Origin: Parvibaculum sp.
GTDB lineage: Bacteria > Pseudomonadota > Alphaproteobacteria > Parvibaculales > Parvibaculaceae
Assembly (NCBI GenBank): GCA_019635955.1
Contig: JAHBYL010000016.1
Coordinates: 1 to 59,069, forward strand
Direction: 5' to 3'
Length of the DNA stretch: 59,069 nt
Numbering within the stretch: the stretch's first letter is position 1; each line of letters opens with the position of its first letter. The notes under the pieces were generated by a model. That model saw nothing but the letters and a program-made list of their open reading frames with translations. It did no database searches and was not told where the DNA came from. This document shows, piece by piece, positions 1 to 59,069 of the stretch. The position numbers were made by a program, and so were the translations under genes.

Positions 1-267
1 GGTGGGCGTGACCGCCGTGACGGTGCCGTGGGCAATGCCGGTGGGCACGACCTTGATGCCCTTCGCCTCAAGCAGCGCCTGCGCCTTTTCCGGCGTCTCG
101 GTGGTGGCGATGTCGATATCGGCCACCTTCTCGCCGAGCAGCGCATTGCGCACGCAGCCGCCGACGAAACGCGCCGTGCCGCCACCGGCGGCGAGCGCCG
201 CCATCACGGCCCTTGTGTCGGCTTCATTGAGCCATGCGGCGCGTGCCAGTTCCCTATCGGCGCTCAT
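1..267 (-). CDS. cca: CCA tRNA nucleotidyltransferase / poly(A) polymerase family protein, N-terminal part (3' end beyond window)
   Basis: The minus strand reads an open frame from ATG at 267 to the window edge, about 89 residues. It shows the family's nucleotidyltransferase signature: RFVGGCVRNALLG at about residues 32-44, then the metal-binding DIDIATT at 49-55, and further on GIAHGTVTAV. These belong to class II nucleotidyltransferases that add the 3' CCA to tRNA or poly(A) tails. The C-terminal RNA-binding half is not in view, so CCA addition versus poly(A) polymerase cannot be separated. The next gene on the same strand (Nudix, ending at 345) lies 77 bases upstream, so the two may be co-transcribed. 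Confidence 0.88.
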   Translation of the reverse strand, partial: MSADRELARAAWLNEADTRAVMAALAAGGGTARFVGGCVRNALLGEKVADIDIATTETPEKAQALLEAKGIKVVPTGIAHGTVTAVTPT

Positions 268-344
268 TCGGAGATTCCTCACTCATTATTCTTGATCGTT
301 GGCCGCGACATTATAGCGGCATGGCGGAGAGGCCGCTGAGGCAT

Positions 345-1016
345 TCAGTCGCCATAAAGCCGGTCATACATGTTCTTCAACATGCCGGCCGTCGCGCCCC
401 AGATATAATGTCCATTATAGGGCATGGCGTAATATTCGCGACGGCGGCCGCGCCAGACGGCGCTGTGGCGCTCGTGATTGGCCGGATTCATGAGAAAGGC
501 GAGCGGCACCTCGAAGGCCTCGGCCACTTCATCGGGCGAAATCGTCAGGGTGAAGCCCGGCTGGACGAAGCCGACGACGGGCAGGATGCGGAAGCCTGTG
601 CCGGTCTCATAGGCATCGAGATAGCCTGCGACCTCGACATAAGAGCGGTCGAGACCCACTTCCTCCTCCGCCTCGCGAAGCGCGGCTTCGGCGGGGGTTT
701 CGCCGGGGTCGATCTTGCCGCCCGGAAAGGCCACCTGGCCCGAATGGGAGCCGAGATGATCGGCGCGGCGCGTCAGCAGGACATGGGGGCCGTGGGCATG
801 CTCCACGATGGGCACAAGAACGGCGGCGGGACGGAGCGAGACGCGCTCCTCCGGCTCGACCCAGACATTGGCATCGGGCGGCTGCGGCGGATTTTGGGGC
901 GGATTGAGGTCGTGGTCGCCGCGCAGGCCCGGCAGGCCTTCGGTGGCCAGAAGCGCGGCCAGAGCCGGCGGCTCCCGGTCGGTGCGGGAGAGGATGAGAT
1001 GGCGGTGGGCGTTCAT
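345..1016 (-). CDS. Nudix hydrolase, CoA pyrophosphatase (NudL/YeaB) type
   Basis: 223 residues. A complete Nudix box (G-x5-E-x7-REUxEExGU) runs from about residue 100 to 122 (GGKIDPGET ... REAEEEVGL). Just before it is LLTRRADHLGSHSGQVAFPGG (about 80-100), the pattern marking the CoA/acyl-CoA diphosphatase subfamily, which cleaves CoA to 3',5'-ADP and phosphopantetheine. Length fits that subfamily. The first ~55 residues are a variable, Pro-rich leader. It sits between DUF1285 (stop at 1022, upstream) and cca on the same strand, a common alphaproteobacterial order. Enzyme class is secure; the exact substrate is inferred from the motif. Confidence 0.88.
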   Translation of the reverse strand: MNAHRHLILSRTDREPPALAALLATEGLPGLRGDHDLNPPQNPPQPPDANVWVEPEERVSLRPAAVLVPIVEHAHGPHVLLTRRADHLGSHSGQVAFPGGKIDPGETPAEAALREAEEEVGLDRSYVEVAGYLDAYETGTGFRILPVVGFVQPGFTLTISPDEVAEAFEVPLAFLMNPANHERHSAVWRGRRREYYAMPYNGHYIWGATAGMLKNMYDRLYGD

Positions 1017-1021
1017 CCGGG

Positions 1022-1660
1022 TCAGCCGCCCACTTCGTCGGCCGGCTGGATGGGGAAGAAGGCGCCGGCGGACCAGACGCCGAACCAGCGTTTGCCTTCA
1101 TGCTCCTCCTCGACCCCGAGTTCGACCAGGTCATAGAAGACGGCGCGGGCGATGAGGGCGTCGAGGCGGGCGCGGACATGGACGTAAGGGGCGGGCTCGC
1201 CGGTTTCGGCGTCGATCTCGAATCGCATCGGGTGGTCCGGCCCGGCAACCGCCTCGTCGCCGACATTGGTGGTGAAGGTGAGACGCTGGTCGCGGCCCTC
1301 ACCCTCCACCTTCATGGCGACGGCGACGAAGGGCGCGTCATCGACCGTGATGCCGACCTTTTCGACGGGCGTGACGAGATAGAATTTCCCGTCCTCGTCA
1401 TGGCGGAGCACGGTGGAAAAGAGCCGCACCAGACGCTCGCGGCCGATGGGCGTGCCCATGTAGAACCAGGTGCCGTCGCGGGCGATCCGCATGTCGAGAT
1501 CGCCGCAGAATTCGGGATTCCAGAGATGGACCGGCGGCAGGCCCCGGGCCTTCTTGCCTGCTTCCTCGGCGGCGGCCAGGCCCTTGAGCCCGCCCGGCGC
1601 ACCCCCGGCGGCGCTTCCCGCCCCCTCTCTTCCGGCTGTCTTTCCGGTCACGGCAGCCAT
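1022..1660 (-). CDS. DUF1285 family protein
   Basis: 212 residues. After a low-complexity Gly/Ala/Lys-rich head (about 1-40) comes a conserved soluble domain with [20 protein letters not shown] near 46-65, [17 protein letters not shown], and [11 protein letters not shown], typical of DUF1285. The function of the family is not established. It is the first gene of the apparent DUF1285-Nudix-cca run, with only 5 bases between its stop and the Nudix start, and is divergent from moxR across about 170 bases. No signal peptide or membrane segment is seen, so it is probably cytoplasmic. Confidence 0.8.
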
Positions 1661-1834
1661 ATTTCCACTCCTTGCGCGACATTCAGCTTCGATTTCGTGC
1701 CGATTTCGTGCCCCGGCGTCCGGAATCCGGCCATATTATCGTCAAGAAAGACCGCGCCAATGGCGGCGCGAAACGGACACAAGGATGCGGCACGGGCGGC
1801 AGGGCGAACCTGCCGCTCTCCAATATGTAGGTCA

Positions 1835-2863
1835 ATGCAGACACTCAGTGAAGCCAGCATGGGCAGTGAAGCCAGCATGGGCAGCGAAGCAGGCGCGATC
1901 CGGGAGATCGAGGAAACGGGCGCGCGGATTGCCGCGGCGCGCGAGGCCATCGGCGAGGTGATCTTCGGGCAGGAAGCGGTGATCGACCAGACGCTGGTGA
2001 CGGTGCTGGCGGGCGGCCATGCGCTGCTCGTGGGCGTGCCGGGGCTTGCGAAGACGCTGCTCGTTCACACGATGGGCCAGGTGCTCGGGCTCGACGACAA
2101 GCGCGTGCAGTTCACACCGGACCTGATGCCCGCCGATATTCTCGGCTCCGAGGTGCTCGAAGAAAGCGACAAGGGCACGCGAAGCTTCCGCTTCATCAAG
2201 GGGCCGGTGTTCTGCCAGCTGCTGATGGCGGACGAAATCAACCGCGCCTCCCCCCGCACCCAATCCGCGCTTCTGCAGGCGATGCAGGAAAAGCAGGTGA
2301 CGGTGGCGGGCGTGCGCTACGAACTGCCGACGCCCTTCCACGTGCTCGCGACGCAGAACCCGCTGGAACAGGAAGGCACCTACCCGCTGCCGGAAGCGCA
2401 GCTCGACCGCTTTCTGATGCAGATCGACGTGATGTATCCCGATCTCGAAAGCGAGCGGCGAATGCTGCTGGCGACCACGGGCGAGACGGTGGCCACGGCG
2501 CGCAACGCGCTTTCGGCGGAAGACCTGATGGCGGCGCAGCGGCTCGTCCGCCGGGTGCCGGTGGGCGAGAAGGTGGTGAACGCCATTCTCGAACTCGTGC
2601 GCGCGGCACGGCCGGAAGAAGGCGCGTCGGAAGAAGTCGAACGCCATGTCGCCTGGGGGCCCGGCCCCCGCGCGAGCCAGGCGCTGATGCTGGCGGTTCG
2701 CGCAAGGGCGCTGATCGACGGGCGCTTCTCGCCTTCCATCGACGATGTGAAGGCGCTGGCCGCACCCGTGCTTCGCCACCGCATGGCGCTCAACTTCTCG
2801 GCGCGCGCCGAAGGCGTGACGGTAAGCGGCGTCATCGACAGGCTCTGCCGCAATATCGGCTGA
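1835..2863 (+). CDS. MoxR-family AAA+ ATPase
   Basis: 342 residues from ATG 1835. Walker A GVPGLAKT lies at about 67-74, Walker B LLMADEIN at 129-136, followed by RASPRTQSALLQAMQE and ATQNPLEQEGTYPLPEAQLDRF, the classic MoxR/AAA_3 and lid signatures. MoxR ATPases are thought to act as chaperones for partner proteins with vWA domains, here encoded directly downstream. The start is uncertain: the N-terminus contains an 18-base direct repeat that repeats an ATG, so ATGs at 1835, 1859 and 1877 are in frame and none has a strong ribosome-binding site. It heads the operon running to 8742. Confidence 0.93.
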   Translation: MQTLSEASMGSEASMGSEAGAIREIEETGARIAAAREAIGEVIFGQEAVIDQTLVTVLAGGHALLVGVPGLAKTLLVHTMGQVLGLDDKRVQFTPDLMPADILGSEVLEESDKGTRSFRFIKGPVFCQLLMADEINRASPRTQSALLQAMQEKQVTVAGVRYELPTPFHVLATQNPLEQEGTYPLPEAQLDRFLMQIDVMYPDLESERRMLLATTGETVATARNALSAEDLMAAQRLVRRVPVGEKVVNAILELVRAARPEEGASEEVERHVAWGPGPRASQALMLAVRARALIDGRFSPSIDDVKALAAPVLRHRMALNFSARAEGVTVSGVIDRLCRNIG

Positions 2864-2888
2864 ACGAGAGAAAGACATAAGCAAAAAC

Positions 2889-3839
2889 ATGGTCTCGACG
2901 CGGTCTCACTCGGCGCTTCCCGGTGCGATCGGCCTGCGCGAACAGGCCGAGGCGCTGGCGGAGGCCATGCCGCCGCTCGTCACGGAAGCCGAGCATGTCG
3001 CCTCCACCATCGCGCAGGGCGTTCACGGGCGGCGGCGCACCGGCATGGGCGAGACCTTCTGGCAATATCGCCGCTACCGCGAGGGCGACACGGCGTCCTC
3101 CGTCGACTGGCGGCATTCGGCGCGCTCTTCCCATCTCTTCGTGCGCGAGACGGAGCGCGAGGCGGCGGAAAGCATCTGGATCTGGCGCGACGGTTCGGCC
3201 TCGATGGATTATGCGTCCGACTTCGCGCCCTGCAGCAAGAAGGACCGCGCGACCGTGCTCGCGCTCGCGCTGTCATCGCTTCTCGTGCAGGGCGGGGAAA
3301 GCGTGGCGCCGCTCGGCCACGGTTTCACGCCCGCGCCGGGGCGCAGCGCGCTTCGCCGGATGGCGCATGCGCTGATCGACAATGAGGGCGCGGAGGAGGA
3401 CGGCGCGGCGAAAAGCGGCAGCCTGCCGCCGGCCGAACGGATTCCGCGCTATGCGCAGGTGGTGCTGATCAGCGATTTTCTTTCGCCGGCCGACGAGATC
3501 GTGGCGCAGATAAAAGCCTATGCGTCGGACGGCGTGCGCGGCCACATGATCCAGGTGCTCGACCCGGCGGAGGAAGACCTGCCCTTTTCCGGCCGCACGG
3601 AATTCGAAGGCATCGAGGAGGATTTGCGGCTCACGGTGGGGCGGGCGCAGAATTTGCGCGAAGCCTATCACCAGCGGCTCGAAATCCACCGCAACCGCAT
3701 CATCGAGACGGCGCGGCGCGTGAACTTCACTTTTGCCACGCATCGCACGGACCGCGGGCCGCAGACGGCGCTGCTTGCGCTTTACGGCGCGCTGTCGGGC
3801 GCCATTGCCGCGCGCAAGGCGCCAAGGGCCGGTGTCTGA
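2889..3839 (+). CDS. DUF58 domain protein (MoxR partner)
   Basis: 316 residues. The DUF58 hallmark YREGDTASSVDWRHSARS followed by LFVRETERE lies at about residues 60-95. Downstream segments (IWIWRDGSASMDY, VVLISDFLSP) recall a vWA-like fold with a degenerate metal site. DUF58 proteins are encoded next to moxR in most bacteria and are presumed clients of the ATPase; the biochemical role is unknown. It starts 25 bases after moxR and ends 17 bases before the next gene, so co-transcription is very likely. No transmembrane segment is apparent. Confidence 0.9.
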   Translation: MVSTRSHSALPGAIGLREQAEALAEAMPPLVTEAEHVASTIAQGVHGRRRTGMGETFWQYRRYREGDTASSVDWRHSARSSHLFVRETEREAAESIWIWRDGSASMDYASDFAPCSKKDRATVLALALSSLLVQGGESVAPLGHGFTPAPGRSALRRMAHALIDNEGAEEDGAAKSGSLPPAERIPRYAQVVLISDFLSPADEIVAQIKAYASDGVRGHMIQVLDPAEEDLPFSGRTEFEGIEEDLRLTVGRAQNLREAYHQRLEIHRNRIIETARRVNFTFATHRTDRGPQTALLALYGALSGAIAARKAPRAGV

Positions 3840-3856
3840 TGGCAGGCCGCTAGATC

Positions 3857-6655
3857 ATGCTCGCGCTCGGTCCCCTCGCCTTTACCGCACCCTGGATGCT
3901 TGCCGGTCTTGCCGCGCTGCCCGCAATCTGGTGGCTGCTCAGGATCAGCCCGCCGCTGCCGAAGCGCGTGCGCTTTCCCGCGATCCGGTTGCTTGTGGGC
4001 CTTGTGCGCGAGGAGGAGACGCCTGCGCATACGCCGCTCTGGCTTCTGCTTCTGCGCATGGCGATTGCGGCGCTTGTCGTGCTCGCGCTGGCGGGGCCGG
4101 TGTGGAACCCGTCGGCGCGCGCCGGAGGCGCGGGGCCGCTTCTCATCGTTACCGACAATGGCTGGTCATCCGCCGCGCGCTGGAGCGAGCGGCGCGCGAC
4201 GATGGATGCGCTCATCGCGGATGCGGCGCGCGAGAACCGCGCGGTGCTCGCGATCGGCACGGCGCCCGAGATCAATCCCTCGCCCCTCGCCTTCGAGGCG
4301 GCCTCGGAGGCCCATGCCCGCGCCCGCGCCATCGAACCGCAGCCGATCGAACCCGACCGTGTGGCACTGATCGAGCGGCTCGAAGGGGCGGCGATGCCCG
4401 ACGGCGTGCAGGCTGTGTGGCTGAGCGACGGGCTCGACCATGGCGCGGCGGCGCAATTTTCCGAGCGGCTGGCGGCGCTCACCGGCGGCGGCGTGACGCT
4501 GATCGAACCGGCGCCCGCGGCGCGCGCGCTGGCGCTGCTGCCGCCCGAGCGCGACGCAGGCGGCATTGCGCCGCGCATCATCCGCGCCGACGGGACGGGG
4601 ATCCGCGAGGGAAGCGTACGCGCGCTCGATGCGGAAGGCAGCACCATCGGCGATATCGGCTTCACGCTTGGCGAGGGCGAGACGGCGACCGAGGCGAGGT
4701 TCGACATGCCGCTCGAACTCAGGAACCGGATCGCGCGGCTCGAAATCGCGGGCGAGGCATCGGCTGGCGCCGTGGTGCTGGCCGACGAGCGCTGGCGGCG
4801 GCGCAATGCGGGCATCGTTTCGGGTGCGCGGCTCGAGGAAGCGCAGCCGCTGCTTTCCGACGTCTATTATCTGCGCCGCGCGCTTGCGCCTTATGTGGAA
4901 CTTCGCGAGGCGGCGCAGGAGCGCGACGCGGATGCGGCGATCGAGGCGCTGCTTTCATCGCCGCTGTCGGTGCTGATCCTTGCCGATATCGGCAATCTGA
5001 CATCCGCTTCGCATGACCGCATTGCCGCCTTCATCGAGAACGGCGGCATGCTGATCCGCTTCGCGGGGCCGAGACTTGCCGAGCATGGCGACGACCTTGT
5101 GCCTGTGCCGCTCAGGAGCGGCGGGCGGGCGCTGGGCGGCGCGCTGTCGTGGAGCACGCCGCAGAGCCTTGCGCCATTCGAGGAGGACAGCCCGTTCTTC
5201 GGCATCGATGTGCCCGAAGATGTGAGCGTGGCGCGACAGGTGCTGGCCGAGCCCTCGCCCGAGCTTGCGCGGCACACCTGGGCGCGGCTGTCGGACGGCA
5301 CGCCGCTGGTGACGGCGGCGCAGCGCGGCAAGGGCACCATCGTGCTCTTTCATGTGACCGCCAATCGCGACTGGTCGACGCTGCCGATCTCCGGCCTTTT
5401 CGTTGAAATGCTCAAGCGGAGCGTCGAACTTTCGCAGGGAGTCGCCAGCACCGGAACGCAGGGCGGCGCCCGCGAGCGCGCGCTGCTGAGCCCGCTTGCG
5501 ACGCTGAACGGTTTCGGCCGCCTCGGCACGCCGCCCGCGACGGCGACGCCGATCGCCTATGAGCGGCTTTACAGCGCGGAGCGGAGCCCGCGCCATCCGC
5601 CGGGGCTTTACGGGCCCGCCTCCTCGCCCCGCGCGCTCAACCTTGCGACCGCCGACATGGAGCTGCAGCCGCTCGGTGCGCTGCCGGGATTGTCGGAGCG
5701 GCGCCTCTTCGAGGGCGCGCCGGAGCTGCGGCTTGCGGCACTCTTCCTCGTCATCGCGCTTTTCCTGCTGGTGCTCGACACGCTGGCGGCCCTCTGGGTG
5801 ACGGGGCTTTTCGAGACCGAGAAGATCCGCCGCGTGCGGTTTGCGATGCGGGCGGCGCCGGTGCTCGTGGCCGTGGCGCTGATTGCGCCGCTTCCCGATG
5901 CGCGGGCGCAGGAGACGTTGACCCCCGACGAGTTCGCGCTCAAGGCGACGCTCGATACGCGGCTTGCCTATGTCATCACCGGCGACCGGGAGATCGACGC
6001 GACGAGCGAGGCGGGGCTTTCCGGCCTCAGCATGGCGCTGCGCGCGCGCACGGCTTTCGAACCGGCGGAGCCGATGGGCGTGAATGTGGAGCGGGACGAA
6101 CTTTCCTTCTTCCCCCTGCTCTACTGGCCGATGTCGGAGGGACAGGACAGCCTGACGCCGCAGGCGCTCGCCAAGATCAACGCCTATATGAAGAATGGCG
6201 GCACCATTCTCTTCGATACGCGCGACCAGGACCGCGCGGCGGGCGGCGCGGTGACGCCCGGCACGGCGACGATGCGGCGGCTGATCGGCCAGCTCGACCT
6301 GCCGCCGCTCGAACCGGTGACGCCGGATCACGTGCTCACCAGATCCTATTACCTGTTGCAGCAATTTCCCGGGCGCTACGATGGCGGGCAGGTCTGGGTG
6401 GAAGCGGTGACGGCGGAGACCGACCAGATTGCCAATGACGGCGTGACGACGATCGTGGTCGGCGCGAACGATTATGCCGCCGCCTGGGCGCGGGACCGCA
6501 ACGGGCGCGCGCTCTATGCCACGACGCCGGGCGGCGAGCGCCAGCGCGAGATGGCCTATCGCTTCGGCATCAACCTCGTCATCTATGCGCTGACGGGGAA
6601 CTACAAGGCGGACCAGGTTCACGTGCCCGCGCTTCTCGAACGGCTTGGCCAGTAG
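3857..6655 (+). CDS. BatA/DUF4159 double-domain membrane protein
   Basis: 932 residues. The N-terminus matches the BatA-type membrane domain: two hydrophobic helices (about 9-24 and 55-75) around LPKRVRFPAIRLLVG. A long vWA/GATase-like periplasmic or cytoplasmic region follows, then a hydrophobic pair near 630-680, and a C-terminal DUF4159 domain from about residue 700 (LDTRLAYVITGDREID, SFFPLLYWPM, INAYMKNGGTILFDTRDQD). It is the third gene of the MoxR cluster, separated from its neighbours by 17 and 8 bases. Function is unknown; the cluster context suggests an envelope complex serviced by MoxR. Confidence 0.88.
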   Translation: MLALGPLAFTAPWMLAGLAALPAIWWLLRISPPLPKRVRFPAIRLLVGLVREEETPAHTPLWLLLLRMAIAALVVLALAGPVWNPSARAGGAGPLLIVTDNGWSSAARWSERRATMDALIADAARENRAVLAIGTAPEINPSPLAFEAASEAHARARAIEPQPIEPDRVALIERLEGAAMPDGVQAVWLSDGLDHGAAAQFSERLAALTGGGVTLIEPAPAARALALLPPERDAGGIAPRIIRADGTGIREGSVRALDAEGSTIGDIGFTLGEGETATEARFDMPLELRNRIARLEIAGEASAGAVVLADERWRRRNAGIVSGARLEEAQPLLSDVYYLRRALAPYVELREAAQERDADAAIEALLSSPLSVLILADIGNLTSASHDRIAAFIENGGMLIRFAGPRLAEHGDDLVPVPLRSGGRALGGALSWSTPQSLAPFEEDSPFFGIDVPEDVSVARQVLAEPSPELARHTWARLSDGTPLVTAAQRGKGTIVLFHVTANRDWSTLPISGLFVEMLKRSVELSQGVASTGTQGGARERALLSPLATLNGFGRLGTPPATATPIAYERLYSAERSPRHPPGLYGPASSPRALNLATADMELQPLGALPGLSERRLFEGAPELRLAALFLVIALFLLVLDTLAALWVTGLFETEKIRRVRFAMRAAPVLVAVALIAPLPDARAQETLTPDEFALKATLDTRLAYVITGDREIDATSEAGLSGLSMALRARTAFEPAEPMGVNVERDELSFFPLLYWPMSEGQDSLTPQALAKINAYMKNGGTILFDTRDQDRAAGGAVTPGTATMRRLIGQLDLPPLEPVTPDHVLTRSYYLLQQFPGRYDGGQVWVEAVTAETDQIANDGVTTIVVGANDYAAAWARDRNGRALYATTPGGERQREMAYRFGINLVIYALTGNYKADQVHVPALLERLGQ

Positions 6656-6663
6656 GAGCACGC

Positions 6664-8742
6664 ATGGCCTGGCATATCGTTTTCGAACCGCTTGCTCCTG
6701 TCGCCCTGATCCTCGCGCTGGCGCTACCCGGCGTGGCGCTGATCGTCTATTCCTTCTACCGCCGCGCGCGCGGCGCGCCGCTCCGCGCCATCGCGCTTGC
6801 CGTGCTGCTCGTGACGCTCTTCAACCCGACGATCCGCAGCGAGGAGCGCGAGGCAGTGCCGGATATCGCCGCGATCGTGGTGGACCGGAGCCAGAGCCAG
6901 GAGATCGGCAAGCGGCCGCAGGAAACCGATGCCTCGCTGGCGCGCCTCGGCGAGAGGCTCGAGCGCATGGACGGCATCGAGACGCGGATCGTGGAGGCGC
7001 GCAACGACCCGCAGGACGAGAACGGCACGACGCTTTTCCGCGCGCTGGAAGAGGCGCTTTCCGATGTGCCGCGCGAGCGCGTCGCGGGCGCGATCTTCAT
7101 CACCGACGGGCAGGTGCATGATGCGCCGGGCAGCATTCGCGAGCTCGGCTTCGATGCGCCTGTGCATGGGCTCGTCATCGGGCGGCCGGGCGAGAAGGAC
7201 CGGCGGCTGCAGGTGCTGGAAGCGCCGCGCTTCGGCATTGTCGGCGAGCCGGTGGAGCTTTCCTTCCGCGTGGACGAGACCGCGGCCGGCGAAGCGCCGA
7301 CCGGCGAGACGGCGCGCGTGACGCTTTCCATCGACGGCGAGCGCGTGGCGGAAAAGGACGTCGCCATCGGCGCGGTGGAGAGGATCACGCTGTCGCTGCA
7401 GCATGGCGGCGCGAATGTGATCGAGATCGATGTGGCGGAGGGCCCGGACGAGCTCACCACGCTCAACAACCGCGCCGTGGTGATCGCCAATGGCGTGCGC
7501 GACCGCTTGCGCGTGCTGCTCGTTTCGGGCGAGCCGCATCCGGGCGAACGGACATGGCGGAACCTGCTGAAATCCGATCCTTCCGTCGACCTCGTTCACT
7601 TCACCATTCTGCGGCCGCCGGAGAAACACGACGGCACGCCCATCGACGAGTTGTCGCTGATCGCCTTTCCGACGCGCGAACTTTTCGACGAGAAGCTCGA
7701 CCAGTTCGATCTCATCATCTTCGACCGCTACAAGCGGCGCGGCGTGCTGCCGCTCGCCTATTACCTCAATATCGTCGATTACGTGGAAGCGGGCGGCGCC
7801 TTCCTCGCGGCGGAGGGGCCGGCCTTCGCCTCGCCCTATTCGATCTACCGGACGCCGCTTGCCGCGATCCTACCAGCGCATCCGCTGGAGACGACGAGCG
7901 AGGGCGGCTTCCGCCCCGAGGTGACGGAGAAGGGCGCGCGCCACCCCGTGACCGCCGAGCTGCCGGGGGGCGGCGGCGAGGACGAACCGCAATGGGGCCG
8001 CTGGTTCCGCTCCATCGATGTCGGCATCGATACGGGCGACACGCTGATGGACACGCCGGACGGGAAGCCGCTGATGGTGCTGGCCCGCGCCGGCGAAGGC
8101 CGCGTGGCGCAGCTTCTTTCCGATCATGTCTGGCTCTGGTCGCGCGGCTATGAAGGCGGCGGACCGCAGGCCGAGCTTCTGCGCCGCCTCGCGCATTGGC
8201 TGATGAAGGAGCCGGACCTCGAGGAGGAAAATCTCTCGGCCTCGGTGCAGGGCGGGCTGCTCACCATCCGCCGCCGCACGATGGAAGACGAGACGCCGCC
8301 GGCGCGCGTCACGCTCCCCTCCGGCAAGCAAGAGGAAGCGGCGCTCGAGGAAGTGGCGCCCGGGCGCTTCGAAGCGTCGATCGAGGCGCGCGAACTCGGA
8401 CTCTATCGCGTGACGCAGGGCGAACTTTCCGCCGTGGCGGCGGCGGGGCCGCTCAACCCGCGCGAGATCGCCGATGTGCGCGCGACGGAGGGGATCATCC
8501 GCCCGGTGGCTTCGGAATCGGGCGGCGGCGTCTGGTGGGCGGGCGAGGCGGGAGAAGGACTGCCTACGCTCCGCTCCGTGCGCGCGGGGCAGGATGCGGC
8601 GGGTGCAAGCTGGATGGGGCTCCGGCGGAACGAACAATATCTCGTCCATGCGGTGCATCAGGTGCCGCTCATCGCAGGGCCGCTGGCGCTGTTGCTGCTT
8701 CTCGGCACGCTGGCGCTCGCCTGGTGGCGCGAGGGGCGGTGA
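6664..8742 (+). CDS. Membrane-anchored vWA / glutamine-amidotransferase-like protein of the MoxR cluster
   Basis: 692 residues, start supported by AGGAG five bases before the ATG. Two hydrophobic helices lie at the N-terminus (about 10-30 and 39-55) and one at the C-terminal end (LIAGPLALLLLLGTLALAWW). The core begins with a vWA-like strand (DIAAIVVDRSQSQEIG) and AGAIFITDGQVHDAP; further on, LIIFDRYKRRGVLP and DYVEAGGAFLAAEGPAF resemble the class I glutamine-amidotransferase-like fold found in this family, without a visible catalytic triad. Last gene of the moxR-DUF58-DUF4159 operon. Role inferred only from context. Confidence 0.82.
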   Translation: MAWHIVFEPLAPVALILALALPGVALIVYSFYRRARGAPLRAIALAVLLVTLFNPTIRSEEREAVPDIAAIVVDRSQSQEIGKRPQETDASLARLGERLERMDGIETRIVEARNDPQDENGTTLFRALEEALSDVPRERVAGAIFITDGQVHDAPGSIRELGFDAPVHGLVIGRPGEKDRRLQVLEAPRFGIVGEPVELSFRVDETAAGEAPTGETARVTLSIDGERVAEKDVAIGAVERITLSLQHGGANVIEIDVAEGPDELTTLNNRAVVIANGVRDRLRVLLVSGEPHPGERTWRNLLKSDPSVDLVHFTILRPPEKHDGTPIDELSLIAFPTRELFDEKLDQFDLIIFDRYKRRGVLPLAYYLNIVDYVEAGGAFLAAEGPAFASPYSIYRTPLAAILPAHPLETTSEGGFRPEVTEKGARHPVTAELPGGGGEDEPQWGRWFRSIDVGIDTGDTLMDTPDGKPLMVLARAGEGRVAQLLSDHVWLWSRGYEGGGPQAELLRRLAHWLMKEPDLEEENLSASVQGGLLTIRRRTMEDETPPARVTLPSGKQEEAALEEVAPGRFEASIEARELGLYRVTQGELSAVAAAGPLNPREIADVRATEGIIRPVASESGGGVWWAGEAGEGLPTLRSVRAGQDAAGASWMGLRRNEQYLVHAVHQVPLIAGPLALLLLLGTLALAWWREGR

Positions 8743-8782
8743 CGGCGCCTCCGCTTTCGCCAATCGGATGCGCTGTGTTTTC

Positions 8783-8852
8783 CCGCTTACCCCTCCCCAA
8801 AATTTGCGATGCAAATTTTGACCCTCCCTCAGGGGGAGGGTGGTCCAGATGG
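8783..8852. repeat. Intergenic palindromic repeat, copy A
   Basis: About 70 bases nearly identical to 14402-14470. It contains an inner hairpin CAAAATTTGC-GAT-GCAAATTTTG (8798-8820) and a second hairpin ACCCTCCC/GGGAGGGT directly after it, and ends in GGTCCAGATGG. It lies between the MoxR-cluster stop and the Zur operator. See the related copies B, D and E, which keep the same architecture with other inner-stem sequences. Confidence 0.85.
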
Positions 8853-8899
8853 CAAAGGCCGATGCTTGCCTTTCCGCCGAAAGCCGCCTAGCTTCCCGG

Positions 8900-8914
8900 T
8901 GTTATAATATTACA
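8900..8914 (+). promoter_or_regulatory. Zur-type operator overlapping a -10 box
   Basis: TGTTATAATATTACA is one base off the TGTTATAATATAACA palindrome known as the Zur box core. The same bases contain TATAAT (8903-8908), so a bound repressor would cover the -10 element. It stands 22 bases before the GTG of the small membrane peptide and about 150 before znuC, which fits zinc-dependent repression of the zinc importer. No convincing -35 was found. Zur itself is not encoded in this window. Confidence 0.75.
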
Positions 8915-8936
8915 GTTCAGATTTCGGAGCGGACTC

Positions 8937-9068
8937 GTGGCCTATCGCGATACCGGAGAGCGCCATGCGCCCAGTGCCTTCGCGGCGGGGATCGGCTTCC
9001 GGCTGGCCGTGGCCCTTGGCGCGGCGGCGGTTCTCTGGCTTGCGGTTTTCTGGGCACTGGCGCGATGA
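8937..9068 (+). CDS. 43-residue single-span membrane peptide, first gene of the znu operon
   Basis: GTG start with GGAG (8926-8929) seven bases upstream; the stop TGA overlaps the ATG of znuC in an ATGA junction, a sign of translational coupling. The product has a polar N-terminal third (AYRDTGERHAPS) and one hydrophobic helix from about residue 22 to 41 (RLAVALGAAAVLWLAVFWAL) ending in Arg. It lies directly behind the Zur-type operator. No known family is recognised. It may be a zinc-responsive accessory of the ZnuB channel or a coupling leader for znuC; the second possibility would not require a functional protein. Confidence 0.68.
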   Translation: MAYRDTGERHAPSAFAAGIGFRLAVALGAAAVLWLAVFWALAR

Positions 9069-9802
9069 ACGCCTATCGCCACGCCGTTCCCGCCATCGCG
9101 CTGCGCGACCTCACGGTTGCCTATGACCGCGAACCGGCGGTGCATCACCTGAGCGGCACATTCGCGGCGGGGAGCCTGACCGCCATTGTCGGGCCGAACG
9201 GCGCGGGAAAATCGACGCTCCTCAAATCCATCGCCGGTCTCGTCAGGCCAAGCGAAGGCGGCATCGGCATCGAAGGCGGCGCGGGCGAGCGCATCGCCTA
9301 TCTGCCGCAGCTTGCGGAGATCGACCGCAGCTTTCCGATCAGCGTGATCGACGCCGTGTCGCTTGGCCTCTGGCGCGATCTCGGCATGTTCCGCGCGCTG
9401 ACGGGCGAGCACGTGCGGCGCGCGAAGGCGTCGCTTGCGGCGGTGGGGCTCGAGGGCTTCGACGCGCGGCAGGTGGGCACGCTGTCGGCCGGGCAATTGC
9501 AGCGCGTGCTCTTTGCGCGGCTGATGCTGCAGGATGCGGGAATCGTGCTGCTCGACGAGCCGCTGGCGGCGGTGGACGAGCGGACGGCGGGCGACCTGCT
9601 GGCGCTGGTGCGGACCTGGCATGACGAGGGACGAACCGTGATCGCCGTGCTGCACGATCTCGAACGCGTGCGCGAGGCGTTTCCGCAATCGCTGCTGATC
9701 GCGCGGGAGCCTGTCGCCTGGGGGCCGACGGACGAGGTTCTGACGCCGGACAATCTCCGCCGCGCGCGCTACATCTCCGACGGGTGGAGCGACGCGGCAT
9801 GA
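9065..9802 (+). CDS. znuC: Zinc ABC transporter ATP-binding protein ZnuC
   Basis: 245 residues from ATG 9065. Walker A GPNGAGKST lies near residue 44-52, the signature LSAGQLQRVLFARLMLQ near 140, Walker B IVLLDEPLAAVD near 160, and the H-loop in VLHDLE. This is the ATPase of the ABC family for zinc/manganese/iron uptake; the cytoplasmic enzyme powers import through ZnuB. Zinc rather than manganese is favoured by the upstream Zur-type box and the His-rich loop of the linked ZnuA. The start overlaps the stop of the 43-residue peptide and the stop overlaps the znuB start. Confidence 0.9.
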   Translation: MNAYRHAVPAIALRDLTVAYDREPAVHHLSGTFAAGSLTAIVGPNGAGKSTLLKSIAGLVRPSEGGIGIEGGAGERIAYLPQLAEIDRSFPISVIDAVSLGLWRDLGMFRALTGEHVRRAKASLAAVGLEGFDARQVGTLSAGQLQRVLFARLMLQDAGIVLLDEPLAAVDERTAGDLLALVRTWHDEGRTVIAVLHDLERVREAFPQSLLIAREPVAWGPTDEVLTPDNLRRARYISDGWSDAA

Positions 9803-10668
9803 TCTACGATGTGCTGATCGCGCCCTTTGCCGATTACGGTTTCATGCGCCGCGCGCTTGTGGCCTGTCTTGCGCTTGCAATCGGCGGCGGGCCCATCGGC
9901 ACGTTTCTCATTCTGCGGCGCATGAGCCTGATGGGCGATGCGATGAGCCATGCGATCCTGCCGGGGGCTGCGATCGGCTTTCTCGCGGCGGGGCTCTCGA
10001 TCTGGTGGATGAGTTTCGGCGGCCTGCTGGCGGGACTTGCCATCGTGCTGCTGGCGGCGCTGATCAGCCGGACGACGGCGCTGCGCGAGGATGCGAGCCT
10101 TGCCGCCTTCTATCTCGTGAGCCTTGCGCTCGGTGTGCTGCTCGTCTCGATGCGCGGATCGAGCGTCGACCTCCTGCATGTGCTGTTCGGCACCATTCTC
10201 TCGGTCACGGACGATGCGTTGCTGCTGATCGCCTCCATCGCCACGCTGACGGTCATCACGCTGGCCGCGATCTACCGGCCGCTCGTGATCGAATGTTTCG
10301 ACCCGGCATTCCTCCGCGCGACGACGGGCGGCGGCACGATCTGGCATTTCGTGTTCCTGTCGCTCGTGGTCGTGAACCTCGTCGCCGGGTTCCAGGCGCT
10401 CGGCACGCTGATGGCGCTCGGCCTCATCATCCTGCCGGCCGCCGCAGCGCGCTTCTGGGCCGGGGCCGTGTGGTCGCTTTCGGCGCTTTCCTCCGTGCTG
10501 GCCTTCCTGTCGGGGCTCGCGGGACTTCTCATCTCCTATAATTTCAACCTGCCGTCGGGGCCTGCCATCGTTCTGACGGCCGGTGCGTTCTATGTTCTGT
10601 CGGTGATGCTCGGCACGCGGGAGAGCCTGCGCACGCGATATTTCCCGCGCGCCCATTTCCACGAGTAA
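9799..10668 (+). CDS. znuB: Zinc ABC transporter permease ZnuB
   Basis: 289 residues from ATG 9799, whose ATGA overlaps the znuC stop. Seven to eight hydrophobic helices run through the protein, with the family pattern RRMSLMGDAMSHAILPG near residues 41-57, the ABC-3 permease loop. It forms the inner-membrane channel with ZnuC. The C-terminus ends in a short His-containing tail (RAHFHE). znuA follows after 10 bases with an AAGGAGAAAGCG ribosome-binding site. Confidence 0.9.
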   Translation: MIYDVLIAPFADYGFMRRALVACLALAIGGGPIGTFLILRRMSLMGDAMSHAILPGAAIGFLAAGLSIWWMSFGGLLAGLAIVLLAALISRTTALREDASLAAFYLVSLALGVLLVSMRGSSVDLLHVLFGTILSVTDDALLLIASIATLTVITLAAIYRPLVIECFDPAFLRATTGGGTIWHFVFLSLVVVNLVAGFQALGTLMALGLIILPAAAARFWAGAVWSLSALSSVLAFLSGLAGLLISYNFNLPSGPAIVLTAGAFYVLSVMLGTRESLRTRYFPRAHFHE

Positions 10669-10678
10669 GGAGAAAGCG

Positions 10679-11659
10679 ATGAAACATCTGCTCGCGCTCT
10701 GCCTTTCCCTCGCGCTCGGCCTCACGGCCCTGCCCGCCCGCGCCGAAGAAGAACGGGCGCCACTCAAGATCGTCACGAGCTTCAGCATTCTCGCGGACAT
10801 GGCGAAGAACGTGGCCGGTGCGCGCGCGGAAGTGACAACGCTTGTGGGGCCCGATGCGGACGCGCATGTCTTCGAGCCGGGGCCGGCGCATGTGGCGCAG
10901 CTTGCGGAAGCGGATGTGCTCATCATCAACGGGCTCGGCTTCGAGCCCTGGCTGGTGCGGCTTGCGGCTTCGGCCAAGAGCAAGGCGAAATATGTGACGG
11001 CGAGTTTCGGCGTCAATCCGCTCGACCTTGCGGCGGGTGCCCATGATCACGGGCACGGGCACGATCATGGCCACGATCATGGCCGGGGGCACAGCCACGA
11101 CAAGGACGGTTATCCGAAGGCGCCGCAGGATTTCGATCCGCATGCCTGGCAGGACATTCGCAACGGCATCACCTATGTCCGCAATATCGCCATCGCGCTG
11201 GCGGAGAAGGACCCGGCGAACGCGACGCTCTACGAGGCCAATGCGGAGAGCTACATCACCGAACTGAAGAAGCTCGACGAATGGGTGCGGGCGGAAATCG
11301 GGCGGCTGCCGAAGGAGAAGCGCAAGGTCATCACCACGCATGATGCCTTCGCCTATTTCGAGAAGGCCTATGGCGTCGAGTTCCTGTCGGCGGCGGGTGT
11401 GGGCAATCAGGGCGACCCGAGCGCGGAGGCGCTGGCGCGGCTTGTGGACCAGATGCGGCGCGAGAAGATCCGCGCGCTCTTCATGGAGAACATGGGCAAT
11501 CCGCGCATGATGGAAACCATTGCGCGGGAAACGGGCGTAGAAAACGGCGGCATGCTTTATTCCGACGCGCTGTCCGCGCCGGGCGGACCGGCGCCGACCT
11601 ATGTGGCGATGTTCCGGCACAATGTGCCGGCCCTGATCGAGGCGATGCAGAAGAATTGA
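10679..11659 (+). CDS. znuA: Periplasmic zinc-binding protein ZnuA
   Basis: 326 residues with a Sec signal peptide (MKHLLALCLSLALGLTALPARA). Family metal ligands are visible: H63 in DADAHVFEP, H155 in FDPHAWQD, and the H of TTHDAFAYFEKAYG. Between them is a His-rich loop at about 121-142 (runs of HDHGHG), characteristic of zinc-specific members and thought to be a zinc sensor or chaperone. It is encoded last in the operon, unlike the common divergent znuA arrangement. Length is usual for the A-1 cluster solute-binding family. Confidence 0.93.
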   Translation: MKHLLALCLSLALGLTALPARAEEERAPLKIVTSFSILADMAKNVAGARAEVTTLVGPDADAHVFEPGPAHVAQLAEADVLIINGLGFEPWLVRLAASAKSKAKYVTASFGVNPLDLAAGAHDHGHGHDHGHDHGRGHSHDKDGYPKAPQDFDPHAWQDIRNGITYVRNIAIALAEKDPANATLYEANAESYITELKKLDEWVRAEIGRLPKEKRKVITTHDAFAYFEKAYGVEFLSAAGVGNQGDPSAEALARLVDQMRREKIRALFMENMGNPRMMETIARETGVENGGMLYSDALSAPGGPAPTYVAMFRHNVPALIEAMQKN

Positions 11660-11665
11660 AGCCGG

Positions 11666-12412
11666 TCAGCGGGCCATCAGCGCGAAGGTGCCCCAACCGA
11701 GATATTCGCGCGTGTAAGTCGCGTAGCGGACGGGCTCGGATGTGAGTCTGGCGCGGATTTCGCCCGCGAGTTCGTCGCCCGGATTCTCGTCGAGCCAGCG
11801 GCGCATGGTGAGCCATTTCGCGGCTTCATATCTGTCCCAGCCTTCGCTGTCGGCCAGCACCATTTCCACGATGTCGTAGCCGAGATCGCCGAACGAGGCG
11901 AGAAGCTCGGGCAGGAGCTGAAAGTCGGCAATCGAACCGGCGAGGCAGGATTTGGCGATTTCTTCCGTCGGCGGCCGTTTGAGCCAGTAGGGCTCGCCGA
12001 TCAGGACGATGCCGCCGGGCTTGAGGCTCTGGGTGAGGAGCGCGATGGTGCCGGCGACGCCGCCGCCGATCCATGTGGCGCCGACACAAGCGGCGATGTC
12101 CGCCTTTTCAGCGGCCACATAGCCCACCGCATCGCCATGGATGAACGCGACACGATCGGCGACGCCGAGTTCTTCCGCGCGGCGCTTCGCCTGTTCCGAG
12201 AAAAGCGCGCTCATGTCGACGCCCAGACCGGTGATGCCGTGATCGCGCGCCCAGCTGCAGAGCATCTCGCCCGAGCCGCTGCCGAGATCGAGCACATGCG
12301 CGCCGGGCGCGAGCCGCAGGACCGCGCCGAGCGTGGCGAGCTTTTCCGGCGTGTACGGATTATGGATGCGGTGCGCGCTTTCCATGATGTTGAAGATGCG
12401 GGGGATGTCCAT
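11666..12412 (-). CDS. Class I SAM-dependent methyltransferase
   Basis: 248 residues. Motif I HVLDLGSGSGEML is at 39-51, the acidic ribose-contacting residue in GLGVDMS follows, and post-motif FIHGDAVGYV is near 90-100, giving the Rossmann SAM fold. The substrate cannot be told; ATWIGGGVAGT and LIGEPYWLKRPP are conserved in a small-molecule methyltransferase group. It lies 17 bases behind a GNAT acetyltransferase on the same strand, so the two may form an operon. Its stop is 6 bases from the convergent znuA stop. Confidence 0.85.
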   Translation of the reverse strand: MDIPRIFNIMESAHRIHNPYTPEKLATLGAVLRLAPGAHVLDLGSGSGEMLCSWARDHGITGLGVDMSALFSEQAKRRAEELGVADRVAFIHGDAVGYVAAEKADIAACVGATWIGGGVAGTIALLTQSLKPGGIVLIGEPYWLKRPPTEEIAKSCLAGSIADFQLLPELLASFGDLGYDIVEMVLADSEGWDRYEAAKWLTMRRWLDENPGDELAGEIRARLTSEPVRYATYTREYLGWGTFALMAR

Positions 12413-12429
12413 GGCGGCGCCTTTTGCGT

Positions 12430-12933
12430 TTACCGGCCGGGCTTCACGATCGGGCCTTTCGCGCGCCCGAAGGCGCCGAGGTCGAGTTCTCGGTAGAGGA
12501 GCCGCGCGGGATCGACCGGGCCCGGCATGGTGAGGCGACCGGGCGGTACGGGGCCGAAGCCGACCTTGGCATAGTAAGGCGCATCGCCCACCAGAATCAC
12601 CAGCCGGTAGCCGAGCTTCTTCGCATCAGCGAGGCCCTTTTCCATCAGCTTGATGCCGCAGCCCTTGCCGCGCAGAACGGGATCGACCGCGAGCGGCCCG
12701 AGCATCAGCCCCGGCACGCCGCCGATGACGACCGGCCAGAAACTCAACGCGCCCACCATGCGGCGCTCCGCCCCCTCGCCCGTGAAGGCGACATAGCTGA
12801 GGCCGGGCGCAGGCTCATTGCCTTCGCGCAGGCGCTGCGCGGTTTTCGCGTAGCGGCCGGGGCCGAAGGAGAGGTCCAGCAGGGCTTCAATGGCAGGCCG
12901 GTGCTCCGGCCGCTCGGCTTCTATCTCGAACAT
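12430..12933 (-). CDS. GNAT family N-acetyltransferase (YhbS-like)
   Basis: 167 residues. The acetyl-CoA-binding motif A appears as LGPLAVDPVLRGKGCGIKLMEKGL (from about residue 77), with the preceding strand MVGALSFWPVVIGG and the later YYAKVGFGPVPPG, typical of the YhbS/COG3153 branch. These transfer an acetyl group to an amine; the acceptor is unknown. First gene of a two-gene unit with the methyltransferase downstream. Confidence 0.87.
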   Translation of the reverse strand: MFEIEAERPEHRPAIEALLDLSFGPGRYAKTAQRLREGNEPAPGLSYVAFTGEGAERRMVGALSFWPVVIGGVPGLMLGPLAVDPVLRGKGCGIKLMEKGLADAKKLGYRLVILVGDAPYYAKVGFGPVPPGRLTMPGPVDPARLLYRELDLGAFGRAKGPIVKPGR

Positions 12934-13298
12934 GGGTGTCTCACGGGGCTCAGCGAAGGGTCATGGAGGTCAATGCGCTCACCCTTCGCGGGCCCGGCCG
13001 CCGCTCAGGCGGAGGCAAGGACCGGAATGGCGCGCGCGGAAAGGCGGCGGGGGCGGCGATGCGCCCCTTCCCTCTCTCGTCGTCGCTGCTCTGCGAGCCC
13101 CAGCGCCATGATGCGGTCCTTTCGGGCCGGGGCGTGAGACCCCGGACGGTCAAGGCGGATAGCACGGGGCGGGTTTCCCGTAAAGCGGCTTTGGCGGGGC
13201 GGCCCGCCGCTGCGGCAGGGTTAAAAAGGCTGGAACGGCGGCTTGGCGTTGGATAGCTTGCCCCCCAACAAGGACAACCGGACCGAGAGGGACACGTC
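12934..13298. other. 365-base intergenic region between GNAT and SDR genes
   Basis: No gene with acceptable coding character was found; open frames here run through GC-rich low-complexity sequence. It holds a short hairpin (CCGGGGC-GTGA-GACCCCGG, about 13127-13144) and, close to the SDR start, the ribosome-binding site GAGAGGGA. The divergent promoters of the two flanking genes must lie here, but no clear -35/-10 pair is visible. Confidence 0.6.
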
Positions 13299-14213
13299 AT
13301 GGGAATTCTGGAAGGCAAGGTGGTGCTCGTCACCGGCGCGGCCGGCGGCATCGGCAAGGAATGTGCGATGATCGCCGCGGCGCAGGGCGCGAAGGTCGTC
13401 GTGAACGATCTCGGCGGCAGCGTGAAGGGCGGCGATGCGGGCGATGCGAGCGCCGCGCAGAAGACCGTGAACGAGATCAAGGCGGCGGGCGGCGAAGCGG
13501 TTGCCAATTCGGACAGCGTGTCGCTGAAATCGGGCGCTGAAAACATGATCGCGCAGGCGCTCGACACCTATGGCGCGCTGCACTCGATCATCAGCCCGGC
13601 GGGGATTCTCCGCGACGGCATGTTCCACAAGATGCCGGACGAGGACTGGGACGCCGTTCTCGAGGTGCATCTGAAGGGCAGCTACAACATCACCCGCGCG
13701 GCGATCAATCATTTCCGCGAGAAGGAAGAAGGGAATTTCGTGCTCTTCACCTCGACGAGCGGGCTCATCGGCAATATCGGCCAGGCGAACTACGCGGCCG
13801 CCAAGATGGGCATTGCCGGCCTCTCGCGCATCATCGCGATGGAAGGGGCGGCGAAGAATGTCCGCTCCAACATCATCGCGCCTTTCGCCTGGACGCGCAT
13901 GATCGCGACCATTCCGGTGAAGGACGAAGCCTCGGCGAAGCGCGTCGAGCGCATGAAGAATGCGATGCGCGCCGAACAGGTCGGCAATTTCGCCGTCGCC
14001 CTCGCCTCGCCCGGCTGCACGGCGAACGGACAGATATTCGCGGTGCGCGGCAATGAGCTGGTGCTGTTCTCGCAGCCGCGGCCCGTGAAGTCCGTCGCGC
14101 GGATCGACGGCTGGACACCGGAAACGATCCTCTCCCATGCCTTCCCGGCAATGGAAGGCGGCTATACCGACCTCGGCGCAACGGGCGCCGTGTTCACGTG
14201 GGAGCCGGTGTAA
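13299..14213 (+). CDS. SDR-family dehydrogenase, (3R)-hydroxyacyl-CoA dehydrogenase-like
   Basis: 304 residues. NAD(P)-binding TGAAGGIG lies at 12-19, catalytic Ser in TSTSG (151-155) and YAAAK (165-169) complete the classical SDR set. The segment VVVNDLGG followed by a Gly/Asp-rich insert (KGGDAGDASAAQ) and GILRD resemble the dehydrogenase unit of peroxisomal multifunctional enzyme type 2, which oxidises 3-hydroxyacyl-CoA. Odd: the structural NNAG motif is replaced by SPAG at 99-102. The C-terminal ~60 residues go beyond the SDR core. It stands alone and ends in a strong terminator at 14239. Confidence 0.82.
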   Translation: MGILEGKVVLVTGAAGGIGKECAMIAAAQGAKVVVNDLGGSVKGGDAGDASAAQKTVNEIKAAGGEAVANSDSVSLKSGAENMIAQALDTYGALHSIISPAGILRDGMFHKMPDEDWDAVLEVHLKGSYNITRAAINHFREKEEGNFVLFTSTSGLIGNIGQANYAAAKMGIAGLSRIIAMEGAAKNVRSNIIAPFAWTRMIATIPVKDEASAKRVERMKNAMRAEQVGNFAVALASPGCTANGQIFAVRGNELVLFSQPRPVKSVARIDGWTPETILSHAFPAMEGGYTDLGATGAVFTWEPV

Positions 14214-14238
14214 GCGTTACGCGCTGGATTGAATGAAG

Positions 14239-14267
14239 AAAAGGCGGGTCCGAGGGCCCGCCTTTTT
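14239..14267 (+). terminator. Rho-independent terminator of the SDR gene
   Basis: AAAGGCGGG and CCCGCCTTT form a nine-pair stem around TCCGAGGG, followed by TTTTTC. It lies 26 bases after the SDR stop. Confidence 0.85.
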
Positions 14268-14299
14268 CTACTCTGACGCTTCAACGACACTCTCTTGTG

Positions 14300-14366
14300 G
14301 CCCACCCTCCCCTTGAGGGAGGGTCGAAATTCGTGGGCGCAGCGAAGCGAATTTCGGGGAGGGGGA
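14300..14366. repeat. Intergenic palindromic repeat, copy B
   Basis: CCCACCCTCCCC and a CTTGAGGGAGGG hairpin, then an inner stem CGAAATTCG/CGAATTTCG (14325-14333 with 14349-14357), then GGGGAGGGGG. It has the same architecture as copies A and C in opposite orientation, with a different inner stem. Copies B and C flank a 35-base spacer, giving a head-to-head pair. Confidence 0.78.
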
Positions 14367-14401
14367 CGCAGCCTTCGGCACTTTGCGCCGATTCAATCCA
14401 T

Positions 14402-14470
14402 CCGCTTACCCTCCCCAAAATTTGCGATGCAAATTTTGACCCACCCTCAAGGGGAGGGTGGTCCAGATGG
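14402..14470. repeat. Intergenic palindromic repeat, copy C
   Basis: Nearly identical to copy A (8783-8852): CCGCTTACC, CTCCCC, the hairpin CAAAATTTGC-GAT-GCAAATTTTG (14416-14438), then ACCCTC/GAGGGT and GGTCCAGATGG. It lies just beyond the 3' end of the LysR gene. Confidence 0.85.
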
Positions 14471-14493
14471 TGAGGCGTGGCGGGTGCCGCGGC

Positions 14494-15432
14494 CTATTTT
14501 TCTTCTGCTCTCCCCTCATGCCCCTCCCCCCACGGCGCTTTCCCCGGCCCGAATTTCTCCACCGTGAAATCCACGAAGGCGCGGGTTTTGGCGGAGAGGT
14601 GGCGGGTGTGGGGGTAGATGGCGTGGAGGGTGAGCGGCGGCACGGACCAGTCTTCCAACACGCGGGTGAGCGCGCCGCTTTTCAGATGATCGCAGCCGAT
14701 GAAATCCGGCAGGAGGGCGAGGCCCGCGCCGGCCGCGATGGCATCGAGCATGGCGTCGGCATTGTTGCAGAGGAGGCGGGCCTTCAGCTCCACCTGTTCG
14801 CGCTCGCCTTCCGCGTTTTCCATTTCGAGATGGGTCGGGCGCGCGAGCAGCGTGTAGAGCAGGAAGGGATGGGCCGCCAGATCGGACGGGCGCTCCGGCA
14901 CCCCGTGTTTCTCGAAGTATGACGGCGCGCCGACGATGTGGCGCTCGACGGGCGCGAGCTGGCGCGCGATCAAGCTTGAATCCGTCAGCGCGGAAATGCG
15001 CAAGCTGACATCGAAGCCTTCCTCGATCAAATCGACGCGGCGGTCGTTCAGCGCGAGATCGAGTGTGAGTTCCGGGTAACGCGCGAGAAATTCCGGCAGC
15101 ACGGGGCCGAGCTGGCGGATGCCGAAGGTCATGGGCGCGTTGACGCGAAGGAGACCGCGCACGGCGCCCTCGACGCAATTCGCCTCCTCCACGGCTTCGG
15201 CGGCTTCGGCGACGATGCGGCTTGCCCGCTCGAAAACGACGCTGCCGGCTTCCGTGAGGCTGATGCGGCGGGTGGTGCGGTTCAGCAGGCGGACGCCGAG
15301 CTCATCCTCGAGCATGGAGACCTGGCGGCTCACCATGGATTTCGAGAGGCCGAGAGCCTCTGCCGCCGCCGTGAAGCCGCCCAGCTCCACCACCTTCACG
15401 AAGACCGCGAAACCGTTGAGATCGACCGCCAT
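14494..15432 (-). CDS. LysR-family transcriptional regulator
   Basis: 312 residues. An N-terminal winged helix-turn-helix (about 18-62: [38 protein letters not shown]) is followed by the effector-binding domain, with the AaeR/DsdC-like group's [22 protein letters not shown]. It is divergent from wrbA across 143 bases containing two perfect palindromes, so it very likely controls wrbA, perhaps with the pirin and glutathionyl-hydroquinone reductase genes, in response to quinones or other electrophiles (inference). The C-terminal tail ([12 protein letters not shown]) is polar and variable. Confidence 0.93.
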
Positions 15433-15458
15433 CGCCCTATCTCACTGTAAACCTGAGG

Positions 15459-15487
15459 GGAACAATCTGTTCCAATCTATCCAGATT
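15459..15487. promoter_or_regulatory. Two adjacent palindromes, candidate LysR operators
   Basis: GGAACA-ATC-TGTTCC (15459-15473) and AATCT-ATCC-AGATT (15474-15487) are both perfect inverted repeats and abut each other in the LysR/wrbA intergenic region. LysR proteins typically bind two neighbouring dyads (recognition and activation sites), which this arrangement fits. Confidence 0.6.
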
Positions 15488-15575
15488 ATCTCTCCGGAGA
15501 AACAAACTACATGGATTGCATCAGATTGAGCAACGCCCCTTTCCGAAAGGCCCGGGGCCTCCGATGGAGGGAAAG

Positions 15576-16187
15576 ATGAGCGAGAAGACGAAAATCCTGG
15601 TGCTGTATCACAGCTCCTACGGCCATATCGAAACGCTGGCGAAGGCAGTCGCCGACGGCGCTGGCTCGGTTGCCGGCGTGGACGTGACGCTGAAGCGCGT
15701 GCCCGAGACCATGCCCGAAGAGGCGATGAAGAATGCCGGCATGAAGGTTTCGCAGGATGCGCCCGTCGCCTCCCCGCAGGAGCTTGGCGATTATGACGGG
15801 ATCATCTTCGGCACGCCGACGCGCTTCGGCAACATGACCGGGCAGATGCGGAGCTTCCTCGACCAGACCGGCGGGCTCTGGGCGAAGGGCGCGCTGGCGG
15901 GCAAGGCGGGCTCCGTCTTCACATCGACCGGCACGGGCGCGGGCAACGAGACGACCATCACCTCGTTCCACTCGACGCTGCTTCACCACGGCATGGTGAT
16001 CGTCGGCCTGCCCTATTCGGTCGGCACCGAACTTTTCGATATTTCCGAGGTGCGCGGCGGCTCGCCCTATGGCGCATCGACGCTGGCGGGCGGCGACGGA
16101 AGCCGTCAGCCTACGGAGAAAGAACTCAGCCTTGCGAAGAAGCAGGGCGCCCATGTCGCCGCCATTGCCGGGAAGCTCAAGGCGTAG
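15576..16187 (+). CDS. wrbA: NAD(P)H:quinone oxidoreductase WrbA
   Basis: 203 residues from ATG 15576, chosen for the GGAGGGAAAG ribosome-binding site just upstream and because the product then matches the usual ~200 residues. The FMN-binding flavodoxin loop [13 protein letters not shown] lies at 11-23, [24 protein letters not shown] near 80-103, and [15 protein letters not shown] after it; all are WrbA hallmarks. The tetrameric flavoenzyme reduces quinones by two electrons, avoiding semiquinone radicals. Divergent from LysR and followed by pirin. Confidence 0.95.
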
Positions 16188-16204
16188 ACATTCAACCCGT
16201 TCCA

Positions 16205-16300
16205 GAGGCTCCGTATGTCTGGTGACGCGTAACGGAGCCTCGGGCCCGGCCGGCCGCTTTCCCCTCCCCTCCCCTCCGGGTGTGTGGGGGCCGGCCGGGC
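16205..16300. repeat. Two consecutive long hairpins between wrbA and pirin
   Basis: GAGGCTCCGT (16205-16214) pairs perfectly with ACGGAGCCTC (16232-16241). Directly after it, GCCCGGCCGGCC (16244-16255) pairs with GGCCGGCCGGGC (16289-16300) around a C-rich loop. There is no T-run, so these are not typical terminators; they could stabilise the wrbA transcript or attenuate read-through. Confidence 0.7.
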
Positions 16301-16328
16301 ACCTCTCCTGATGAAAGGCAGGATTCAC

Positions 16329-17039
16329 ATGATCGAGATTCGCGATTTCAATTCGCTCGGCGGCGCCAATCACGGCTGGCTCGACGCTAAACATCATTTC
16401 TCCTTTGCGCGCTATTACGACCCGAAGCGCATGGGCTGGGGCGCGCTGCGCGTGTGGAACGACGACCTCATCCGCGCGAAGACGGGCTTTCCGCCGCATC
16501 CGCATCGCGACATGGAGATCATCACCTATGTGCGCGAAGGCGCGGTGACGCATCGCGACCATCTGAACAATGAAGGCCGCACGGTGGCGGGCGACGTTCA
16601 GGTGATGTCGGCGGGACGCGGCATCCAGCATGAAGAGTGGAACCTCGAGGATGAGGACGCCCGGATCTTCCAGATCTGGATCGAGCCGAACCGCGAAGGC
16701 ATCACGCCCCGCTGGGAAACGGCAAAGTTCCCGAAGGAAGGCCGCAAGGGCCGGCTCGTGCCGCTTGCAAGCGGCAAGGCGGATGCGCCGGCGGAAGCGC
16801 TCTGGATCGCGCAGGATGCCGAAGTGCTCGGCGCGACGCTGGACAAGGGCACGTCCGTGACCCATGTCATGGGCAAGGGCCGTCTTGCCTATCTCGTGCC
16901 GGCGAAGGGCCGGATCGAGGTCAATGGCGTCGAAGTCGGCGAGCGGTCGGGCGCCGCGATCCGCGATGTGGATCAGCTCACCATCCGCGCGCTCGACGAT
17001 GCGGAGATCGTGCTCGTCGACCTGCCGCCGGAAGAGTGA
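16329..17039 (+). CDS. Pirin family protein (YhaK/quercetinase-like)
   Basis: 236 residues from ATG 16329, which has AGGCAGGA upstream; ATG 16311 is an alternative. The bicupin pirin signature is complete: FPPHPHRDMEIITYV (54-68), THRDHLNN (74-81) and GIQHEEWN (98-105), giving metal ligands H57, H59, H101 and E103. Bacterial pirins act as quercetin 2,3-dioxygenases or redox sensors. Position between wrbA and a glutathionyl-hydroquinone reductase supports a role in handling quinones or flavonoids. Confidence 0.92.
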   Translation: MIEIRDFNSLGGANHGWLDAKHHFSFARYYDPKRMGWGALRVWNDDLIRAKTGFPPHPHRDMEIITYVREGAVTHRDHLNNEGRTVAGDVQVMSAGRGIQHEEWNLEDEDARIFQIWIEPNREGITPRWETAKFPKEGRKGRLVPLASGKADAPAEALWIAQDAEVLGATLDKGTSVTHVMGKGRLAYLVPAKGRIEVNGVEVGERSGAAIRDVDQLTIRALDDAEIVLVDLPPEE

Positions 17040-17050
17040 CGAAAAATCCC

Positions 17051-17110
17051 TTGCCTCCCCCTTGCGGGGAGGCCGGGAAATGCGCCGAAGGCGGATTTCC
17101 CGGGTGGGGG
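17051..17110. repeat. Intergenic palindromic repeat, copy D
   Basis: CCTCCCCCTTGCGGGGAGG forms the outer hairpin; it is followed by the inner stem CGGGAAAT/ATTTCCCG with GCC-GAA-GGC inside, then GGGTGGGGG. Same plan as copies A-C. Copy E lies 42 bases on in inverted orientation, and GCGGCAA/TTGCCGC in the spacer extends the symmetry. Confidence 0.78.
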
Positions 17111-17152
17111 TAACTGTGTTGCGGCAATTGCATCGAAACGATTTGCCGCCGC

Positions 17153-17203
17153 GCCCCCCACCCGAAGGGCTGCGCCCTTCGACCTCCCCGCGAGGGGGAG
17201 GTG
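17153..17203. repeat. Intergenic palindromic repeat, copy E
   Basis: Reverse orientation of copy D: CCCCCCACC, the inner stem CGAAGGGC/GCCCTTCG around TGC, then ACCTCCCC-GCGA-GGGGGAGGT. The inner stem differs completely in sequence from copy D but pairs perfectly. Confidence 0.78.
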
Positions 17204-17249
17204 AAGGGTAAAGCGAACTATCGATGACTGCTTCAAGGAGGACGGAACG

Positions 17250-18239
17250 ATGGGACTTCTGGTCGATGGAAAATGGACCGACAAGTGGTACGACACGAAA
17301 TCGACCGGCGGCGCGTTCAAGCGGCAGGAATCCTCGTTCCGGAACTGGGTGACGGCGGATGGCAGCGCGGGGCCGACGGGCGATGCGGGCTTCAAGGCAG
17401 AGGCCGGGCGCTATCATCTCTATGTCTCGCTCGCCTGCCCCTGGGCGCATCGCACGCTGATCTTCCGCAAGCTGAAAGGGCTCGAAGACAAGATTTCACT
17501 CTCGGTCGTCGATCCACTGATGCTGGACGACGGCTGGACGCTGAAAGGTGCGGACGATGCGACGATCCCGGATTTCGTGAACCGCAAGACGCGGCTTTAC
17601 GAGGTCTATCTCGCCGCCGATCCGGATTATACGGGCCGCGTGACCGTGCCGGTGCTGTGGGACAAGCAGCGCAAGACCATCGTGACGAACGAATCCGCCG
17701 AGATCATCCGCATGCTCAATTCGGCCTTCGACGGGATCGACGGCGTGAATGGCGAGCTCGACTTCTATCCGGAAGACTTGCGCGGCGAGATCGACGCCGT
17801 CAATTCAGCGGTCTACGACCATGTGAACAATGGCGTCTACAAGGCGGGCTTCGCGACCGAGCAATCCGTCTATGACAAGGAAGTCGCGGCGTTGTTTTCG
17901 GAACTCGACCGGCTCGAAGCGCGGCTCGGCACGCAGCGCTATCTCGCGGGCGCGCGGCTCACAGAAGCGGACTGGCGGCTCTTCACGACGCTGGTGCGGT
18001 TCGATGCCGTCTATCACGGGCATTTCAAATGCAATATCCGCCGCATCGCGGACTACCCGAACCTCTCGAACTATCTGCGCGAGCTCTATCAGGTGCCGGG
18101 CGTGGCGGAGACGGTGAATTTCGATCACATCAAGCAGCACTACTACGGCAGCCACAAGACGATCAACCCCACGGGCATCGTGCCCGCGGGGCCGGATCAG
18201 GACCTTGCCGCGCCGCATGACAGGGCGCGGTTCGGCTGA
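17250..18239 (+). CDS. S-glutathionyl-hydroquinone reductase (YqjG/GST-Xi family)
   Basis: 329 residues, preceded by AAGGAGGACGGAACG. The N-terminal thioredoxin-fold domain holds the catalytic CPWAHRT with C63; the C-terminal helical domain includes YDHVNNGVYKAGFA and the Tyr-rich end DHIKQHYYGSHKTINPTGIVP, both characteristic. The enzyme reduces glutathionyl-hydroquinones with a second glutathione. Follows wrbA and pirin on the same strand but separated by repeat pair D/E, so it may have its own promoter. Confidence 0.94.
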   Translation: MGLLVDGKWTDKWYDTKSTGGAFKRQESSFRNWVTADGSAGPTGDAGFKAEAGRYHLYVSLACPWAHRTLIFRKLKGLEDKISLSVVDPLMLDDGWTLKGADDATIPDFVNRKTRLYEVYLAADPDYTGRVTVPVLWDKQRKTIVTNESAEIIRMLNSAFDGIDGVNGELDFYPEDLRGEIDAVNSAVYDHVNNGVYKAGFATEQSVYDKEVAALFSELDRLEARLGTQRYLAGARLTEADWRLFTTLVRFDAVYHGHFKCNIRRIADYPNLSNYLRELYQVPGVAETVNFDHIKQHYYGSHKTINPTGIVPAGPDQDLAAPHDRARFG

Positions 18240-18242
18240 GGA

Positions 18243-18524
18243 TCAATCGTCCTCGCGGACCTCGATGATGCCGAAGCCCTGGGCGTGGAGCTTGATGTCG
18301 TATTCGCGGCCGTCCGGACCGACGGCATCGTCCACTTCCCACTGGCCGTTATCGAACTCAATGTCTTTCCAGCTCGTATAGCCGGCATCGCGCAAGGTCT
18401 GCTCGATGCTGGCGCGCTCCTCGTCCGTCGGCTTGCGGTCACCCGCCAGCGCCGCGCCCGACAGGACGGGCATGGTGAGCGCGAGGGCGAGGCCGAGAGA
18501 CGGCAATTTCGATAGCGGCTTCAT
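18243..18524 (-). CDS. Secreted PepSY-domain small protein
   Basis: 93 residues from the ATG at 18524, which has a strong GGAGGTG five bases ahead; an upstream ATG at 18545 lacks one. A signal peptide (KPLSKLPSLGLALALTMPVLSGAALA) is followed by a single PepSY-like unit: ASIEQTLRDAGYTSWKDIEFDNGQWEVDDAV and IEVREDD. PepSY proteins are periplasmic and are often inhibitors or metal-associated; the exact role is unknown. Its stop lies 4 bases from the convergent hydroquinone reductase stop. Confidence 0.8.
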   Translation of the reverse strand: MKPLSKLPSLGLALALTMPVLSGAALAGDRKPTDEERASIEQTLRDAGYTSWKDIEFDNGQWEVDDAVGPDGREYDIKLHAQGFGIIEVREDD

Positions 18525-18593
18525 GAGACACCTCCTTCGATTCATCCGGAAACCAAAAAGGACCTAGGTCGCGCGCCGTTCATGTCCAGCGAA

Positions 18594-18956
18594 TTACTGC
18601 ACCGCGCGGTCCCGCGCTTTGGCCACAATGTCGACGGCGGCTTCGCGGTGCCTGTTCTCGTCGTAGCGCATCTGGCGCGGCAGCGCGAAGTGATAGGCGC
18701 GCAGCGCCTCGTTGCTCTGCCGCATCACGCGATCGAGATCGAGAAAGACGCAGGCCGAATTGCGGCCGCGCGCCTGACCGATGGAGATGCAATGGCGCAC
18801 CGATGTCCGCAGCGCGCGATTCTGCTGGCTGTCGAGCGCGACAAGCGCCTCGCGCTCCGCAGGCAGCGCCTGCCACTCCACCGCATCCTGCGCGCCCGCG
18901 GGGAGCGCGGAAAAGATCATGCCGGCGGCGAGACTGGCGAGAAATACCTTCTTCAT
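18594..18956 (-). CDS. Secreted protein of unknown function
   Basis: 120 residues from ATG 18956, preceded by AAGGAACAGGGA. A signal peptide (MKKVFLASLAAGMIFSALPAGAQ) leads into a polar helical domain with two Cys (CISIGQARGRNSAC), 12 residues apart, possibly disulphide-linked in the periplasm. No family recognised. It is 69 bases upstream of the PepSY gene on the same strand. Confidence 0.75.
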   Translation of the reverse strand: MKKVFLASLAAGMIFSALPAGAQDAVEWQALPAEREALVALDSQQNRALRTSVRHCISIGQARGRNSACVFLDLDRVMRQSNEALRAYHFALPRQMRYDENRHREAAVDIVAKARDRAVQ

Positions 18957-19023
18957 TCCCTGTTCCTTCATTTATCCCCGCTTGCCAAGAGATAGACCGG
19001 AAATGTGGCGAATGAAGGCATGG

Positions 19024-19046
19024 ATGGCCGGGTCAAGCCCGGCCAT
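19024..19046. repeat. Perfect palindromic hairpin ATGGCCGGG-TCAAG-CCCGGCCAT
   Basis: Nine-pair stem with a five-base loop in the gap between the secreted-protein gene and a Nudix gene. Sequences of this type (GGCCGGGCTTGACCCGGCCAT) are scattered widely between genes in alphaproteobacterial genomes; no T-run follows. Confidence 0.7.
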
Positions 19047-19083
19047 GACGGATGGGTGGAAGAATTTTCGATCTCTTTCCCGC

Positions 19084-19569
19084 CTACCAGAGCTCGTCCG
19101 GCGGGAGGCCTTGCACCGCTTCCTCGATGCGCCGCGCGGTGGAGCGGGTCACACCTTCGGGCAGCGCATCGGGCGGGAAGAAGCCGCTTTCGGCGATTTC
19201 CGGCGAGCGGCAGGGCTCATGCGCATAGGCATGATGCGGGACGGCGAAGAGCGCCACATGATCCGACTTGAATTCGCGGAAATTCGCGTAGAGGCCGATG
19301 AGCCGCGCCTCGCCGGTGAGATGGACGCCGACTTCCTCCCGCAATTCGCGGCGGAGCGAGGAAAGCATGGTTTCACCCCGTTCCACCCCGCCGCCCGGCA
19401 GATACCAGCCGCGAATATAAGTGTGGCGCACCAGCAGGACGCGACCCTCGGCATCGAAGACGAGGCCGCGGACGCCGGCCGTGAGCGGGCGCGCGAGGCG
19501 CCAGTAGAGGCGCATGGCGGGCCGGGCGATGTTCCAGATGAAGACGCGAGCGCGGGACATGGACGCCAT
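19084..19569 (-). CDS. Nudix hydrolase
   Basis: 161 residues. The Nudix box spans about 60-82 (GGVERGETMLSSLRRELREEVGV), with the substrate-binding loop HTYIRGWYLPGGG before it. The N-terminal 30 residues are basic and aromatic (IARPAMRLYWRLARP), perhaps membrane-associating. Substrate unknown. A start at the fourth codon (ATG 19560) is possible. Divergent from the flagellin-like gene. Confidence 0.88.
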   Translation of the reverse strand: MASMSRARVFIWNIARPAMRLYWRLARPLTAGVRGLVFDAEGRVLLVRHTYIRGWYLPGGGVERGETMLSSLRRELREEVGVHLTGEARLIGLYANFREFKSDHVALFAVPHHAYAHEPCRSPEIAESGFFPPDALPEGVTRSTARRIEEAVQGLPPDELW

Positions 19570-19694
19570 TCTAGCATGGCGGTTTCCCGCTGCCTTCCCC
19601 CGCCTTTAGATGTCGTCAACCCAATCGGCCTAGTCTCTCCCCCGGTGGCGGCGCCTCGCGCCGCCCGGGCATGGGGCATGGGCAAAACCGGATC

Positions 19695-20486
19695 ATGGGT
19701 CTCTTTTCGCTGTTCAGGCGCAACAAGAAGCTTGAGCCGCCGCCTGCTGAAGCGGCGCCGCCGGTGACGCCGGCCGCCATGCAGCGCGCGCTCCGCGCCA
19801 CGGCGACGAACAAGGGCTCCTACAACGCCGCCGAGCTCGGCGAGCGGATCGCGACCGCGCTTTCGACCATCGAGACCTCGGTCCTCGCGATCGACGCGAT
19901 CGCCGAGCGGCTGCGCGAGGCGGCGGATCTCGCCGCCGATGCCGCGTCGAGCGACGATCTCGGGCGGCGCGCGCTTCTGGCCGGGCGCTACGACGAATTG
20001 CGCGAGGAGATCGACGGCATTGCCCGCTCGGCGACGCATAACCGCGTGAACCTCATTGCGGGACGGCGCGCGGCGGGCAAGCCTGCCTCATTCGACATCG
20101 CCTTCGACGGGGAGGAACGCTCCGGCGTTTCCATCCAGATCCTGAACCTTACCTCGGGCGAAGGCGGGCTTTCCCTCTCGCCGCCGCGCGAAGCATTCGC
20201 CGATGACGGGGAGATCGCCGCCATCCGGGCCGAGATCGACGCGGCGCGCCAGACCGCCGCGCGTGCGAGCGACCGCTTCGCCGATCATGCCGCGCTCATC
20301 TCAGAGCGGCTGTCGCGCCTGAAGGAAATGGCGGGCCCGCGCGAAATCGGCACGCGCCTGCCGACCGGCGCCGACCCGGAAGAAGACGCGCATCCCGCGA
20401 CCGGACCCGCGATGGCGGAAGTCGAGGACAAGCTGCGCATGCTGTCCGAGCGGCTCGGCGAAAGAGACCACCCAAAGAAAGGCTGA
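19695..20486 (+). CDS. Flagellin-core-like protein of unknown function
   Basis: 263 residues from ATG 19695. A basic, Pro-rich head (GLFSLFRRNKKLEPPP) precedes two helical segments that resemble flagellin D1: about 50-122, ending RRALLAGRYDELREEIDGIARSATHNRVNLIAG, and about 172-210, EIAAIRAEIDAARQTAARASDRFADHAALISERL. The first copies the flagellin pattern 'A..Y..L..QID.IA....+NGVNLL'. The hypervariable D2/D3 region is missing and replaced by a short strand-rich linker, and the conserved D0 termini are absent, so it is unlikely to polymerise as filament. No other flagellar gene is near. Family link is by pattern only. Confidence 0.6.
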   Translation: MGLFSLFRRNKKLEPPPAEAAPPVTPAAMQRALRATATNKGSYNAAELGERIATALSTIETSVLAIDAIAERLREAADLAADAASSDDLGRRALLAGRYDELREEIDGIARSATHNRVNLIAGRRAAGKPASFDIAFDGEERSGVSIQILNLTSGEGGLSLSPPREAFADDGEIAAIRAEIDAARQTAARASDRFADHAALISERLSRLKEMAGPREIGTRLPTGADPEEDAHPATGPAMAEVEDKLRMLSERLGERDHPKKG

Positions 20487-20542
20487 TCGGCCGCTCTGCG
20501 CCGTGCTATCAATGGCCACCCCAAACGGAGGAGGCCTGCCCC

Positions 20543-21418
20543 ATGTCGTCACCCGACCGGAAGCTCGAAGCGCGCGGCTCGAATGCCGACCAGATCGAAT
20601 ACTGGAACGGCGATGCAGGCGAGAAATGGGCACGGCACCAGGACCGGCTCGACGCGATGCTCGCTCCCTTTTCCGGCGCCGTGCTTTCGCTTGCATCGGT
20701 GAAACCGGGCGAGCGGATCATGGATATCGGCTGCGGCTGCGGGGCAACGACGTTCGACCTTACTGCCGCGGCGGGGCCATCCGGCCGCGCGCTCGGCGCC
20801 GATATTTCCGCGCCGATGATCGCACGGGCGAAGGAACGCGCCGCCGCGCTTGGCAGCAGCGCCGAGTTCCTGCTTGCCGACGCGGCTTCGCATGATTTCG
20901 CGCCCGGCTCCTTCGACATTCTCGCCTCGCGCTTCGGCATCATGTTCTTCGAGAAGCCGGTGGCGGCCTTCACGCATCTGCGCGGCACGCTGGCGCCGGG
21001 CGGGCGCACGGCTTTTGTATGCTGGCGCGCCTTCAGGGACAATGCCTGGGCGGCGCTGCCGCTGATGGCGGCCATGCCGCATCTGCCGCCGCAGGAACCG
21101 CCGGTGCCGGGCGCGCCGGGCCCCTTCGCTTTCGACGAGGCCGTCCGCTTCCGGGGCGTGCTCACCGAAGCGGGCTTCGGCTCCATCGAGATCGAGCCTT
21201 TCGATGCCGAGCTTACGCTCGGCGCAGGCGCGGAGCCGGTCGAGACGGCGCTTCACCAGTCGCTCGAGATCGGGCCGCTGTCGCGCGCGATGAAGGAACT
21301 GCCGGAAGCCTCGCGCGGCGCGATTTCCGATGCGGTGCGCAAGGTGCTTGAAGCAAATCTGAAAGATGGCGCGGTGCGGCTTCCGGGCGCCGTGTGGCTC
21401 GTTTCCGCGAAGGCGTGA
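20543..21418 (+). CDS. Class I SAM-dependent methyltransferase
   Basis: 291 residues, with GGAGGAGG upstream of the ATG. Motif I ERIMDIGCGCGATT lies at 57-70, ALGADISAPMIARAKERA follows, then LADAASHDF, and FDILASRFGIMFFEKPVAAF at motif IV/V. The N-terminal NADQIEYWNGDAGEKWARHQDRLDAML is characteristic of the UbiE-like/COG2226 group that often acts on small molecules. Substrate unknown. Likely a single-gene unit, between the flagellin-like gene and the response-regulator operon. Confidence 0.87.
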   Translation: MSSPDRKLEARGSNADQIEYWNGDAGEKWARHQDRLDAMLAPFSGAVLSLASVKPGERIMDIGCGCGATTFDLTAAAGPSGRALGADISAPMIARAKERAAALGSSAEFLLADAASHDFAPGSFDILASRFGIMFFEKPVAAFTHLRGTLAPGGRTAFVCWRAFRDNAWAALPLMAAMPHLPPQEPPVPGAPGPFAFDEAVRFRGVLTEAGFGSIEIEPFDAELTLGAGAEPVETALHQSLEIGPLSRAMKELPEASRGAISDAVRKVLEANLKDGAVRLPGAVWLVSAKA

Positions 21419-21584
21419 CGCGGGCCGTTAACCGTCCTTCAACATTCTGCAGGCGGAAGGCATTGTAATTCTTCGCCTGTTGCGCTTCCTCTTTGTTAAG
21501 ACCTCGCCGTTAAGGTTGACGCATACATGCCGTGGTGCGCCGTGGAGGCGCCCGCGCACCTGACGAGTTGGGGACAATCAGGGT

Positions 21585-22082
21585 ATGACGCAGCCGGTAT
21601 TCGAAAAGCTCAGCGTGCTCGTTGTGGATGACAGCGCCTATATGCGCCATCTGCTGATGACGCTGCTTCAGGCGCTCGGCGTCGCCAAAATTCACCTCGC
21701 GATCAATGGCGAGGAAGCCTGGGAACTTCTGAACTCGAAGGAGCCCGATATCGTCATCACCGACGCCGCGATGGTGCCGGGCGACGGCTTCATGTTCGCC
21801 AAGCGCCTGCGGAGCCTGCGCGGCCGCGCGCTCGGCATGATTCCAATCATCATGGTGTCCGGACATACCGATCTCGAATCCGTGGAACGGGCGCGCGACA
21901 TCGGCATTACCGAATTCCTGTCAAAGCCGATTTCCGCCCGCGCGCTCTACGAACGCCTGATCCAGGTGATCGATCGGCCGCGCACCTTCGTGGAGACGCC
22001 GACCTATCGCGGACCGGACCGCCGCCGCCGCGACGCGCCTTTCGACGGCACCGACCGCCGCGGCTCGGTGGCGCTGCTTTGA
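21585..22082 (+). CDS. CheY-like response regulator with basic C-terminal tail
   Basis: 165 residues. A single receiver domain with acidic pair D15/D16, phosphoacceptor D60 (IVITDAAM), the switch S/T in IIMVSGHTD and the K of FLSKPISA. No output domain; a tail RPRTFVETPTYRGPDRRRRDAPF follows, shared with the second receiver downstream. Such stand-alone receivers act in phosphorelays or on the flagellar motor. First gene of a receiver-HPt-receiver unit. Confidence 0.92.
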   Translation: MTQPVFEKLSVLVVDDSAYMRHLLMTLLQALGVAKIHLAINGEEAWELLNSKEPDIVITDAAMVPGDGFMFAKRLRSLRGRALGMIPIIMVSGHTDLESVERARDIGITEFLSKPISARALYERLIQVIDRPRTFVETPTYRGPDRRRRDAPFDGTDRRGSVALL

Positions 22083-22096
22083 GCGAGGGGAAAACC

Positions 22097-22645
22097 ATGT
22101 CCGCATCCGTGACTCATTCGCGCCTTGCCGGGCGAGACGCGCCGATGAACGAGACGCCGCCAGATGTCCGCTTCATCCGCGTGCCCTCCATCGCCGAACG
22201 CAAGCTCGGCACGAGCCAGACGGCGCCGATGCGCCTCGATCCGCGCGTGCTCGACAAGATGCAGACGACGATCCGCAAGCTCGAAACGAAATATGCGGAG
22301 GCGCTGTCGGCACAGGTCTCCATGGTGCAGCTTCTGATCGAGCCCGCCGCGAAGGGCGACATGGAAGCGCGCGAGCGGCTTTATTCGCTCATGCATGACA
22401 TGCGCGGGCTTGCCGGCACATTCGGCTTTCCGGTGGTCGGCCGTTTCGCGAATTCGCTCTGCCTCTATATCGAGAAGGCGCGCGAGAACGACTGGCGCGA
22501 TGCGTCCGTCATCCGCTTCCATGTGGACGCCATTCGCGAAGCGGTGGACAATCCCGGCACCGACCCCGCCATCACCACGGAAACGCTGGCCGCGCTCGAA
22601 CGGCTTATCGCGTCGGACCTCGCCAAGCGGAAAATCGCGGGATGA
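22097..22645 (+). CDS. Histidine phosphotransfer (HPt)-like protein
   Basis: 182 residues from ATG 22097, chosen for GAGGGG upstream; a TTG at 22079 is a poorer choice. The helical region 50-140 carries LYSLMHDMRGLAGTFGFP with H100 in the HPt position (H-x2-R/K-G), so it is read as a phosphotransfer domain. The N-terminal ~50 residues are disordered-looking. It is flanked by two receivers and overlaps the second by four bases, so it probably shuttles phosphate between them. No catalytic ATPase domain is present, so the kinase must be elsewhere. Confidence 0.75.
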   Translation: MSASVTHSRLAGRDAPMNETPPDVRFIRVPSIAERKLGTSQTAPMRLDPRVLDKMQTTIRKLETKYAEALSAQVSMVQLLIEPAAKGDMEARERLYSLMHDMRGLAGTFGFPVVGRFANSLCLYIEKARENDWRDASVIRFHVDAIREAVDNPGTDPAITTETLAALERLIASDLAKRKIAG

Positions 22646-23142
22646 CTGCGGCACCGGCCAAGGCAGACCGGGAACTTTTCCAGCGTCTCAGCATTCTCGT
22701 GGTCGAGGACAGCGCGGAGATGCTGCGCCTGCTGACGGCGCTGCTCGAATCCATGGGTGTGGGGCGCATCATCGTCGCGCATGATGGGGCAAGGGGGCTT
22801 ACCGCCTTTGCCGCAGAGCGGCCGGACATCATCATCACCGATGGTTCCATGACGCCGATGGACGGACTTGAAATGACGCGGCGCATCCGCGCGAGCGGCG
22901 CGGGGGACGATGCGAATCCCGATGTGCCGATCCTGATGATCTCGGGCCATGCCGGACGCGAAAACGTCACACATGCACGCGACCAGGGCGTGACGGACTA
23001 TCTGCTGAAGCCGCTTTCGGCCGAAATGCTCTATGAGGCGATCGTGGCGGCCATTACACGGCCGATCCATTTCGTCGAGACGCCGGACTATCGCGGGCCT
23101 TCGCCCCGCCGCCGGCTGGAGGCGCGCGGAACCGGCGAATAG
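22642..23142 (+). CDS. CheY-like response regulator, second of the unit
   Basis: 166 residues; ATGA overlap with the HPt gene. Receiver with E22/D23, phosphoacceptor D67 (IIITDGSM), ILMISGHAG and K in YLLKPLSA. The tail RPIHFVETPDYRGPSPRRR copies that of the first receiver (FVETPxYRGPxxRR), so the two appear to be paralogues after duplication. Output unknown; the conserved tail may be a docking segment. Confidence 0.92.
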   Translation: MTAAPAKADRELFQRLSILVVEDSAEMLRLLTALLESMGVGRIIVAHDGARGLTAFAAERPDIIITDGSMTPMDGLEMTRRIRASGAGDDANPDVPILMISGHAGRENVTHARDQGVTDYLLKPLSAEMLYEAIVAAITRPIHFVETPDYRGPSPRRRLEARGTGE

Positions 23143-23214
23143 GCGCCGGACCGACTCCCCTTTCTTCCCGAGTCACGGCACACTCCCGCCACCGGCCAAG
23201 CCCCCGGGGGAACC

Positions 23215-23676
23215 ATGCTGCAACGACTTGCCACCTCGCTCCGCTTCCGCTTCGTCGCCCGCCAGTCCGAAATCGAACGGCAGGCGGGGGCCATTCCCTA
23301 TGCGGTGATCGACGGGCAGGTGGCGGTGCTGCTGGTGACATCGCGGCGGAGCGGGCGCTGGATCTTCCCCAAGGGCGGGCTGATGGAGGGCCTGACGCCG
23401 CATGAGGCCGCAGCGCGCGAGGCGCTGGAGGAAGCGGGCGTGGAAGGCGAGGTGCGCGACATGCCGCTCGGCGCCTGGCGCACCATCAAGCGGCGCGGCG
23501 TGCGCGTGACGCCGATCGAGGTCGACATGTATCCGCTGCTGGTGACGCATCAGCACGAGGCATGGGAAGAGCAGGCGCAGCGGCGGCGGCACTGGGCGGG
23601 CCTGCGCGAGGCGCAGCAGCTTCTCTCCGACCCCCATCTCGCGGACCTTGCGATGATGCTCAAGGAATTCCGCTGA
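23215..23676 (+). CDS. Nudix hydrolase, diadenosine/diphosphoinositol polyphosphate (DIPP)-like
   Basis: 153 residues. AGAIPYAV near 24-31, WIFPKGGLMEGLTPHEAAAREALEEAGVEG (49-78) with the Nudix box, and a C-terminal basic helix. The FPKGG entry and short length match the MutT/DIPP group that cleaves diadenosine polyphosphates or similar. Convergent with the phosphate permease, 6 bases apart at the stops. Confidence 0.88.
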   Translation: MLQRLATSLRFRFVARQSEIERQAGAIPYAVIDGQVAVLLVTSRRSGRWIFPKGGLMEGLTPHEAAAREALEEAGVEGEVRDMPLGAWRTIKRRGVRVTPIEVDMYPLLVTHQHEAWEEQAQRRRHWAGLREAQQLLSDPHLADLAMMLKEFR

Positions 23677-23682
23677 GGCGGA

Positions 23683-25191
23683 TCAGAAGTCCGAGACGAA
23701 TTTCATCAGCCAGTAGAAGAAGCCGGCGAGAAGGCCGGCGGCAGGCACCGTCACCACCCAGGCGGCGGCGATGGTGACGACATGGCGGCGGCGGACGAGG
23801 CGGCGCTTCTCGCGCTTCACCTGCTTGCGGATCGCCTCTTCGGGCGACTTCGAGAGCGAGGACGGCTCGCTGGCCTTCGGCTTCGGCGCCTTCTGGCCAT
23901 CCGCGCTCAGGCCGAGATTGGCCAGCTGCTCGCGCAGGAAGCCGACGCCGAAAATGCCGCCGATGGCGATATGCGTGGAGGAGACGGGCAGACCGAAAGC
24001 CGAGGCGATGAGCACGGTGATGGCGGCGGCGAGCGCGACGCAATACGCGCGGGGCGCATCCATCTTGGTGATCTTGGCGCCGACGGTGCGGATGAGGCGC
24101 GGGCCGAACAGCGCCAGGCCGAGCGAAATGCCCATGGCACCGATCAGCAGCACCCAGAGCGGCAGCGCCACCCGGTCGGACGCGGCATGGCCGGTTTCGG
24201 CGGCGGAGACAATGGCGGCGAGCGGGCCCACGGCATTCGCGACGTCATTCGCGCCATGCGCGAAGGAGAGAAGCGCGGCCGCGAAGATGAGCGGGATGGT
24301 GAAGAGCGAGGCCACATGCTTGCGGCGGTTTTCGAGCTGCGGTGTGCGGCGGCGGATCAGCGGGCGCGTGCCCAGCGTGCCGATGACGAAGGCCGCGATG
24401 CCGAGCAGCCAGACGGTGCCCATGGAGGGCTTCCAGATTTTCGACAGGCCCTTCAGCGACAGATACATGGCGAAGACGCCCGCCATGAGACCGATCATCA
24501 CCGGCACCCAAGTGCGGGCCGCAGCGAGGCGATCCTCGCGGAAAAGGACGCGCCACTTGATGAAGCCGAGCAGTGCCGCCGCGATGATGCCGCCCATGAC
24601 GGGCGAAATGACCCAGCTTGCGGCGATGGCGCCCATCGTGCCCCAGTTGACGATGCCGAAGCCCGCCGCCGCGATGCCTGCGCCGAGCACGCCGCCGACG
24701 ATCGAATGCGTGGTCGAGACGGGGGCGTTGAGGAAGGTCGCGAGGTGAATCCAGATCGCTGCGGCGAGGAAGGAGGCCATCATCAGCATGACGAAATCGC
24801 GCACGGCGAAATCGGCTTCCGGGACGACGATGTTGCGCGAGATGGTGTTCACCACGTCGCCGCCTGCGAGAATGGCGCCTGCCGCCTCGCAGATCGCGGC
24901 AATGACGAGCGCGGCGCCGAGCGGCAGGGCGCGGCTGCCGACCGCGGGGCCCATATTGTTCGCGACGTCGTTCGCGCCGATGTTCAGCGCCATGTAGCCG
25001 GCGATGACGCCGCCCGCGATGACGAAAAGGCTCAAGGGGCCGGCGGGCGCGATGCCCATCATGAAAAGGAAGATCGCAAGGAGGAAGAGAATCGCAAGGC
25101 CTGGCGCCGCGATGGAGCGCGACAGGGCCTGCGTCGCCTCTTCGAGGCTTTCGACCTTCTTCAGATCCTTGTCGAGCGCGCTTTTCGCCAC
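23683..25191 (-). CDS. pit: PiT-family inorganic phosphate permease
   Basis: 502 residues, GTG start with GGGGAGGG five bases ahead. Both PiT signatures occur as an internal duplication: ALNIGANDVANNMGPAVGS near 70 and LSFAHGANDVANAVGPLAAI near 310, each followed by a GVPVSTTH-like motif (NAPVSTTHSIVG, GLPVSSTHIAIG). About ten to twelve membrane helices are visible, with a central hydrophilic loop and a Lys/Ser-rich C-terminal loop before a last hydrophobic segment. It imports phosphate with a cation. Single gene with its own promoter in 25192-25301. Confidence 0.94.
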   Translation of the reverse strand: MAKSALDKDLKKVESLEEATQALSRSIAAPGLAILFLLAIFLFMMGIAPAGPLSLFVIAGGVIAGYMALNIGANDVANNMGPAVGSRALPLGAALVIAAICEAAGAILAGGDVVNTISRNIVVPEADFAVRDFVMLMMASFLAAAIWIHLATFLNAPVSTTHSIVGGVLGAGIAAAGFGIVNWGTMGAIAASWVISPVMGGIIAAALLGFIKWRVLFREDRLAAARTWVPVMIGLMAGVFAMYLSLKGLSKIWKPSMGTVWLLGIAAFVIGTLGTRPLIRRRTPQLENRRKHVASLFTIPLIFAAALLSFAHGANDVANAVGPLAAIVSAAETGHAASDRVALPLWVLLIGAMGISLGLALFGPRLIRTVGAKITKMDAPRAYCVALAAAITVLIASAFGLPVSSTHIAIGGIFGVGFLREQLANLGLSADGQKAPKPKASEPSSLSKSPEEAIRKQVKREKRRLVRRRHVVTIAAAWVVTVPAAGLLAGFFYWLMKFVSDF

Positions 25192-25301
25192 TGGCCCTCC
25201 CCGCCGGCGGCTGTCCAGACCGTTCCGCCGGGAGGAGCCTTTATCATTTCGGGCGGCCTCCGCCTACCCGGTGTGACATTTTTTTGACGGTTCGATGACA
25301 G

Positions 25302-25688
25302 TCACACGCTGCGGAAAGCGAGGTAGCCGCCAAGCGCCGCCGTGGCCGTCAGGAAGGCGCCCCAGGCCATGTCCACCGCCGCCATGCGCCAGGGCCAGCC
25401 CTTGAGGGTGGCGAGGTTGGTCATGTCATAGGTTCCATAGGCGAGCAGGCCGAGCAGCGCGCCGCGCAGGACCGCGCCTTTCCAGCTCTCGGCGGGCATG
25501 ACGGCGAAGAAGACCACGCCCGCAATATAAAAGAGATAGAAGACCGCCGCCGCGCCGAAATCCGGCGCATCGCGCATCAGGTGGCCGATCGAGCGGGCGT
25601 AGAATTCCTTGGCCGCATAGGCGAGCCACACATAGTCGAGGCCGAGAAACACGATGGCGGTGGCCACATAGGCGATTGCGTAGCTCAT
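25302..25688 (-). CDS. DUF2177 family membrane protein
   Basis: 128 residues with four hydrophobic helices. FLGLDYVWLAY near the first helix and GLLAYGTYDMTNLATLKGW in the third region are DUF2177 hallmarks. Function unknown. It is transcribed toward the phosphate permease gene and could be co-oriented but is separated by 110 bases. Confidence 0.85.
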   Translation of the reverse strand: MSYAIAYVATAIVFLGLDYVWLAYAAKEFYARSIGHLMRDAPDFGAAAVFYLFYIAGVVFFAVMPAESWKGAVLRGALLGLLAYGTYDMTNLATLKGWPWRMAAVDMAWGAFLTATAALGGYLAFRSV

Positions 25689-25751
25689 CGGACTTTCCTC
25701 CGGAGGCGGTTTCCCTCCCTTACGGCCGGGGGCGGCTTCCGGATCAGTCCC

Positions 25752-26213
25752 CTATTCGGGCTGGATCAGGGGCCAGTCCACGATCCGGGCTTCGAGGTCT
25801 TCCATATCGGCTTCGTCCTCGAAGAGGAACCTTCCGTAAACGGACATACCGGCAAGGCGGACGGCCTCGTATTCGCCGGAGACGAGCGGGTGCCACCAGG
25901 GGAGATCCTTGCCTTCCTTCAGCAGCCGGTAAGCGCAGGAAGGCGGCATCCAGTCGATGTCCTCGAGATTCTGCGGCGTGAGGGTGACGCAATCGGGCAC
26001 CAGGATGGAGCGGTTGCCATAGTCCTTGCAGCGGCAGGTCTCGGCGTCGAGGAGGCGGCAGGCGATGTCGGTATATTCGATCTCGCCGGTATCCTCGTCC
26101 TCGAGCTTGATCAGGCAGCATTTGGCGCAGCCATCGCAGAGGCTTTCCCACTCCTCGCGGGTCATTTCATCGAGGCGCTTTGCGCGCCAGAAGGGTTCGG
26201 GGGCGGCGGTCAT
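25752..26213 (-). CDS. YcgN/YkgJ-type Cys-cluster protein (UPF0260)
   Basis: 153 residues. [11 protein letters not shown] (26-36) gives the CxxCxxCC motif, and [17 protein letters not shown] and PDCVTLTP add further conserved Cys, as in E. coli YcgN. The clusters suggest Zn or Fe-S binding; the biochemical role is not established. Length equals the family norm. Lies 63 bases before DUF2177 on the same strand. Confidence 0.9.
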
Positions 26214-26428
26214 TTCGGGACAGAACCCCGCCCGCGCCGATTTGTCAAAGGGGTCCGGGGCAAAGGGCGCGCATCTGCCCTCTCATCGCCGCCATGCCGC
26301 CCTATTCCATGCACAAAGTTCGGCCAGTCTCCTTTTGATCCATGTTTCCGCCTCGGGGGCTGGCATGGTGCTCGCATGAAACGGCTCTCCCGAGGATGCT
26401 CCAACCGGGGCCAGCGAGGCGGTTAACC

Positions 26429-28492
26429 TTGTCCGACGACGAGAAAGACGATCCGCACTATCCCATGCGCGAGGCCTTCCGCCGCGCGCAGATGATGCGC
26501 GATGCGCCGCCGCCCGAGGACGAGGAAGGGAACGATCGCAGACCCTTCTGGCGCCGCCAGCCGAAAAGCATGCCCATGCGGATTCTTACCTGGGCTTCCT
26601 TCGGGATCACGGCGGCCTGCATAGGCTTTGCCGCGCTCGTCTTCCTCACCCTGCCCGACCTGCAACGCGCGATCGACCGCGCGCAGATGGAGACGCTTTC
26701 GATCCGTGTGCTGAATGCTGCGGATGAGGAGATCGGCGTGCGCGGACGGCGGACGGCGCCGACCGTGCCGCTTGGCGAGATGCCGCCCTATCTCGTGAAG
26801 GCCGTGCTCGCGACGGAAGACCGCCGCTTCTACGAACATAAGGGTTTCGACCCGCGCGGTATCACGCGCGCCATGTGGAGCAACATCAAGGCCTTCTCGC
26901 TGGTGGAAGGCGGGTCGACCATCACGCAGCAGGTGGCGAAGAACCTCTATCTCGACAACAGCCGCACGATCTGGCGCAAGGCGCAGGAAGCGCTGATCAC
27001 GATGTGGCTCGAGAACAATCTGAGCAAGGACGAGATTCTGACGCTCTACCTGAACCGCATCTATATGGGTGCCGGCAATTACGGCGTGGATGCAGCATCG
27101 CGCTATTATTTCGGCAAGTCGGTGCGCGACGTGTCGCTGCCGGAAGCGGCGGTGCTGGCGGGGCTGCCGAAAGCGCCGAGCCGCTTTGCGCCGACGAACG
27201 ATCTGGCGCAGGCGCGCTACCGCGCGAACCAGGTGCTCGACCGGCTGGTCGATGCGGGCGCGCTGACGGAAGAGGAAGTTGCCGGCGCGCGGGCACACCC
27301 TGCCGATGTGCTGCCGCGCACCAAGGAAGCGGGGCGCGAGTATTTCGTGGACTGGGTGGCCGAGCAGGTGCGCCAGGCCTATCCGGAACTCACGGGCCAT
27401 GTGACCGTGCGCAGCACCATCAATCCGGCGCGGCAGACGGCAGCCGAAAACGCCATCCGAAAGGCGCTGGATGAAATGGGCGGCGACCGCAATGTGTCGC
27501 AAGGCGCGCTGGTGGCGCTAGCGCCCGACGGCGCGGTGCTCGCCATGGTGGGCGGCAAATCCTATGTGGAAAGCCAGTTCAACCGCGCGACGCAGGCGAA
27601 ACGCCAGCCCGGCTCCGCCTTCAAGCCGATCGTCTATCTTGCTGCGCTCGAGGCCGGGTTCACGCCGGAGAGCCCGGTGACGGACGAGCCCGTATCCATG
27701 GGCGGCTGGCAGCCACGCAATGTTTCGGACCGCAACTGGGGCACGGTGACGCTTGCGACCGCGCTCGCCAATTCGGTCAACACGATCACGGTGCAGGTTG
27801 GCGAGAAGATCGGCATGGACCGCATTCTCGGCGCGGCGCGGAAGCTCGGCATCGAGAGCCCGCTGCAGCGCAATCTCTCCATTGCGCTCGGCAGCGGCGA
27901 GGTGACGCTGCTCGAACTCACCTCCGCCTATTCCGCTTTCGGCAATGACGGCCGCCGCGCCCCGCCCTACGGCATCCGCGCCGTCGAGCGGGAGAATGGT
28001 GACGTGCTTTACAGGCATGAGCCGAAGGTCGAGCAGGCCATTCCCGCCTCGCAGGCGCATGACATGACCTACATGCTGCATCAGGTGATGACCGAGGGAA
28101 CGGGACGCGCGGCCGCGCCATCGGGCCGCCTCGCCGCCGGCAAGACCGGCACGAGCCAGGACAATCGCGATGCCTGGTTCATCGGCTATACGGGCCATGA
28201 GGTCGCGGGCGTGTGGTTCGGCAATGACGACAATTCGCCGACCCAGGGCGCGGCGGGCGGCAACTTCGCCGCCGTCGCCTGGCGCAGCTACATGGATGCG
28301 GCGGAGAGCGGCCAGGCGCCTGCGCCTCTGCCCGGCGCCGTGCGCTACCGCGATGCGCCGATCGTGTCGGCGACGACGCCCCGCAGCGGCTTCTTCGCGG
28401 ACCTTGCGGACATCTTCAATGCCGCGCCCAAGCTCGAAGGGCGGCAGGAAGGCAACCGCAAGGCCCCCGATTTCCGCGTCGGCGGGCGCTGA
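26429..28492 (+). CDS. Class A penicillin-binding protein (PBP1A type)
   Basis: 687 residues with TTG start at 26429 behind GAGGCGG; ATG at 26465 is the alternative. A charged cytoplasmic head precedes one membrane helix (about 51-75). The GT51 glycosyltransferase domain shows LATEDRRFYEHKGFDPRG near 126-143, GGSTITQQVAKNLYL and KDEILTLYLNRIYMG. The transpeptidase domain has SAFK (S396), the SVN near 450 and KTGTSQ (K572). It polymerises and cross-links peptidoglycan at the inner membrane. Shorter than E. coli PBP1A, with no OB insert visible. Divergent from the YcgN-like gene. Confidence 0.93.
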   Translation: MSDDEKDDPHYPMREAFRRAQMMRDAPPPEDEEGNDRRPFWRRQPKSMPMRILTWASFGITAACIGFAALVFLTLPDLQRAIDRAQMETLSIRVLNAADEEIGVRGRRTAPTVPLGEMPPYLVKAVLATEDRRFYEHKGFDPRGITRAMWSNIKAFSLVEGGSTITQQVAKNLYLDNSRTIWRKAQEALITMWLENNLSKDEILTLYLNRIYMGAGNYGVDAASRYYFGKSVRDVSLPEAAVLAGLPKAPSRFAPTNDLAQARYRANQVLDRLVDAGALTEEEVAGARAHPADVLPRTKEAGREYFVDWVAEQVRQAYPELTGHVTVRSTINPARQTAAENAIRKALDEMGGDRNVSQGALVALAPDGAVLAMVGGKSYVESQFNRATQAKRQPGSAFKPIVYLAALEAGFTPESPVTDEPVSMGGWQPRNVSDRNWGTVTLATALANSVNTITVQVGEKIGMDRILGAARKLGIESPLQRNLSIALGSGEVTLLELTSAYSAFGNDGRRAPPYGIRAVERENGDVLYRHEPKVEQAIPASQAHDMTYMLHQVMTEGTGRAAAPSGRLAAGKTGTSQDNRDAWFIGYTGHEVAGVWFGNDDNSPTQGAAGGNFAAVAWRSYMDAAESGQAPAPLPGAVRYRDAPIVSATTPRSGFFADLADIFNAAPKLEGRQEGNRKAPDFRVGGR

Positions 28493-28619
28493 GGCGCACA
28501 GGGAATTGCGCGGCGCGGCGCGATAAGCCATACAGGCGGTGTTTAGCTTTGTCGCGTTTCCGGACGGCGAACCGGATGCCACTTCGCCTGGAAACGCTTC
28601 CCGACGGAAATTCCGATAT

Positions 28620-30416
28620 ATGGCCGCGCCCCTTCTCGCCCTTCGCGACGTCAGCACCCATTTCGCCGATCAGGTTCTGATCGCGGCGGCGAGCTTTGCG
28701 CTGGCGCCGGGGGACCGGCTCTGCCTGGTGGGGCGGAACGGCAGCGGCAAGTCGACGCTGCTGCGCATCGCGGCGGGGCTGACCGAGCCCGATGGCGGCG
28801 AGGTGTTCCGCCAGCCCGGCACGCGCATCGCCTATCTCGAACAGGTGCCGGATTTCGGCGGCGCGAAGCGCGTCATCGACTATGCGACGTCGGGCGGTGC
28901 GGAAGCGCACAAGGCCGCCGCCGCGCTGGACGAACTGAAGCTCTCGCCGGAAGCGGACCCCGCGAAACTCTCGGGCGGCGAAGGGCGCAAGGCGGCGCTC
29001 GCCCGGGTGCTGGCGGAGGAGCCGGACATCCTGCTGCTCGACGAGCCGACGAACCATCTCGACCTTCCTTCCATCGAATGGCTCGAGGAGCGGCTCACGC
29101 AATTCCGCGGCGCCTTCGTTCTCATCAGCCATGACCGCGCTTTCCTGCGGCGGCTCGCGGCGGGCTGCCTGTGGCTCGATCGCGGCATCATCCGCCGCCT
29201 CGACAAGGGCTTCGGCGATTTCGAGGAATGGGCGGAACAGATTCTCGCCGAGGAAGAAGTGACGCAGCGCAAGCTCGACAAGCTGATCGAGCAGGAGACG
29301 CAATGGTCGCGCGAGGGGATTTCCGCGCGGCGGACGCGCAACCAGGGCCGGCTTCGCCGCCTGCATGCGATGCGCAAGGAGCGCGCGTCGCAGGTGCAGC
29401 AGGTGGGCCGCGTGGACCTAGCCGCCGAGACCGGGCAGGCTTCGGGCTCGCTCGTCGCGGAAGCAAAGGATGTGACGAAGGTCTGGCCGCAGCCCGATGG
29501 CGGCGAGCGCGTAGCGGTGCGCAACTTCTCGACGCGCATCATGCGGGGCGACAAGGTGGGGCTGATCGGGCCGAACGGCGCGGGCAAGACGACGCTGCTG
29601 AAAATTCTCACCGGCGCGCTTCCGCCCGATAGCGGCAGTGTGCGGCTCGGCACCAATCTCACGCCGGTCTATATCGACCAGTCGCGCGCCTCGCTCAATC
29701 CGGAGGCGACGCTCTGGGATACGCTGTGCGAAGGCGGCGGCGACCAGGTGATGGTGCGCGGGCGGCCCAGGCATGTGGTTTCCTATCTGCGCGACTTCCT
29801 GTTTCGCGAGTCGCAGGCGCGCCAGCCCGTGAAGGCGCTTTCGGGCGGTGAGCAATGCCGGCTGCTGCTCGCGCGGGCGCTGGCGAAACCGTCGAACCTG
29901 CTGATCCTCGACGAGCCGACCAACGACCTCGACATGGAGACGCTCGACCTGTTGCAGGAGATGCTGTCCGACTATGACGGCACGGTGCTGCTGGTGAGCC
30001 ATGACCGCGATTTCCTCGACCGGGTGGTGACCTCCGTGATCGCGCTCGATGGCGAAGGCCGGGCGGAGGAATATCCGGGCGGCTATTCCGACTGGCTGCG
30101 CCAGCACAGGGAGCGCAGCCGCCCCGCCGCGAAGGAAAGCGCCGCGGCGCCGAAAGCGGAACGCACCAAGACGCAGACCAAGCTCAGCTACAAGGATGCC
30201 CGCGCGCTGGAAGAATTGCAGAAGCGGATGCCGCAGCTCGAAAGCGAGATTGCAGCGGCGGAGAAAAAGCTCGCCGATCCGGACCTTTACTCACGCGATG
30301 CCGGCGCCTTCCACAAGCTGAGCGCGGCGCTCGACAAGCTGAAGGCGGAACTTGCGGCGGCCGAGGAGCAATGGCTTGAACTCGAGATGAAGCGCGAGGA
30401 ACTGGCGGGCGAGTGA
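28620..30416 (+). CDS. ABC-F family ATPase, Uup-like
   Basis: 598 residues from ATG 28620. Two ABC domains in one chain without membrane segments: Walker A GRNGSGKST and GPNGAGKTT, signatures LSGGEGRK and LSGGEQCRLLLARAL, Walker B LLLDEPTNHLD and LILDEPTNDLD. A C-terminal coiled coil (about 515-598, LSYKDARALEELQKRMPQLESEIAAAEKKL) marks the Uup branch, which binds nucleic acid. ABC-F proteins act on the ribosome; Uup mutants affect transposon excision in E. coli. The first signature (GEGRK) is slightly degenerate. Confidence 0.92.
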   Translation: MAAPLLALRDVSTHFADQVLIAAASFALAPGDRLCLVGRNGSGKSTLLRIAAGLTEPDGGEVFRQPGTRIAYLEQVPDFGGAKRVIDYATSGGAEAHKAAAALDELKLSPEADPAKLSGGEGRKAALARVLAEEPDILLLDEPTNHLDLPSIEWLEERLTQFRGAFVLISHDRAFLRRLAAGCLWLDRGIIRRLDKGFGDFEEWAEQILAEEEVTQRKLDKLIEQETQWSREGISARRTRNQGRLRRLHAMRKERASQVQQVGRVDLAAETGQASGSLVAEAKDVTKVWPQPDGGERVAVRNFSTRIMRGDKVGLIGPNGAGKTTLLKILTGALPPDSGSVRLGTNLTPVYIDQSRASLNPEATLWDTLCEGGGDQVMVRGRPRHVVSYLRDFLFRESQARQPVKALSGGEQCRLLLARALAKPSNLLILDEPTNDLDMETLDLLQEMLSDYDGTVLLVSHDRDFLDRVVTSVIALDGEGRAEEYPGGYSDWLRQHRERSRPAAKESAAAPKAERTKTQTKLSYKDARALEELQKRMPQLESEIAAAEKKLADPDLYSRDAGAFHKLSAALDKLKAELAAAEEQWLELEMKREELAGE

Positions 30417-30718
30417 GAGAGCAAGCATCTCTCTATCATGGTTGTGTCACGAGGACTGTCCGGCTTTCATGGCATACCTGTGATCTATCCCGTTCATATT
30501 CGACGGAATGATCTTCTAGTCTGACCGTCAGCAATCCTTTGCCGGGAGCGCGACCAGACGCAGTTGCCTTTTTCAGAATGAAGATTAACTGGCGGCGGCT
30601 GATGAGGTATTCGACAAACTCCTTCGTCGCGTCGCCGTGTGGCTTCTGTTACCTATGCAAAGCGTCTTGACGCTAGTTCTCTATCCATTGCACCGTGATC
30701 TCTGAAGTTGGGGGCGCG
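30417..30718. other. 302-base low-G+C gap before the orphan HEPN-like gene
   Basis: G+C is visibly below the neighbourhood. On the minus strand 30436-30648 is open for about 70 codons (containing KEFVEYLISRRQLIFILKK) but has no start codon at its head, so it may be a gene remnant or chance. No terminator, tRNA or repeat is obvious. The promoter of the next gene should be here. Confidence 0.45.
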
Positions 30719-31375
30719 ATGACCGAGCAAGATAACGCCGCACATCCGAAGATCGCATATCCAAAGAATGAGGAGGAATTTGCGAATCTCACAGGTGCGC
30801 ACTTTTTCGATATAGCTCTGTTCGGCTTGATGTCTCGCGTCCTAACACCGAGAGAAATGCCCACATATCCCGTCTATACAATCTGGACCTGGATCGCTAT
30901 CGGGTTGTTTCAGACTTTGTGGATGAACGTAGAAACGCTTACTGACTTTGCCATCGGCAAATTTCTCAAGGTATCGCACGAGCAAGCACATCTGGTTACG
31001 GCCGGCCTTATGTTTGGGCGAAAGGCCCGACTTCTGGCAGACTTAGTAGCAAGGAGCGATCATCCTCGACGCTCTGAATTGCTCGGCATTGTCAACAAAA
31101 TCAGGGGTCAAACGAAACGCGACGTGCTGTTTCATTCAACCATCGGCGCGAGCGAGGATGGCACGAAGCTCGTGTTCACGCACAGAGACGCGGGACAAAG
31201 TCTTAGAGTTGTTGAGTATTCATTCACAAAAAAGGAATTCATCAACCACCTGCAGCTGCTGATGAATTTAACAATGGATTTGCAGTCTGAACTTCCAGCA
31301 TCTCAGGAGGAAATGGACGGTTTCAGAAGGGCTGCATTCAATGCTTCCCGAAAGGCCAAGCCGTCCCCAGAGTGA
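30719..31375 (+). CDS. Orphan protein with a HEPN-like RX4H motif, probably acquired
   Basis: 218 residues from ATG 30719; a GTG at 30695 is also in frame. Base and codon use is much more AT-rich than all surrounding genes (ATA, TTA, AGA are used freely), suggesting transfer. It has one hydrophobic segment (YPVYTIWTWIAIGLFQTLWMN, about 50-70) that could be a buried helix or membrane contact. An alpha-helical region with GRKARLLADLVARSDHPRRSELLGIVNKIRG precedes RDVLFH (R134-H139), fitting the RX4-6H catalytic motif of HEPN ribonucleases with a polar residue after the Arg. Family is not recognised; HEPN membership is an inference. No partner gene adjoins it. Confidence 0.6.
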   Translation: MTEQDNAAHPKIAYPKNEEEFANLTGAHFFDIALFGLMSRVLTPREMPTYPVYTIWTWIAIGLFQTLWMNVETLTDFAIGKFLKVSHEQAHLVTAGLMFGRKARLLADLVARSDHPRRSELLGIVNKIRGQTKRDVLFHSTIGASEDGTKLVFTHRDAGQSLRVVEYSFTKKEFINHLQLLMNLTMDLQSELPASQEEMDGFRRAAFNASRKAKPSPE

Positions 31376-31657
31376 CCCGCGCACAAAGGACAGAAATTCA
31401 GTTCGCAATTGCATCCAACTGTGTCTCGGTCACTTCCGGAAGCACATTCCACGCTCATGCATGGCGCTGGCCCACCTTCGCCAAAGTACGGGGCAGATAG
31501 CGGCGCCTCCCCGCCCCGTTAACCACACTCCCACAATCCCTTTGACTGTTCCAATGCGGCACGATTGGATGGTTACCGCAGTGATTCGCCCATGGGGGTG
31601 AGGCGGGACGCTGCAGCCATAATCCTTGGACCCCATGGGGGTCTGCTGGGGGGATCG
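31376..31657. other. 282-base gap after the orphan gene
   Basis: G+C returns to the local level toward 31560. No gene is supported. In-frame alternative starts of the next gene (TTG 31565, ATG 31592) lie here but lack ribosome-binding sites. Confidence 0.5.
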
Positions 31658-32245
31658 TTGAAGCTTGCTCTGAAGCTCGTGGCGGCGGTGCTGGTGGCGC
31701 TCGTGCTTGGCGCGGGCTCTGCCTTGCTTCTCGTTCGCTCCGGCGGGCTCGGCGGGCAGGTCTCCTCCGGCCCGTGGGAAACGGACCTCACCATCGGAAG
31801 CGCGGAAGCCGATCCCTATACGCGGGCGCGCGTAGCGGTGGCGGGGCTTCTCGCGCTCAATCGCAGCGAAACGATCTATTTCACCGCTGCGCGCGACGGA
31901 GAGGGCGACCGGCTCCGCACGGCCTGTACTTACCGCGTGGAGGGGAGCAATCCGCCTGCCCGCTGGTGGAGCATCACGCTTTATGGCGAGGACCACTACC
32001 TCGTCGCGAATCCCCAGAACCGTTTTTCCTATGGCGGCGAGACGGTTCTACGGAACGAAGATGGCGGTTTCGTCATTACTGTCGGGCCGGAGGAAGCGGA
32101 CGGAAACTGGATCCCGACGGGTCAGGGTCATACCGGCGACACATTCACCCTCACACTCCGGCTCTACAATCCGGACGAGAGCGCGGCACGAAACCCCTCC
32201 GGAATCGTGTTGCCGCAGATTGCCAAGGAGGCATGCGCGTCATGA
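31658..32245 (+). CDS. DUF1214 family membrane-anchored protein
   Basis: 195 residues with TTG 31658 behind CTGGGGGG; ATG at 31592 is an alternative. One N-terminal helix (LALKLVAAVLVALVLGAGSALLL) is followed by a DUF1214 domain: YTRARVAVAGLLALNRSETIYFTA, CTYRVEGSNPPARWWSITLYG and DTFTLTLRLYNPDE. Function unknown. The downstream DUF1254 gene overlaps by four bases; the two families are routinely encoded together and often fused elsewhere. Confidence 0.8.
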   Translation: MKLALKLVAAVLVALVLGAGSALLLVRSGGLGGQVSSGPWETDLTIGSAEADPYTRARVAVAGLLALNRSETIYFTAARDGEGDRLRTACTYRVEGSNPPARWWSITLYGEDHYLVANPQNRFSYGGETVLRNEDGGFVITVGPEEADGNWIPTGQGHTGDTFTLTLRLYNPDESAARNPSGIVLPQIAKEACAS

Positions 32246-32763
32246 AAACCTGGCCCCTCTGGATCGCGGGCAGCATCGCGCTCGCGGCCGTGTTCCACAT
32301 CCTCACCGTCTTCGTGCTGCCCTACGGCATCATGAACCGGGCGATGGCCGGCATTTCCGCGCAGGCGGGCGGCGACAACAAGGCGGTCTATCCGGAACGG
32401 GCGACGGCGGACACGCGCGGCATCGTGCGGCCGAGCCCGGACCTGCTCTATACGGCCTGCGTCTACGACGTGTCGGACCGGCCGGTGCGCCTCACCTCGC
32501 CCGTGCCCGATACCTACTGGTCGCTCTCGGCCTTTGCCGCCAATACCGACAATTTCTTCGTGGTGAACGACCGCAGCGTGCGCGGCAACCGCATCGAGAT
32601 CATTCTGGCGGCGAACGAGAATGCGGATACGCCCCGGGGCGTACCGCTGGTCGTTGCGCCGAGCACGCGGGGCATCGTTCTTTTCCGTTCGCTGGTGCCG
32701 AACGAAGATGCGGCCATCGAGGTCGATCAGCTCCGCCGGCAGGCAAATTGCGAACCGCTTTGA
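32242..32763 (+). CDS. DUF1254 family membrane-anchored protein
   Basis: 173 residues from ATG 32242, which overlaps the DUF1214 stop and has AAGGAGG ten bases ahead. N-terminal helix WIAGSIALAAVFHILTVFVLP, then the DUF1254 pattern IVRPSPDLLYTACVYDVSDRPVRL, PDTYWSLSAFAANTDNFFVVND and STRGIVLFRSLVPNED. Both products of the pair are predicted to face the periplasm. Function unknown. Confidence 0.82.
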   Translation: MKTWPLWIAGSIALAAVFHILTVFVLPYGIMNRAMAGISAQAGGDNKAVYPERATADTRGIVRPSPDLLYTACVYDVSDRPVRLTSPVPDTYWSLSAFAANTDNFFVVNDRSVRGNRIEIILAANENADTPRGVPLVVAPSTRGIVLFRSLVPNEDAAIEVDQLRRQANCEPL

Positions 32764-32873
32764 GGCGGAACTGACGCCGGATCGAGCCCTCCCCCCGCAG
32801 TAGCCCTTGGCTGCGGGCGCTGTTACCATCCCCCCGTTTCAGCGGCGACGCGCCTTCCCGGGGGAGACTTTAC

Positions 32874-33914
32874 ATGAACCGCAATCTGATCATCGGCTGC
32901 ATTGCCGCCGCCGTGGCCGTTGCCGTGGCGATCGTTCTCGTGCTGCGGCCGGGCGGCGGCGCATCGGGCGATCTCAAGACCGTCACCTTCGCTACCGACT
33001 GGAAGGCGCAGGCGGAACATGGCGGATTCTACCAGGCGCTGGCCAATGGCTATTACGAGGAAGCGGGCCTCAATGTGCGCATCATGCAGGGCGGACCCGG
33101 CGTGAACGTGCCGCAGCTTCTGGCCGCGCATACGGTGGAGTTCGGCCTCGGCTCCAACAATTTCATTCCGCTGAACATCGCCGCCGCGGGAGCGGGCTCG
33201 AAAGCCGTGATGGCGTCGTTCCAGAAGGACCCGCAGGTCTTCATCACCCATCCGCGCGACGACGTGAAGAGCATTGCCGACATGAAGGGCAAGCCGATCA
33301 TGGTGTCGGATGCGACGGTGAGCGCCTTCTGGCTGTGGCTCAAATCGAAATACGGTTTCGAGGATAGCCAGATCCGGAAATACACTTTCAACCTCGCGCC
33401 CTTCCTCACCGATCCGAGCGCGATCCAACAAGGCTATCTTTCCTCCGAGCCCTACATGATCCGCCAGGAAGGGGTGGAACCGCAGGTGTTCCTGCTGTCC
33501 GACTACGGCTATCCGGGCTATGCGGCCTTCATTCTCGCAAGCGACCGCATGATCGCGGACGATCCGGAGACGGTGCAGGCCTTTGTCGATGCGAGCATCA
33601 AGGGCTGGGTGAGCTATCTCTATGGCGATCCTTCCGCCGCCAACGAACTCATCAAGCGCGACAATCCGGAAATGACCGACGAGGTGATTGCGAATGCGAT
33701 CCGGCTCATGAAGGAAAACGGCATCGTCGATTCCGGCGAGACGGGCGAACTCGGCGTCGGTGCGATGACCGATGCACGCTGGCAGCGTTTCTATGACGAG
33801 ATGGTGGAAGCGGGCGTCTATGACAGAAGCCTCGACCTCCACAGCGCCTATACGCTGGAATTCGTCAATCGCGGCGAGGGCCTCGAGCTGAAGAAGGAAC
33901 TCACGGGCGAATGA
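32874..33914 (+). CDS. NMT1/THI5-like ABC transporter substrate-binding protein
   Basis: 346 residues, GGGGGAGAC before the ATG. N-terminal hydrophobic export/anchor helix (NLIIGCIAAAVAVAVAIVLVL) with no lipobox. The domain starts VTFATDWKAQAEHGGFYQALANGYYEEAGLNVRI, the NMT1/THI5 signature, with GLGSNNFIP and WLWLKSKYGFE after it. Substrates of this family include pyrimidines, sulfonates, nitrate-like anions and riboflavin; none can be chosen here. First gene of a three-gene importer operon. Confidence 0.9.
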   Translation: MNRNLIIGCIAAAVAVAVAIVLVLRPGGGASGDLKTVTFATDWKAQAEHGGFYQALANGYYEEAGLNVRIMQGGPGVNVPQLLAAHTVEFGLGSNNFIPLNIAAAGAGSKAVMASFQKDPQVFITHPRDDVKSIADMKGKPIMVSDATVSAFWLWLKSKYGFEDSQIRKYTFNLAPFLTDPSAIQQGYLSSEPYMIRQEGVEPQVFLLSDYGYPGYAAFILASDRMIADDPETVQAFVDASIKGWVSYLYGDPSAANELIKRDNPEMTDEVIANAIRLMKENGIVDSGETGELGVGAMTDARWQRFYDEMVEAGVYDRSLDLHSAYTLEFVNRGEGLELKKELTGE

Positions 33915-34687
33915 CGGCAGCCGGGGCGGCGGCCGCCCCCTCTCTCATCGAACTCAGCGGCATCGGCAAGACCTATGCGAATGGCACGGTCGCGCTGACG
34001 GGAGTGGATGCGTCCGTGCGCGAGGGCGGGTTTGTGTCTCTGGTCGGGCCTTCGGGCTGCGGCAAGAGCACGCTGCTGCGGATCGTTGCGGGGCTGATCG
34101 CGGAGGATCGCGGCAAGCTCGACTGGCCGGCTTCGGGCGCGCGGCCGCATGACATCGGCTTCGTCTTTCAGGATGCGACGCTGATGCCCTGGGCGAGCGT
34201 GGCGGACAATGTCTATCTGCCGCTGAAGCTGAAAGGCATTGCGAAGGCGGATGCGGGCCCGCGAATCGCGGCGGCGCTTTCGCGCGTCGGGCTTTCCGAT
34301 TTCGCTGCCGCTTTCCCGCGCGAGCTTTCGGGCGGCATGAAGATGCGCGTCTCGATCGCGCGGGCGCTGGTGACGGAACCGCCGGTGCTGCTGATGGACG
34401 AGCCCTTCGCGGCGCTCGACGAATTCACGCGCGAGAAGCTCGACGGCGATCTGCTGGCGCTTTGGCAGGCGCAGGGCTTCACCACCATCTTCGTGACCCA
34501 CAGTATTTATGAGTCCGTGTTCCTTTCGGAGCGCGTGCTGGTGATGGGCGCGCGGCCGGGGCGCATACTTGCCGAAATCGAGATCGACGAATCCTATCCG
34601 CGCGGGCGCGATTTCCGCGAGTCTCCGCGCTATGTGGAAATCTGCGCGCGGGTGAGCGCGGCGCTGCGCGAGGGGGCGGCGATATGA
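33911..34687 (+). CDS. ABC transporter ATP-binding protein (nitrate/sulfonate/taurine type)
   Basis: 258 residues; ATGA overlap with the binding-protein gene. Walker A GPSGCGKST near 45-53, LSGGMKMRVSIARALVTEP signature, LLMDEPFAALDEFTREKL Walker B and VTHSIYESVFLSERVLVMG. The SsuB/TauB group pattern is clear. Overlaps the permease start by four bases, indicating tight coupling. Confidence 0.93.
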   Translation: MTAAGAAAAPSLIELSGIGKTYANGTVALTGVDASVREGGFVSLVGPSGCGKSTLLRIVAGLIAEDRGKLDWPASGARPHDIGFVFQDATLMPWASVADNVYLPLKLKGIAKADAGPRIAAALSRVGLSDFAAAFPRELSGGMKMRVSIARALVTEPPVLLMDEPFAALDEFTREKLDGDLLALWQAQGFTTIFVTHSIYESVFLSERVLVMGARPGRILAEIEIDESYPRGRDFRESPRYVEICARVSAALREGAAI

Positions 34688-35490
34688 AGCGCGACGATAC
34701 TTTATCCGCGCGCCTCATGCGCGTTCTCGTGCCGGTGGCGGCGGGCATTCTTTTCCTGCTGCTCTGGGAAGCCTTCGTGACGCTGCGCGAGATACCGCGC
34801 TTCGTGCTGCCGGCGCCTTCCGCAATCTTCGACAGCCTCGTACAGAATTTCGGCTCGCTGATGGGCTCGCTCTGGGTAACGCTGCGCGTGACCATTGCGG
34901 CCTTCCTGCTTGCGGTGGTGGGCGGCGTCGGACTTGCCATTCTCTTTTCGCAGAGCCGGCATGCGGAGATGGCGCTTTTTCCCTATGCCATCGTGCTGCA
35001 GGTGACGCCGGTCGTTTCCATTGCGCCGCTCATTCTGATCTGGGTGGGCTATGACAATGTGGAATTCGCGCTGCTGATCCTTGCCTGGATCGTCGCCTTC
35101 TTTCCGATCCTCTCCAACACGACGCTGGGGCTTCGCTCCGCCGATCACAATCTGCGCGATCTCTTCCGGCTCTACGACGCCTCACGCTGGCAGGTGCTGA
35201 CGGAGCTGCAGCTTCCCTCCGCCCTGCCCTACATCCTTGCAGGCCTGAAGATTTCGGGCGGGCTGGCGCTCATCGGCGCGGTGGTGGCGGAGTTCGTGGC
35301 GGGGTCCGGCTCGGGCAACGGGCTTGCCTGGCGGATCGTGGAAGCGGGGAACCGGCTCGACATACCCCGCATGTTCGCGGCGCTTTTCCTGCTGTCGGCG
35401 CTCGGCATTGCCATCTTTTTCGCCCTCACCCTGCTCGAGAACCGGCTGCTGCGGCGCTGGCACGAAAGCGCGGTGCGGCGGGAGGGCTGA
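34684..35490 (+). CDS. ABC transporter permease (SsuC/TauC type)
   Basis: 268 residues with about six membrane helices. The binding-protein-dependent transport loop is visible as ELQLPSALPYILAGLKISGGLALIGAVVAEFV near 177-208, and VLPAPSAIFDSLVQNFGSL at the start is typical. Forms the inner-membrane channel with the two preceding gene products. Ends before an AT-rich gap. Confidence 0.92.
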   Translation: MKRDDTLSARLMRVLVPVAAGILFLLLWEAFVTLREIPRFVLPAPSAIFDSLVQNFGSLMGSLWVTLRVTIAAFLLAVVGGVGLAILFSQSRHAEMALFPYAIVLQVTPVVSIAPLILIWVGYDNVEFALLILAWIVAFFPILSNTTLGLRSADHNLRDLFRLYDASRWQVLTELQLPSALPYILAGLKISGGLALIGAVVAEFVAGSGSGNGLAWRIVEAGNRLDIPRMFAALFLLSALGIAIFFALTLLENRLLRRWHESAVRREG

Positions 35491-35672
35491 TACCGCCATA
35501 TCTACTTGAACTATTTGTTATATATAAAAATTCACACGCCCGTTGACGTTCAATATGAAAAAACCCATCTTACGTGGGAAATAGCCCGTTACGCTTGCGT
35601 CCGGGCGCGCGCGCTCCTATTCCTTCGCCGGACATTTGTCGGCGCGCATTTTCCGGTATCAGGAACGCAGAA
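35491..35672. promoter_or_regulatory. AT-rich promoter region of the sulfite reductase operon
   Basis: The first ~90 bases (35495-35585) are strikingly AT-rich for this chromosome and include TTGAAC, TTGTTATATATAAAAATTC and TTGACGTTCAATATGAAAAA. TTGACG (35543-35548) is a reasonable -35 candidate, but no clean -10 at 17 bases is present. A LysR-type (CysB/Cbl-like) or MucR-type regulator could bind here. Confidence 0.45.
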
Positions 35673-36008
35673 ATGGCTCAACACACCCGCAAGGGCGCAC
35701 AATTTCAGGCAGTGACGGCGAACCGGCTTGCAGACGGGATCGTGGTCTATCTCACGGCCGATGCTAGGTGGTCGGAATCGCTGCAGGACGCCGCCGTGGC
35801 CGAAGGCAAGGAAGCGGCGGAAGCCCTGCTCGCGAAAGCCGCCCCCACCGTCGAGAACAACACGGTCGTGGAACCCTATCTCTTCGAGGTCGCCCGCGAG
35901 GAGAGCGGCATCCGGGCGGCGAGCGTGCGCGAGACAATCCGCCAGGCGGGGCCGACCGTGCGCCTCGATCTCGGCAAGCAGGCGGAACTCTCCGGCGTTC
36001 ATGGTTGA
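35673..36008 (+). CDS. DUF2849 family protein (sulfite reductase operon)
   Basis: 111 residues from ATG 35673, with AGGAACG upstream. The sequence KGAQFQAVTANRLADGIVVYLTADARWSESL matches DUF2849, a small family found almost only upstream of cysI in alphaproteobacteria. Its role is unknown but it is presumed to serve sulfite/nitrite reductase assembly or electron delivery. cysI starts 28 bases downstream. Confidence 0.88.
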   Translation: MAQHTRKGAQFQAVTANRLADGIVVYLTADARWSESLQDAAVAEGKEAAEALLAKAAPTVENNTVVEPYLFEVAREESGIRAASVRETIRQAGPTVRLDLGKQAELSGVHG

Positions 36009-36036
36009 TTGAGCCGCAAGGCAAAGGCAGAAGTTC

Positions 36037-37695
36037 ATGTATCGTTACGACGAATTCGACCAGCAGATCGTCAATGAGCGCGTGGCGCAGTTTCGCGGCC
36101 AGGTGGCGCGGCGGCTTTCGGGCGAGCTGACGGAAGACGAGTTCAAGCCGCTCCGGCTGATGAACGGCGTCTATCTGCAGCTTCATGCCTATATGCTGCG
36201 TGTCGCCATTCCCTATGGCACGCTGTCCTCGCGCCAGCTGCGCATGCTTGCGCATCTCGGCCGCAAATACGACCGCGGCTATGGCCACTTCACCACACGG
36301 CAGAACCTGCAATACAACTGGCCGGCGCTGAAAGACATGCCGGACCTGCTGGCGGAACTCGCCACCGTCGAGATGCATGCGATCCAGACGTCGGGCAATT
36401 GCATCCGCAATGTGACGTCGGACCAATATGCGGGCGCGGCGAAGGCCGAAATCGAAGATCCGCGCATCATTTCGGAAGTGATCCGGCAGTGGTCCACTTT
36501 CCATCCGGAATTCTCGTTCCTGCCGCGCAAGTTCAAGATCGCCGTGTCCGGCACGCCGGACGACCGCGCCGCGATCCGCGTGCACGATATCGGCATCCAG
36601 ATCGTGCAGGACGCCAAGGGCAATGTCGGCTACGAAGTCTATGTGGGCGGCGGGCTTGGCCGCACGCCGATGATCGGCAAGAAGATCGGCGATTTCGTGC
36701 CGAAGGAAGACCTGCTCGCCTATCTCGAAGCGGTCATGCGCGTCTACAACATGTATGGCCGGCGCGACAATATCTACAAGGCGCGCATCAAGATCCTCGT
36801 GCACGAGATCGGCGCGGAAGAGATGAAGCGCCAGGTCGAGGCGGAATTCGCCGCGCTGAAGATGGAAGGTGCGTTGCACCTGCCGCTCGAGGAAGTGGCG
36901 CGGATCGAGGCCTATTTCCGCCCGCCGGCCTTCGAGGAACTGCCGAACGAGAGCACGGAGCTCAACAAGGCGGTGCTGGCGGATAGCGGTTTCGCGAACT
37001 GGGTGAAGTCGAACATCGCCGAGCACAAGGTGCCGGGCTATGCGATCGTCAATATTTCGCTGAAGCCCATCGGCGGCACGCCGGGCGACTGCTCGTCGGA
37101 CCAGATGGAGGCGGTGGCGGATATTGCCGAGAAGTACAGCTTCGACGAATTGCGCGTGACGCATGAGCAGAACCTGACGCTTGCCCATGTGCGCAAGAAG
37201 GACCTCTATGCGGTTTACGAGGCGCTGAAGAAGCACGATCTCGCGACGGCGAACATCAACCTCATCACCGACCAGATCGCCTGTCCCGGCCTCGACTATT
37301 GCGCGCTCGCCAATGCGCGGTCTATCCCGATTGCGCAGCGCATCTCCGAACGCTTTGCCGACATTGCGCGGCAGCACGAGATCGGCGAACTCAAGATCAA
37401 CAATTCGGGCTGCATCAATGCCTGCGGCCACCACCATGTCGGCCATATCGGCATTCTCGGCGTCGACAAGAAGGGCGTCGAATATTACCAGGTGACGCTG
37501 GGCGGCGCGGCGGACGAGAAGACGGCAATCGGCGAGATCGTGGGCCCGGCCTTCACCGAAGGCGAGATCGTGGATGCGATCGAGAAGATCGTGAACACCT
37601 ATCTCGGCACGCGGCAGGATGGCGAGCGCTTCATCGACACCTATCGCCGCGTCGGCATCGAGCCGTTCAAGGAGAACCTCTATGCAGCTCATTAA
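36037..37695 (+). CDS. cysI: Sulfite/nitrite reductase hemoprotein CysI
   Basis: 552 residues. The siroheme/[4Fe-4S] ligands are in place: C416 and C422 in CPGLDYC, C459 and C463 in SGCINAC. Substrate-side residues appear in FTTRQNLQYNWP (about 85-96) and TSGNCIRNVTSDQYAG (118-133). Ferredoxin-dependent sulfite reductases of this type take six electrons to reduce sulfite to sulfide in cysteine synthesis. The gene lies between DUF2849 and DUF934, fixing the role as assimilatory. Overlaps the DUF934 start by 14 bases. Confidence 0.95.
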   Translation: MYRYDEFDQQIVNERVAQFRGQVARRLSGELTEDEFKPLRLMNGVYLQLHAYMLRVAIPYGTLSSRQLRMLAHLGRKYDRGYGHFTTRQNLQYNWPALKDMPDLLAELATVEMHAIQTSGNCIRNVTSDQYAGAAKAEIEDPRIISEVIRQWSTFHPEFSFLPRKFKIAVSGTPDDRAAIRVHDIGIQIVQDAKGNVGYEVYVGGGLGRTPMIGKKIGDFVPKEDLLAYLEAVMRVYNMYGRRDNIYKARIKILVHEIGAEEMKRQVEAEFAALKMEGALHLPLEEVARIEAYFRPPAFEELPNESTELNKAVLADSGFANWVKSNIAEHKVPGYAIVNISLKPIGGTPGDCSSDQMEAVADIAEKYSFDELRVTHEQNLTLAHVRKKDLYAVYEALKKHDLATANINLITDQIACPGLDYCALANARSIPIAQRISERFADIARQHEIGELKINNSGCINACGHHHVGHIGILGVDKKGVEYYQVTLGGAADEKTAIGEIVGPAFTEGEIVDAIEKIVNTYLGTRQDGERFIDTYRRVGIEPFKENLYAAH

Positions 37696-38200
37696 GAACG
37701 GCGAATTCGTCGAGGACCAGTTCGTCACGGTCGGCGACGAGGACGCGCTGCCGGAAGGCGCGGCGATCGTCTCGCTCGAACGCTGGCAGGCGGAGCGTGA
37801 GACGCTCCGCGCGCGCAACACGCCCATCGGCGTGCGCCTGAAGAGCGGCCAGGAACCTTCCGCGATCGTGGAAGACCTCGACAAGCTGGCGGTGGTGGCA
37901 CTGGAATTTCCGGCCTATCGCAACGGCCGCGCCTATTCCTATGCGCGGCTGCTGCGCGAGCGCCATGGCTACAAGGGCGAGCTGCGCGCGGTGGGCAATG
38001 TGCTGCGCGACCAGTTCCAGTTCATGATCCGCTGCGGCTTCGACGCGCTGGAAGTGGCCGACAACATCACGCCGGAAATCTTCGCGGAATGCGCGGGCTT
38101 CTTCACGGTGTTCTATCAGCCCGCGGCGGACAGCAAGGATACGGTGCTTTCGCTTCGCCAGCGGCTTGCTGCCCGTGCGCGGGAACGCGCGACCGTCTGA
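37682..38200 (+). CDS. DUF934 family protein (sulfite reductase operon)
   Basis: 172 residues from ATG 37682, inside the end of cysI. FPAYRNGRAYSYARLLRERHGYKGELRAVGNVLRDQFQFM near 80-120 is the DUF934 hallmark; these proteins are encoded with cysI and cysH and are probably accessory to sulfate reduction. The cysH gene, often next in the operon in related bacteria, is missing here: a terminator follows 24 bases later. Confidence 0.9.
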   Translation: MQLIKNGEFVEDQFVTVGDEDALPEGAAIVSLERWQAERETLRARNTPIGVRLKSGQEPSAIVEDLDKLAVVALEFPAYRNGRAYSYARLLRERHGYKGELRAVGNVLRDQFQFMIRCGFDALEVADNITPEIFAECAGFFTVFYQPAADSKDTVLSLRQRLAARARERATV

Positions 38201-38223
38201 ACCTCGCAGCGCGATCCAGACAA

Positions 38224-38258
38224 AAAGCCCGGCCCTCTTTCGAGGCGCCGGGCTTTCT
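38224..38258 (+). terminator. Rho-independent terminator of the cysI operon
   Basis: AAAGCCCGGC (38224-38233) pairs with GCCGGGCTTT (38247-38256) around a 13-base loop, followed by a short T/C run. It closes the DUF2849-cysI-DUF934 operon and could also serve the convergent phasin gene. Confidence 0.85.
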
Positions 38259-38326
38259 TACGCAACCTTACTTTTCCCGCGGCAGATTTACGCAACTGGG
38301 GGGGCAGATGCCGCAGGCTCGCGCCA

Positions 38327-38710
38327 TTACGCAGCGCGGAGCTTTTCGAAAGCTTCGGTGAACTTCGCCGCAACGGGGTTCACGGCTTCGCGCACGGTCG
38401 ACACGGTGAGCTCGTTGAGCTCGCGGGCGGCGTCGATATTGCGCTTCAGCGTGGCGCGGACATATTCGTTCTGGAGTTCGACCGCCGACTTGAGGCTGCC
38501 GGACTTGAGCACGGCGCGGGCGGTTTCGACGCCTTCCTCGAAATTGGTGCGGGCGAGCGTCACGATGATGCCGGAAGCGGCTTCGATCGGGTTGAGCGCT
38601 TCGGCGGCAGGAGCTGCCTTGGCGGTCGTGGTCTTGGCCGAGGCCTTCTTGGCGCGCGGCTTGGCTTTGGTCGTCTTGGTCTTGGGGGCCTTGGGGGTCG
38701 CTTCGGTCAT
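38327..38710 (-). CDS. Phasin with Lys/Ala-rich N-terminal tail
   Basis: 127 residues. The first ~38 are a histone H1-like Lys/Ala/Pro/Thr tail (KTKTTKAKPRAKKASAKTT), followed by the phasin_2 helical domain (LNPIEAASGIIVTLARTNFEEGVETARAV ... LQNEYVRATLKRNIDAARELNEL). Phasins coat polyhydroxyalkanoate granules; the basic tail may bind DNA, as in nucleoid-tethering phasins (inference). Two perfect TTGTGC-N3-GCACAA palindromes lie upstream at 38784 and 38834, likely the targets of a PhaR-type repressor. Confidence 0.85.
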   Translation of the reverse strand: MTEATPKAPKTKTTKAKPRAKKASAKTTTAKAAPAAEALNPIEAASGIIVTLARTNFEEGVETARAVLKSGSLKSAVELQNEYVRATLKRNIDAARELNELTVSTVREAVNPVAAKFTEAFEKLRAA

Positions 38711-38783
38711 TTCATATCTCCTGTATCGCGTGGCCGCTCACCTGAATGCGAGCGTTTCCCCGCACATACCGGGCGCGCCGGAT

Positions 38784-38798
38784 TTGTGCGCTGCACAA
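38784..38798. promoter_or_regulatory. Palindrome TTGTGC-GCT-GCACAA, candidate PhaR operator 1
   Basis: A perfect 6-3-6 inverted repeat 74 bases upstream of the phasin ATG. The TGC-N3-GCA core matches what is known for PhaR-type repressors of phasin genes in alphaproteobacteria. Its centre is 52 bases, five helical turns, from the second copy. Confidence 0.65.
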
Positions 38799-38833
38799 TG
38801 AGATAGTAGCCCCCTGACGCGGCGTCAAGCGAA

Positions 38834-38852
38834 TTTTGTGCGATGCACAAAA
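38834..38852. promoter_or_regulatory. Palindrome TTTTGTGC-GAT-GCACAAAA, candidate PhaR operator 2
   Basis: A perfect 8-3-8 inverted repeat, same core as operator 1 with longer arms, 124 bases upstream of the phasin ATG and 26 bases beyond the dadA stop. It could also form a weak stem at the end of the dadA transcript. Confidence 0.65.
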
Positions 38853-38878
38853 ACCACTCATACAGAGTGGGAAAAAGC

Positions 38879-40165
38879 TCAAAATCTCTTGAGAGAAAAA
38901 GGGCTTAGCTCGGGTTGCGGCGCGGCGTCGCAGATGCGGGAGGCAAGCGCCGCGGCGCTGCCGGGGCCGAGCGTCCAGCCCAGTGTGCCATGGCCGCTAT
39001 TCACGAAAAGCCCGGCGATTCCCGGCACTGCGCCGACCACAGGGCTGCCATCCGGCGTCATGGGACGGAGGCCGCACCAGAATTCCGCCTCGGCGCGATG
39101 GGGCGCCGTCTGGGGGAGGACGCCTTCCAGCGCATCCATGACGGAACGGGCGCGGGCGGGATCGAGCGTCAGATCGTAGCCGCCCACCTCCGCCTGCCCG
39201 GCCGCGCGGATGCGATGCCCAAGCCGGCTGATGACGATCTTGCGCGCTTCGTCGGTGATGCTGACTTCGGGCGCGTTGCCCTCTGGCGCGGGCAGCGTCA
39301 CCGAATAGCCCTTCAGCGGATAGATCCAGGAGCGGATGCCGAACGGCGCGAGGAGCGCGCGCGTCTCCGTTCCGGCGGCGATGACGACCGCATCCGCCTC
39401 AATGGGGCCTTGCGGGGTCTCGACGCCCCTTGCCTTGCCGCCTTCGGCGAGAATGCGCGTTACGCCCGTTCCGCTCAGAAAGGCGACGCCGAGGCGCTCA
39501 GCCCCTTCGGCAAGGCGGCGCGAAAAGAGATGCGCGTCGCCGCTGCTGTCCGACGCCGCATAGAGCCCGCCCGCGATGTCGCCGCGCTGCATGGCCGAAC
39601 CAAGCGCCGGTTCGAGTGCGGCGCATTCGGCAGGGGTGAGCCGCTTCTGCTCGAGCCCCATGCGGGTGATGAGAGCGGATTCCCTTTCGGCGTCGTGAAG
39701 CGCATGGGCATCGCGGAAAATGCGAAGGATGCCCCTCTCCCTGCGATCGAAATCGAGCGGCGTGCCGGCGGCGGCGAAATCGCGCTCATAGGCGGCGAGG
39801 CGCGCACGGGTGAGCAACGCCAGTTCGAGATTGGGCGGAATGCGCTCCGCCCGGGCCGAGGCGCGGCAGCGCAGGAGAAAGCGGAAGAGCCAGAGCCATT
39901 GCTCAGGGTCCATTTTCGGACGAAGGCGGAAGGGCGCGTCGTCGCGGCCGAGCCAACGCAGGATGAGCCCGGGAATTTCAGGCCCGGCCCAGGGCGCAAC
40001 CTCGCAGGCCGAAAGCTGGCCGCCATTCGCATAGGACGTGCCGAGCCCCGCCCCTTCCCGCGCCTCGACAAGCGTGACCTTCACGCCGCGCAGCGCCAGT
40101 TCATAGGCGGTCGAGACGCCGACAATGCCGGCGCCGATGACGATGGCGGATCGGGGGGCTTTCAC
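38879..40165 (-). CDS. dadA: D-amino acid dehydrogenase (DadA-like FAD oxidoreductase)
   Basis: 428 residues. The FAD-binding GxGxxG is at 10-17 (VIGAGIVGVSTAYEL), followed by SYANGGQLSACEVAPWA near 44-60, the DadA signature, and a C-terminal GLRPMTPDGSPVVGAVPG with NSGHGTLGWTLGPGSA. It oxidises D-amino acids to 2-oxo acids, passing electrons to the respiratory chain. No alanine racemase gene is adjacent. Divergent from the TetR gene. Confidence 0.92.
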   Translation of the reverse strand: MKAPRSAIVIGAGIVGVSTAYELALRGVKVTLVEAREGAGLGTSYANGGQLSACEVAPWAGPEIPGLILRWLGRDDAPFRLRPKMDPEQWLWLFRFLLRCRASARAERIPPNLELALLTRARLAAYERDFAAAGTPLDFDRRERGILRIFRDAHALHDAERESALITRMGLEQKRLTPAECAALEPALGSAMQRGDIAGGLYAASDSSGDAHLFSRRLAEGAERLGVAFLSGTGVTRILAEGGKARGVETPQGPIEADAVVIAAGTETRALLAPFGIRSWIYPLKGYSVTLPAPEGNAPEVSITDEARKIVISRLGHRIRAAGQAEVGGYDLTLDPARARSVMDALEGVLPQTAPHRAEAEFWCGLRPMTPDGSPVVGAVPGIAGLFVNSGHGTLGWTLGPGSAAALASRICDAAPQPELSPFSLKRF

Positions 40166-40285
40166 CGGGACAACACCTAGAGAACTTCCGCCGCGCTGCG
40201 GCTCATGGCGTAAGGCCTAGCAAAGCCCCGGCCTTTTGGCGACGGCAAAGACGCTGCCTTGACGGGCGGCGGGCCCCGGGCTATA

Positions 40286-40303
40286 TGTCACCGTATGGTG
40301 ACA
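40286..40303. promoter_or_regulatory. Palindrome TGTCACC-GTAT-GGTGACA over the TetR start
   Basis: A perfect 7-4-7 inverted repeat that contains the ATG (40295) and GTG (40298) start codons of the TetR gene. It is a likely autoregulatory operator that would block initiation when bound. Confidence 0.7.
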
Positions 40304-40948
40304 AAAGCCGCCCGAAAACCCAAGCCCCGCGACCGGGAGAAGACCGAACGAGCCATTCTCGATGCGGTCGGCCGGATCATCCTGCGCGACGGGCTCGGCG
40401 CCGTCGGCGTCAACGCGGTCGCGCGCGAGGCGGGCGCGGACAAGGTGCTGATCTACCGTTACTTCGGCGATCTGGACGGGCTTTACCGCGCCTATGCCGA
40501 AGCAGGCGACTTCTGGTGGAGCGTGGAGGACATGCTGGCGGCGGCGGGCGATGCGCCCACGCTCGGCGCGGCGCTGAAGGCAGGGCTCCGCCGCCACGCG
40601 GCGGAAATGCGCAAGCGGCCGGTGACGCTTGCCGTGATCGCGGCCGAGCCCGCGAACCGCACGGCGCTCGTCGTGGCGCTCGAAGAAGTGCGCGAGCGCC
40701 GCTCGCTCGCGCTGATGCAGGCAATCGCCGCGCGCTACGACGTGCCGGAGGGCGCCGATCTTGCGGCGCTGACGGCGCTTCTCGCCGCCGCCATCGACTA
40801 TCTTCTCGCCCGTGCGCGGACGATCCGCGTCTATGGCGGGGTCGAGATCAAGACAGAGCAGAACTGGGAAAGACTTTTCGCAACCATCGACGCGATGATC
40901 GACGGCGCATTGGCGCCTGCGCGTCCCAAAGGAAGGAAACGGACATGA
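40295..40948 (+). CDS. TetR-family transcriptional regulator
   Basis: 217 residues from ATG 40295 (GTG 40298 equally possible). The N-terminal HTH reads EKTERAILDAVGRIILRDGLGAVGVNAVAREAGADKVLIYRYFGDLDGLYRAY, the standard TetR pattern. The ligand domain is not informative. The start codon lies in a perfect palindrome, suggesting autoregulation. It overlaps the nitroreductase-like gene by four bases (ATGA) and probably controls it. Confidence 0.92.
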   Translation: MVTKAARKPKPRDREKTERAILDAVGRIILRDGLGAVGVNAVAREAGADKVLIYRYFGDLDGLYRAYAEAGDFWWSVEDMLAAAGDAPTLGAALKAGLRRHAAEMRKRPVTLAVIAAEPANRTALVVALEEVRERRSLALMQAIAARYDVPEGADLAALTALLAAAIDYLLARARTIRVYGGVEIKTEQNWERLFATIDAMIDGALAPARPKGRKRT

Positions 40949-42141
40949 CGGTATCGCCGACACGCCGCCGCCTGCTGCAAGGCGCGGGCGCCCTCACCCT
41001 CATTGCTGTTGGCGGCGCGATCTGGCGCGCGCATGACCGGGGCGTCTTCGCCGAGCCCTCCGGCGCGCCTTACGACCCGTGGGCCATGTGGCAGTCGCCC
41101 GACTATCAAGGAACGCCGCTTGCGCTGGTGGCAGCGGGCATTCTCGCCTCCAACCCGCACAATACGCAGCCCTGGATCTTCCGCGTGAGGGAGACGGAGA
41201 TCGAGGTGCTTGCCGACACGACGCGCAACCTCGGCACATTCGATCCTTACTTGCGCGAAATGCATATCGGACTTGGCTGCGCCATCGAGAACATGGTGCT
41301 GGCGGCGCCGGCGAACGGGTTTTCCGCCGCCGTCGATCCGGCGCAAGGCTCTCTTCTCGGCATCGAACGCGGCGGGATGGTGCGCGCGGCGACGATCCGT
41401 CTTTCGCGAAGCGCTGCCGCGAGCGACCCGCTCTACGAGGCGATCCCGCATCGCCACACCAACCGCTATGCCTATGACCGCGCGCGCGGCTTTCCCGAAG
41501 ACCTGCTGCGACGCTTCACCTCGCTGCCGGACAATGGCAATGCTGTGCTTTCGCTTTTCACGGAAGGCGAGGCTTTCGACGCGCTCGGCCAAGCGATCGT
41601 TTCGGCGACGGACGAGATCGTCGCCGATCACGAGATGATCGAGGACAGTCACCGCTGGTTCCGCGACGGGCCGCGCGAGATGGCGCGCGAGCGGAGCGGG
41701 CTCGAGCTCGATACGGCAGGACTTTCGCCGGCGCTGCTTGCCGCCGCGAAATTCCTGCCCGCGCTTCCCGCCGAGCAGAGCCATGGCGCCTGGGCAGGCC
41801 AGACGCGCGATACGCATGTGCCGACCGCGGCGCTGCTCGGCACGATCTCGGTGCGCGACCGCTATGACCGGCCGCAGGCGCTTGCCGCCGGGCGGCTCTG
41901 GCAGCGCGTCCATCTCGAAGCGAGCGCGGCGGGCATCGCCATGCATCCGCTCAACCAGCCGGTCGAGATGATCGACCGCGAGCGGCAACTCGGGAAGGAG
42001 CCCTCGGCGGAAGCGCGGCTCGCGGCAGTCATCGGCAATCCGGATTGGCAGGCGACATTCGCCTTCCGCGCCGGCTACCCAACGCGCGAGGCGATGGCGA
42101 GCGCGCGGCGGAGTGTGGAGGACGTGACCAAGGCGGGGTGA
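40945..42141 (+). CDS. Acg-family nitroreductase-like protein with Tat-like leader
   Basis: 398 residues from ATG 40945. TRRRLLQGAGALTLIAVGGAIW is a twin-arginine-like signal (TRRRLL) with a short hydrophobic stretch. The core begins LALVAAGILASNPHNTQPWIFRV near 53-75, with the NxHNTQPW pattern of the Acg/nitroreductase family, and PHRHTNRYAYD and HPLNQPVEM further on. The family binds FMN and may be a flavin storage or redox protein. Probable operon with the TetR gene. Confidence 0.8.
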   Translation: MTVSPTRRRLLQGAGALTLIAVGGAIWRAHDRGVFAEPSGAPYDPWAMWQSPDYQGTPLALVAAGILASNPHNTQPWIFRVRETEIEVLADTTRNLGTFDPYLREMHIGLGCAIENMVLAAPANGFSAAVDPAQGSLLGIERGGMVRAATIRLSRSAAASDPLYEAIPHRHTNRYAYDRARGFPEDLLRRFTSLPDNGNAVLSLFTEGEAFDALGQAIVSATDEIVADHEMIEDSHRWFRDGPREMARERSGLELDTAGLSPALLAAAKFLPALPAEQSHGAWAGQTRDTHVPTAALLGTISVRDRYDRPQALAAGRLWQRVHLEASAAGIAMHPLNQPVEMIDRERQLGKEPSAEARLAAVIGNPDWQATFAFRAGYPTREAMASARRSVEDVTKAG

Positions 42142-42150
42142 GGCGCGCCT

Positions 42151-43293
42151 TCAGCCCTTCCGCGAAGTGGCGACTTCTTCCGAAGGCGGCGGCAGGGTCT
42201 CGACATAGACGGACTGGCTGGGGAAGGCGAAGCCTGTGCCGGCGCCTTCGACGATCTGCTTGATGCGATAGGCGAGCGCCTCTTTCACCGCGAGCCATTC
42301 GCCCCAGACGGTTGTCCTGGTGAAGCAATAGACCATGATGTCGATCGAGGAATCGTTGAAGCTGTCCACGCGCACGAAAAGCGGCGCGACGGGCGGCTGC
42401 ACGAAATCCTCGGTCGAGGTGAGATAGTTCTCGATGTCGGCGACGATGCGTCGAAGCTGATCATGCGTCGTGCGATACTCGACGCCGATCTTCCAGGAAA
42501 TGCGCCGCGCGGTCATGGCGCTGTAGTTGATGACCGAATTGTCCGAGAGTTTCTGGTTCGGGACATAGACCGGCGCGCGGTCGAACTGGCGCACCAGCGT
42601 GGAGCGGAAGCCGATCCGCTCGACCGTGCCTTCGACCACGCCGTCGACCTTGATCCAGTCACCGAAACCGAAACGGCGCTCGATCAGGATGGACATGCCG
42701 CCGATCAGGTTCTTGAAGAGGTCCTGCGCGCCGAGCGCCACCGCGACGCCGAAAAGGCCGAGACCCGCGATGATGGGCGCAACCTGAATGCCCCATGTCT
42801 GCAGGATCGTGGCGCCGGCAACCAGCACGACCGCCGTTTTCGCGCCCGCGACCAGCCAATCGAGAATTTCCGGCGTGAGCACGCGCTCAAGCAGGCGGAG
42901 GCCCTGGCTCACCGGACCGACGCAATTATAGATTGCCCAGAAGATCGCGACGATGATGAGCGTGCGGTTGAGATTTTCGGCGATCTCGCCCGTCGTGTTC
43001 TCGAAATCGAGATACTCGGTCGCGAAGAAGAAGCCGAGCGCGAGGAAGAGGAAGCGCAAGGGGCTCCTGATCGCGTCGCGAATATAGTCGTCGATCTTCG
43101 TCTGCGTGCGTTCGACCCAGCGATCCGCGATCGCGAGAACGAAGCGCGTGAAAAGACCGCGCAGCACATAGAAGAAACCGAAGATCGCAATGGCGACCAG
43201 AATCTCGCCGACATTGTGACCGAGAACGCCCGTCCGCCAGACATCGAGGACGAGGTCCCAGTAGTTTTCGAGTGTGTTCAGGGTGGACTGCAT
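42151..43293 (-). CDS. MscS-family mechanosensitive channel
   Basis: 380 residues from ATG 43293. Several N-terminal helices (about 25-45, 75-95, 115-135, 150-170) lead to the pore region GLGLFGVAVALGAQDLFKNLIGGMSILIERRFGFGDWI, the MscS hallmark, and a cytoplasmic beta domain (VYVPNQKLSDNSVINYS). It releases osmolytes under hypo-osmotic stress. The start was chosen because upstream codons read GC-rich non-conserved sequence. The Ser/Pro-rich C-terminal tail is variable. Confidence 0.9.
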   Translation of the reverse strand: MQSTLNTLENYWDLVLDVWRTGVLGHNVGEILVAIAIFGFFYVLRGLFTRFVLAIADRWVERTQTKIDDYIRDAIRSPLRFLFLALGFFFATEYLDFENTTGEIAENLNRTLIIVAIFWAIYNCVGPVSQGLRLLERVLTPEILDWLVAGAKTAVVLVAGATILQTWGIQVAPIIAGLGLFGVAVALGAQDLFKNLIGGMSILIERRFGFGDWIKVDGVVEGTVERIGFRSTLVRQFDRAPVYVPNQKLSDNSVINYSAMTARRISWKIGVEYRTTHDQLRRIVADIENYLTSTEDFVQPPVAPLFVRVDSFNDSSIDIMVYCFTRTTVWGEWLAVKEALAYRIKQIVEGAGTGFAFPSQSVYVETLPPPSEEVATSRKG

Positions 43294-43322
43294 GGGCGGC
43301 GGCGCTTCTCGTTCCGGCAGGA

Positions 43323-44942
43323 TCAGGCAGCGGCGGGCGCGCGTTCGCGCGTGGCGGAGAAGCGGATCTTCGGCCATTTCTCCAACGTGTAGCCGAGCTC
43401 CCAGGCGCTCTTGCCCATGAAGACGGGGGCGCCGTCGCGATCCGTCGCCATGTTGCCGCGATGGGCTTCCATGAAGCGCTTGAGTTCCGCCGGATCTTCC
43501 GCCGTTACCCAGCGCGCCGTCTCATATGGCGACGGCTCGAAATGGACCTTGATGTCGTATTCGCTGGCGATGCGCGAGGCGAGCACTTCAAGCTGGAGCT
43601 GGCCGACGACGCCGACGATCCAGTTCGCGCCGATCTCGGGCTTGAAGACCTGCGTCACGCCTTCCTCGGCAAGGCTTTCCAGCGCGCGGCGCATGTGCTT
43701 TGCCTTCATCGGATCGTCGAGGCGGACGCGACGGAGAATTTCCGGCGCGAAATTCGGAATGCCGGTGAAGGTGAGGTCTTCCGTTTCGCTCAGCGTGTCG
43801 CCGACGCGGATCGTGCCGTGGTTCGGGATGCCGATGATGTCGCCGGCATAGGCCTCGTCCAGCAATTCGCGGTCCTGCGCGAAGAAGAGGATCGGGTTGT
43901 GAACGCCGATCGTCTTGCCGCTGCCCGAGAGCTTGAGCCGCATGCCGCGCTTGAACTTGCCCGAACAGATGCGCATGAAGGCGATGCGGTCGCGGTGGTT
44001 CGCGTCCATATTCGCCTGCACCTTGAAGACGAAACCCGTCACCTTGGGTTCGGCGGGTTCGACCACGCGGTTCGCGGCGGGCTGGGCGCGGGGCGGCGGG
44101 GCGAAACGCACCACGGCGTCGAGCAGTTCGCGCACGCCGAGCTTTCTCAGCGCGCTGCCGAAATAGACCGGCGTCATATGGCCCGCGCGATATTGCTCGA
44201 TGTCGAAGGCGGAGCTGCCCTCGCGCGCGAGTTCCATTTCCTCGTGGAACTTTGCGAGTTCGTCGGCGCCCAGATATTCGGCGATCCTGTCGCCGCTCAG
44301 GCTTTCGGGCTCGTCGTCGGGCGAGGAGCCGGGCTTCGCATAAGGAATGAAGCGATCGTTCTCCGGATCGAAGATACCGCGCAGGAGGCCGCCCATGCCA
44401 GCCGGCCAGATCATCGGCACGGTGTCGAGCGCGAGCTTGGAGGCGATCTCGTCCATCAGCTCGAAGGGATCCTGGCCTTCGCGGTCGATCTTGTTGATGA
44501 AGGTGATGATCGGCACATCGCGCAGGCGGCAGACCTCGAAGAGCTTCAGCGTCTGCGCCTCGATGCCTTTCGCCGCATCGATCACCATGATGGCGCTGTC
44601 GGCGGCGGTGAGGGTGCGGTAGGTGTCCTCGCTGAAATCCTCGTGGCCCGGCGTGTCGAGCAGGTTGCAGGTGATGCCCTTGTATTCAAAGGTCATCACG
44701 GCGGAGGTGACCGAGATGCCGCGGTCCTGCTCGATCTTCATCCAGTCCGACCGGGCGCGCCTGTTGTCGCCGCGCGCCTTTACCTGCCCGGCAAGGCGGA
44801 TCGCCCCGCCCTTCAGCAGCAGGTTTTCGGTCAGCGTGGTCTTGCCCGCGTCGGGATGGGAGATGATGGCGAAGGTCCGGCGATTGCGGACTTGCGCTTC
44901 CACCTCGCCTACCGCGCGGGGGGCGGCTTCGGTCGTGCTCAC
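43323..44942 (-). CDS. prfC: Peptide chain release factor 3 (RF3)
   Basis: 539 residues. GTP-binding SHPDAGKTTLTENLLL (29-44), DWMKIEQDRGISVTSAVMTF with the switch I region, LLDTPGHEDFSEDTYRTL (switch II, G3) and FINKIDRE (G4) are all RF3-type. C-terminal RF3 domain ends VTAEDPAELKRFMEAHRGNMATDRDGAPVFM. It is a GTPase that recycles RF1/RF2 after termination. Lies upstream of mscS on the same strand, 29 bases apart. Confidence 0.96.
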   Translation of the reverse strand: MSTTEAAPRAVGEVEAQVRNRRTFAIISHPDAGKTTLTENLLLKGGAIRLAGQVKARGDNRRARSDWMKIEQDRGISVTSAVMTFEYKGITCNLLDTPGHEDFSEDTYRTLTAADSAIMVIDAAKGIEAQTLKLFEVCRLRDVPIITFINKIDREGQDPFELMDEIASKLALDTVPMIWPAGMGGLLRGIFDPENDRFIPYAKPGSSPDDEPESLSGDRIAEYLGADELAKFHEEMELAREGSSAFDIEQYRAGHMTPVYFGSALRKLGVRELLDAVVRFAPPPRAQPAANRVVEPAEPKVTGFVFKVQANMDANHRDRIAFMRICSGKFKRGMRLKLSGSGKTIGVHNPILFFAQDRELLDEAYAGDIIGIPNHGTIRVGDTLSETEDLTFTGIPNFAPEILRRVRLDDPMKAKHMRRALESLAEEGVTQVFKPEIGANWIVGVVGQLQLEVLASRIASEYDIKVHFEPSPYETARWVTAEDPAELKRFMEAHRGNMATDRDGAPVFMGKSAWELGYTLEKWPKIRFSATRERAPAAA

Positions 44943-45116
44943 TACTCGGGTCTCCGGATGGATTTGCGGCGGACCCTAACCCAAAGCCCCGGAAACCGCC
45001 ACCCGCGACAATGAGACCGAGGGAGGCCCGGCCCCCCGCGACAAATGGCCAATCTGCGTCAGGGCGGGCCCATGCGATTATGGCTCATTGTCATTTTCCT
45101 GCCGAAAGTCAGACCC

Positions 45117-45335
45117 ATGACCACAGCCAGAGATATTCTGATGCCGCATCTCGATGCGGGGCTTGCCGAAGCCAATGAAAAGAAGATGTCGAGCGACGCC
45201 GTCGCCCGCATCCTGTTCGAACAGGCGCTGCGCATCTGGAAGGAAAACCGCTCGCCGGAGGATATCCGCGCGGAACTTCTGGAAGCGGCGGATCATCTGG
45301 ACCCGGACGAAGACTTCACTTTTATGAGGCCTTGA
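45117..45335 (+). CDS. Small soluble protein of unknown function
   Basis: 72 residues from ATG 45117; an in-frame ATG at 45072 would add a hydrophobic leader (LWLIVIFLP) but that segment shows poor coding character. Helical, acidic (ILFEQALRIWKENRSPEDIRAELLEAADHLDPDEDFTF). No family recognised. Convergent with the DUF1491 gene. Confidence 0.6.
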   Translation: MTTARDILMPHLDAGLAEANEKKMSSDAVARILFEQALRIWKENRSPEDIRAELLEAADHLDPDEDFTFMRP

Positions 45336-45361
45336 AGGGGGCATGCGGCCCTGAATGGGGC

Positions 45362-45694
45362 TCAGGCCACTTTTTCCTGAAGGAAGTGGCGGCCTTCGCG
45401 GTCCTCGATTTCGACCACCCAGAGGTCGGGGTCGAAGCTGCGCTGCTTCTCGATCCAGGCATCCGCCTCCCGCTCCGGCGCCTTGGGCCGGGCGATCCAG
45501 ATGAGTTCGCCTTCCCCATCCCGGGCCGGGCTCATCACCCGGGCCTCCCCGTCGAGGGTGTTCACCTTTATGAGGACGGTGCCCGAGCCCGCATCGCCCC
45601 GGCGGACGACCATGGCGGAAACGCCCCCCACCTCGCAGCGGCGGATCAGCGCCTTCACCCAGATATCCGCCTTGAGGCGGGGGGCCCGTTCCAT
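45362..45694 (-). CDS. DUF1491 family protein
   Basis: 110 residues from ATG 45694, chosen for AAGGAACGGAAG upstream and the usual family length; ATG 45763 is also in frame. RLKADIWVKALIRRCEVGGVSAMVVRRGDAGSGTVLIKVN and DPDLWVVEIEDREGRHFL match DUF1491, an alphaproteobacterial family without known function. Confidence 0.82.
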   Translation of the reverse strand: MERAPRLKADIWVKALIRRCEVGGVSAMVVRRGDAGSGTVLIKVNTLDGEARVMSPARDGEGELIWIARPKAPEREADAWIEKQRSFDPDLWVVEIEDREGRHFLQEKVA

Positions 45695-45911
45695 GCACTT
45701 CCGTTCCTTGCCGTAACGCCGGTTTTCCGCGGTCTCCGGCGGGGGCGGCACTATGTCATTCATCCTTAACGCGTTTCCTGTTTGCGGGATAACGCTTCCG
45801 GCATTAGACTCGCTAACAACTCATTAAGACAAGCGGGCGGGGCACATTCTGGCCGGCAACTCGCCTCCACCTTTGGGCAAAAGGGAGGCTGCCGCTACGA
45901 GGGGTATCAGC

Positions 45912-46991
45912 GTGACACGGATTCTCGGGCATTCACTTCGCACACTCGGATTCTCTCTTGCCGCCGTGCTGACCGTCAGCGGCTGCACCGTCGTTGAAGG
46001 CGGCGCCAAGAACGACAAGGCAGCGCCCGCGGCACCCGTCGCGGCTGTCGAAGCGCCGGCGCCCGCCGATGACGAACTCACCACGGGCGGCATCGCTTCG
46101 ATCGCCTCCGCGAATATTCCGATCCCGCTGCCTTCGCCGCGCCAGCAGGCGCCGGTGCAGGTTGCCTCCGTCGATCCTTCGGCGGGCATTGCCTCGCTTT
46201 CCGCTCGGCCGCAGCTGCAGCAGCTTGCCGGCGTCTATGCCGATTACGGCTCGGCCATTGCCGCCGTCGGCCAGAGCAAGCTGAACACGCCGAGCGATGT
46301 TCGGCGTGCGGTTGCAGCGCTGCGCTTCTCGCAGCCCGATGCGCTGGCGGACGGCTGGTATGCCACGCATGCGATGATTGCGGCGCAGGATGCCGGCTTC
46401 TCGCAGGGCATTCGCGACGAAGTGCGCCATCGCGGCAAGACGGCGGTTCTCGCCGCCATCGAAAGCGACGACAAATATATTCTCACGGTGCGCGGCGCAC
46501 GCAGCGCGACGGAGGCCGTGACCGCGGCCCTCAAGGCTGAAAATGCACGCATGGCCGCCCTTTCCGCGCGCTTCAAGGAAACCTCCTACTCCTTCCAGAA
46601 GCAGCGCTGGGGGATGAGCACGCCCCTGCCCGCCCAGGGCGAGACGAAAACCGCCGAGGCGGATACGCGCGGCTTCATGGAGCGCGCCGGGGACATGCTT
46701 GCCGCGCTGTCGCCGGTTACCCCCGCCCAGGCCTATTCGCCGAGCGTGATGAACCGTGTGCTCACGCTCGCCGCCTATCAGGTGATCGACGGCTCGATGG
46801 ATGCCGGCGCCACCACGGCCCGCAACCCGACCGGGCGCTGCCTGAACTGGGCGCGGCTCAATCTCGACCAGTGCCTCGCGGCCTCGCGCTTCCCCTCCGA
46901 GGAAGCCTATTGCGCCGGCAAGCATGCGGTCGAGGAAGTCCGCGGCTGCTGGGCAGAGGCCGTTCCCGCCTCGGTTCTCGCCGCGCAGTAA
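45912..46991 (+). CDS. Lipoprotein of unknown function
   Basis: 359 residues, GTG start 45912 behind GAGGGG. Lipobox LTVSGC (cleavage before C24) after a hydrophobic signal. A Pro/Ala-rich linker (about 30-80) leads to a helical domain including QLAGVYADYGSAIAAVGQSKLNTPSDVRRAVAALRF and VRGARSATEAVTAALKAENARMAAL, then six Cys in the C-terminal 45 residues (CLNWARLNLDQC, YC, GC) suggesting disulphides. Not recognised; membrane-anchored periplasmic protein. Confidence 0.75.
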   Translation: MTRILGHSLRTLGFSLAAVLTVSGCTVVEGGAKNDKAAPAAPVAAVEAPAPADDELTTGGIASIASANIPIPLPSPRQQAPVQVASVDPSAGIASLSARPQLQQLAGVYADYGSAIAAVGQSKLNTPSDVRRAVAALRFSQPDALADGWYATHAMIAAQDAGFSQGIRDEVRHRGKTAVLAAIESDDKYILTVRGARSATEAVTAALKAENARMAALSARFKETSYSFQKQRWGMSTPLPAQGETKTAEADTRGFMERAGDMLAALSPVTPAQAYSPSVMNRVLTLAAYQVIDGSMDAGATTARNPTGRCLNWARLNLDQCLAASRFPSEEAYCAGKHAVEEVRGCWAEAVPASVLAAQ

Positions 46992-47292
46992 GCTCCCGCC
47001 GGGAAAAGGGCGGCCCGCCGACCCTTTCGCGACGCAAACAATTTGAATCGAATGTCCGGGACATTTGAGAGAAATACGCCTCAAATTTGAGGCGTATTTT
47101 TTTTGATTTTTATTTGAATTATAGTCTAATTACTCTATTTCTGTAATATTGGAATAAACCAACTCAATTTTTCAGAAGTATAAAATCCAGTTCTTCTTCA
47201 ATTTTACTGATCTATTTAACCGCGTGGCAGCACGCGCCTTCCTAGGCTCGTCCCAGGTTCAGCGACGAAATCTTTGGGAAGGGATCATCGTC
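46992..47292. other. 301-base gap: palindrome, terminator and an AT-rich tract
   Basis: It holds the palindrome AATGTCC-G-GGACATT (47051-47065), the terminator at 47072, then about 120 bases (47100-47220) made mostly of A and T, very unlike the chromosome average. Within it TTGGAATAAACC and AGTATAAAAT (47180-47195) could serve the DUF5330 gene. No gene is seen. AT-rich tracts like this are typical targets of MucR-type regulators, one of which is encoded at 50994. Confidence 0.6.
47072..47104 (+). terminator. Terminator formed by a 28-base perfect palindrome
   Basis: AAATACGCCTCAAA and TTTGAGGCGTATTT are exact reverse complements without a spacer, followed by TTTTT. It follows the lipoprotein gene by 80 bases. 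Confidence 0.9.
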
Positions 47293-47703
47293 ATGTCTTT
47301 TGTACTCAGGGCCGCGTTCTGGCTCACCGTTCTTGCCTTTCTTCTGCCCGGCGCGGGAGAAGACGACACCTCACGATCCGCCGCACTCGAGGGCGGCTTC
47401 ACTCCAGCCGGCTATGAAGCCGCAGCAGGGAAAGACGACATCGGCGCCGGCGAGGCATTGGCACTCGCGGCCCGTTCCGCGCAGGACGTCATGGGATTCT
47501 GCGACCGGAACCCGGACGTCTGCGACAAAAGCCACGCCATTGCGGGCCATGTCCTCCGGCAAACGACCTATTACGGCAGTATGGCCATTGTCTGGCTGAC
47601 CGAAAAGGCAAAGGAGCGGCAGCAAGACGGCACCACCGATGTTGCGGTTTCGCGCAGCGTTGCGCGACCCCTTGCCGCTCCCGACTTCATGACCGGCGCC
47701 TGA
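47293..47703 (+). CDS. DUF5330 family protein
   Basis: 136 residues from ATG 47293 with GGAAGGGA upstream. FVLRAAFWLTVLAFLLPGAG forms an N-terminal helix, followed by EALALAARSAQDVMGFCDRNPDVCDKSHAIAGHVLRQ, the DUF5330 pattern with two Cys six residues apart. Probably membrane-anchored with a periplasmic tail. Function unknown. Preceded by the AT-rich tract. Confidence 0.78.
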   Translation: MSFVLRAAFWLTVLAFLLPGAGEDDTSRSAALEGGFTPAGYEAAAGKDDIGAGEALALAARSAQDVMGFCDRNPDVCDKSHAIAGHVLRQTTYYGSMAIVWLTEKAKERQQDGTTDVAVSRSVARPLAAPDFMTGA

Positions 47704-47760
47704 CCTCACCCACCAGGTTGCCCGTCGGCTTCCCGGCGCCCTTCGGGGCGCTCCGGCGGC

Positions 47761-47803
47761 CAACAGCGCCCCGCGGACAGGCCCGCGGGGCGCTTGTTCT
47801 TTG
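47761..47803 (+). terminator. Rho-independent terminator of the DUF5330 gene
   Basis: AGCGCCCCGCGG (47765-47776) pairs with CCGCGGGGCGCT (47783-47794) around ACAGGC, followed by TGTTCTTT. It separates DUF5330 from sufE. Confidence 0.85.
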
Positions 47804-47856
47804 GGGCCCCGGCCGCTATGTCCTTCGGAACGGCTCCGAAAACGGTCACGGACGGT

Positions 47857-48288
47857 ATGAGCATTCAGGAACTCATCGACGATTTCGCCTTTCTCGACGA
47901 ATGGGAGGAGCGCTATCGCTATGTGATCGAGCTCGGCAAGGGGCTCGAACCCCTGAGCGCGGAAGAACATTCGGCGGCGCACAAGGTCGAGGGCTGCGTG
48001 AGCCAGGTCTGGCTCGTCGATGAATTGCGCAAGGACAAACAGGGCCGGCCGGTCCTGCATTTCCGGGGCGACAGCGACGCGCATATCGTGCGCGGGCTGA
48101 TCGCCATCCTGATGAGGCTCTATTCGGACAAGACGCCCGCCGAGATCCTCGACATCGATGCGCGGGCGATCTTTGCGCAGCTCGGTCTCAACGAGCATCT
48201 GACGCCGCAGCGGTCGAACGGGCTCTACTCGATGGTCGCGCGCATCCAGGCGGATGCGCGGACGGCGCTTGGCGCGGCAACGGCCTAG
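47857..48288 (+). CDS. sufE: SufE family sulfur transfer protein
   Basis: 143 residues from ATG 47857, giving the usual family length; ATG 47818 is in frame. SIQELIDDFAFLDEWEERYRYVIELGKGL and the sulfur-accepting Cys in VEGCVSQVWL (C52-54 region) are SufE hallmarks. It takes sulfane sulfur from SufS for Fe-S cluster assembly. It is away from the suf operon, as is common. Its stop overlaps the convergent DUF6456 stop. Confidence 0.93.
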   Translation: MSIQELIDDFAFLDEWEERYRYVIELGKGLEPLSAEEHSAAHKVEGCVSQVWLVDELRKDKQGRPVLHFRGDSDAHIVRGLIAILMRLYSDKTPAEILDIDARAIFAQLGLNEHLTPQRSNGLYSMVARIQADARTALGAATA

Positions 48289-48812
48289 TCATCCTTCTTC
48301 AAACCGTAGTGAACGGCGAGCCTGTCCAGCGCGATCTGCAGCACGAGCTTGCCCGCGCGCCGCGGCCAGCCGAAGTTGCGCTCCGCCGCCTCGAGCCCTT
48401 CGAGATGGCAGCAGATGCTGATGAGAATGTCCGACAGAATGGGCCCCACGGTTTTCAGTGCCCGGGCAACGCGCTCGCGCGCGGCGAGCGCGCGATCGGT
48501 GATCGCTGCCGGATCGTGAGGCGTTACCGCATTGCCGCGGACCGGCCGCATGAGATCCGCGGTGAGGCGCGGCATCATCTGGCCGAGCGTGAAGTCGCGG
48601 CGGAGCTTTTCGCCAGCAGCATACTGCTCTTTGGAGAGCAACGGTTTGCCATCGCTCCCCTTGCGGCGGCGCAGCCAGCCGAGCGGCGACTCGCCCTCGT
48701 TCACATCGACGACGGCATGCTCGCCCTCAAACCGGATCCGGCGGCGGCCGGCGATGCGATGCTGCGCGAGGAACCGGTCATCCGGCAGCGCCCTCTCCCC
48801 TTCCGCTTTCAT
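48285..48812 (-). CDS. DUF6456 family protein
   Basis: 175 residues from ATG 48812, which overlaps the stop of the DnaA-like gene (ATGA). Central part GWLRRRKGSDGKPLLSKEQYAAGEKLRRDFTLGQMMPRLTADLM followed by LISICCHLEGLEAAERNFGWPRRAGKLVLQIALDRLAVHYG, which fits the DUF6456 domain; it resembles phage-like DNA-binding proteins of the ArpU/terminase-associated kind by its end. Function unknown, probably acting with the DnaA-like partner. Confidence 0.72.
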   Translation of the reverse strand: MKAEGERALPDDRFLAQHRIAGRRRIRFEGEHAVVDVNEGESPLGWLRRRKGSDGKPLLSKEQYAAGEKLRRDFTLGQMMPRLTADLMRPVRGNAVTPHDPAAITDRALAARERVARALKTVGPILSDILISICCHLEGLEAAERNFGWPRRAGKLVLQIALDRLAVHYGLKKDD

Positions 48813-49150
48813 TGAGCCCTCCGTCCCGCACGCGGGCGGCGCAGGCCGTCCGTTATCTCGTCGAGCAGGTGGTCGAAGCGCATGTCGTCGCGCCTGTCCT
48901 CGATCTGGCGGCAGGCATGCGCCGCCGTCGTCCGGTCGCGGCCGAACTGACGGCCGACAGAGGCGAGGCTCACGCCGTACACGACATGGGAGAGATACAT
49001 CGCGACCTGCCTTGCCTGAGCCACGGAGGCGCAGCGGCGCGTCGGCGCGCGCAATTCCACCAACGGCACCTTCCAGGCGCGAGCGACCGCCTCCTGTGTG
49101 ATCGCCACGCAATCCGCCTTTTCCCGATCCTCGAAACGCCGCCTTTGCAT
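48809..49150 (-). CDS. Stand-alone DnaA domain IV-like DNA-binding protein
   Basis: 113 residues from ATG 49150, which has GGAGGCGG five bases ahead; a longer product from TTG/ATG near 49249 would run through the promoter region. The core AQARQVAMYLSHVVYGVSLASVGRQFGRDRTTAAHACRQIEDRRDD matches DnaA domain IV, which reads DnaA boxes (compare 'AMYL.....SLP.IG..FGGRDHTTV.HA..KI'). No AAA+ domain. It may bind DnaA boxes and modulate initiation or transcription. Operon with DUF6456; divergent from an XRE regulator. Confidence 0.8.
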   Translation of the reverse strand: MQRRRFEDREKADCVAITQEAVARAWKVPLVELRAPTRRCASVAQARQVAMYLSHVVYGVSLASVGRQFGRDRTTAAHACRQIEDRRDDMRFDHLLDEITDGLRRPRAGRRAQ

Positions 49151-49195
49151 TCGCCGCCTCCACTTCGCTTTTTCAGGGTCCTCAGCCCCTAATTT

Positions 49196-49223
49196 ACTTA
49201 TTCTGTACAAAGCGGGGATAAGT
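49196..49223. promoter_or_regulatory. Inverted repeat in the divergent promoter region
   Basis: ACTTAT (49196-49201) and ATAAGT (49218-49223) flank TCTGTACAAAGCGGGG in an AT-rich patch between the DnaA-like and XRE genes. The central TGTACA is itself palindromic. A candidate operator for the XRE protein. Confidence 0.45.
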
Positions 49224-49263
49224 CGTGTAATATTTTTCGGGTTCCACATTGGGAGGCCACCCG

Positions 49264-49857
49264 ATGCGCACCAGGATTCGGCATTTCCGCAAGGCGCGGG
49301 GGCTGACGCAGACCGAGCTTGCCGATGCGCTCGGCACGACGGCGGCCACGGTGTCGCGCCTTGAGACGGCGGACATGACGGTTTCGATGGACTGGCTGGA
49401 GCGTCTGGCCGCCGCGCTGAGCGTGCAGGTGCGCGACCTCCTGGGCGCGGAGGCGGGGAGCCTCGTCGCCCAGGCGGAGCTTCTGCGTGGCGGCGGCGTT
49501 GCGATGCTTTCCGAAGGCATCCCCCTGCCCCCGTCGCTTGCGGAGGGCGTGCGCGAGCCGCTCGCCTATCGTGTGGCGGAAGAGATGGGCCCCTACGCCG
49601 CGGGCGACATGCTGATTGCCGACCGCATGGAAACGGAAGAAGCGGAAATCTGGCTTGGCCGCGACTGCATCGCCGCCGGTGCAGACATGCGGTGTTTCTT
49701 CGGACGGCTTGCCGGGCTTGAAGAGAAGAAATGCATTCTGGTGCCGCCGGAAGCGGGGGCGGCGGCGATCAGGCTCGACAATACAGAATGGATCGCGCCT
49801 GTAATCGCGCTTGTCCGGCGCATCGCGCCTGTCAGTCCGCGCCGTTCCGGCAGGTGA
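49264..49857 (+). CDS. XRE-family regulator with S24/LexA-like C-terminal domain
   Basis: 197 residues from ATG 49264 with GGGAGG upstream. The HTH is RIRHFRKARGLTQTELADALGTTAATVSRLETADMTVSMDWLERLAAALSV (about 5-55). The C-terminal half (about 95-190) has the S24-like fold pattern (YAAGDMLIADRMETEEAEIWLGRDCIA ... RCFFGRL ... APVIALVRRI) but the catalytic Ser and Lys of autoproteolysis are not evident. Overlaps the convergent secreted-protein gene by 26 bases. Confidence 0.82.
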   Translation: MRTRIRHFRKARGLTQTELADALGTTAATVSRLETADMTVSMDWLERLAAALSVQVRDLLGAEAGSLVAQAELLRGGGVAMLSEGIPLPPSLAEGVREPLAYRVAEEMGPYAAGDMLIADRMETEEAEIWLGRDCIAAGADMRCFFGRLAGLEEKKCILVPPEAGAAAIRLDNTEWIAPVIALVRRIAPVSPRRSGR

Positions 49858-50305
49858 CCGTCACGCTTCCGGATTTGCCTTCGGCGCCGGCGCAATCCAT
49901 GCCCGGAAAACACATGGGCGCGGGCGCGCCGGTGAAGTGGAAGGCGATATAGGCGTCGCCGCCACGCGAGGCATCGACGACACCGCTGAGGCTATAGCTG
50001 CGCCTATCGCCACGCGACAAGGTCAGCACGGTTCCGACGGAGGGATCGGACAGCGGCACATAATTCTCGCCGTCGAAGGTAATGCTTGCGCTACCGCCGA
50101 CATCGCCGATCTCGCATTGCGCCTGAAGATTGTCGGGACCCTGTTTGCCGCCGGTAATGGGGAAAGTTGCGCTTTCGCCTTCCGACAGCGTGACGGTGCC
50201 GCCCTGCAGCACGGCGGCCGCTTTCGCCGGCATGGCGGCGAGCGGAAGAAAGACAATGGCGGCAGCGAGGATGCAGCCCCTTTGCGAAAAAACGGAATAC
50301 GGCAT
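49832..50305 (-). CDS. Secreted protein of unknown function
   Basis: 157 residues from ATG 50305, behind GGGAGG. Signal peptide SVFSQRGCILAAAIVFLPLAAMPAKA, then a beta-rich domain (VLQGGTVTLSEGESATFPI, SASITFDGENYVPLSDPSV, SYSLSGVVDASRGGDAYIAFHFTG) and four Cys at the end (MCFPGMDC ... VTC). No family recognised; periplasmic or extracellular. Its 3' end runs 26 bases into the convergent XRE gene. Confidence 0.72.
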   Translation of the reverse strand: MPYSVFSQRGCILAAAIVFLPLAAMPAKAAAVLQGGTVTLSEGESATFPITGGKQGPDNLQAQCEIGDVGGSASITFDGENYVPLSDPSVGTVLTLSRGDRRSYSLSGVVDASRGGDAYIAFHFTGAPAPMCFPGMDCAGAEGKSGSVTVTCRNGAD

Positions 50306-50383
50306 TGTGCTACGGCCTCCCGGCAAAGTCCCCGGGGGAGAGTGTGCACCGGGCAAATGGCGGCGATCAATCCCGCAAGGCGA

Positions 50384-50860
50384 TCAGGCGATCCGAAGTT
50401 TCGCCTTGCTCGCAAGCGCATGGGCCTTTTCGGAGAGCAGGAACGCATCATGGCCGAGCACCATGACGATGCGGCCTTCGCCATCTACAAGAGGAAGCCG
50501 GAGCCAGAACTGAAAGATGTTCGGCTGCTGCCAGGGCGTCATGGGCACGACGCCCTGCGCCGGACGGCCCGCAAGGATCACTTCGCGGTAGGCAGCGTCC
50601 CAGTAATCGGTCTGATCGCCGAGATCATATTCATCGAGATAATGGCCGGTGATCTCGACACCGAGATAATCGCGAAGGCGGGTTCCGGCGAGGCGGACCT
50701 TCAGCCGCGGAGCATCGCCTTCCACGAGTTCCAGAATGCTGAGCGAAGGCAGAAGGCGCTTGAGCTCCGCGGGCTGAATATCGGCGCGGGTGGGATAAGC
50801 ACCGTCCTTCGCCTTGCTGCGCCAATAGTCGAACAGCTCGCGCTGCTCCGGCACGATCAA
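50384..50860 (-). CDS. PAS_5-family PAS domain protein
   Basis: 158 residues. RELFDYWRSKAKDGAYPTRADIQPAELKRLLPSLSILELVE and LKVRLAGTRLRDYLGVEITGHYLDEYDLG match the PAS_5 (DUF1488-like) group common in alphaproteobacteria, single PAS fold, no output domain. The start is uncertain: TTG 50860 or GTG 50854, with no good ribosome-binding site. Role unknown; such proteins may sense small ligands. Confidence 0.78.
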   Translation of the reverse strand: MIVPEQRELFDYWRSKAKDGAYPTRADIQPAELKRLLPSLSILELVEGDAPRLKVRLAGTRLRDYLGVEITGHYLDEYDLGDQTDYWDAAYREVILAGRPAQGVVPMTPWQQPNIFQFWLRLPLVDGEGRIVMVLGHDAFLLSEKAHALASKAKLRIA

Positions 50861-50993
50861 CTGCGCCCGGATTGCCTGGTCGTTGCCGGTCAGATGCCTG
50901 TCCCCCGCGAATGGCGGCCTGCCGCCTGGATATCGAATCGCCGGAATCGAGTCTGGGCCGCGCCGCGCCTGCGCGCAAGCGGGCAGATGGGAA

Positions 50994-51461
50994 TCACTTC
51001 GAGCGGCGGCGGCCGGGGCCCGCCTGGCCGAGCCCCATTTTCTTGGCGAGACGCGAGCGGGCCTGGGCGTAGTTGGGGGCCACCATGGGATAGTCGCGGG
51101 GGAGGCCCCACTTCTCGCGGTACTCTTCGGGGCTGAGGTTGTAATGCGTCCGCAGGTGACGCTTGAGCGACTTGAACTTCTTGCCGTCCTCGAGACAGAT
51201 CAGATAGTCGGGCGTAATCGACTTGCGGACAGAAACGGCAGGCTCCGACTGTGGCGCGGCGTTGGCGGCTCCATTCGTGGAGGCGCCGGTCAGAGCAGCG
51301 AATACTTTGTGTATGAGGGCAGGCAACTCTTCGGGTGCGATCGTATTGTGCCCGACATAGGCCGAGACGATCTCAGCCGTCATGTCGATCAGTTCCGCCT
51401 TTTCCGTCACCGGAGCCTCGTTTATTCGACGCCGACCCGCCTCATGCGAAAGCGAATTCAT
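50994..51461 (-). CDS. MucR/Ros-family transcriptional regulator
   Basis: 155 residues from ATG 51461; GTG 51410, which has GAGGCTCC ahead, is an alternative. N-terminal oligomerisation part [27 protein letters not shown] and C-terminal zinc finger [41 protein letters not shown]. The finger is of the Cys-x2-Asp type (second Cys replaced by Asp), followed by the two His. MucR acts as an H-NS-like binder of AT-rich DNA. An AT-rich 237-base upstream gap suggests autoregulation. Confidence 0.94.
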
Positions 51462-51698
51462 GCCGTTAACCAAAACAATATTCGAGGGATTCTATAGCTC
51501 TTTGATCGACAGGCAATCAAGCGCCAAGTCGAATGCCAATTTCTTTTGCCGGTAACTGTGCCTATTGGACCAAGTTATGCACAGATCGAAAGCTCAACCG
51601 AAAAGACAAGAGCTTTCTTCTCAATTGTTACAACCAGATTTCTCTGCCGAAATATTCGGCAGATCAAAATAGGCACAATTTAAATGCAATTGGCGTGC
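51462..51698. other. 237-base AT-rich region upstream of mucR with nested inverted repeats
   Basis: TGTGCCTATT (51557-51566) is the reverse complement of AATAGGCACA (51668-51677), 101 bases apart. CTGTGC (51556-51561) also pairs with GCACAG (51579-51584). TCTGCCGAA-ATA-TTCGGCAGA (51643-51663) is a perfect hairpin. No coding sequence is seen. The region could be the mucR promoter with regulator sites, or a small RNA or element scar. Confidence 0.6.
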
Positions 51699-52634
51699 TC
51701 ATAGCGCCCTGATTTTCCATCGGGATGACAAATAGTCACCCATCCGGGTGATCGCGGCCTCACCTTGCGGCAGCATCTGGTAGAAGGCGTGCCAGACATG
51801 GATCATTTCCGGCGCCACTTCGAGAGTGACGTCGAGGCCCGCCTCCCGTGCCCGCGCCGCAAGGTGACGGGAATCATCGAGCAGCACTTCGTCGTCTCCC
51901 ACCTGGATGAACAGGGGCGGCAGGCCCGCGAGATCGGCGAGATTGGGCGAGGCGAGCGGGTCGCGCGCATCGGCACCCGCCAGATAAAGCGCGGCCATTT
52001 CCCTGATCCCTTCCGGCACGATCATCGGGTCCGCGTCGGCGCGGCTGACATAGGTTTCCGTCCCACAGGTGAGATCGGTCCAGGGGCTGATGAGGGAGGC
52101 TGCGGCCGGCATGGGCAGGCCTTCGTCGCGCGCGGCAAGCAGCGTCGCCATGGTGAGGCCGCCGCCCGCACTGTCGCCCGCGACGGCGATGCGCGACGGC
52201 GCGTGACCCTGCGCGAGGAGCCAGCGATAGGCTTTCACGCCATCCTTTACCGCAGCGGGAAAGGGATGTTCCGGCGCGAGCGCGTAATCGACACTGAGGA
52301 TGCGCGCCTCCGCCGCCTGAGCGAGGCGGCCGGTGATATGGCGGTGGGAGACGGGCGAGCCGATGACATAGCCGCCGCCATGGAAGTAGAGAACGGTGTG
52401 CTGAGACTCGGCCGCACCGGAAAGGCCCGCGGGCACGTGCCACTCCGCGTGAAGCCCGCCGAGATCGACAGGCGCCACAGATACGCCATCCGGCATGGGG
52501 AATTGCTGCGCATTGCCATCCATCACCTTGCGGCGTTCGGCGAGCGGCAGTTCACCGCGCTTCGAGCGCTCGCGCACCAGCATCTTCAGACGCTCGATGC
52601 TCATGCCGGGTTTCGTTTCAGGCCTATTGGACAT
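51699..52634 (-). CDS. Alpha/beta hydrolase, hormone-sensitive lipase family (family IV esterase)
   Basis: 311 residues from ATG 52634, with GGGAGGGG five bases ahead. The oxyanion motif YFHGGGYVIGS is near 83-93, catalytic Ser in GDSAGGG, Asp in VGDDEVLLDD and His in EMIHVWHAF, the complete family IV set. The frame stays open upstream through the opposite-strand XRE gene, but that part is an artefact of GC-rich coding. Hydrolyses esters of short or medium acyl chains. Confidence 0.93.
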   Translation of the reverse strand: MSNRPETKPGMSIERLKMLVRERSKRGELPLAERRKVMDGNAQQFPMPDGVSVAPVDLGGLHAEWHVPAGLSGAAESQHTVLYFHGGGYVIGSPVSHRHITGRLAQAAEARILSVDYALAPEHPFPAAVKDGVKAYRWLLAQGHAPSRIAVAGDSAGGGLTMATLLAARDEGLPMPAAASLISPWTDLTCGTETYVSRADADPMIVPEGIREMAALYLAGADARDPLASPNLADLAGLPPLFIQVGDDEVLLDDSRHLAARAREAGLDVTLEVAPEMIHVWHAFYQMLPQGEAAITRMGDYLSSRWKIRAL

Positions 52635-52779
52635 TTGCCCCTCCCTGTGGTCGGATTCCCTATCGATTCGCGTTTGGCGAGCCGCCGGTTGCAATGATGG
52701 TAGCAGGCGGCGAAGACGGTGCAGCCGGAATTTCGGCGACTTCCAGCCGGCTGCCCATTTCGGGGTTCCGGGTTTCATC

Positions 52780-53043
52780 ATGCAAGACAATGCCATGGCG
52801 GCAGAAGCGACAACACATGCGCAGGAGCGCGATGTCGTGTTTTCGCGCGCCGCCTTCGATGCGTTCCGGAAGCTCGATGCAGAATTGCGCAGGCTCGTGC
52901 ATCTTGCGGCGCTCGCCGATGCATCGCGCGAGATCGCGCCCGGCATTTTCAGCAATGATGCGGGACCTGGCCTGCGCGTGGTCTTTTCGCGCGGCGCAGG
53001 CGGCATATCGGTTCTGGCGCTGACCGGCCGGGGGACCGCATGA
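52780..53043 (+). CDS. RelE/HigB-like small protein, candidate toxin
   Basis: 87 residues from ATG 52780 (ATG 52795 possible). VVFSRAAFDAFRKLDAELRRLVHLAALADAS then GLRVVFSRGAGGISVLALTGRG follows the RelE-fold outline (strand, two helices, then hairpin strands ending near '.RVLF....I.VL.+G.R'), though the catalytic Arg/Lys/His residues are not clear. It overlaps the XRE gene by four bases, the standard toxin-antitoxin arrangement. Fold assignment is tentative. Confidence 0.55.
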   Translation: MQDNAMAAEATTHAQERDVVFSRAAFDAFRKLDAELRRLVHLAALADASREIAPGIFSNDAGPGLRVVFSRGAGGISVLALTGRGTA

Positions 53044-53834
53044 ACACGATCAAGACGAAGGATCATCAGAAGATCGCGGGCGCGGACGGCGAGACGCTGT
53101 TCGTCGTCGTGCCTGCAAAGGACTACGAGCTTCTCCGCCGCGCGGCGGACGACATCGAGGATCTCCGGGCCGCGGGAGCGACGCTCGCGCTCGGCTCGGA
53201 GGGGCCTGCGCCGGTGCCGGCGACCGTCGCACACCGCATTGCCGATGGCGAGAATCCTGTTCGCGTCTGGCGCGAATATCGCGGCATGAAGGCGATCGAG
53301 CTTGCGCGCGCGGCCGCCATGAGCGCGCCCTATCTCTCCGAAATCGAAACGGGCAAGAAAGACGGCACGTTCCGCACCATGGCCGCGATCGCGCGGGTGC
53401 TGTCCGTGTCGCTCGACGACCTTGCGCCGCCGGCAGATGAAGAGGACCGCCGCGCGCGCGAACGCGCCGCGCTTCTCGACGGCATTCATGCGCAGATCCG
53501 CAAGATCGTCGCGCTGGTGACGGGGCCTTCCGACTTCAACACCGCCGCAGTGCGCCGTGCGGTGACGACGCTTGCGGCCGATGCGGTTTCGCTGAAGGCG
53601 GAGGGGCTCGGTTCGGAGGAATGGCTCGACGGCATTCTCGACAGCGTGCGCGCCATTCTCGATCTCGTGGACCGGGCGGAAGGCGACATTATCGGGACGG
53701 CGCGGCAGGCAAGGCGCGAGCTCGAGGAAATCGTTTCGGCGCCGGGCTTCCAGCCGATGCAGGCGGCAGCCTCGATGCCCGGCCATGAAGGCGGGTCTGT
53801 GGTTCGTTTCGCGCCGCAAACCGCGGCGGAATAA
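53040..53834 (+). CDS. XRE-family regulator, candidate antitoxin with a long C-terminal helix bundle
   Basis: 264 residues. N-terminal segment TLFVVVPAKDYELLRRAADDIEDL (about 19-42), then a HTH RVWREYRGMKAIELARAAAMSAPYLSEIETGKKDGTFRTMAAIARVLSV (about 74-125). A C-terminal helical region of about 130 residues (LDGIHAQIRKIVALVTGPSD ... LDSVRAILDLVDRAEGDII) is unusual for an antitoxin. Coupled by ATGA to the small upstream gene. It could equally be a stand-alone regulator. Confidence 0.75.
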   Translation: MNTIKTKDHQKIAGADGETLFVVVPAKDYELLRRAADDIEDLRAAGATLALGSEGPAPVPATVAHRIADGENPVRVWREYRGMKAIELARAAAMSAPYLSEIETGKKDGTFRTMAAIARVLSVSLDDLAPPADEEDRRARERAALLDGIHAQIRKIVALVTGPSDFNTAAVRRAVTTLAADAVSLKAEGLGSEEWLDGILDSVRAILDLVDRAEGDIIGTARQARRELEEIVSAPGFQPMQAAASMPGHEGGSVVRFAPQTAAE

Positions 53835-53835
53835 A

Positions 53836-54924
53836 TCAGTCGCCGGCGGTGGCGCTGCCGGGGCGCAGCACCTCGTTCGCGAGCACCGTATCCCAGCAAT
53901 GCAATGCAAGATCTGCGCGGTCGGTCGAGATCGTGTCGAAGAGTTCGCCGATCCGCTCAAGATCGGACTTTGCCGGAATGCCGCTGCCCTTGCGCATGTC
54001 GACGGCGGCGACAATGAGGTCGCCGAATTCCTTTCGGTTCATGCCGACGGCCTTTGCGAAGACCGCGAGCGGCTCACCGTCATGATCCGTCAGGATACGG
54101 AACATCGTCTCGGTGCGGATATTCGCCTCGGCCGCGAGATTTTCCGCGATGTCGCCGGCGCCGTCCGAGAAGATGCGGGCAAGCCGCTGCTTGGGCATGG
54201 GCGAAGGACGGCGGACAACCGAGAGCGCAACCTCCAGCGGCACATCGCCGAACGGCGCGGAGAGGAGGTCTTCCATCGCATCGTGAATGTTCTGCCGCTC
54301 CACCGTGAAGCGGGTGAGGATTTCGAGGCGCATCTGTGGCGGCACCCACCAGAACATGAGGTGCGCGAGGCGCAGCGAAAGTTCGGGCCGGGCGAGAAGC
54401 GGCGCCTGCAGCTCCGGCTCGGCGGCGCTGCGGCGGGCAAGCGCCTCGATGGCGCGATGCGAGAGTTCGGCGGTGCGGTTTTCGAGCAGAGTGACGATGA
54501 GGGTAGTGTCGCCCAGTTCCATCAGGACATCGGCGACGGCGGCGGAGAGGCCGCGCCGCGTTGCAAGCAATGCGCGGTGATCGTCGCCGCCTTCACGGGC
54601 GACATGAACGAGGTCGCCATCCTTCAGGAGATGGCTTTCGGTGAGGATCGGCCGTGCGATTTCCTTGCTGTCGAGGGCGAGCGCCAGCGCGAGTTCGCGC
54701 GGGCCTTCGACCTGCGGCGCGAGGCGCTCCGCAAGGCGAAGCCGCGCCGTATCGTCGAGACGGGCGGCTGCATAGGCCAGTACGCTGTCGAGAATGCTGC
54801 GTTCCTGCGGCGAGGTGCGCGAGGCGGGCAGCAGCGCGACATCGGCGAGGCGGCGCAGGGCCGCGTCCCGCGCGCGGGGACCGTCGTCCGCCAATGCAGT
54901 CACGCTGTAGCGTTCAAGCGCCAT
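53836..54924 (-). CDS. DUF2336 family protein
   Basis: 362 residues from ATG 54924 with AAAGGA ahead. Helical-repeat protein: SHRAIEALARRS, ELSLRLAHLMFWWVPPQMRLEILTRFTVERQNI and LAAEANIRTETMFRILTDHDGEPLAVFAKAVGMNR fit DUF2336, an alphaproteobacterial family with ARM/HEAT-like helices. Function unknown; some members are linked to motility or cell-cycle regulation. Its stop is 2 bases from the convergent XRE stop. Confidence 0.8.
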   Translation of the reverse strand: MALERYSVTALADDGPRARDAALRRLADVALLPASRTSPQERSILDSVLAYAAARLDDTARLRLAERLAPQVEGPRELALALALDSKEIARPILTESHLLKDGDLVHVAREGGDDHRALLATRRGLSAAVADVLMELGDTTLIVTLLENRTAELSHRAIEALARRSAAEPELQAPLLARPELSLRLAHLMFWWVPPQMRLEILTRFTVERQNIHDAMEDLLSAPFGDVPLEVALSVVRRPSPMPKQRLARIFSDGAGDIAENLAAEANIRTETMFRILTDHDGEPLAVFAKAVGMNRKEFGDLIVAAVDMRKGSGIPAKSDLERIGELFDTISTDRADLALHCWDTVLANEVLRPGSATAGD

Positions 54925-55070
54925 TGCCCATATTCCTTTCAGTCTCCCCCCGCGGTGGAGGCATCTCACCATCCCGGTCTTAACGCTCCGTAAAGCATGA
55001 GCGGATTTGCCGCCGGGCCGGGCTCGCCCTATTCTCCGGGCCGCCCCTTCCCGCCCCGGAGCCCGCCGCC

Positions 55071-55376
55071 ATGCCACGATTCTTCCGCCCGATCGCCCCG
55101 CTCGCCCTCGCCGCCCTTCTCGCGGGCTGCGGCCTCGGGCAGAGCGAATATGCCGATGAGCCGAACTACAAGGCCGGCTATTCGGACGGTTGCTGGACGG
55201 CCACCTCCCAGGTTCCCGGAGACCCTTCAACCATCACGCGGAACGAGGAGGCCTGGAAGGGCGACAAGGCCTATAATGCCGGCTGGCGGGCCGGCTATTC
55301 CGCCTGCCGCATCCGCGAGAGCGGCGGCTCCATGGATATGCCCGACACGAGCGGCCGGGGCACCGGTCCGCGATAA
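55071..55376 (+). CDS. Small lipoprotein with duplicated Tyr/Gly motif
   Basis: 101 residues. Lipobox LLAGC with C20 after a short hydrophobic signal. Two related segments occur: YKAGYSDGCWTA and YNAGWRAGYSAC (Y-x-AG-x3-G-x-C pattern). Pairs of Cys suggest a disulphide. Unknown family; outer-membrane or periplasmic. The following small gene starts 17 bases later. Confidence 0.72.
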   Translation: MPRFFRPIAPLALAALLAGCGLGQSEYADEPNYKAGYSDGCWTATSQVPGDPSTITRNEEAWKGDKAYNAGWRAGYSACRIRESGGSMDMPDTSGRGTGPR

Positions 55377-55393
55377 TTCAGACAGGAGCCGTC

Positions 55394-55663
55394 ATGCGCC
55401 TCATTCTCGGTTTGATCGTCCTCGCCCTGATCGCCGTGGTCGCCTTTCCGGTGGTCTATTACCGCGAGGTCGAGCCCTGCCGGATGCTTGCCAAGGACAT
55501 GGCGCATGAGGCCTATGGGCCGCTCGCCGAACTCGTGGGCAAGGATCCGGACGATGTGCCCTCCAGCATGGAAAGCTCGATGCGTCTCGTCACCAGCCAG
55601 ATGACAGGCCGGGAATGCGCGGACGCGCTCTGGGACCGCTGGACGAACCGGAAGTCGCGCTAG
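55394..55663 (+). CDS. Small membrane-anchored protein of unknown function
   Basis: 89 residues, AGGAGCC before the ATG. One N-terminal helix (LILGLIVLALIAVVAFPVVYY), then a polar domain with C29 and C75 (EPCRMLAKDM, GRECADALWDRW). Probably periplasmic and disulphide-linked. Likely co-transcribed with the lipoprotein before it. Confidence 0.72.
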   Translation: MRLILGLIVLALIAVVAFPVVYYREVEPCRMLAKDMAHEAYGPLAELVGKDPDDVPSSMESSMRLVTSQMTGRECADALWDRWTNRKSR

Positions 55664-55673
55664 AAAGTAAGTC

Positions 55674-56819
55674 TCAGGCGCTTTCACGCGCTCGCGCGGC
55701 GAGCACCACGGGAACGGGCTCGGGCTTGATCGGGTCCGCCGGGTCTGCGATTTCGCGCCAGAGGGTGCCCGGAATTTCATCGATCAGGCCGGCGCCTGCG
55801 ATGGCGAAGGGCAATTGGAAACCCGGTCTTGCCGCGCCCTCTATCGCCCGGCAGGCGAGCAGCACCGCAACTTCCGACGAATAGAGATGGGCTTCCGGCG
55901 TTTCGAGCCGCGCGCAGAGGCGGATGCCTTCCGGCGTGCGTGCCTCGCCCCAGACGGCCGCGCGGCCATTCTTCAATTCGGCGGTGGTGGGCGAGAGCCG
56001 CCCCTTCGACAGGCGCCGCTCCAAACGGCGCACGCCCCAGCCGCGATTGAAGAGCGCCGTGCCGAGCTTGCCCTTGGTGAAGACGCGCGCGGCGCGCTCC
56101 GGCAGCACCTCGTAGCTTTCCATGGTGGAATAGGTGCCGCGATGGCGCATGGCGGTTGCCTCGGCACGCCAGGGCGCGAGCCAGGCGCGCTCCGACCCTT
56201 CGCCGAAATCGACCTCGACGACGCGCTCGCCTGCCCGCGCAGGAACGAACTGACCGTTCTTCACCGTGCCGCCTTCCGCCGTCAGCGAGGCGACGAGGCG
56301 GCGCGCTTCGGCAAGCGTCGGCGCGCCCTGCTTGACCGCGATCGTGACCGCGCGCGCGCCGCGCAGGATTTGCGCGAGACGCTCGGCGACGGCATCCACC
56401 GCCGCATAGTCGAAGCCCGCGCCCGCCAGCACCATGACCTTGGCGCGCTTCGCCACCTCGTCATGCGCGGCAAGGGCGGCGACCTCCGCCCTGTCGTTCG
56501 TCATGTCGATATAGTGGGTGCCGGTCGCCAGGCAGGCATCGACGAGCGAAAGCAGGGACTCGCTGTCGAGGGGACCGCAATTCACGACGACGCCGACATC
56601 GTCGAGCTGGGCCGCGATGCGCGACTTGTCGCCCAGGGTGAAGGTGCGCGGCTCGGCGATGGCGCTTCCGGCCTCTTTCGCCAGGGCGGCGGCATGCTGC
56701 GCCACGCCCGCGATGTTGCGGCCCGCCGCGATGTGGGACAGGCCCCGGCGCATGGCCGCGCGCGAGGCGAGCGCGCCCATGAAACTGTCCACACCGTATA
56801 GCAGAATACGCGATTTCAT
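55674..56819 (-). CDS. Saccharopine dehydrogenase-like NAD(P)-binding protein (trans-acting enoyl reductase type)
   Basis: 381 residues from ATG 56819. The N-terminal Rossmann fold reads ILLYGVDSFMGALASRAAMRRG and VVVNCGPLDSESLLSLVDACLATGTHYIDMTND, the saccharopine-dehydrogenase family pattern (COG3268). Such proteins include trans-acting enoyl reductases of lipid synthesis; lysine metabolism is unlikely here. The exact reaction is unknown. Convergent with the two small envelope genes. Confidence 0.82.
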   Translation of the reverse strand: MKSRILLYGVDSFMGALASRAAMRRGLSHIAAGRNIAGVAQHAAALAKEAGSAIAEPRTFTLGDKSRIAAQLDDVGVVVNCGPLDSESLLSLVDACLATGTHYIDMTNDRAEVAALAAHDEVAKRAKVMVLAGAGFDYAAVDAVAERLAQILRGARAVTIAVKQGAPTLAEARRLVASLTAEGGTVKNGQFVPARAGERVVEVDFGEGSERAWLAPWRAEATAMRHRGTYSTMESYEVLPERAARVFTKGKLGTALFNRGWGVRRLERRLSKGRLSPTTAELKNGRAAVWGEARTPEGIRLCARLETPEAHLYSSEVAVLLACRAIEGAARPGFQLPFAIAGAGLIDEIPGTLWREIADPADPIKPEPVPVVLAARARESA

Positions 56820-56893
56820 CCGGCCGCCCCCGAACGGGCTTCCCCGACCCCTTAGCGATGGGCCATTGTTACGGAGAGGGAGGATCATTCGCA

Positions 56894-57334
56894 ATGCAAA
56901 GCGGGCTACGCCGCGCCGCCGGACGCCACTTGTTTCCGGTAATGTTAATATTCGGCATTCTCGCGGGTAGCCTCCCGTCGGATGCGCGGGTCCGAATCGC
57001 GACGGGGGCCGATCTCCATGCCGCCTGTTCGGCGCTGGCAGAGCATGCGCTCGACCCCGGCCGGCCGATGCCGAAGGAAGCGCGCTACTGCAAGCAATAT
57101 CTCGCCGGCTATTTCGAAACGCTGCGCCACCGGCACGAGGCGCATGATCTCAACGGCATTCATGGGCCTGTGAGCCGCGACCCCTATGCCTGTCTCAATA
57201 TCGACGGGCCGCGCAGCTTCGGCCAGCTTGCGGCGCAGATCGTCCGCACCGGCGACTGGAACCCGGCGCTGCTCGAGGGCGAGCCGCAGGCACTGGCGCA
57301 CAAGGCGTTTTCCGACCGGCCGCCCTGCTCGTGA
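56894..57334 (+). CDS. Secreted Rap1a/Tai-like protein
   Basis: 146 residues from ATG 56894, GGGAGGATC upstream. Signal peptide-like [18 protein letters not shown], then [72 protein letters not shown] and the end FSDRPPCS. The order of four Cys and the QLAAQIV segment resemble the Rap1a family, named from immunity proteins of type VI effectors but mostly of unknown function. No type VI effector is near. Confidence 0.55.
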
Positions 57335-57437
57335 AATAAATGATTTCCCGGAGGCGGCGAAGGGTTTAATTCAAACTACCCGACCCCATATAGTCCGGAC
57401 CGATTCCCTCGCTTACCCCCAGCGCCAAAGTTTCCCC

Positions 57438-58369
<932 letters not shown>

Positions 58370-58373
<4 letters not shown>

Positions 58374-59069
58374 ACTTCGAGGCGATGAAGACGATCTACG
58401 TCTACGAGATGTCGCGGACATTCCGGACGATCCTGCAGTCGATCGTCTCGCCGGTGATCACGACGGCGCTCTATTTCGTCGTCTTCGGCTCGGCGATCGG
58501 CGGCCGGATCGTCGAGATCGAGGGCATCAGCTACGGCTCGTTCATCGTGCCGGGTCTGATCATGATGACGCTTTTGACGCTGTCGATCTCCAACGCCTCG
58601 ATCGGCATCTACTTCCCGAAGTTCATCGGCACGATCTACGAATACCTCTCCGCGCCGGTTTCCTACCTCGAGATCGTCATCGCTTTCGTTGGCGCCGCGG
58701 CCACCAAATCGGTGATCATCGGCCTCGTCATCCTGGCGACGGCGGCCTTCTTCGTCGAACTCAGGGTCGACCACATCCTGTTGATGCTGTTCTTCATGGT
58801 GCTGACGGCATTCACGTTCAGCCTGTTCGGCTTTATCGTCGGCATCTGGGCGGACGGCTTCGAGAAGCTGTCGCTGATCCCGCTCCTGATCGTGACGCCG
58901 CTCGCCTTCCTCGGCGGCACGTTCTACTCGATCGATATGCTGCCGCCGTTCTGGCAGACCGTCTCGATGTTCAATCCGGTCGTCTATCTCGTCAGCGGCT
59001 TCCGCTGGAGCTTCTACTCGATCTCCGATGTGAGCATCGGGGTAAGCCTGCTCGCAATCGCCGGCTTCC
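58370..59069 (+). CDS. ABC-2 type permease (YadH-like), 3' end beyond window
   Basis: An open frame from ATG 58370 runs to the window edge, about 233 residues, and has no stop there. Six hydrophobic segments are seen (for example [63 protein letters not shown]). The ABC-2 signature [41 protein letters not shown] is present. Partner of the preceding ATPase. Confidence 0.9.

Follow-up and report, generated by a model that had tools for sequence, protein, structure and literature searches.

A conserved single-helix microprotein encoded behind a Zur-type box at the head of an AztABC/ZniCBA-like zinc importer operon

Binding-protein-dependent metal importers are taught as three-part systems, and ZnuABC is a zinc ABC importer that is usually under the control of Zur. 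ZniCBA, described in Rhizobium leguminosarum and Klebsiella pneumoniae, is likewise a three-gene zinc importer with ATPase, permease and SBP genes (PMC12183173, PMC10797113); in R. leguminosarum it is Zur-regulated, with a Zur box 153 bp before zniC (PMC12183173). For AztABCD of Paracoccus denitrificans, Zur binding to the aztA promoter has been observed by EMSA, and the motif, GTAATGTAATAACAT, lies 30–44 bp before the start (PMC5387054). With a box so close to aztA there is no room before the Paracoccus gene for the peptide described here.

The locus under study lies in a stretch of 59,069 nucleotides from Parvibaculum sp. (GCA_019635955.1, contig JAHBYL010000016.1, positions 1–59,069, forward strand; the genome is 86.8% complete), which we call the window. 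A sequence-only reading had described a palindromic box overlapping a TATAAT, a GGAG seven bases before GTG 8937, a 43-codon frame with one hydrophobic helix and an ATGA overlap with znuC. The box, the TATAAT, the GGAG and the frame are all present (Table 1). TATAAT occupies positions 8903–8908 inside the box, in the extended −10 context TGTTATAAT; a consensus scan of positions 8740–9100 gave no classical −35/−10 (sigma-70) pair. ATGA at 9065–9068 is common to the stop of the microprotein and the start of the ATPase gene, so that the overlap stands, but the ATPase is AztA/ZniC-like and the znuC label does not hold. Rfam elements in 8700–9200 were limited to two weak matches, both below their gathering scores. 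A REP/BIME-like short intergenic repeat is present at 8785–8850 and 14298–14468 of the window, with 34 matches in the genome, where copies often form inverted pairs about 100 bp apart.

Table 1. Features of the importer locus (positions in the window)
Feature	Position	Strand	Remarks
Zur-type box TGTTATAATATTACA	8900..8914	.	overlaps extended −10 (TG-T-TATAAT)
GGAG, Shine-Dalgarno-like	8926..8929	+	7 nt before GTG start; read directly
43-aa single-helix membrane microprotein	8937..9068	+	GTG 8937, stop 9066–9068
ATPase, AztA/ZniC-like	9065..9802	+	NCBIfam NF040873 AztA 212.9 bits, cut-off 220
Permease, AztB/ZniB-like	9802..10668	+	NCBIfam NF040871 AztB 251.1 bits, cut-off 280; Pfam ABC-3 171.5
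Periplasmic metal-binding protein, AztC/ZniA-like, His-rich loop	10679..11659	+	NCBIfam NF040870 AztC 284.8 bits, cut-off 350; Pfam ZnuA 296

The best NCBIfam models of the three importer proteins are AztA, AztB and AztC, each slightly below its curated cut-off. The earlier assignment to a znu operon has to be given up, since the ZnuB and ZnuA models fall far below theirs (80.2 against 284 bits and 93.7 against 268 bits, respectively) and the Azt models come near. The importer is thus close to AztABC, like the published ZniCBA, and judged by these protein models the operon is an AztABC/ZniCBA-like zinc importer, with znuCBA identity excluded. The curated AztB cut-off is passed by none of 385 genomes of the class (Alphaproteobacteria, to which the window belongs); a peptide-bearing Skermanella record is nonetheless annotated aztA. 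No AztD was found in the Parvibaculum genome, a further difference from AztABCD. AztD-like proteins occur in two of the 385 class genomes, both below the cut-off; the 92 genomes in which the peptide was matched include neither of them, an absence that is to be expected in any case because AztD is so rare in this sample.

A Zur-type promoter is well supported by the sequence data. In all 20 genus loci that could be read, the box keeps 13–15 of its 15 positions and stands 11 to 26 nt upstream of the start codon chosen. Elsewhere in the Parvibaculum genome only one place matches it with at most one mismatch (L276, G000:C57:20704). A gene matching the zinc GTPase ZigA (622 bits against a cut-off of 600) follows it after 22 nt, and it is upstream of a divergent frame as well. 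The 15-bp palindrome at the promoter is therefore common to a second expected Zur target. Taken together with its likeness to the EMSA-tested Paracoccus motif, the genus-wide conservation and the ZigA site bear out the Zur-type box of the sequence-only reading. Zur is the best model for one Fur-type protein, which stays below the cut-off (112.7 against 167). Across the class, a box scoring at least 10 precedes the peptide in 42 of 87 loci, compared with 9 of 1740 control pieces; in about half of the 87 loci no box of that score was found before the peptide.

In Rhizobium mongolense (L210) the box occupies 2856–2870, the microprotein 2888–3010, and the ATPase gene begins with ATG 3007. The start of the box is thus 151 nt before the ATPase ATG, a space like that of R. 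leguminosarum, here filled by the peptide. By analogy, the peptide may also be encoded in the ZniCBA loci of R. leguminosarum and Klebsiella. No small frame is mentioned in passages of the two ZniCBA papers, whose main texts contain the terms ‘ORF’, ‘open reading frame’ and ‘intergenic’ zero times (PMC12183173, PMC10797113).

The sequence-only reading had made conservation of the peptide in relatives, at the level of amino acids and not only of frame length, one of the points on which it should stand or fall, and on this point it is clearly upheld. The genus sample comprised 27 genomes, including that of the window, 23 of which have the ATPase. Both the frame and its amino acids are kept in 21 of 21 genomes whose contig reaches upstream (own genome included, and counting L014, where the contig end cuts the frame); in L009 and L030 the contig breaks off at the ATPase gene or within it, which makes them uninformative. 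In ten genomes from other genera of the family the ATPase was not found at E≤1e-30. Pooled over nine pairs, hand-picked from a similarity list with no row used twice, pN/pS is 0.39 (pS 0.368, pN 0.145), against 1.44 and 1.73 for the two shifted frames of the same DNA; single pairs reach 0.59 where changes are few. The ratio is 0.37 in the helix and 0.41 in the N tail. Substitutions at the three codon positions number 61, 53 and 124 over the whole frame; within the helix they number 31, 20 and 59, with a chi-square p of 1.6e-5. Purifying selection on amino acids is therefore confined to this frame. High-GC DNA holds many open frames, which is what speaks for a chance frame or artefact, but the conservation and the placement of the peptide in other genomes contradict such an origin, and we regard it as having virtually no chance of being right. 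Coding is well supported, and on this comparative evidence the microprotein is a real, old and deeply conserved protein, traceable from the genus to the Pseudomonadota.

AlphaFold2 predicts one helix over residues 14–42, with pLDDT 96–97 over 21–40 and an uncertain tail, in agreement with the single hydrophobic helix proposed earlier. Arg22, at the helix start, is invariant in all 78 rows of the alignment, and an L-W-x4-W-A motif at the helix end is more than 90% conserved (Leu33 72/78, Trp34 73/78, Trp39 73/78, Ala40 73/77). In the 78 peptides, the 18 residues that end with the Arg contain a mean of 2.12 lysines and arginines and the stretch beyond the helix 0.21, a comparison limited by the mean length of that stretch, only 5.1 residues; the N-terminus is likely inside, in the cytoplasm. 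Histidine makes up 7.4% of the N tails, compared with 2.0% of three neighbouring proteins. At least one is present in 49 of the 78 tails, six tails have at least six, and 29 have none, the start codons being predictions. One group outside the class (L318, L321, L339, L343, L346 and L347) carries a repeated tail, HRH...GPCHFSLMSL, whose His and Cys may form a metal site. When the 27 members of a first profile (A1) were scanned, there was no NCBIfam match at E≤1; the best E values were 0.14 in Pfam and 0.018 in PHROGs, each from a single member. A PDB search gave no related chain or solved structure at E≤10. The microprotein is thus unnamed and, among the 27 members scanned, fits no Pfam, NCBIfam or PHROG family.

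The A1 profile was run on 125 class loci, namely the upstream regions of 120 places from the top of a list of the best AztB-model places in the 385 genomes plus eight further loci, less L066, L069 and L165, which have no ATPase; the fetch left out G341, G227 and the tail of the list. Loci were divided into close and distant ATPases at 42% identity to that of the window, a limit set after seeing the list. Among 90 close loci, seven of which are in the training alignment of the profile, 89 have a match near the ATPase start and 86 reach at least 10 bits. Two of the weaker ones (L064, 5.4 bits; L101, 7.1 bits) are in place and show the same pattern by eye, a third (L027) scores 2.5 bits at the expected place and 20.1 bits some 1 kb further upstream, and L137 has a close ATPase without a peptide match. 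None of the 35 distant, mostly ZnuC-type loci reaches 10 bits, the single match being one of 5.1 bits (L157). The earlier reading of a zinc-regulated micro-protein at a znu operon therefore stands as regards a conserved micro-protein behind a Zur-type box; its znu part fails, the ZnuC-type loci examined being without the peptide.

The same division was seen in named genomes, in which 42 of 80 loci were examined (the remaining 38 all having at most 39% identity). With ATPase identity of at least 48%, the peptide is in place in 22 of 22 loci (8.7 to 43.5 bits; L200 and L214 also belong to the class set), including those of Rhizobium, Nitrobacter, Methylobacterium, Chelatococcus, Pseudomonas (two), Kushneria, Carnimonas, Pseudacidovorax and Achromobacter; at 40% or less, none of 20 has it and no score exceeds 2.0 bits. 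Of 46 plasmid records with a related ATPase, 21 were opened. Ten carry the peptide, Gemmobacter at 11.2 bits only; the eleven others are nine canonical aztA loci, one Bradyrhizobium and one Deinococcus. Gene tables, which are incomplete, accompany eight of the records that carry the peptide; in four (Skermanella, Comamonas, a Paracoccaceae strain and a Thioclava) it is annotated as ‘hypothetical protein’.

A second profile of 78 rows (A2) gave 95 matches at E≤0.01 in 92 of the 385 class genomes; many class loci are in A2, so that the scores are not independent, whereas matches at other genomic places are. At E≤1.5e-4 there are 85 matches: 82 stand directly upstream of the ATPase gene, within about 100 nt of it, two are at contig ends and one is displaced, about 1 kb upstream of the ATPase gene (L291, G050). 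Of the ten weaker matches four were looked at; one is in place (G159), and in the other three (L290, L294 and L295) no ATPase gene of this kind follows. Across 398 Pseudomonadota genomes, the limit of E≤1e-3 leaves 68 matches, of which 40 come from beyond the class, and 68 of 68 are directly before an ABC ATPase gene whose product is 36–63% identical to that of the window (own 100%); the low identities overlap the distant range of the class, and only L318, L321 and L322 of them are in the tree described below. Linkage of the peptide to one branch of ABC ATPases is near-perfect. An apparent fusion of the peptide to a transporter subunit, in an 816-aa open frame of G684, turned out to be a peptide whose frame stops short of the ATPase gene. 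At the displaced locus, the ATPase gene has a Zur-type box of its own and other DNA lies between it and the peptide. In L296 (G416) a related ATPase without the peptide has its binding-protein gene divergent from the ATPase gene.

The arrangement of the two genes bears on whether the frame is a leader only, whose translation opens the ATPase start while the peptide itself has no function, an alternative that the sequence-only reading had put forward. An ATGA-type overlap is possible in 49 of 87 loci, judged by the ATPase-frame start codon nearest the peptide stop, and no obvious Shine-Dalgarno sequence precedes the ATPase ATG in the window by eye, both of which would suit such a leader. However, the nearest ATPase start follows the stop at a distance of more than 2 nt in 24 of the 87 loci, and one genome has the peptide about 1 kb upstream; moreover, the amino acids are conserved, one Arg even invariantly, and selection acts on the protein. 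We consider a leader without other function unlikely because of this conservation and the 24 separated starts. Translational coupling may be a second role of the microprotein.

A quick tree of 118 ATPases, with weak support at most of its forks and long branches for L154 and L322, places the nine canonical aztA plasmid loci without the peptide in one clade (SH-aLRT 100), nested among peptide-bearing rows. Of 21 distant rows, 14 form a separate clade (100), five fall between, and L154 and L162 lie inside the peptide branch. The peptide is absent from these two, filed as distant, and from L137 and L189, all four inside the peptide-bearing branch. Read with care, the topology suggests that the ancestor of this importer branch in Pseudomonadota had the peptide, with later losses in the canonical Azt clade and on a few other occasions (L137, L162, L189, perhaps L154). 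An exchange of the peptide for AztD is only suggestive; AztD was seen in the opened stretch of only three of the nine canonical loci. A more far-reaching proposal, which we hold to be doubtful, is that Azt/Zni-type importers are four-part systems in which a deeply conserved helix subunit, with an invariant arginine at the membrane edge and a cytoplasmic tail that binds zinc, would sense or receive the exiting zinc and set the activity of the permease, the AztABCD branch having swapped it for the periplasmic chaperone AztD.

KdpF and CydX are short membrane proteins, each tied to one membrane complex. AcrZ, MgtS, MgtR, MgtU and LucB are likewise short, membrane-bound and tied to one membrane complex (PMC10710835). 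The microprotein, which is short, has one helix and is linked to one transporter type, belongs with such transporter-associated small membrane proteins. Scans of Pfam, NCBIfam, PHROGs and PDB gave no sequence relation to any of those named, and none of them serves a binding-protein-dependent metal ABC importer, unlike the probable partner of the peptide. No name for a small protein of this operon was found in titles, openings of abstracts and text passages of the literature. The main text of a small-proteome paper on Sinorhizobium meliloti does not contain ‘zinc’; it reports seven new small frames in transport operons, listed in its supplement (PMC10117765), and a family member might be among these, unnamed.

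We think it likely, from the sequence comparisons, that the microprotein serves the AztAB/ZniBC-like zinc permease as an accessory subunit with one helix and is the first product of the Zur-repressed operon. It would be a small single-pass inner-membrane protein, made first, with its N-terminus presumably in the cytoplasm and its helix packed laterally against the permease, and it would help to assemble, stabilise or gate the importer. The overlap with the ATPase gene would hold production in step, and in many species a His-bearing cytoplasmic tail would lie near the zinc exit. We infer that the peptide binds the permease and affects it; it could instead serve another, co-made membrane partner. 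The helix might act in turnover, either handing the permease (or another transporter) over to a membrane protease or shielding it, in the manner of MgtR and MgtU; small proteins of this sort are known for Mg transporters (PMC10710835), but in-step production and deep conservation suit a standing partner at least equally and do not separate the two, and we give the adaptor role little probability. The tail might also work as a zinc-responsive brake, binding zinc as it enters and closing the importer ahead of any action by Zur. The enrichment of His in the N tails and the repeated HRH...GPCHFSLMSL tail are consistent with such a brake, which nevertheless seems improbable, as 29 of the 78 tails have no His and metal binding by the tail is a prediction.

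The canonical AztABCD of Paracoccus is reportedly a working importer, and the opened relatives are without the peptide, so that the fold does not need the peptide as such. As a sequence mark, the peptide separates this importer branch from Znu and from canonical Azt. If R. leguminosarum carries it, as the 153-bp gap suggests, the frame is already inside the published zniCBA promoter fragments. Importers of this widespread type probably have a fourth, overlooked part. If true, a whole zinc-importer branch of the Pseudomonadota would possess a fourth, unnamed subunit, and its importers would have to be reconstituted, assayed and modelled differently.
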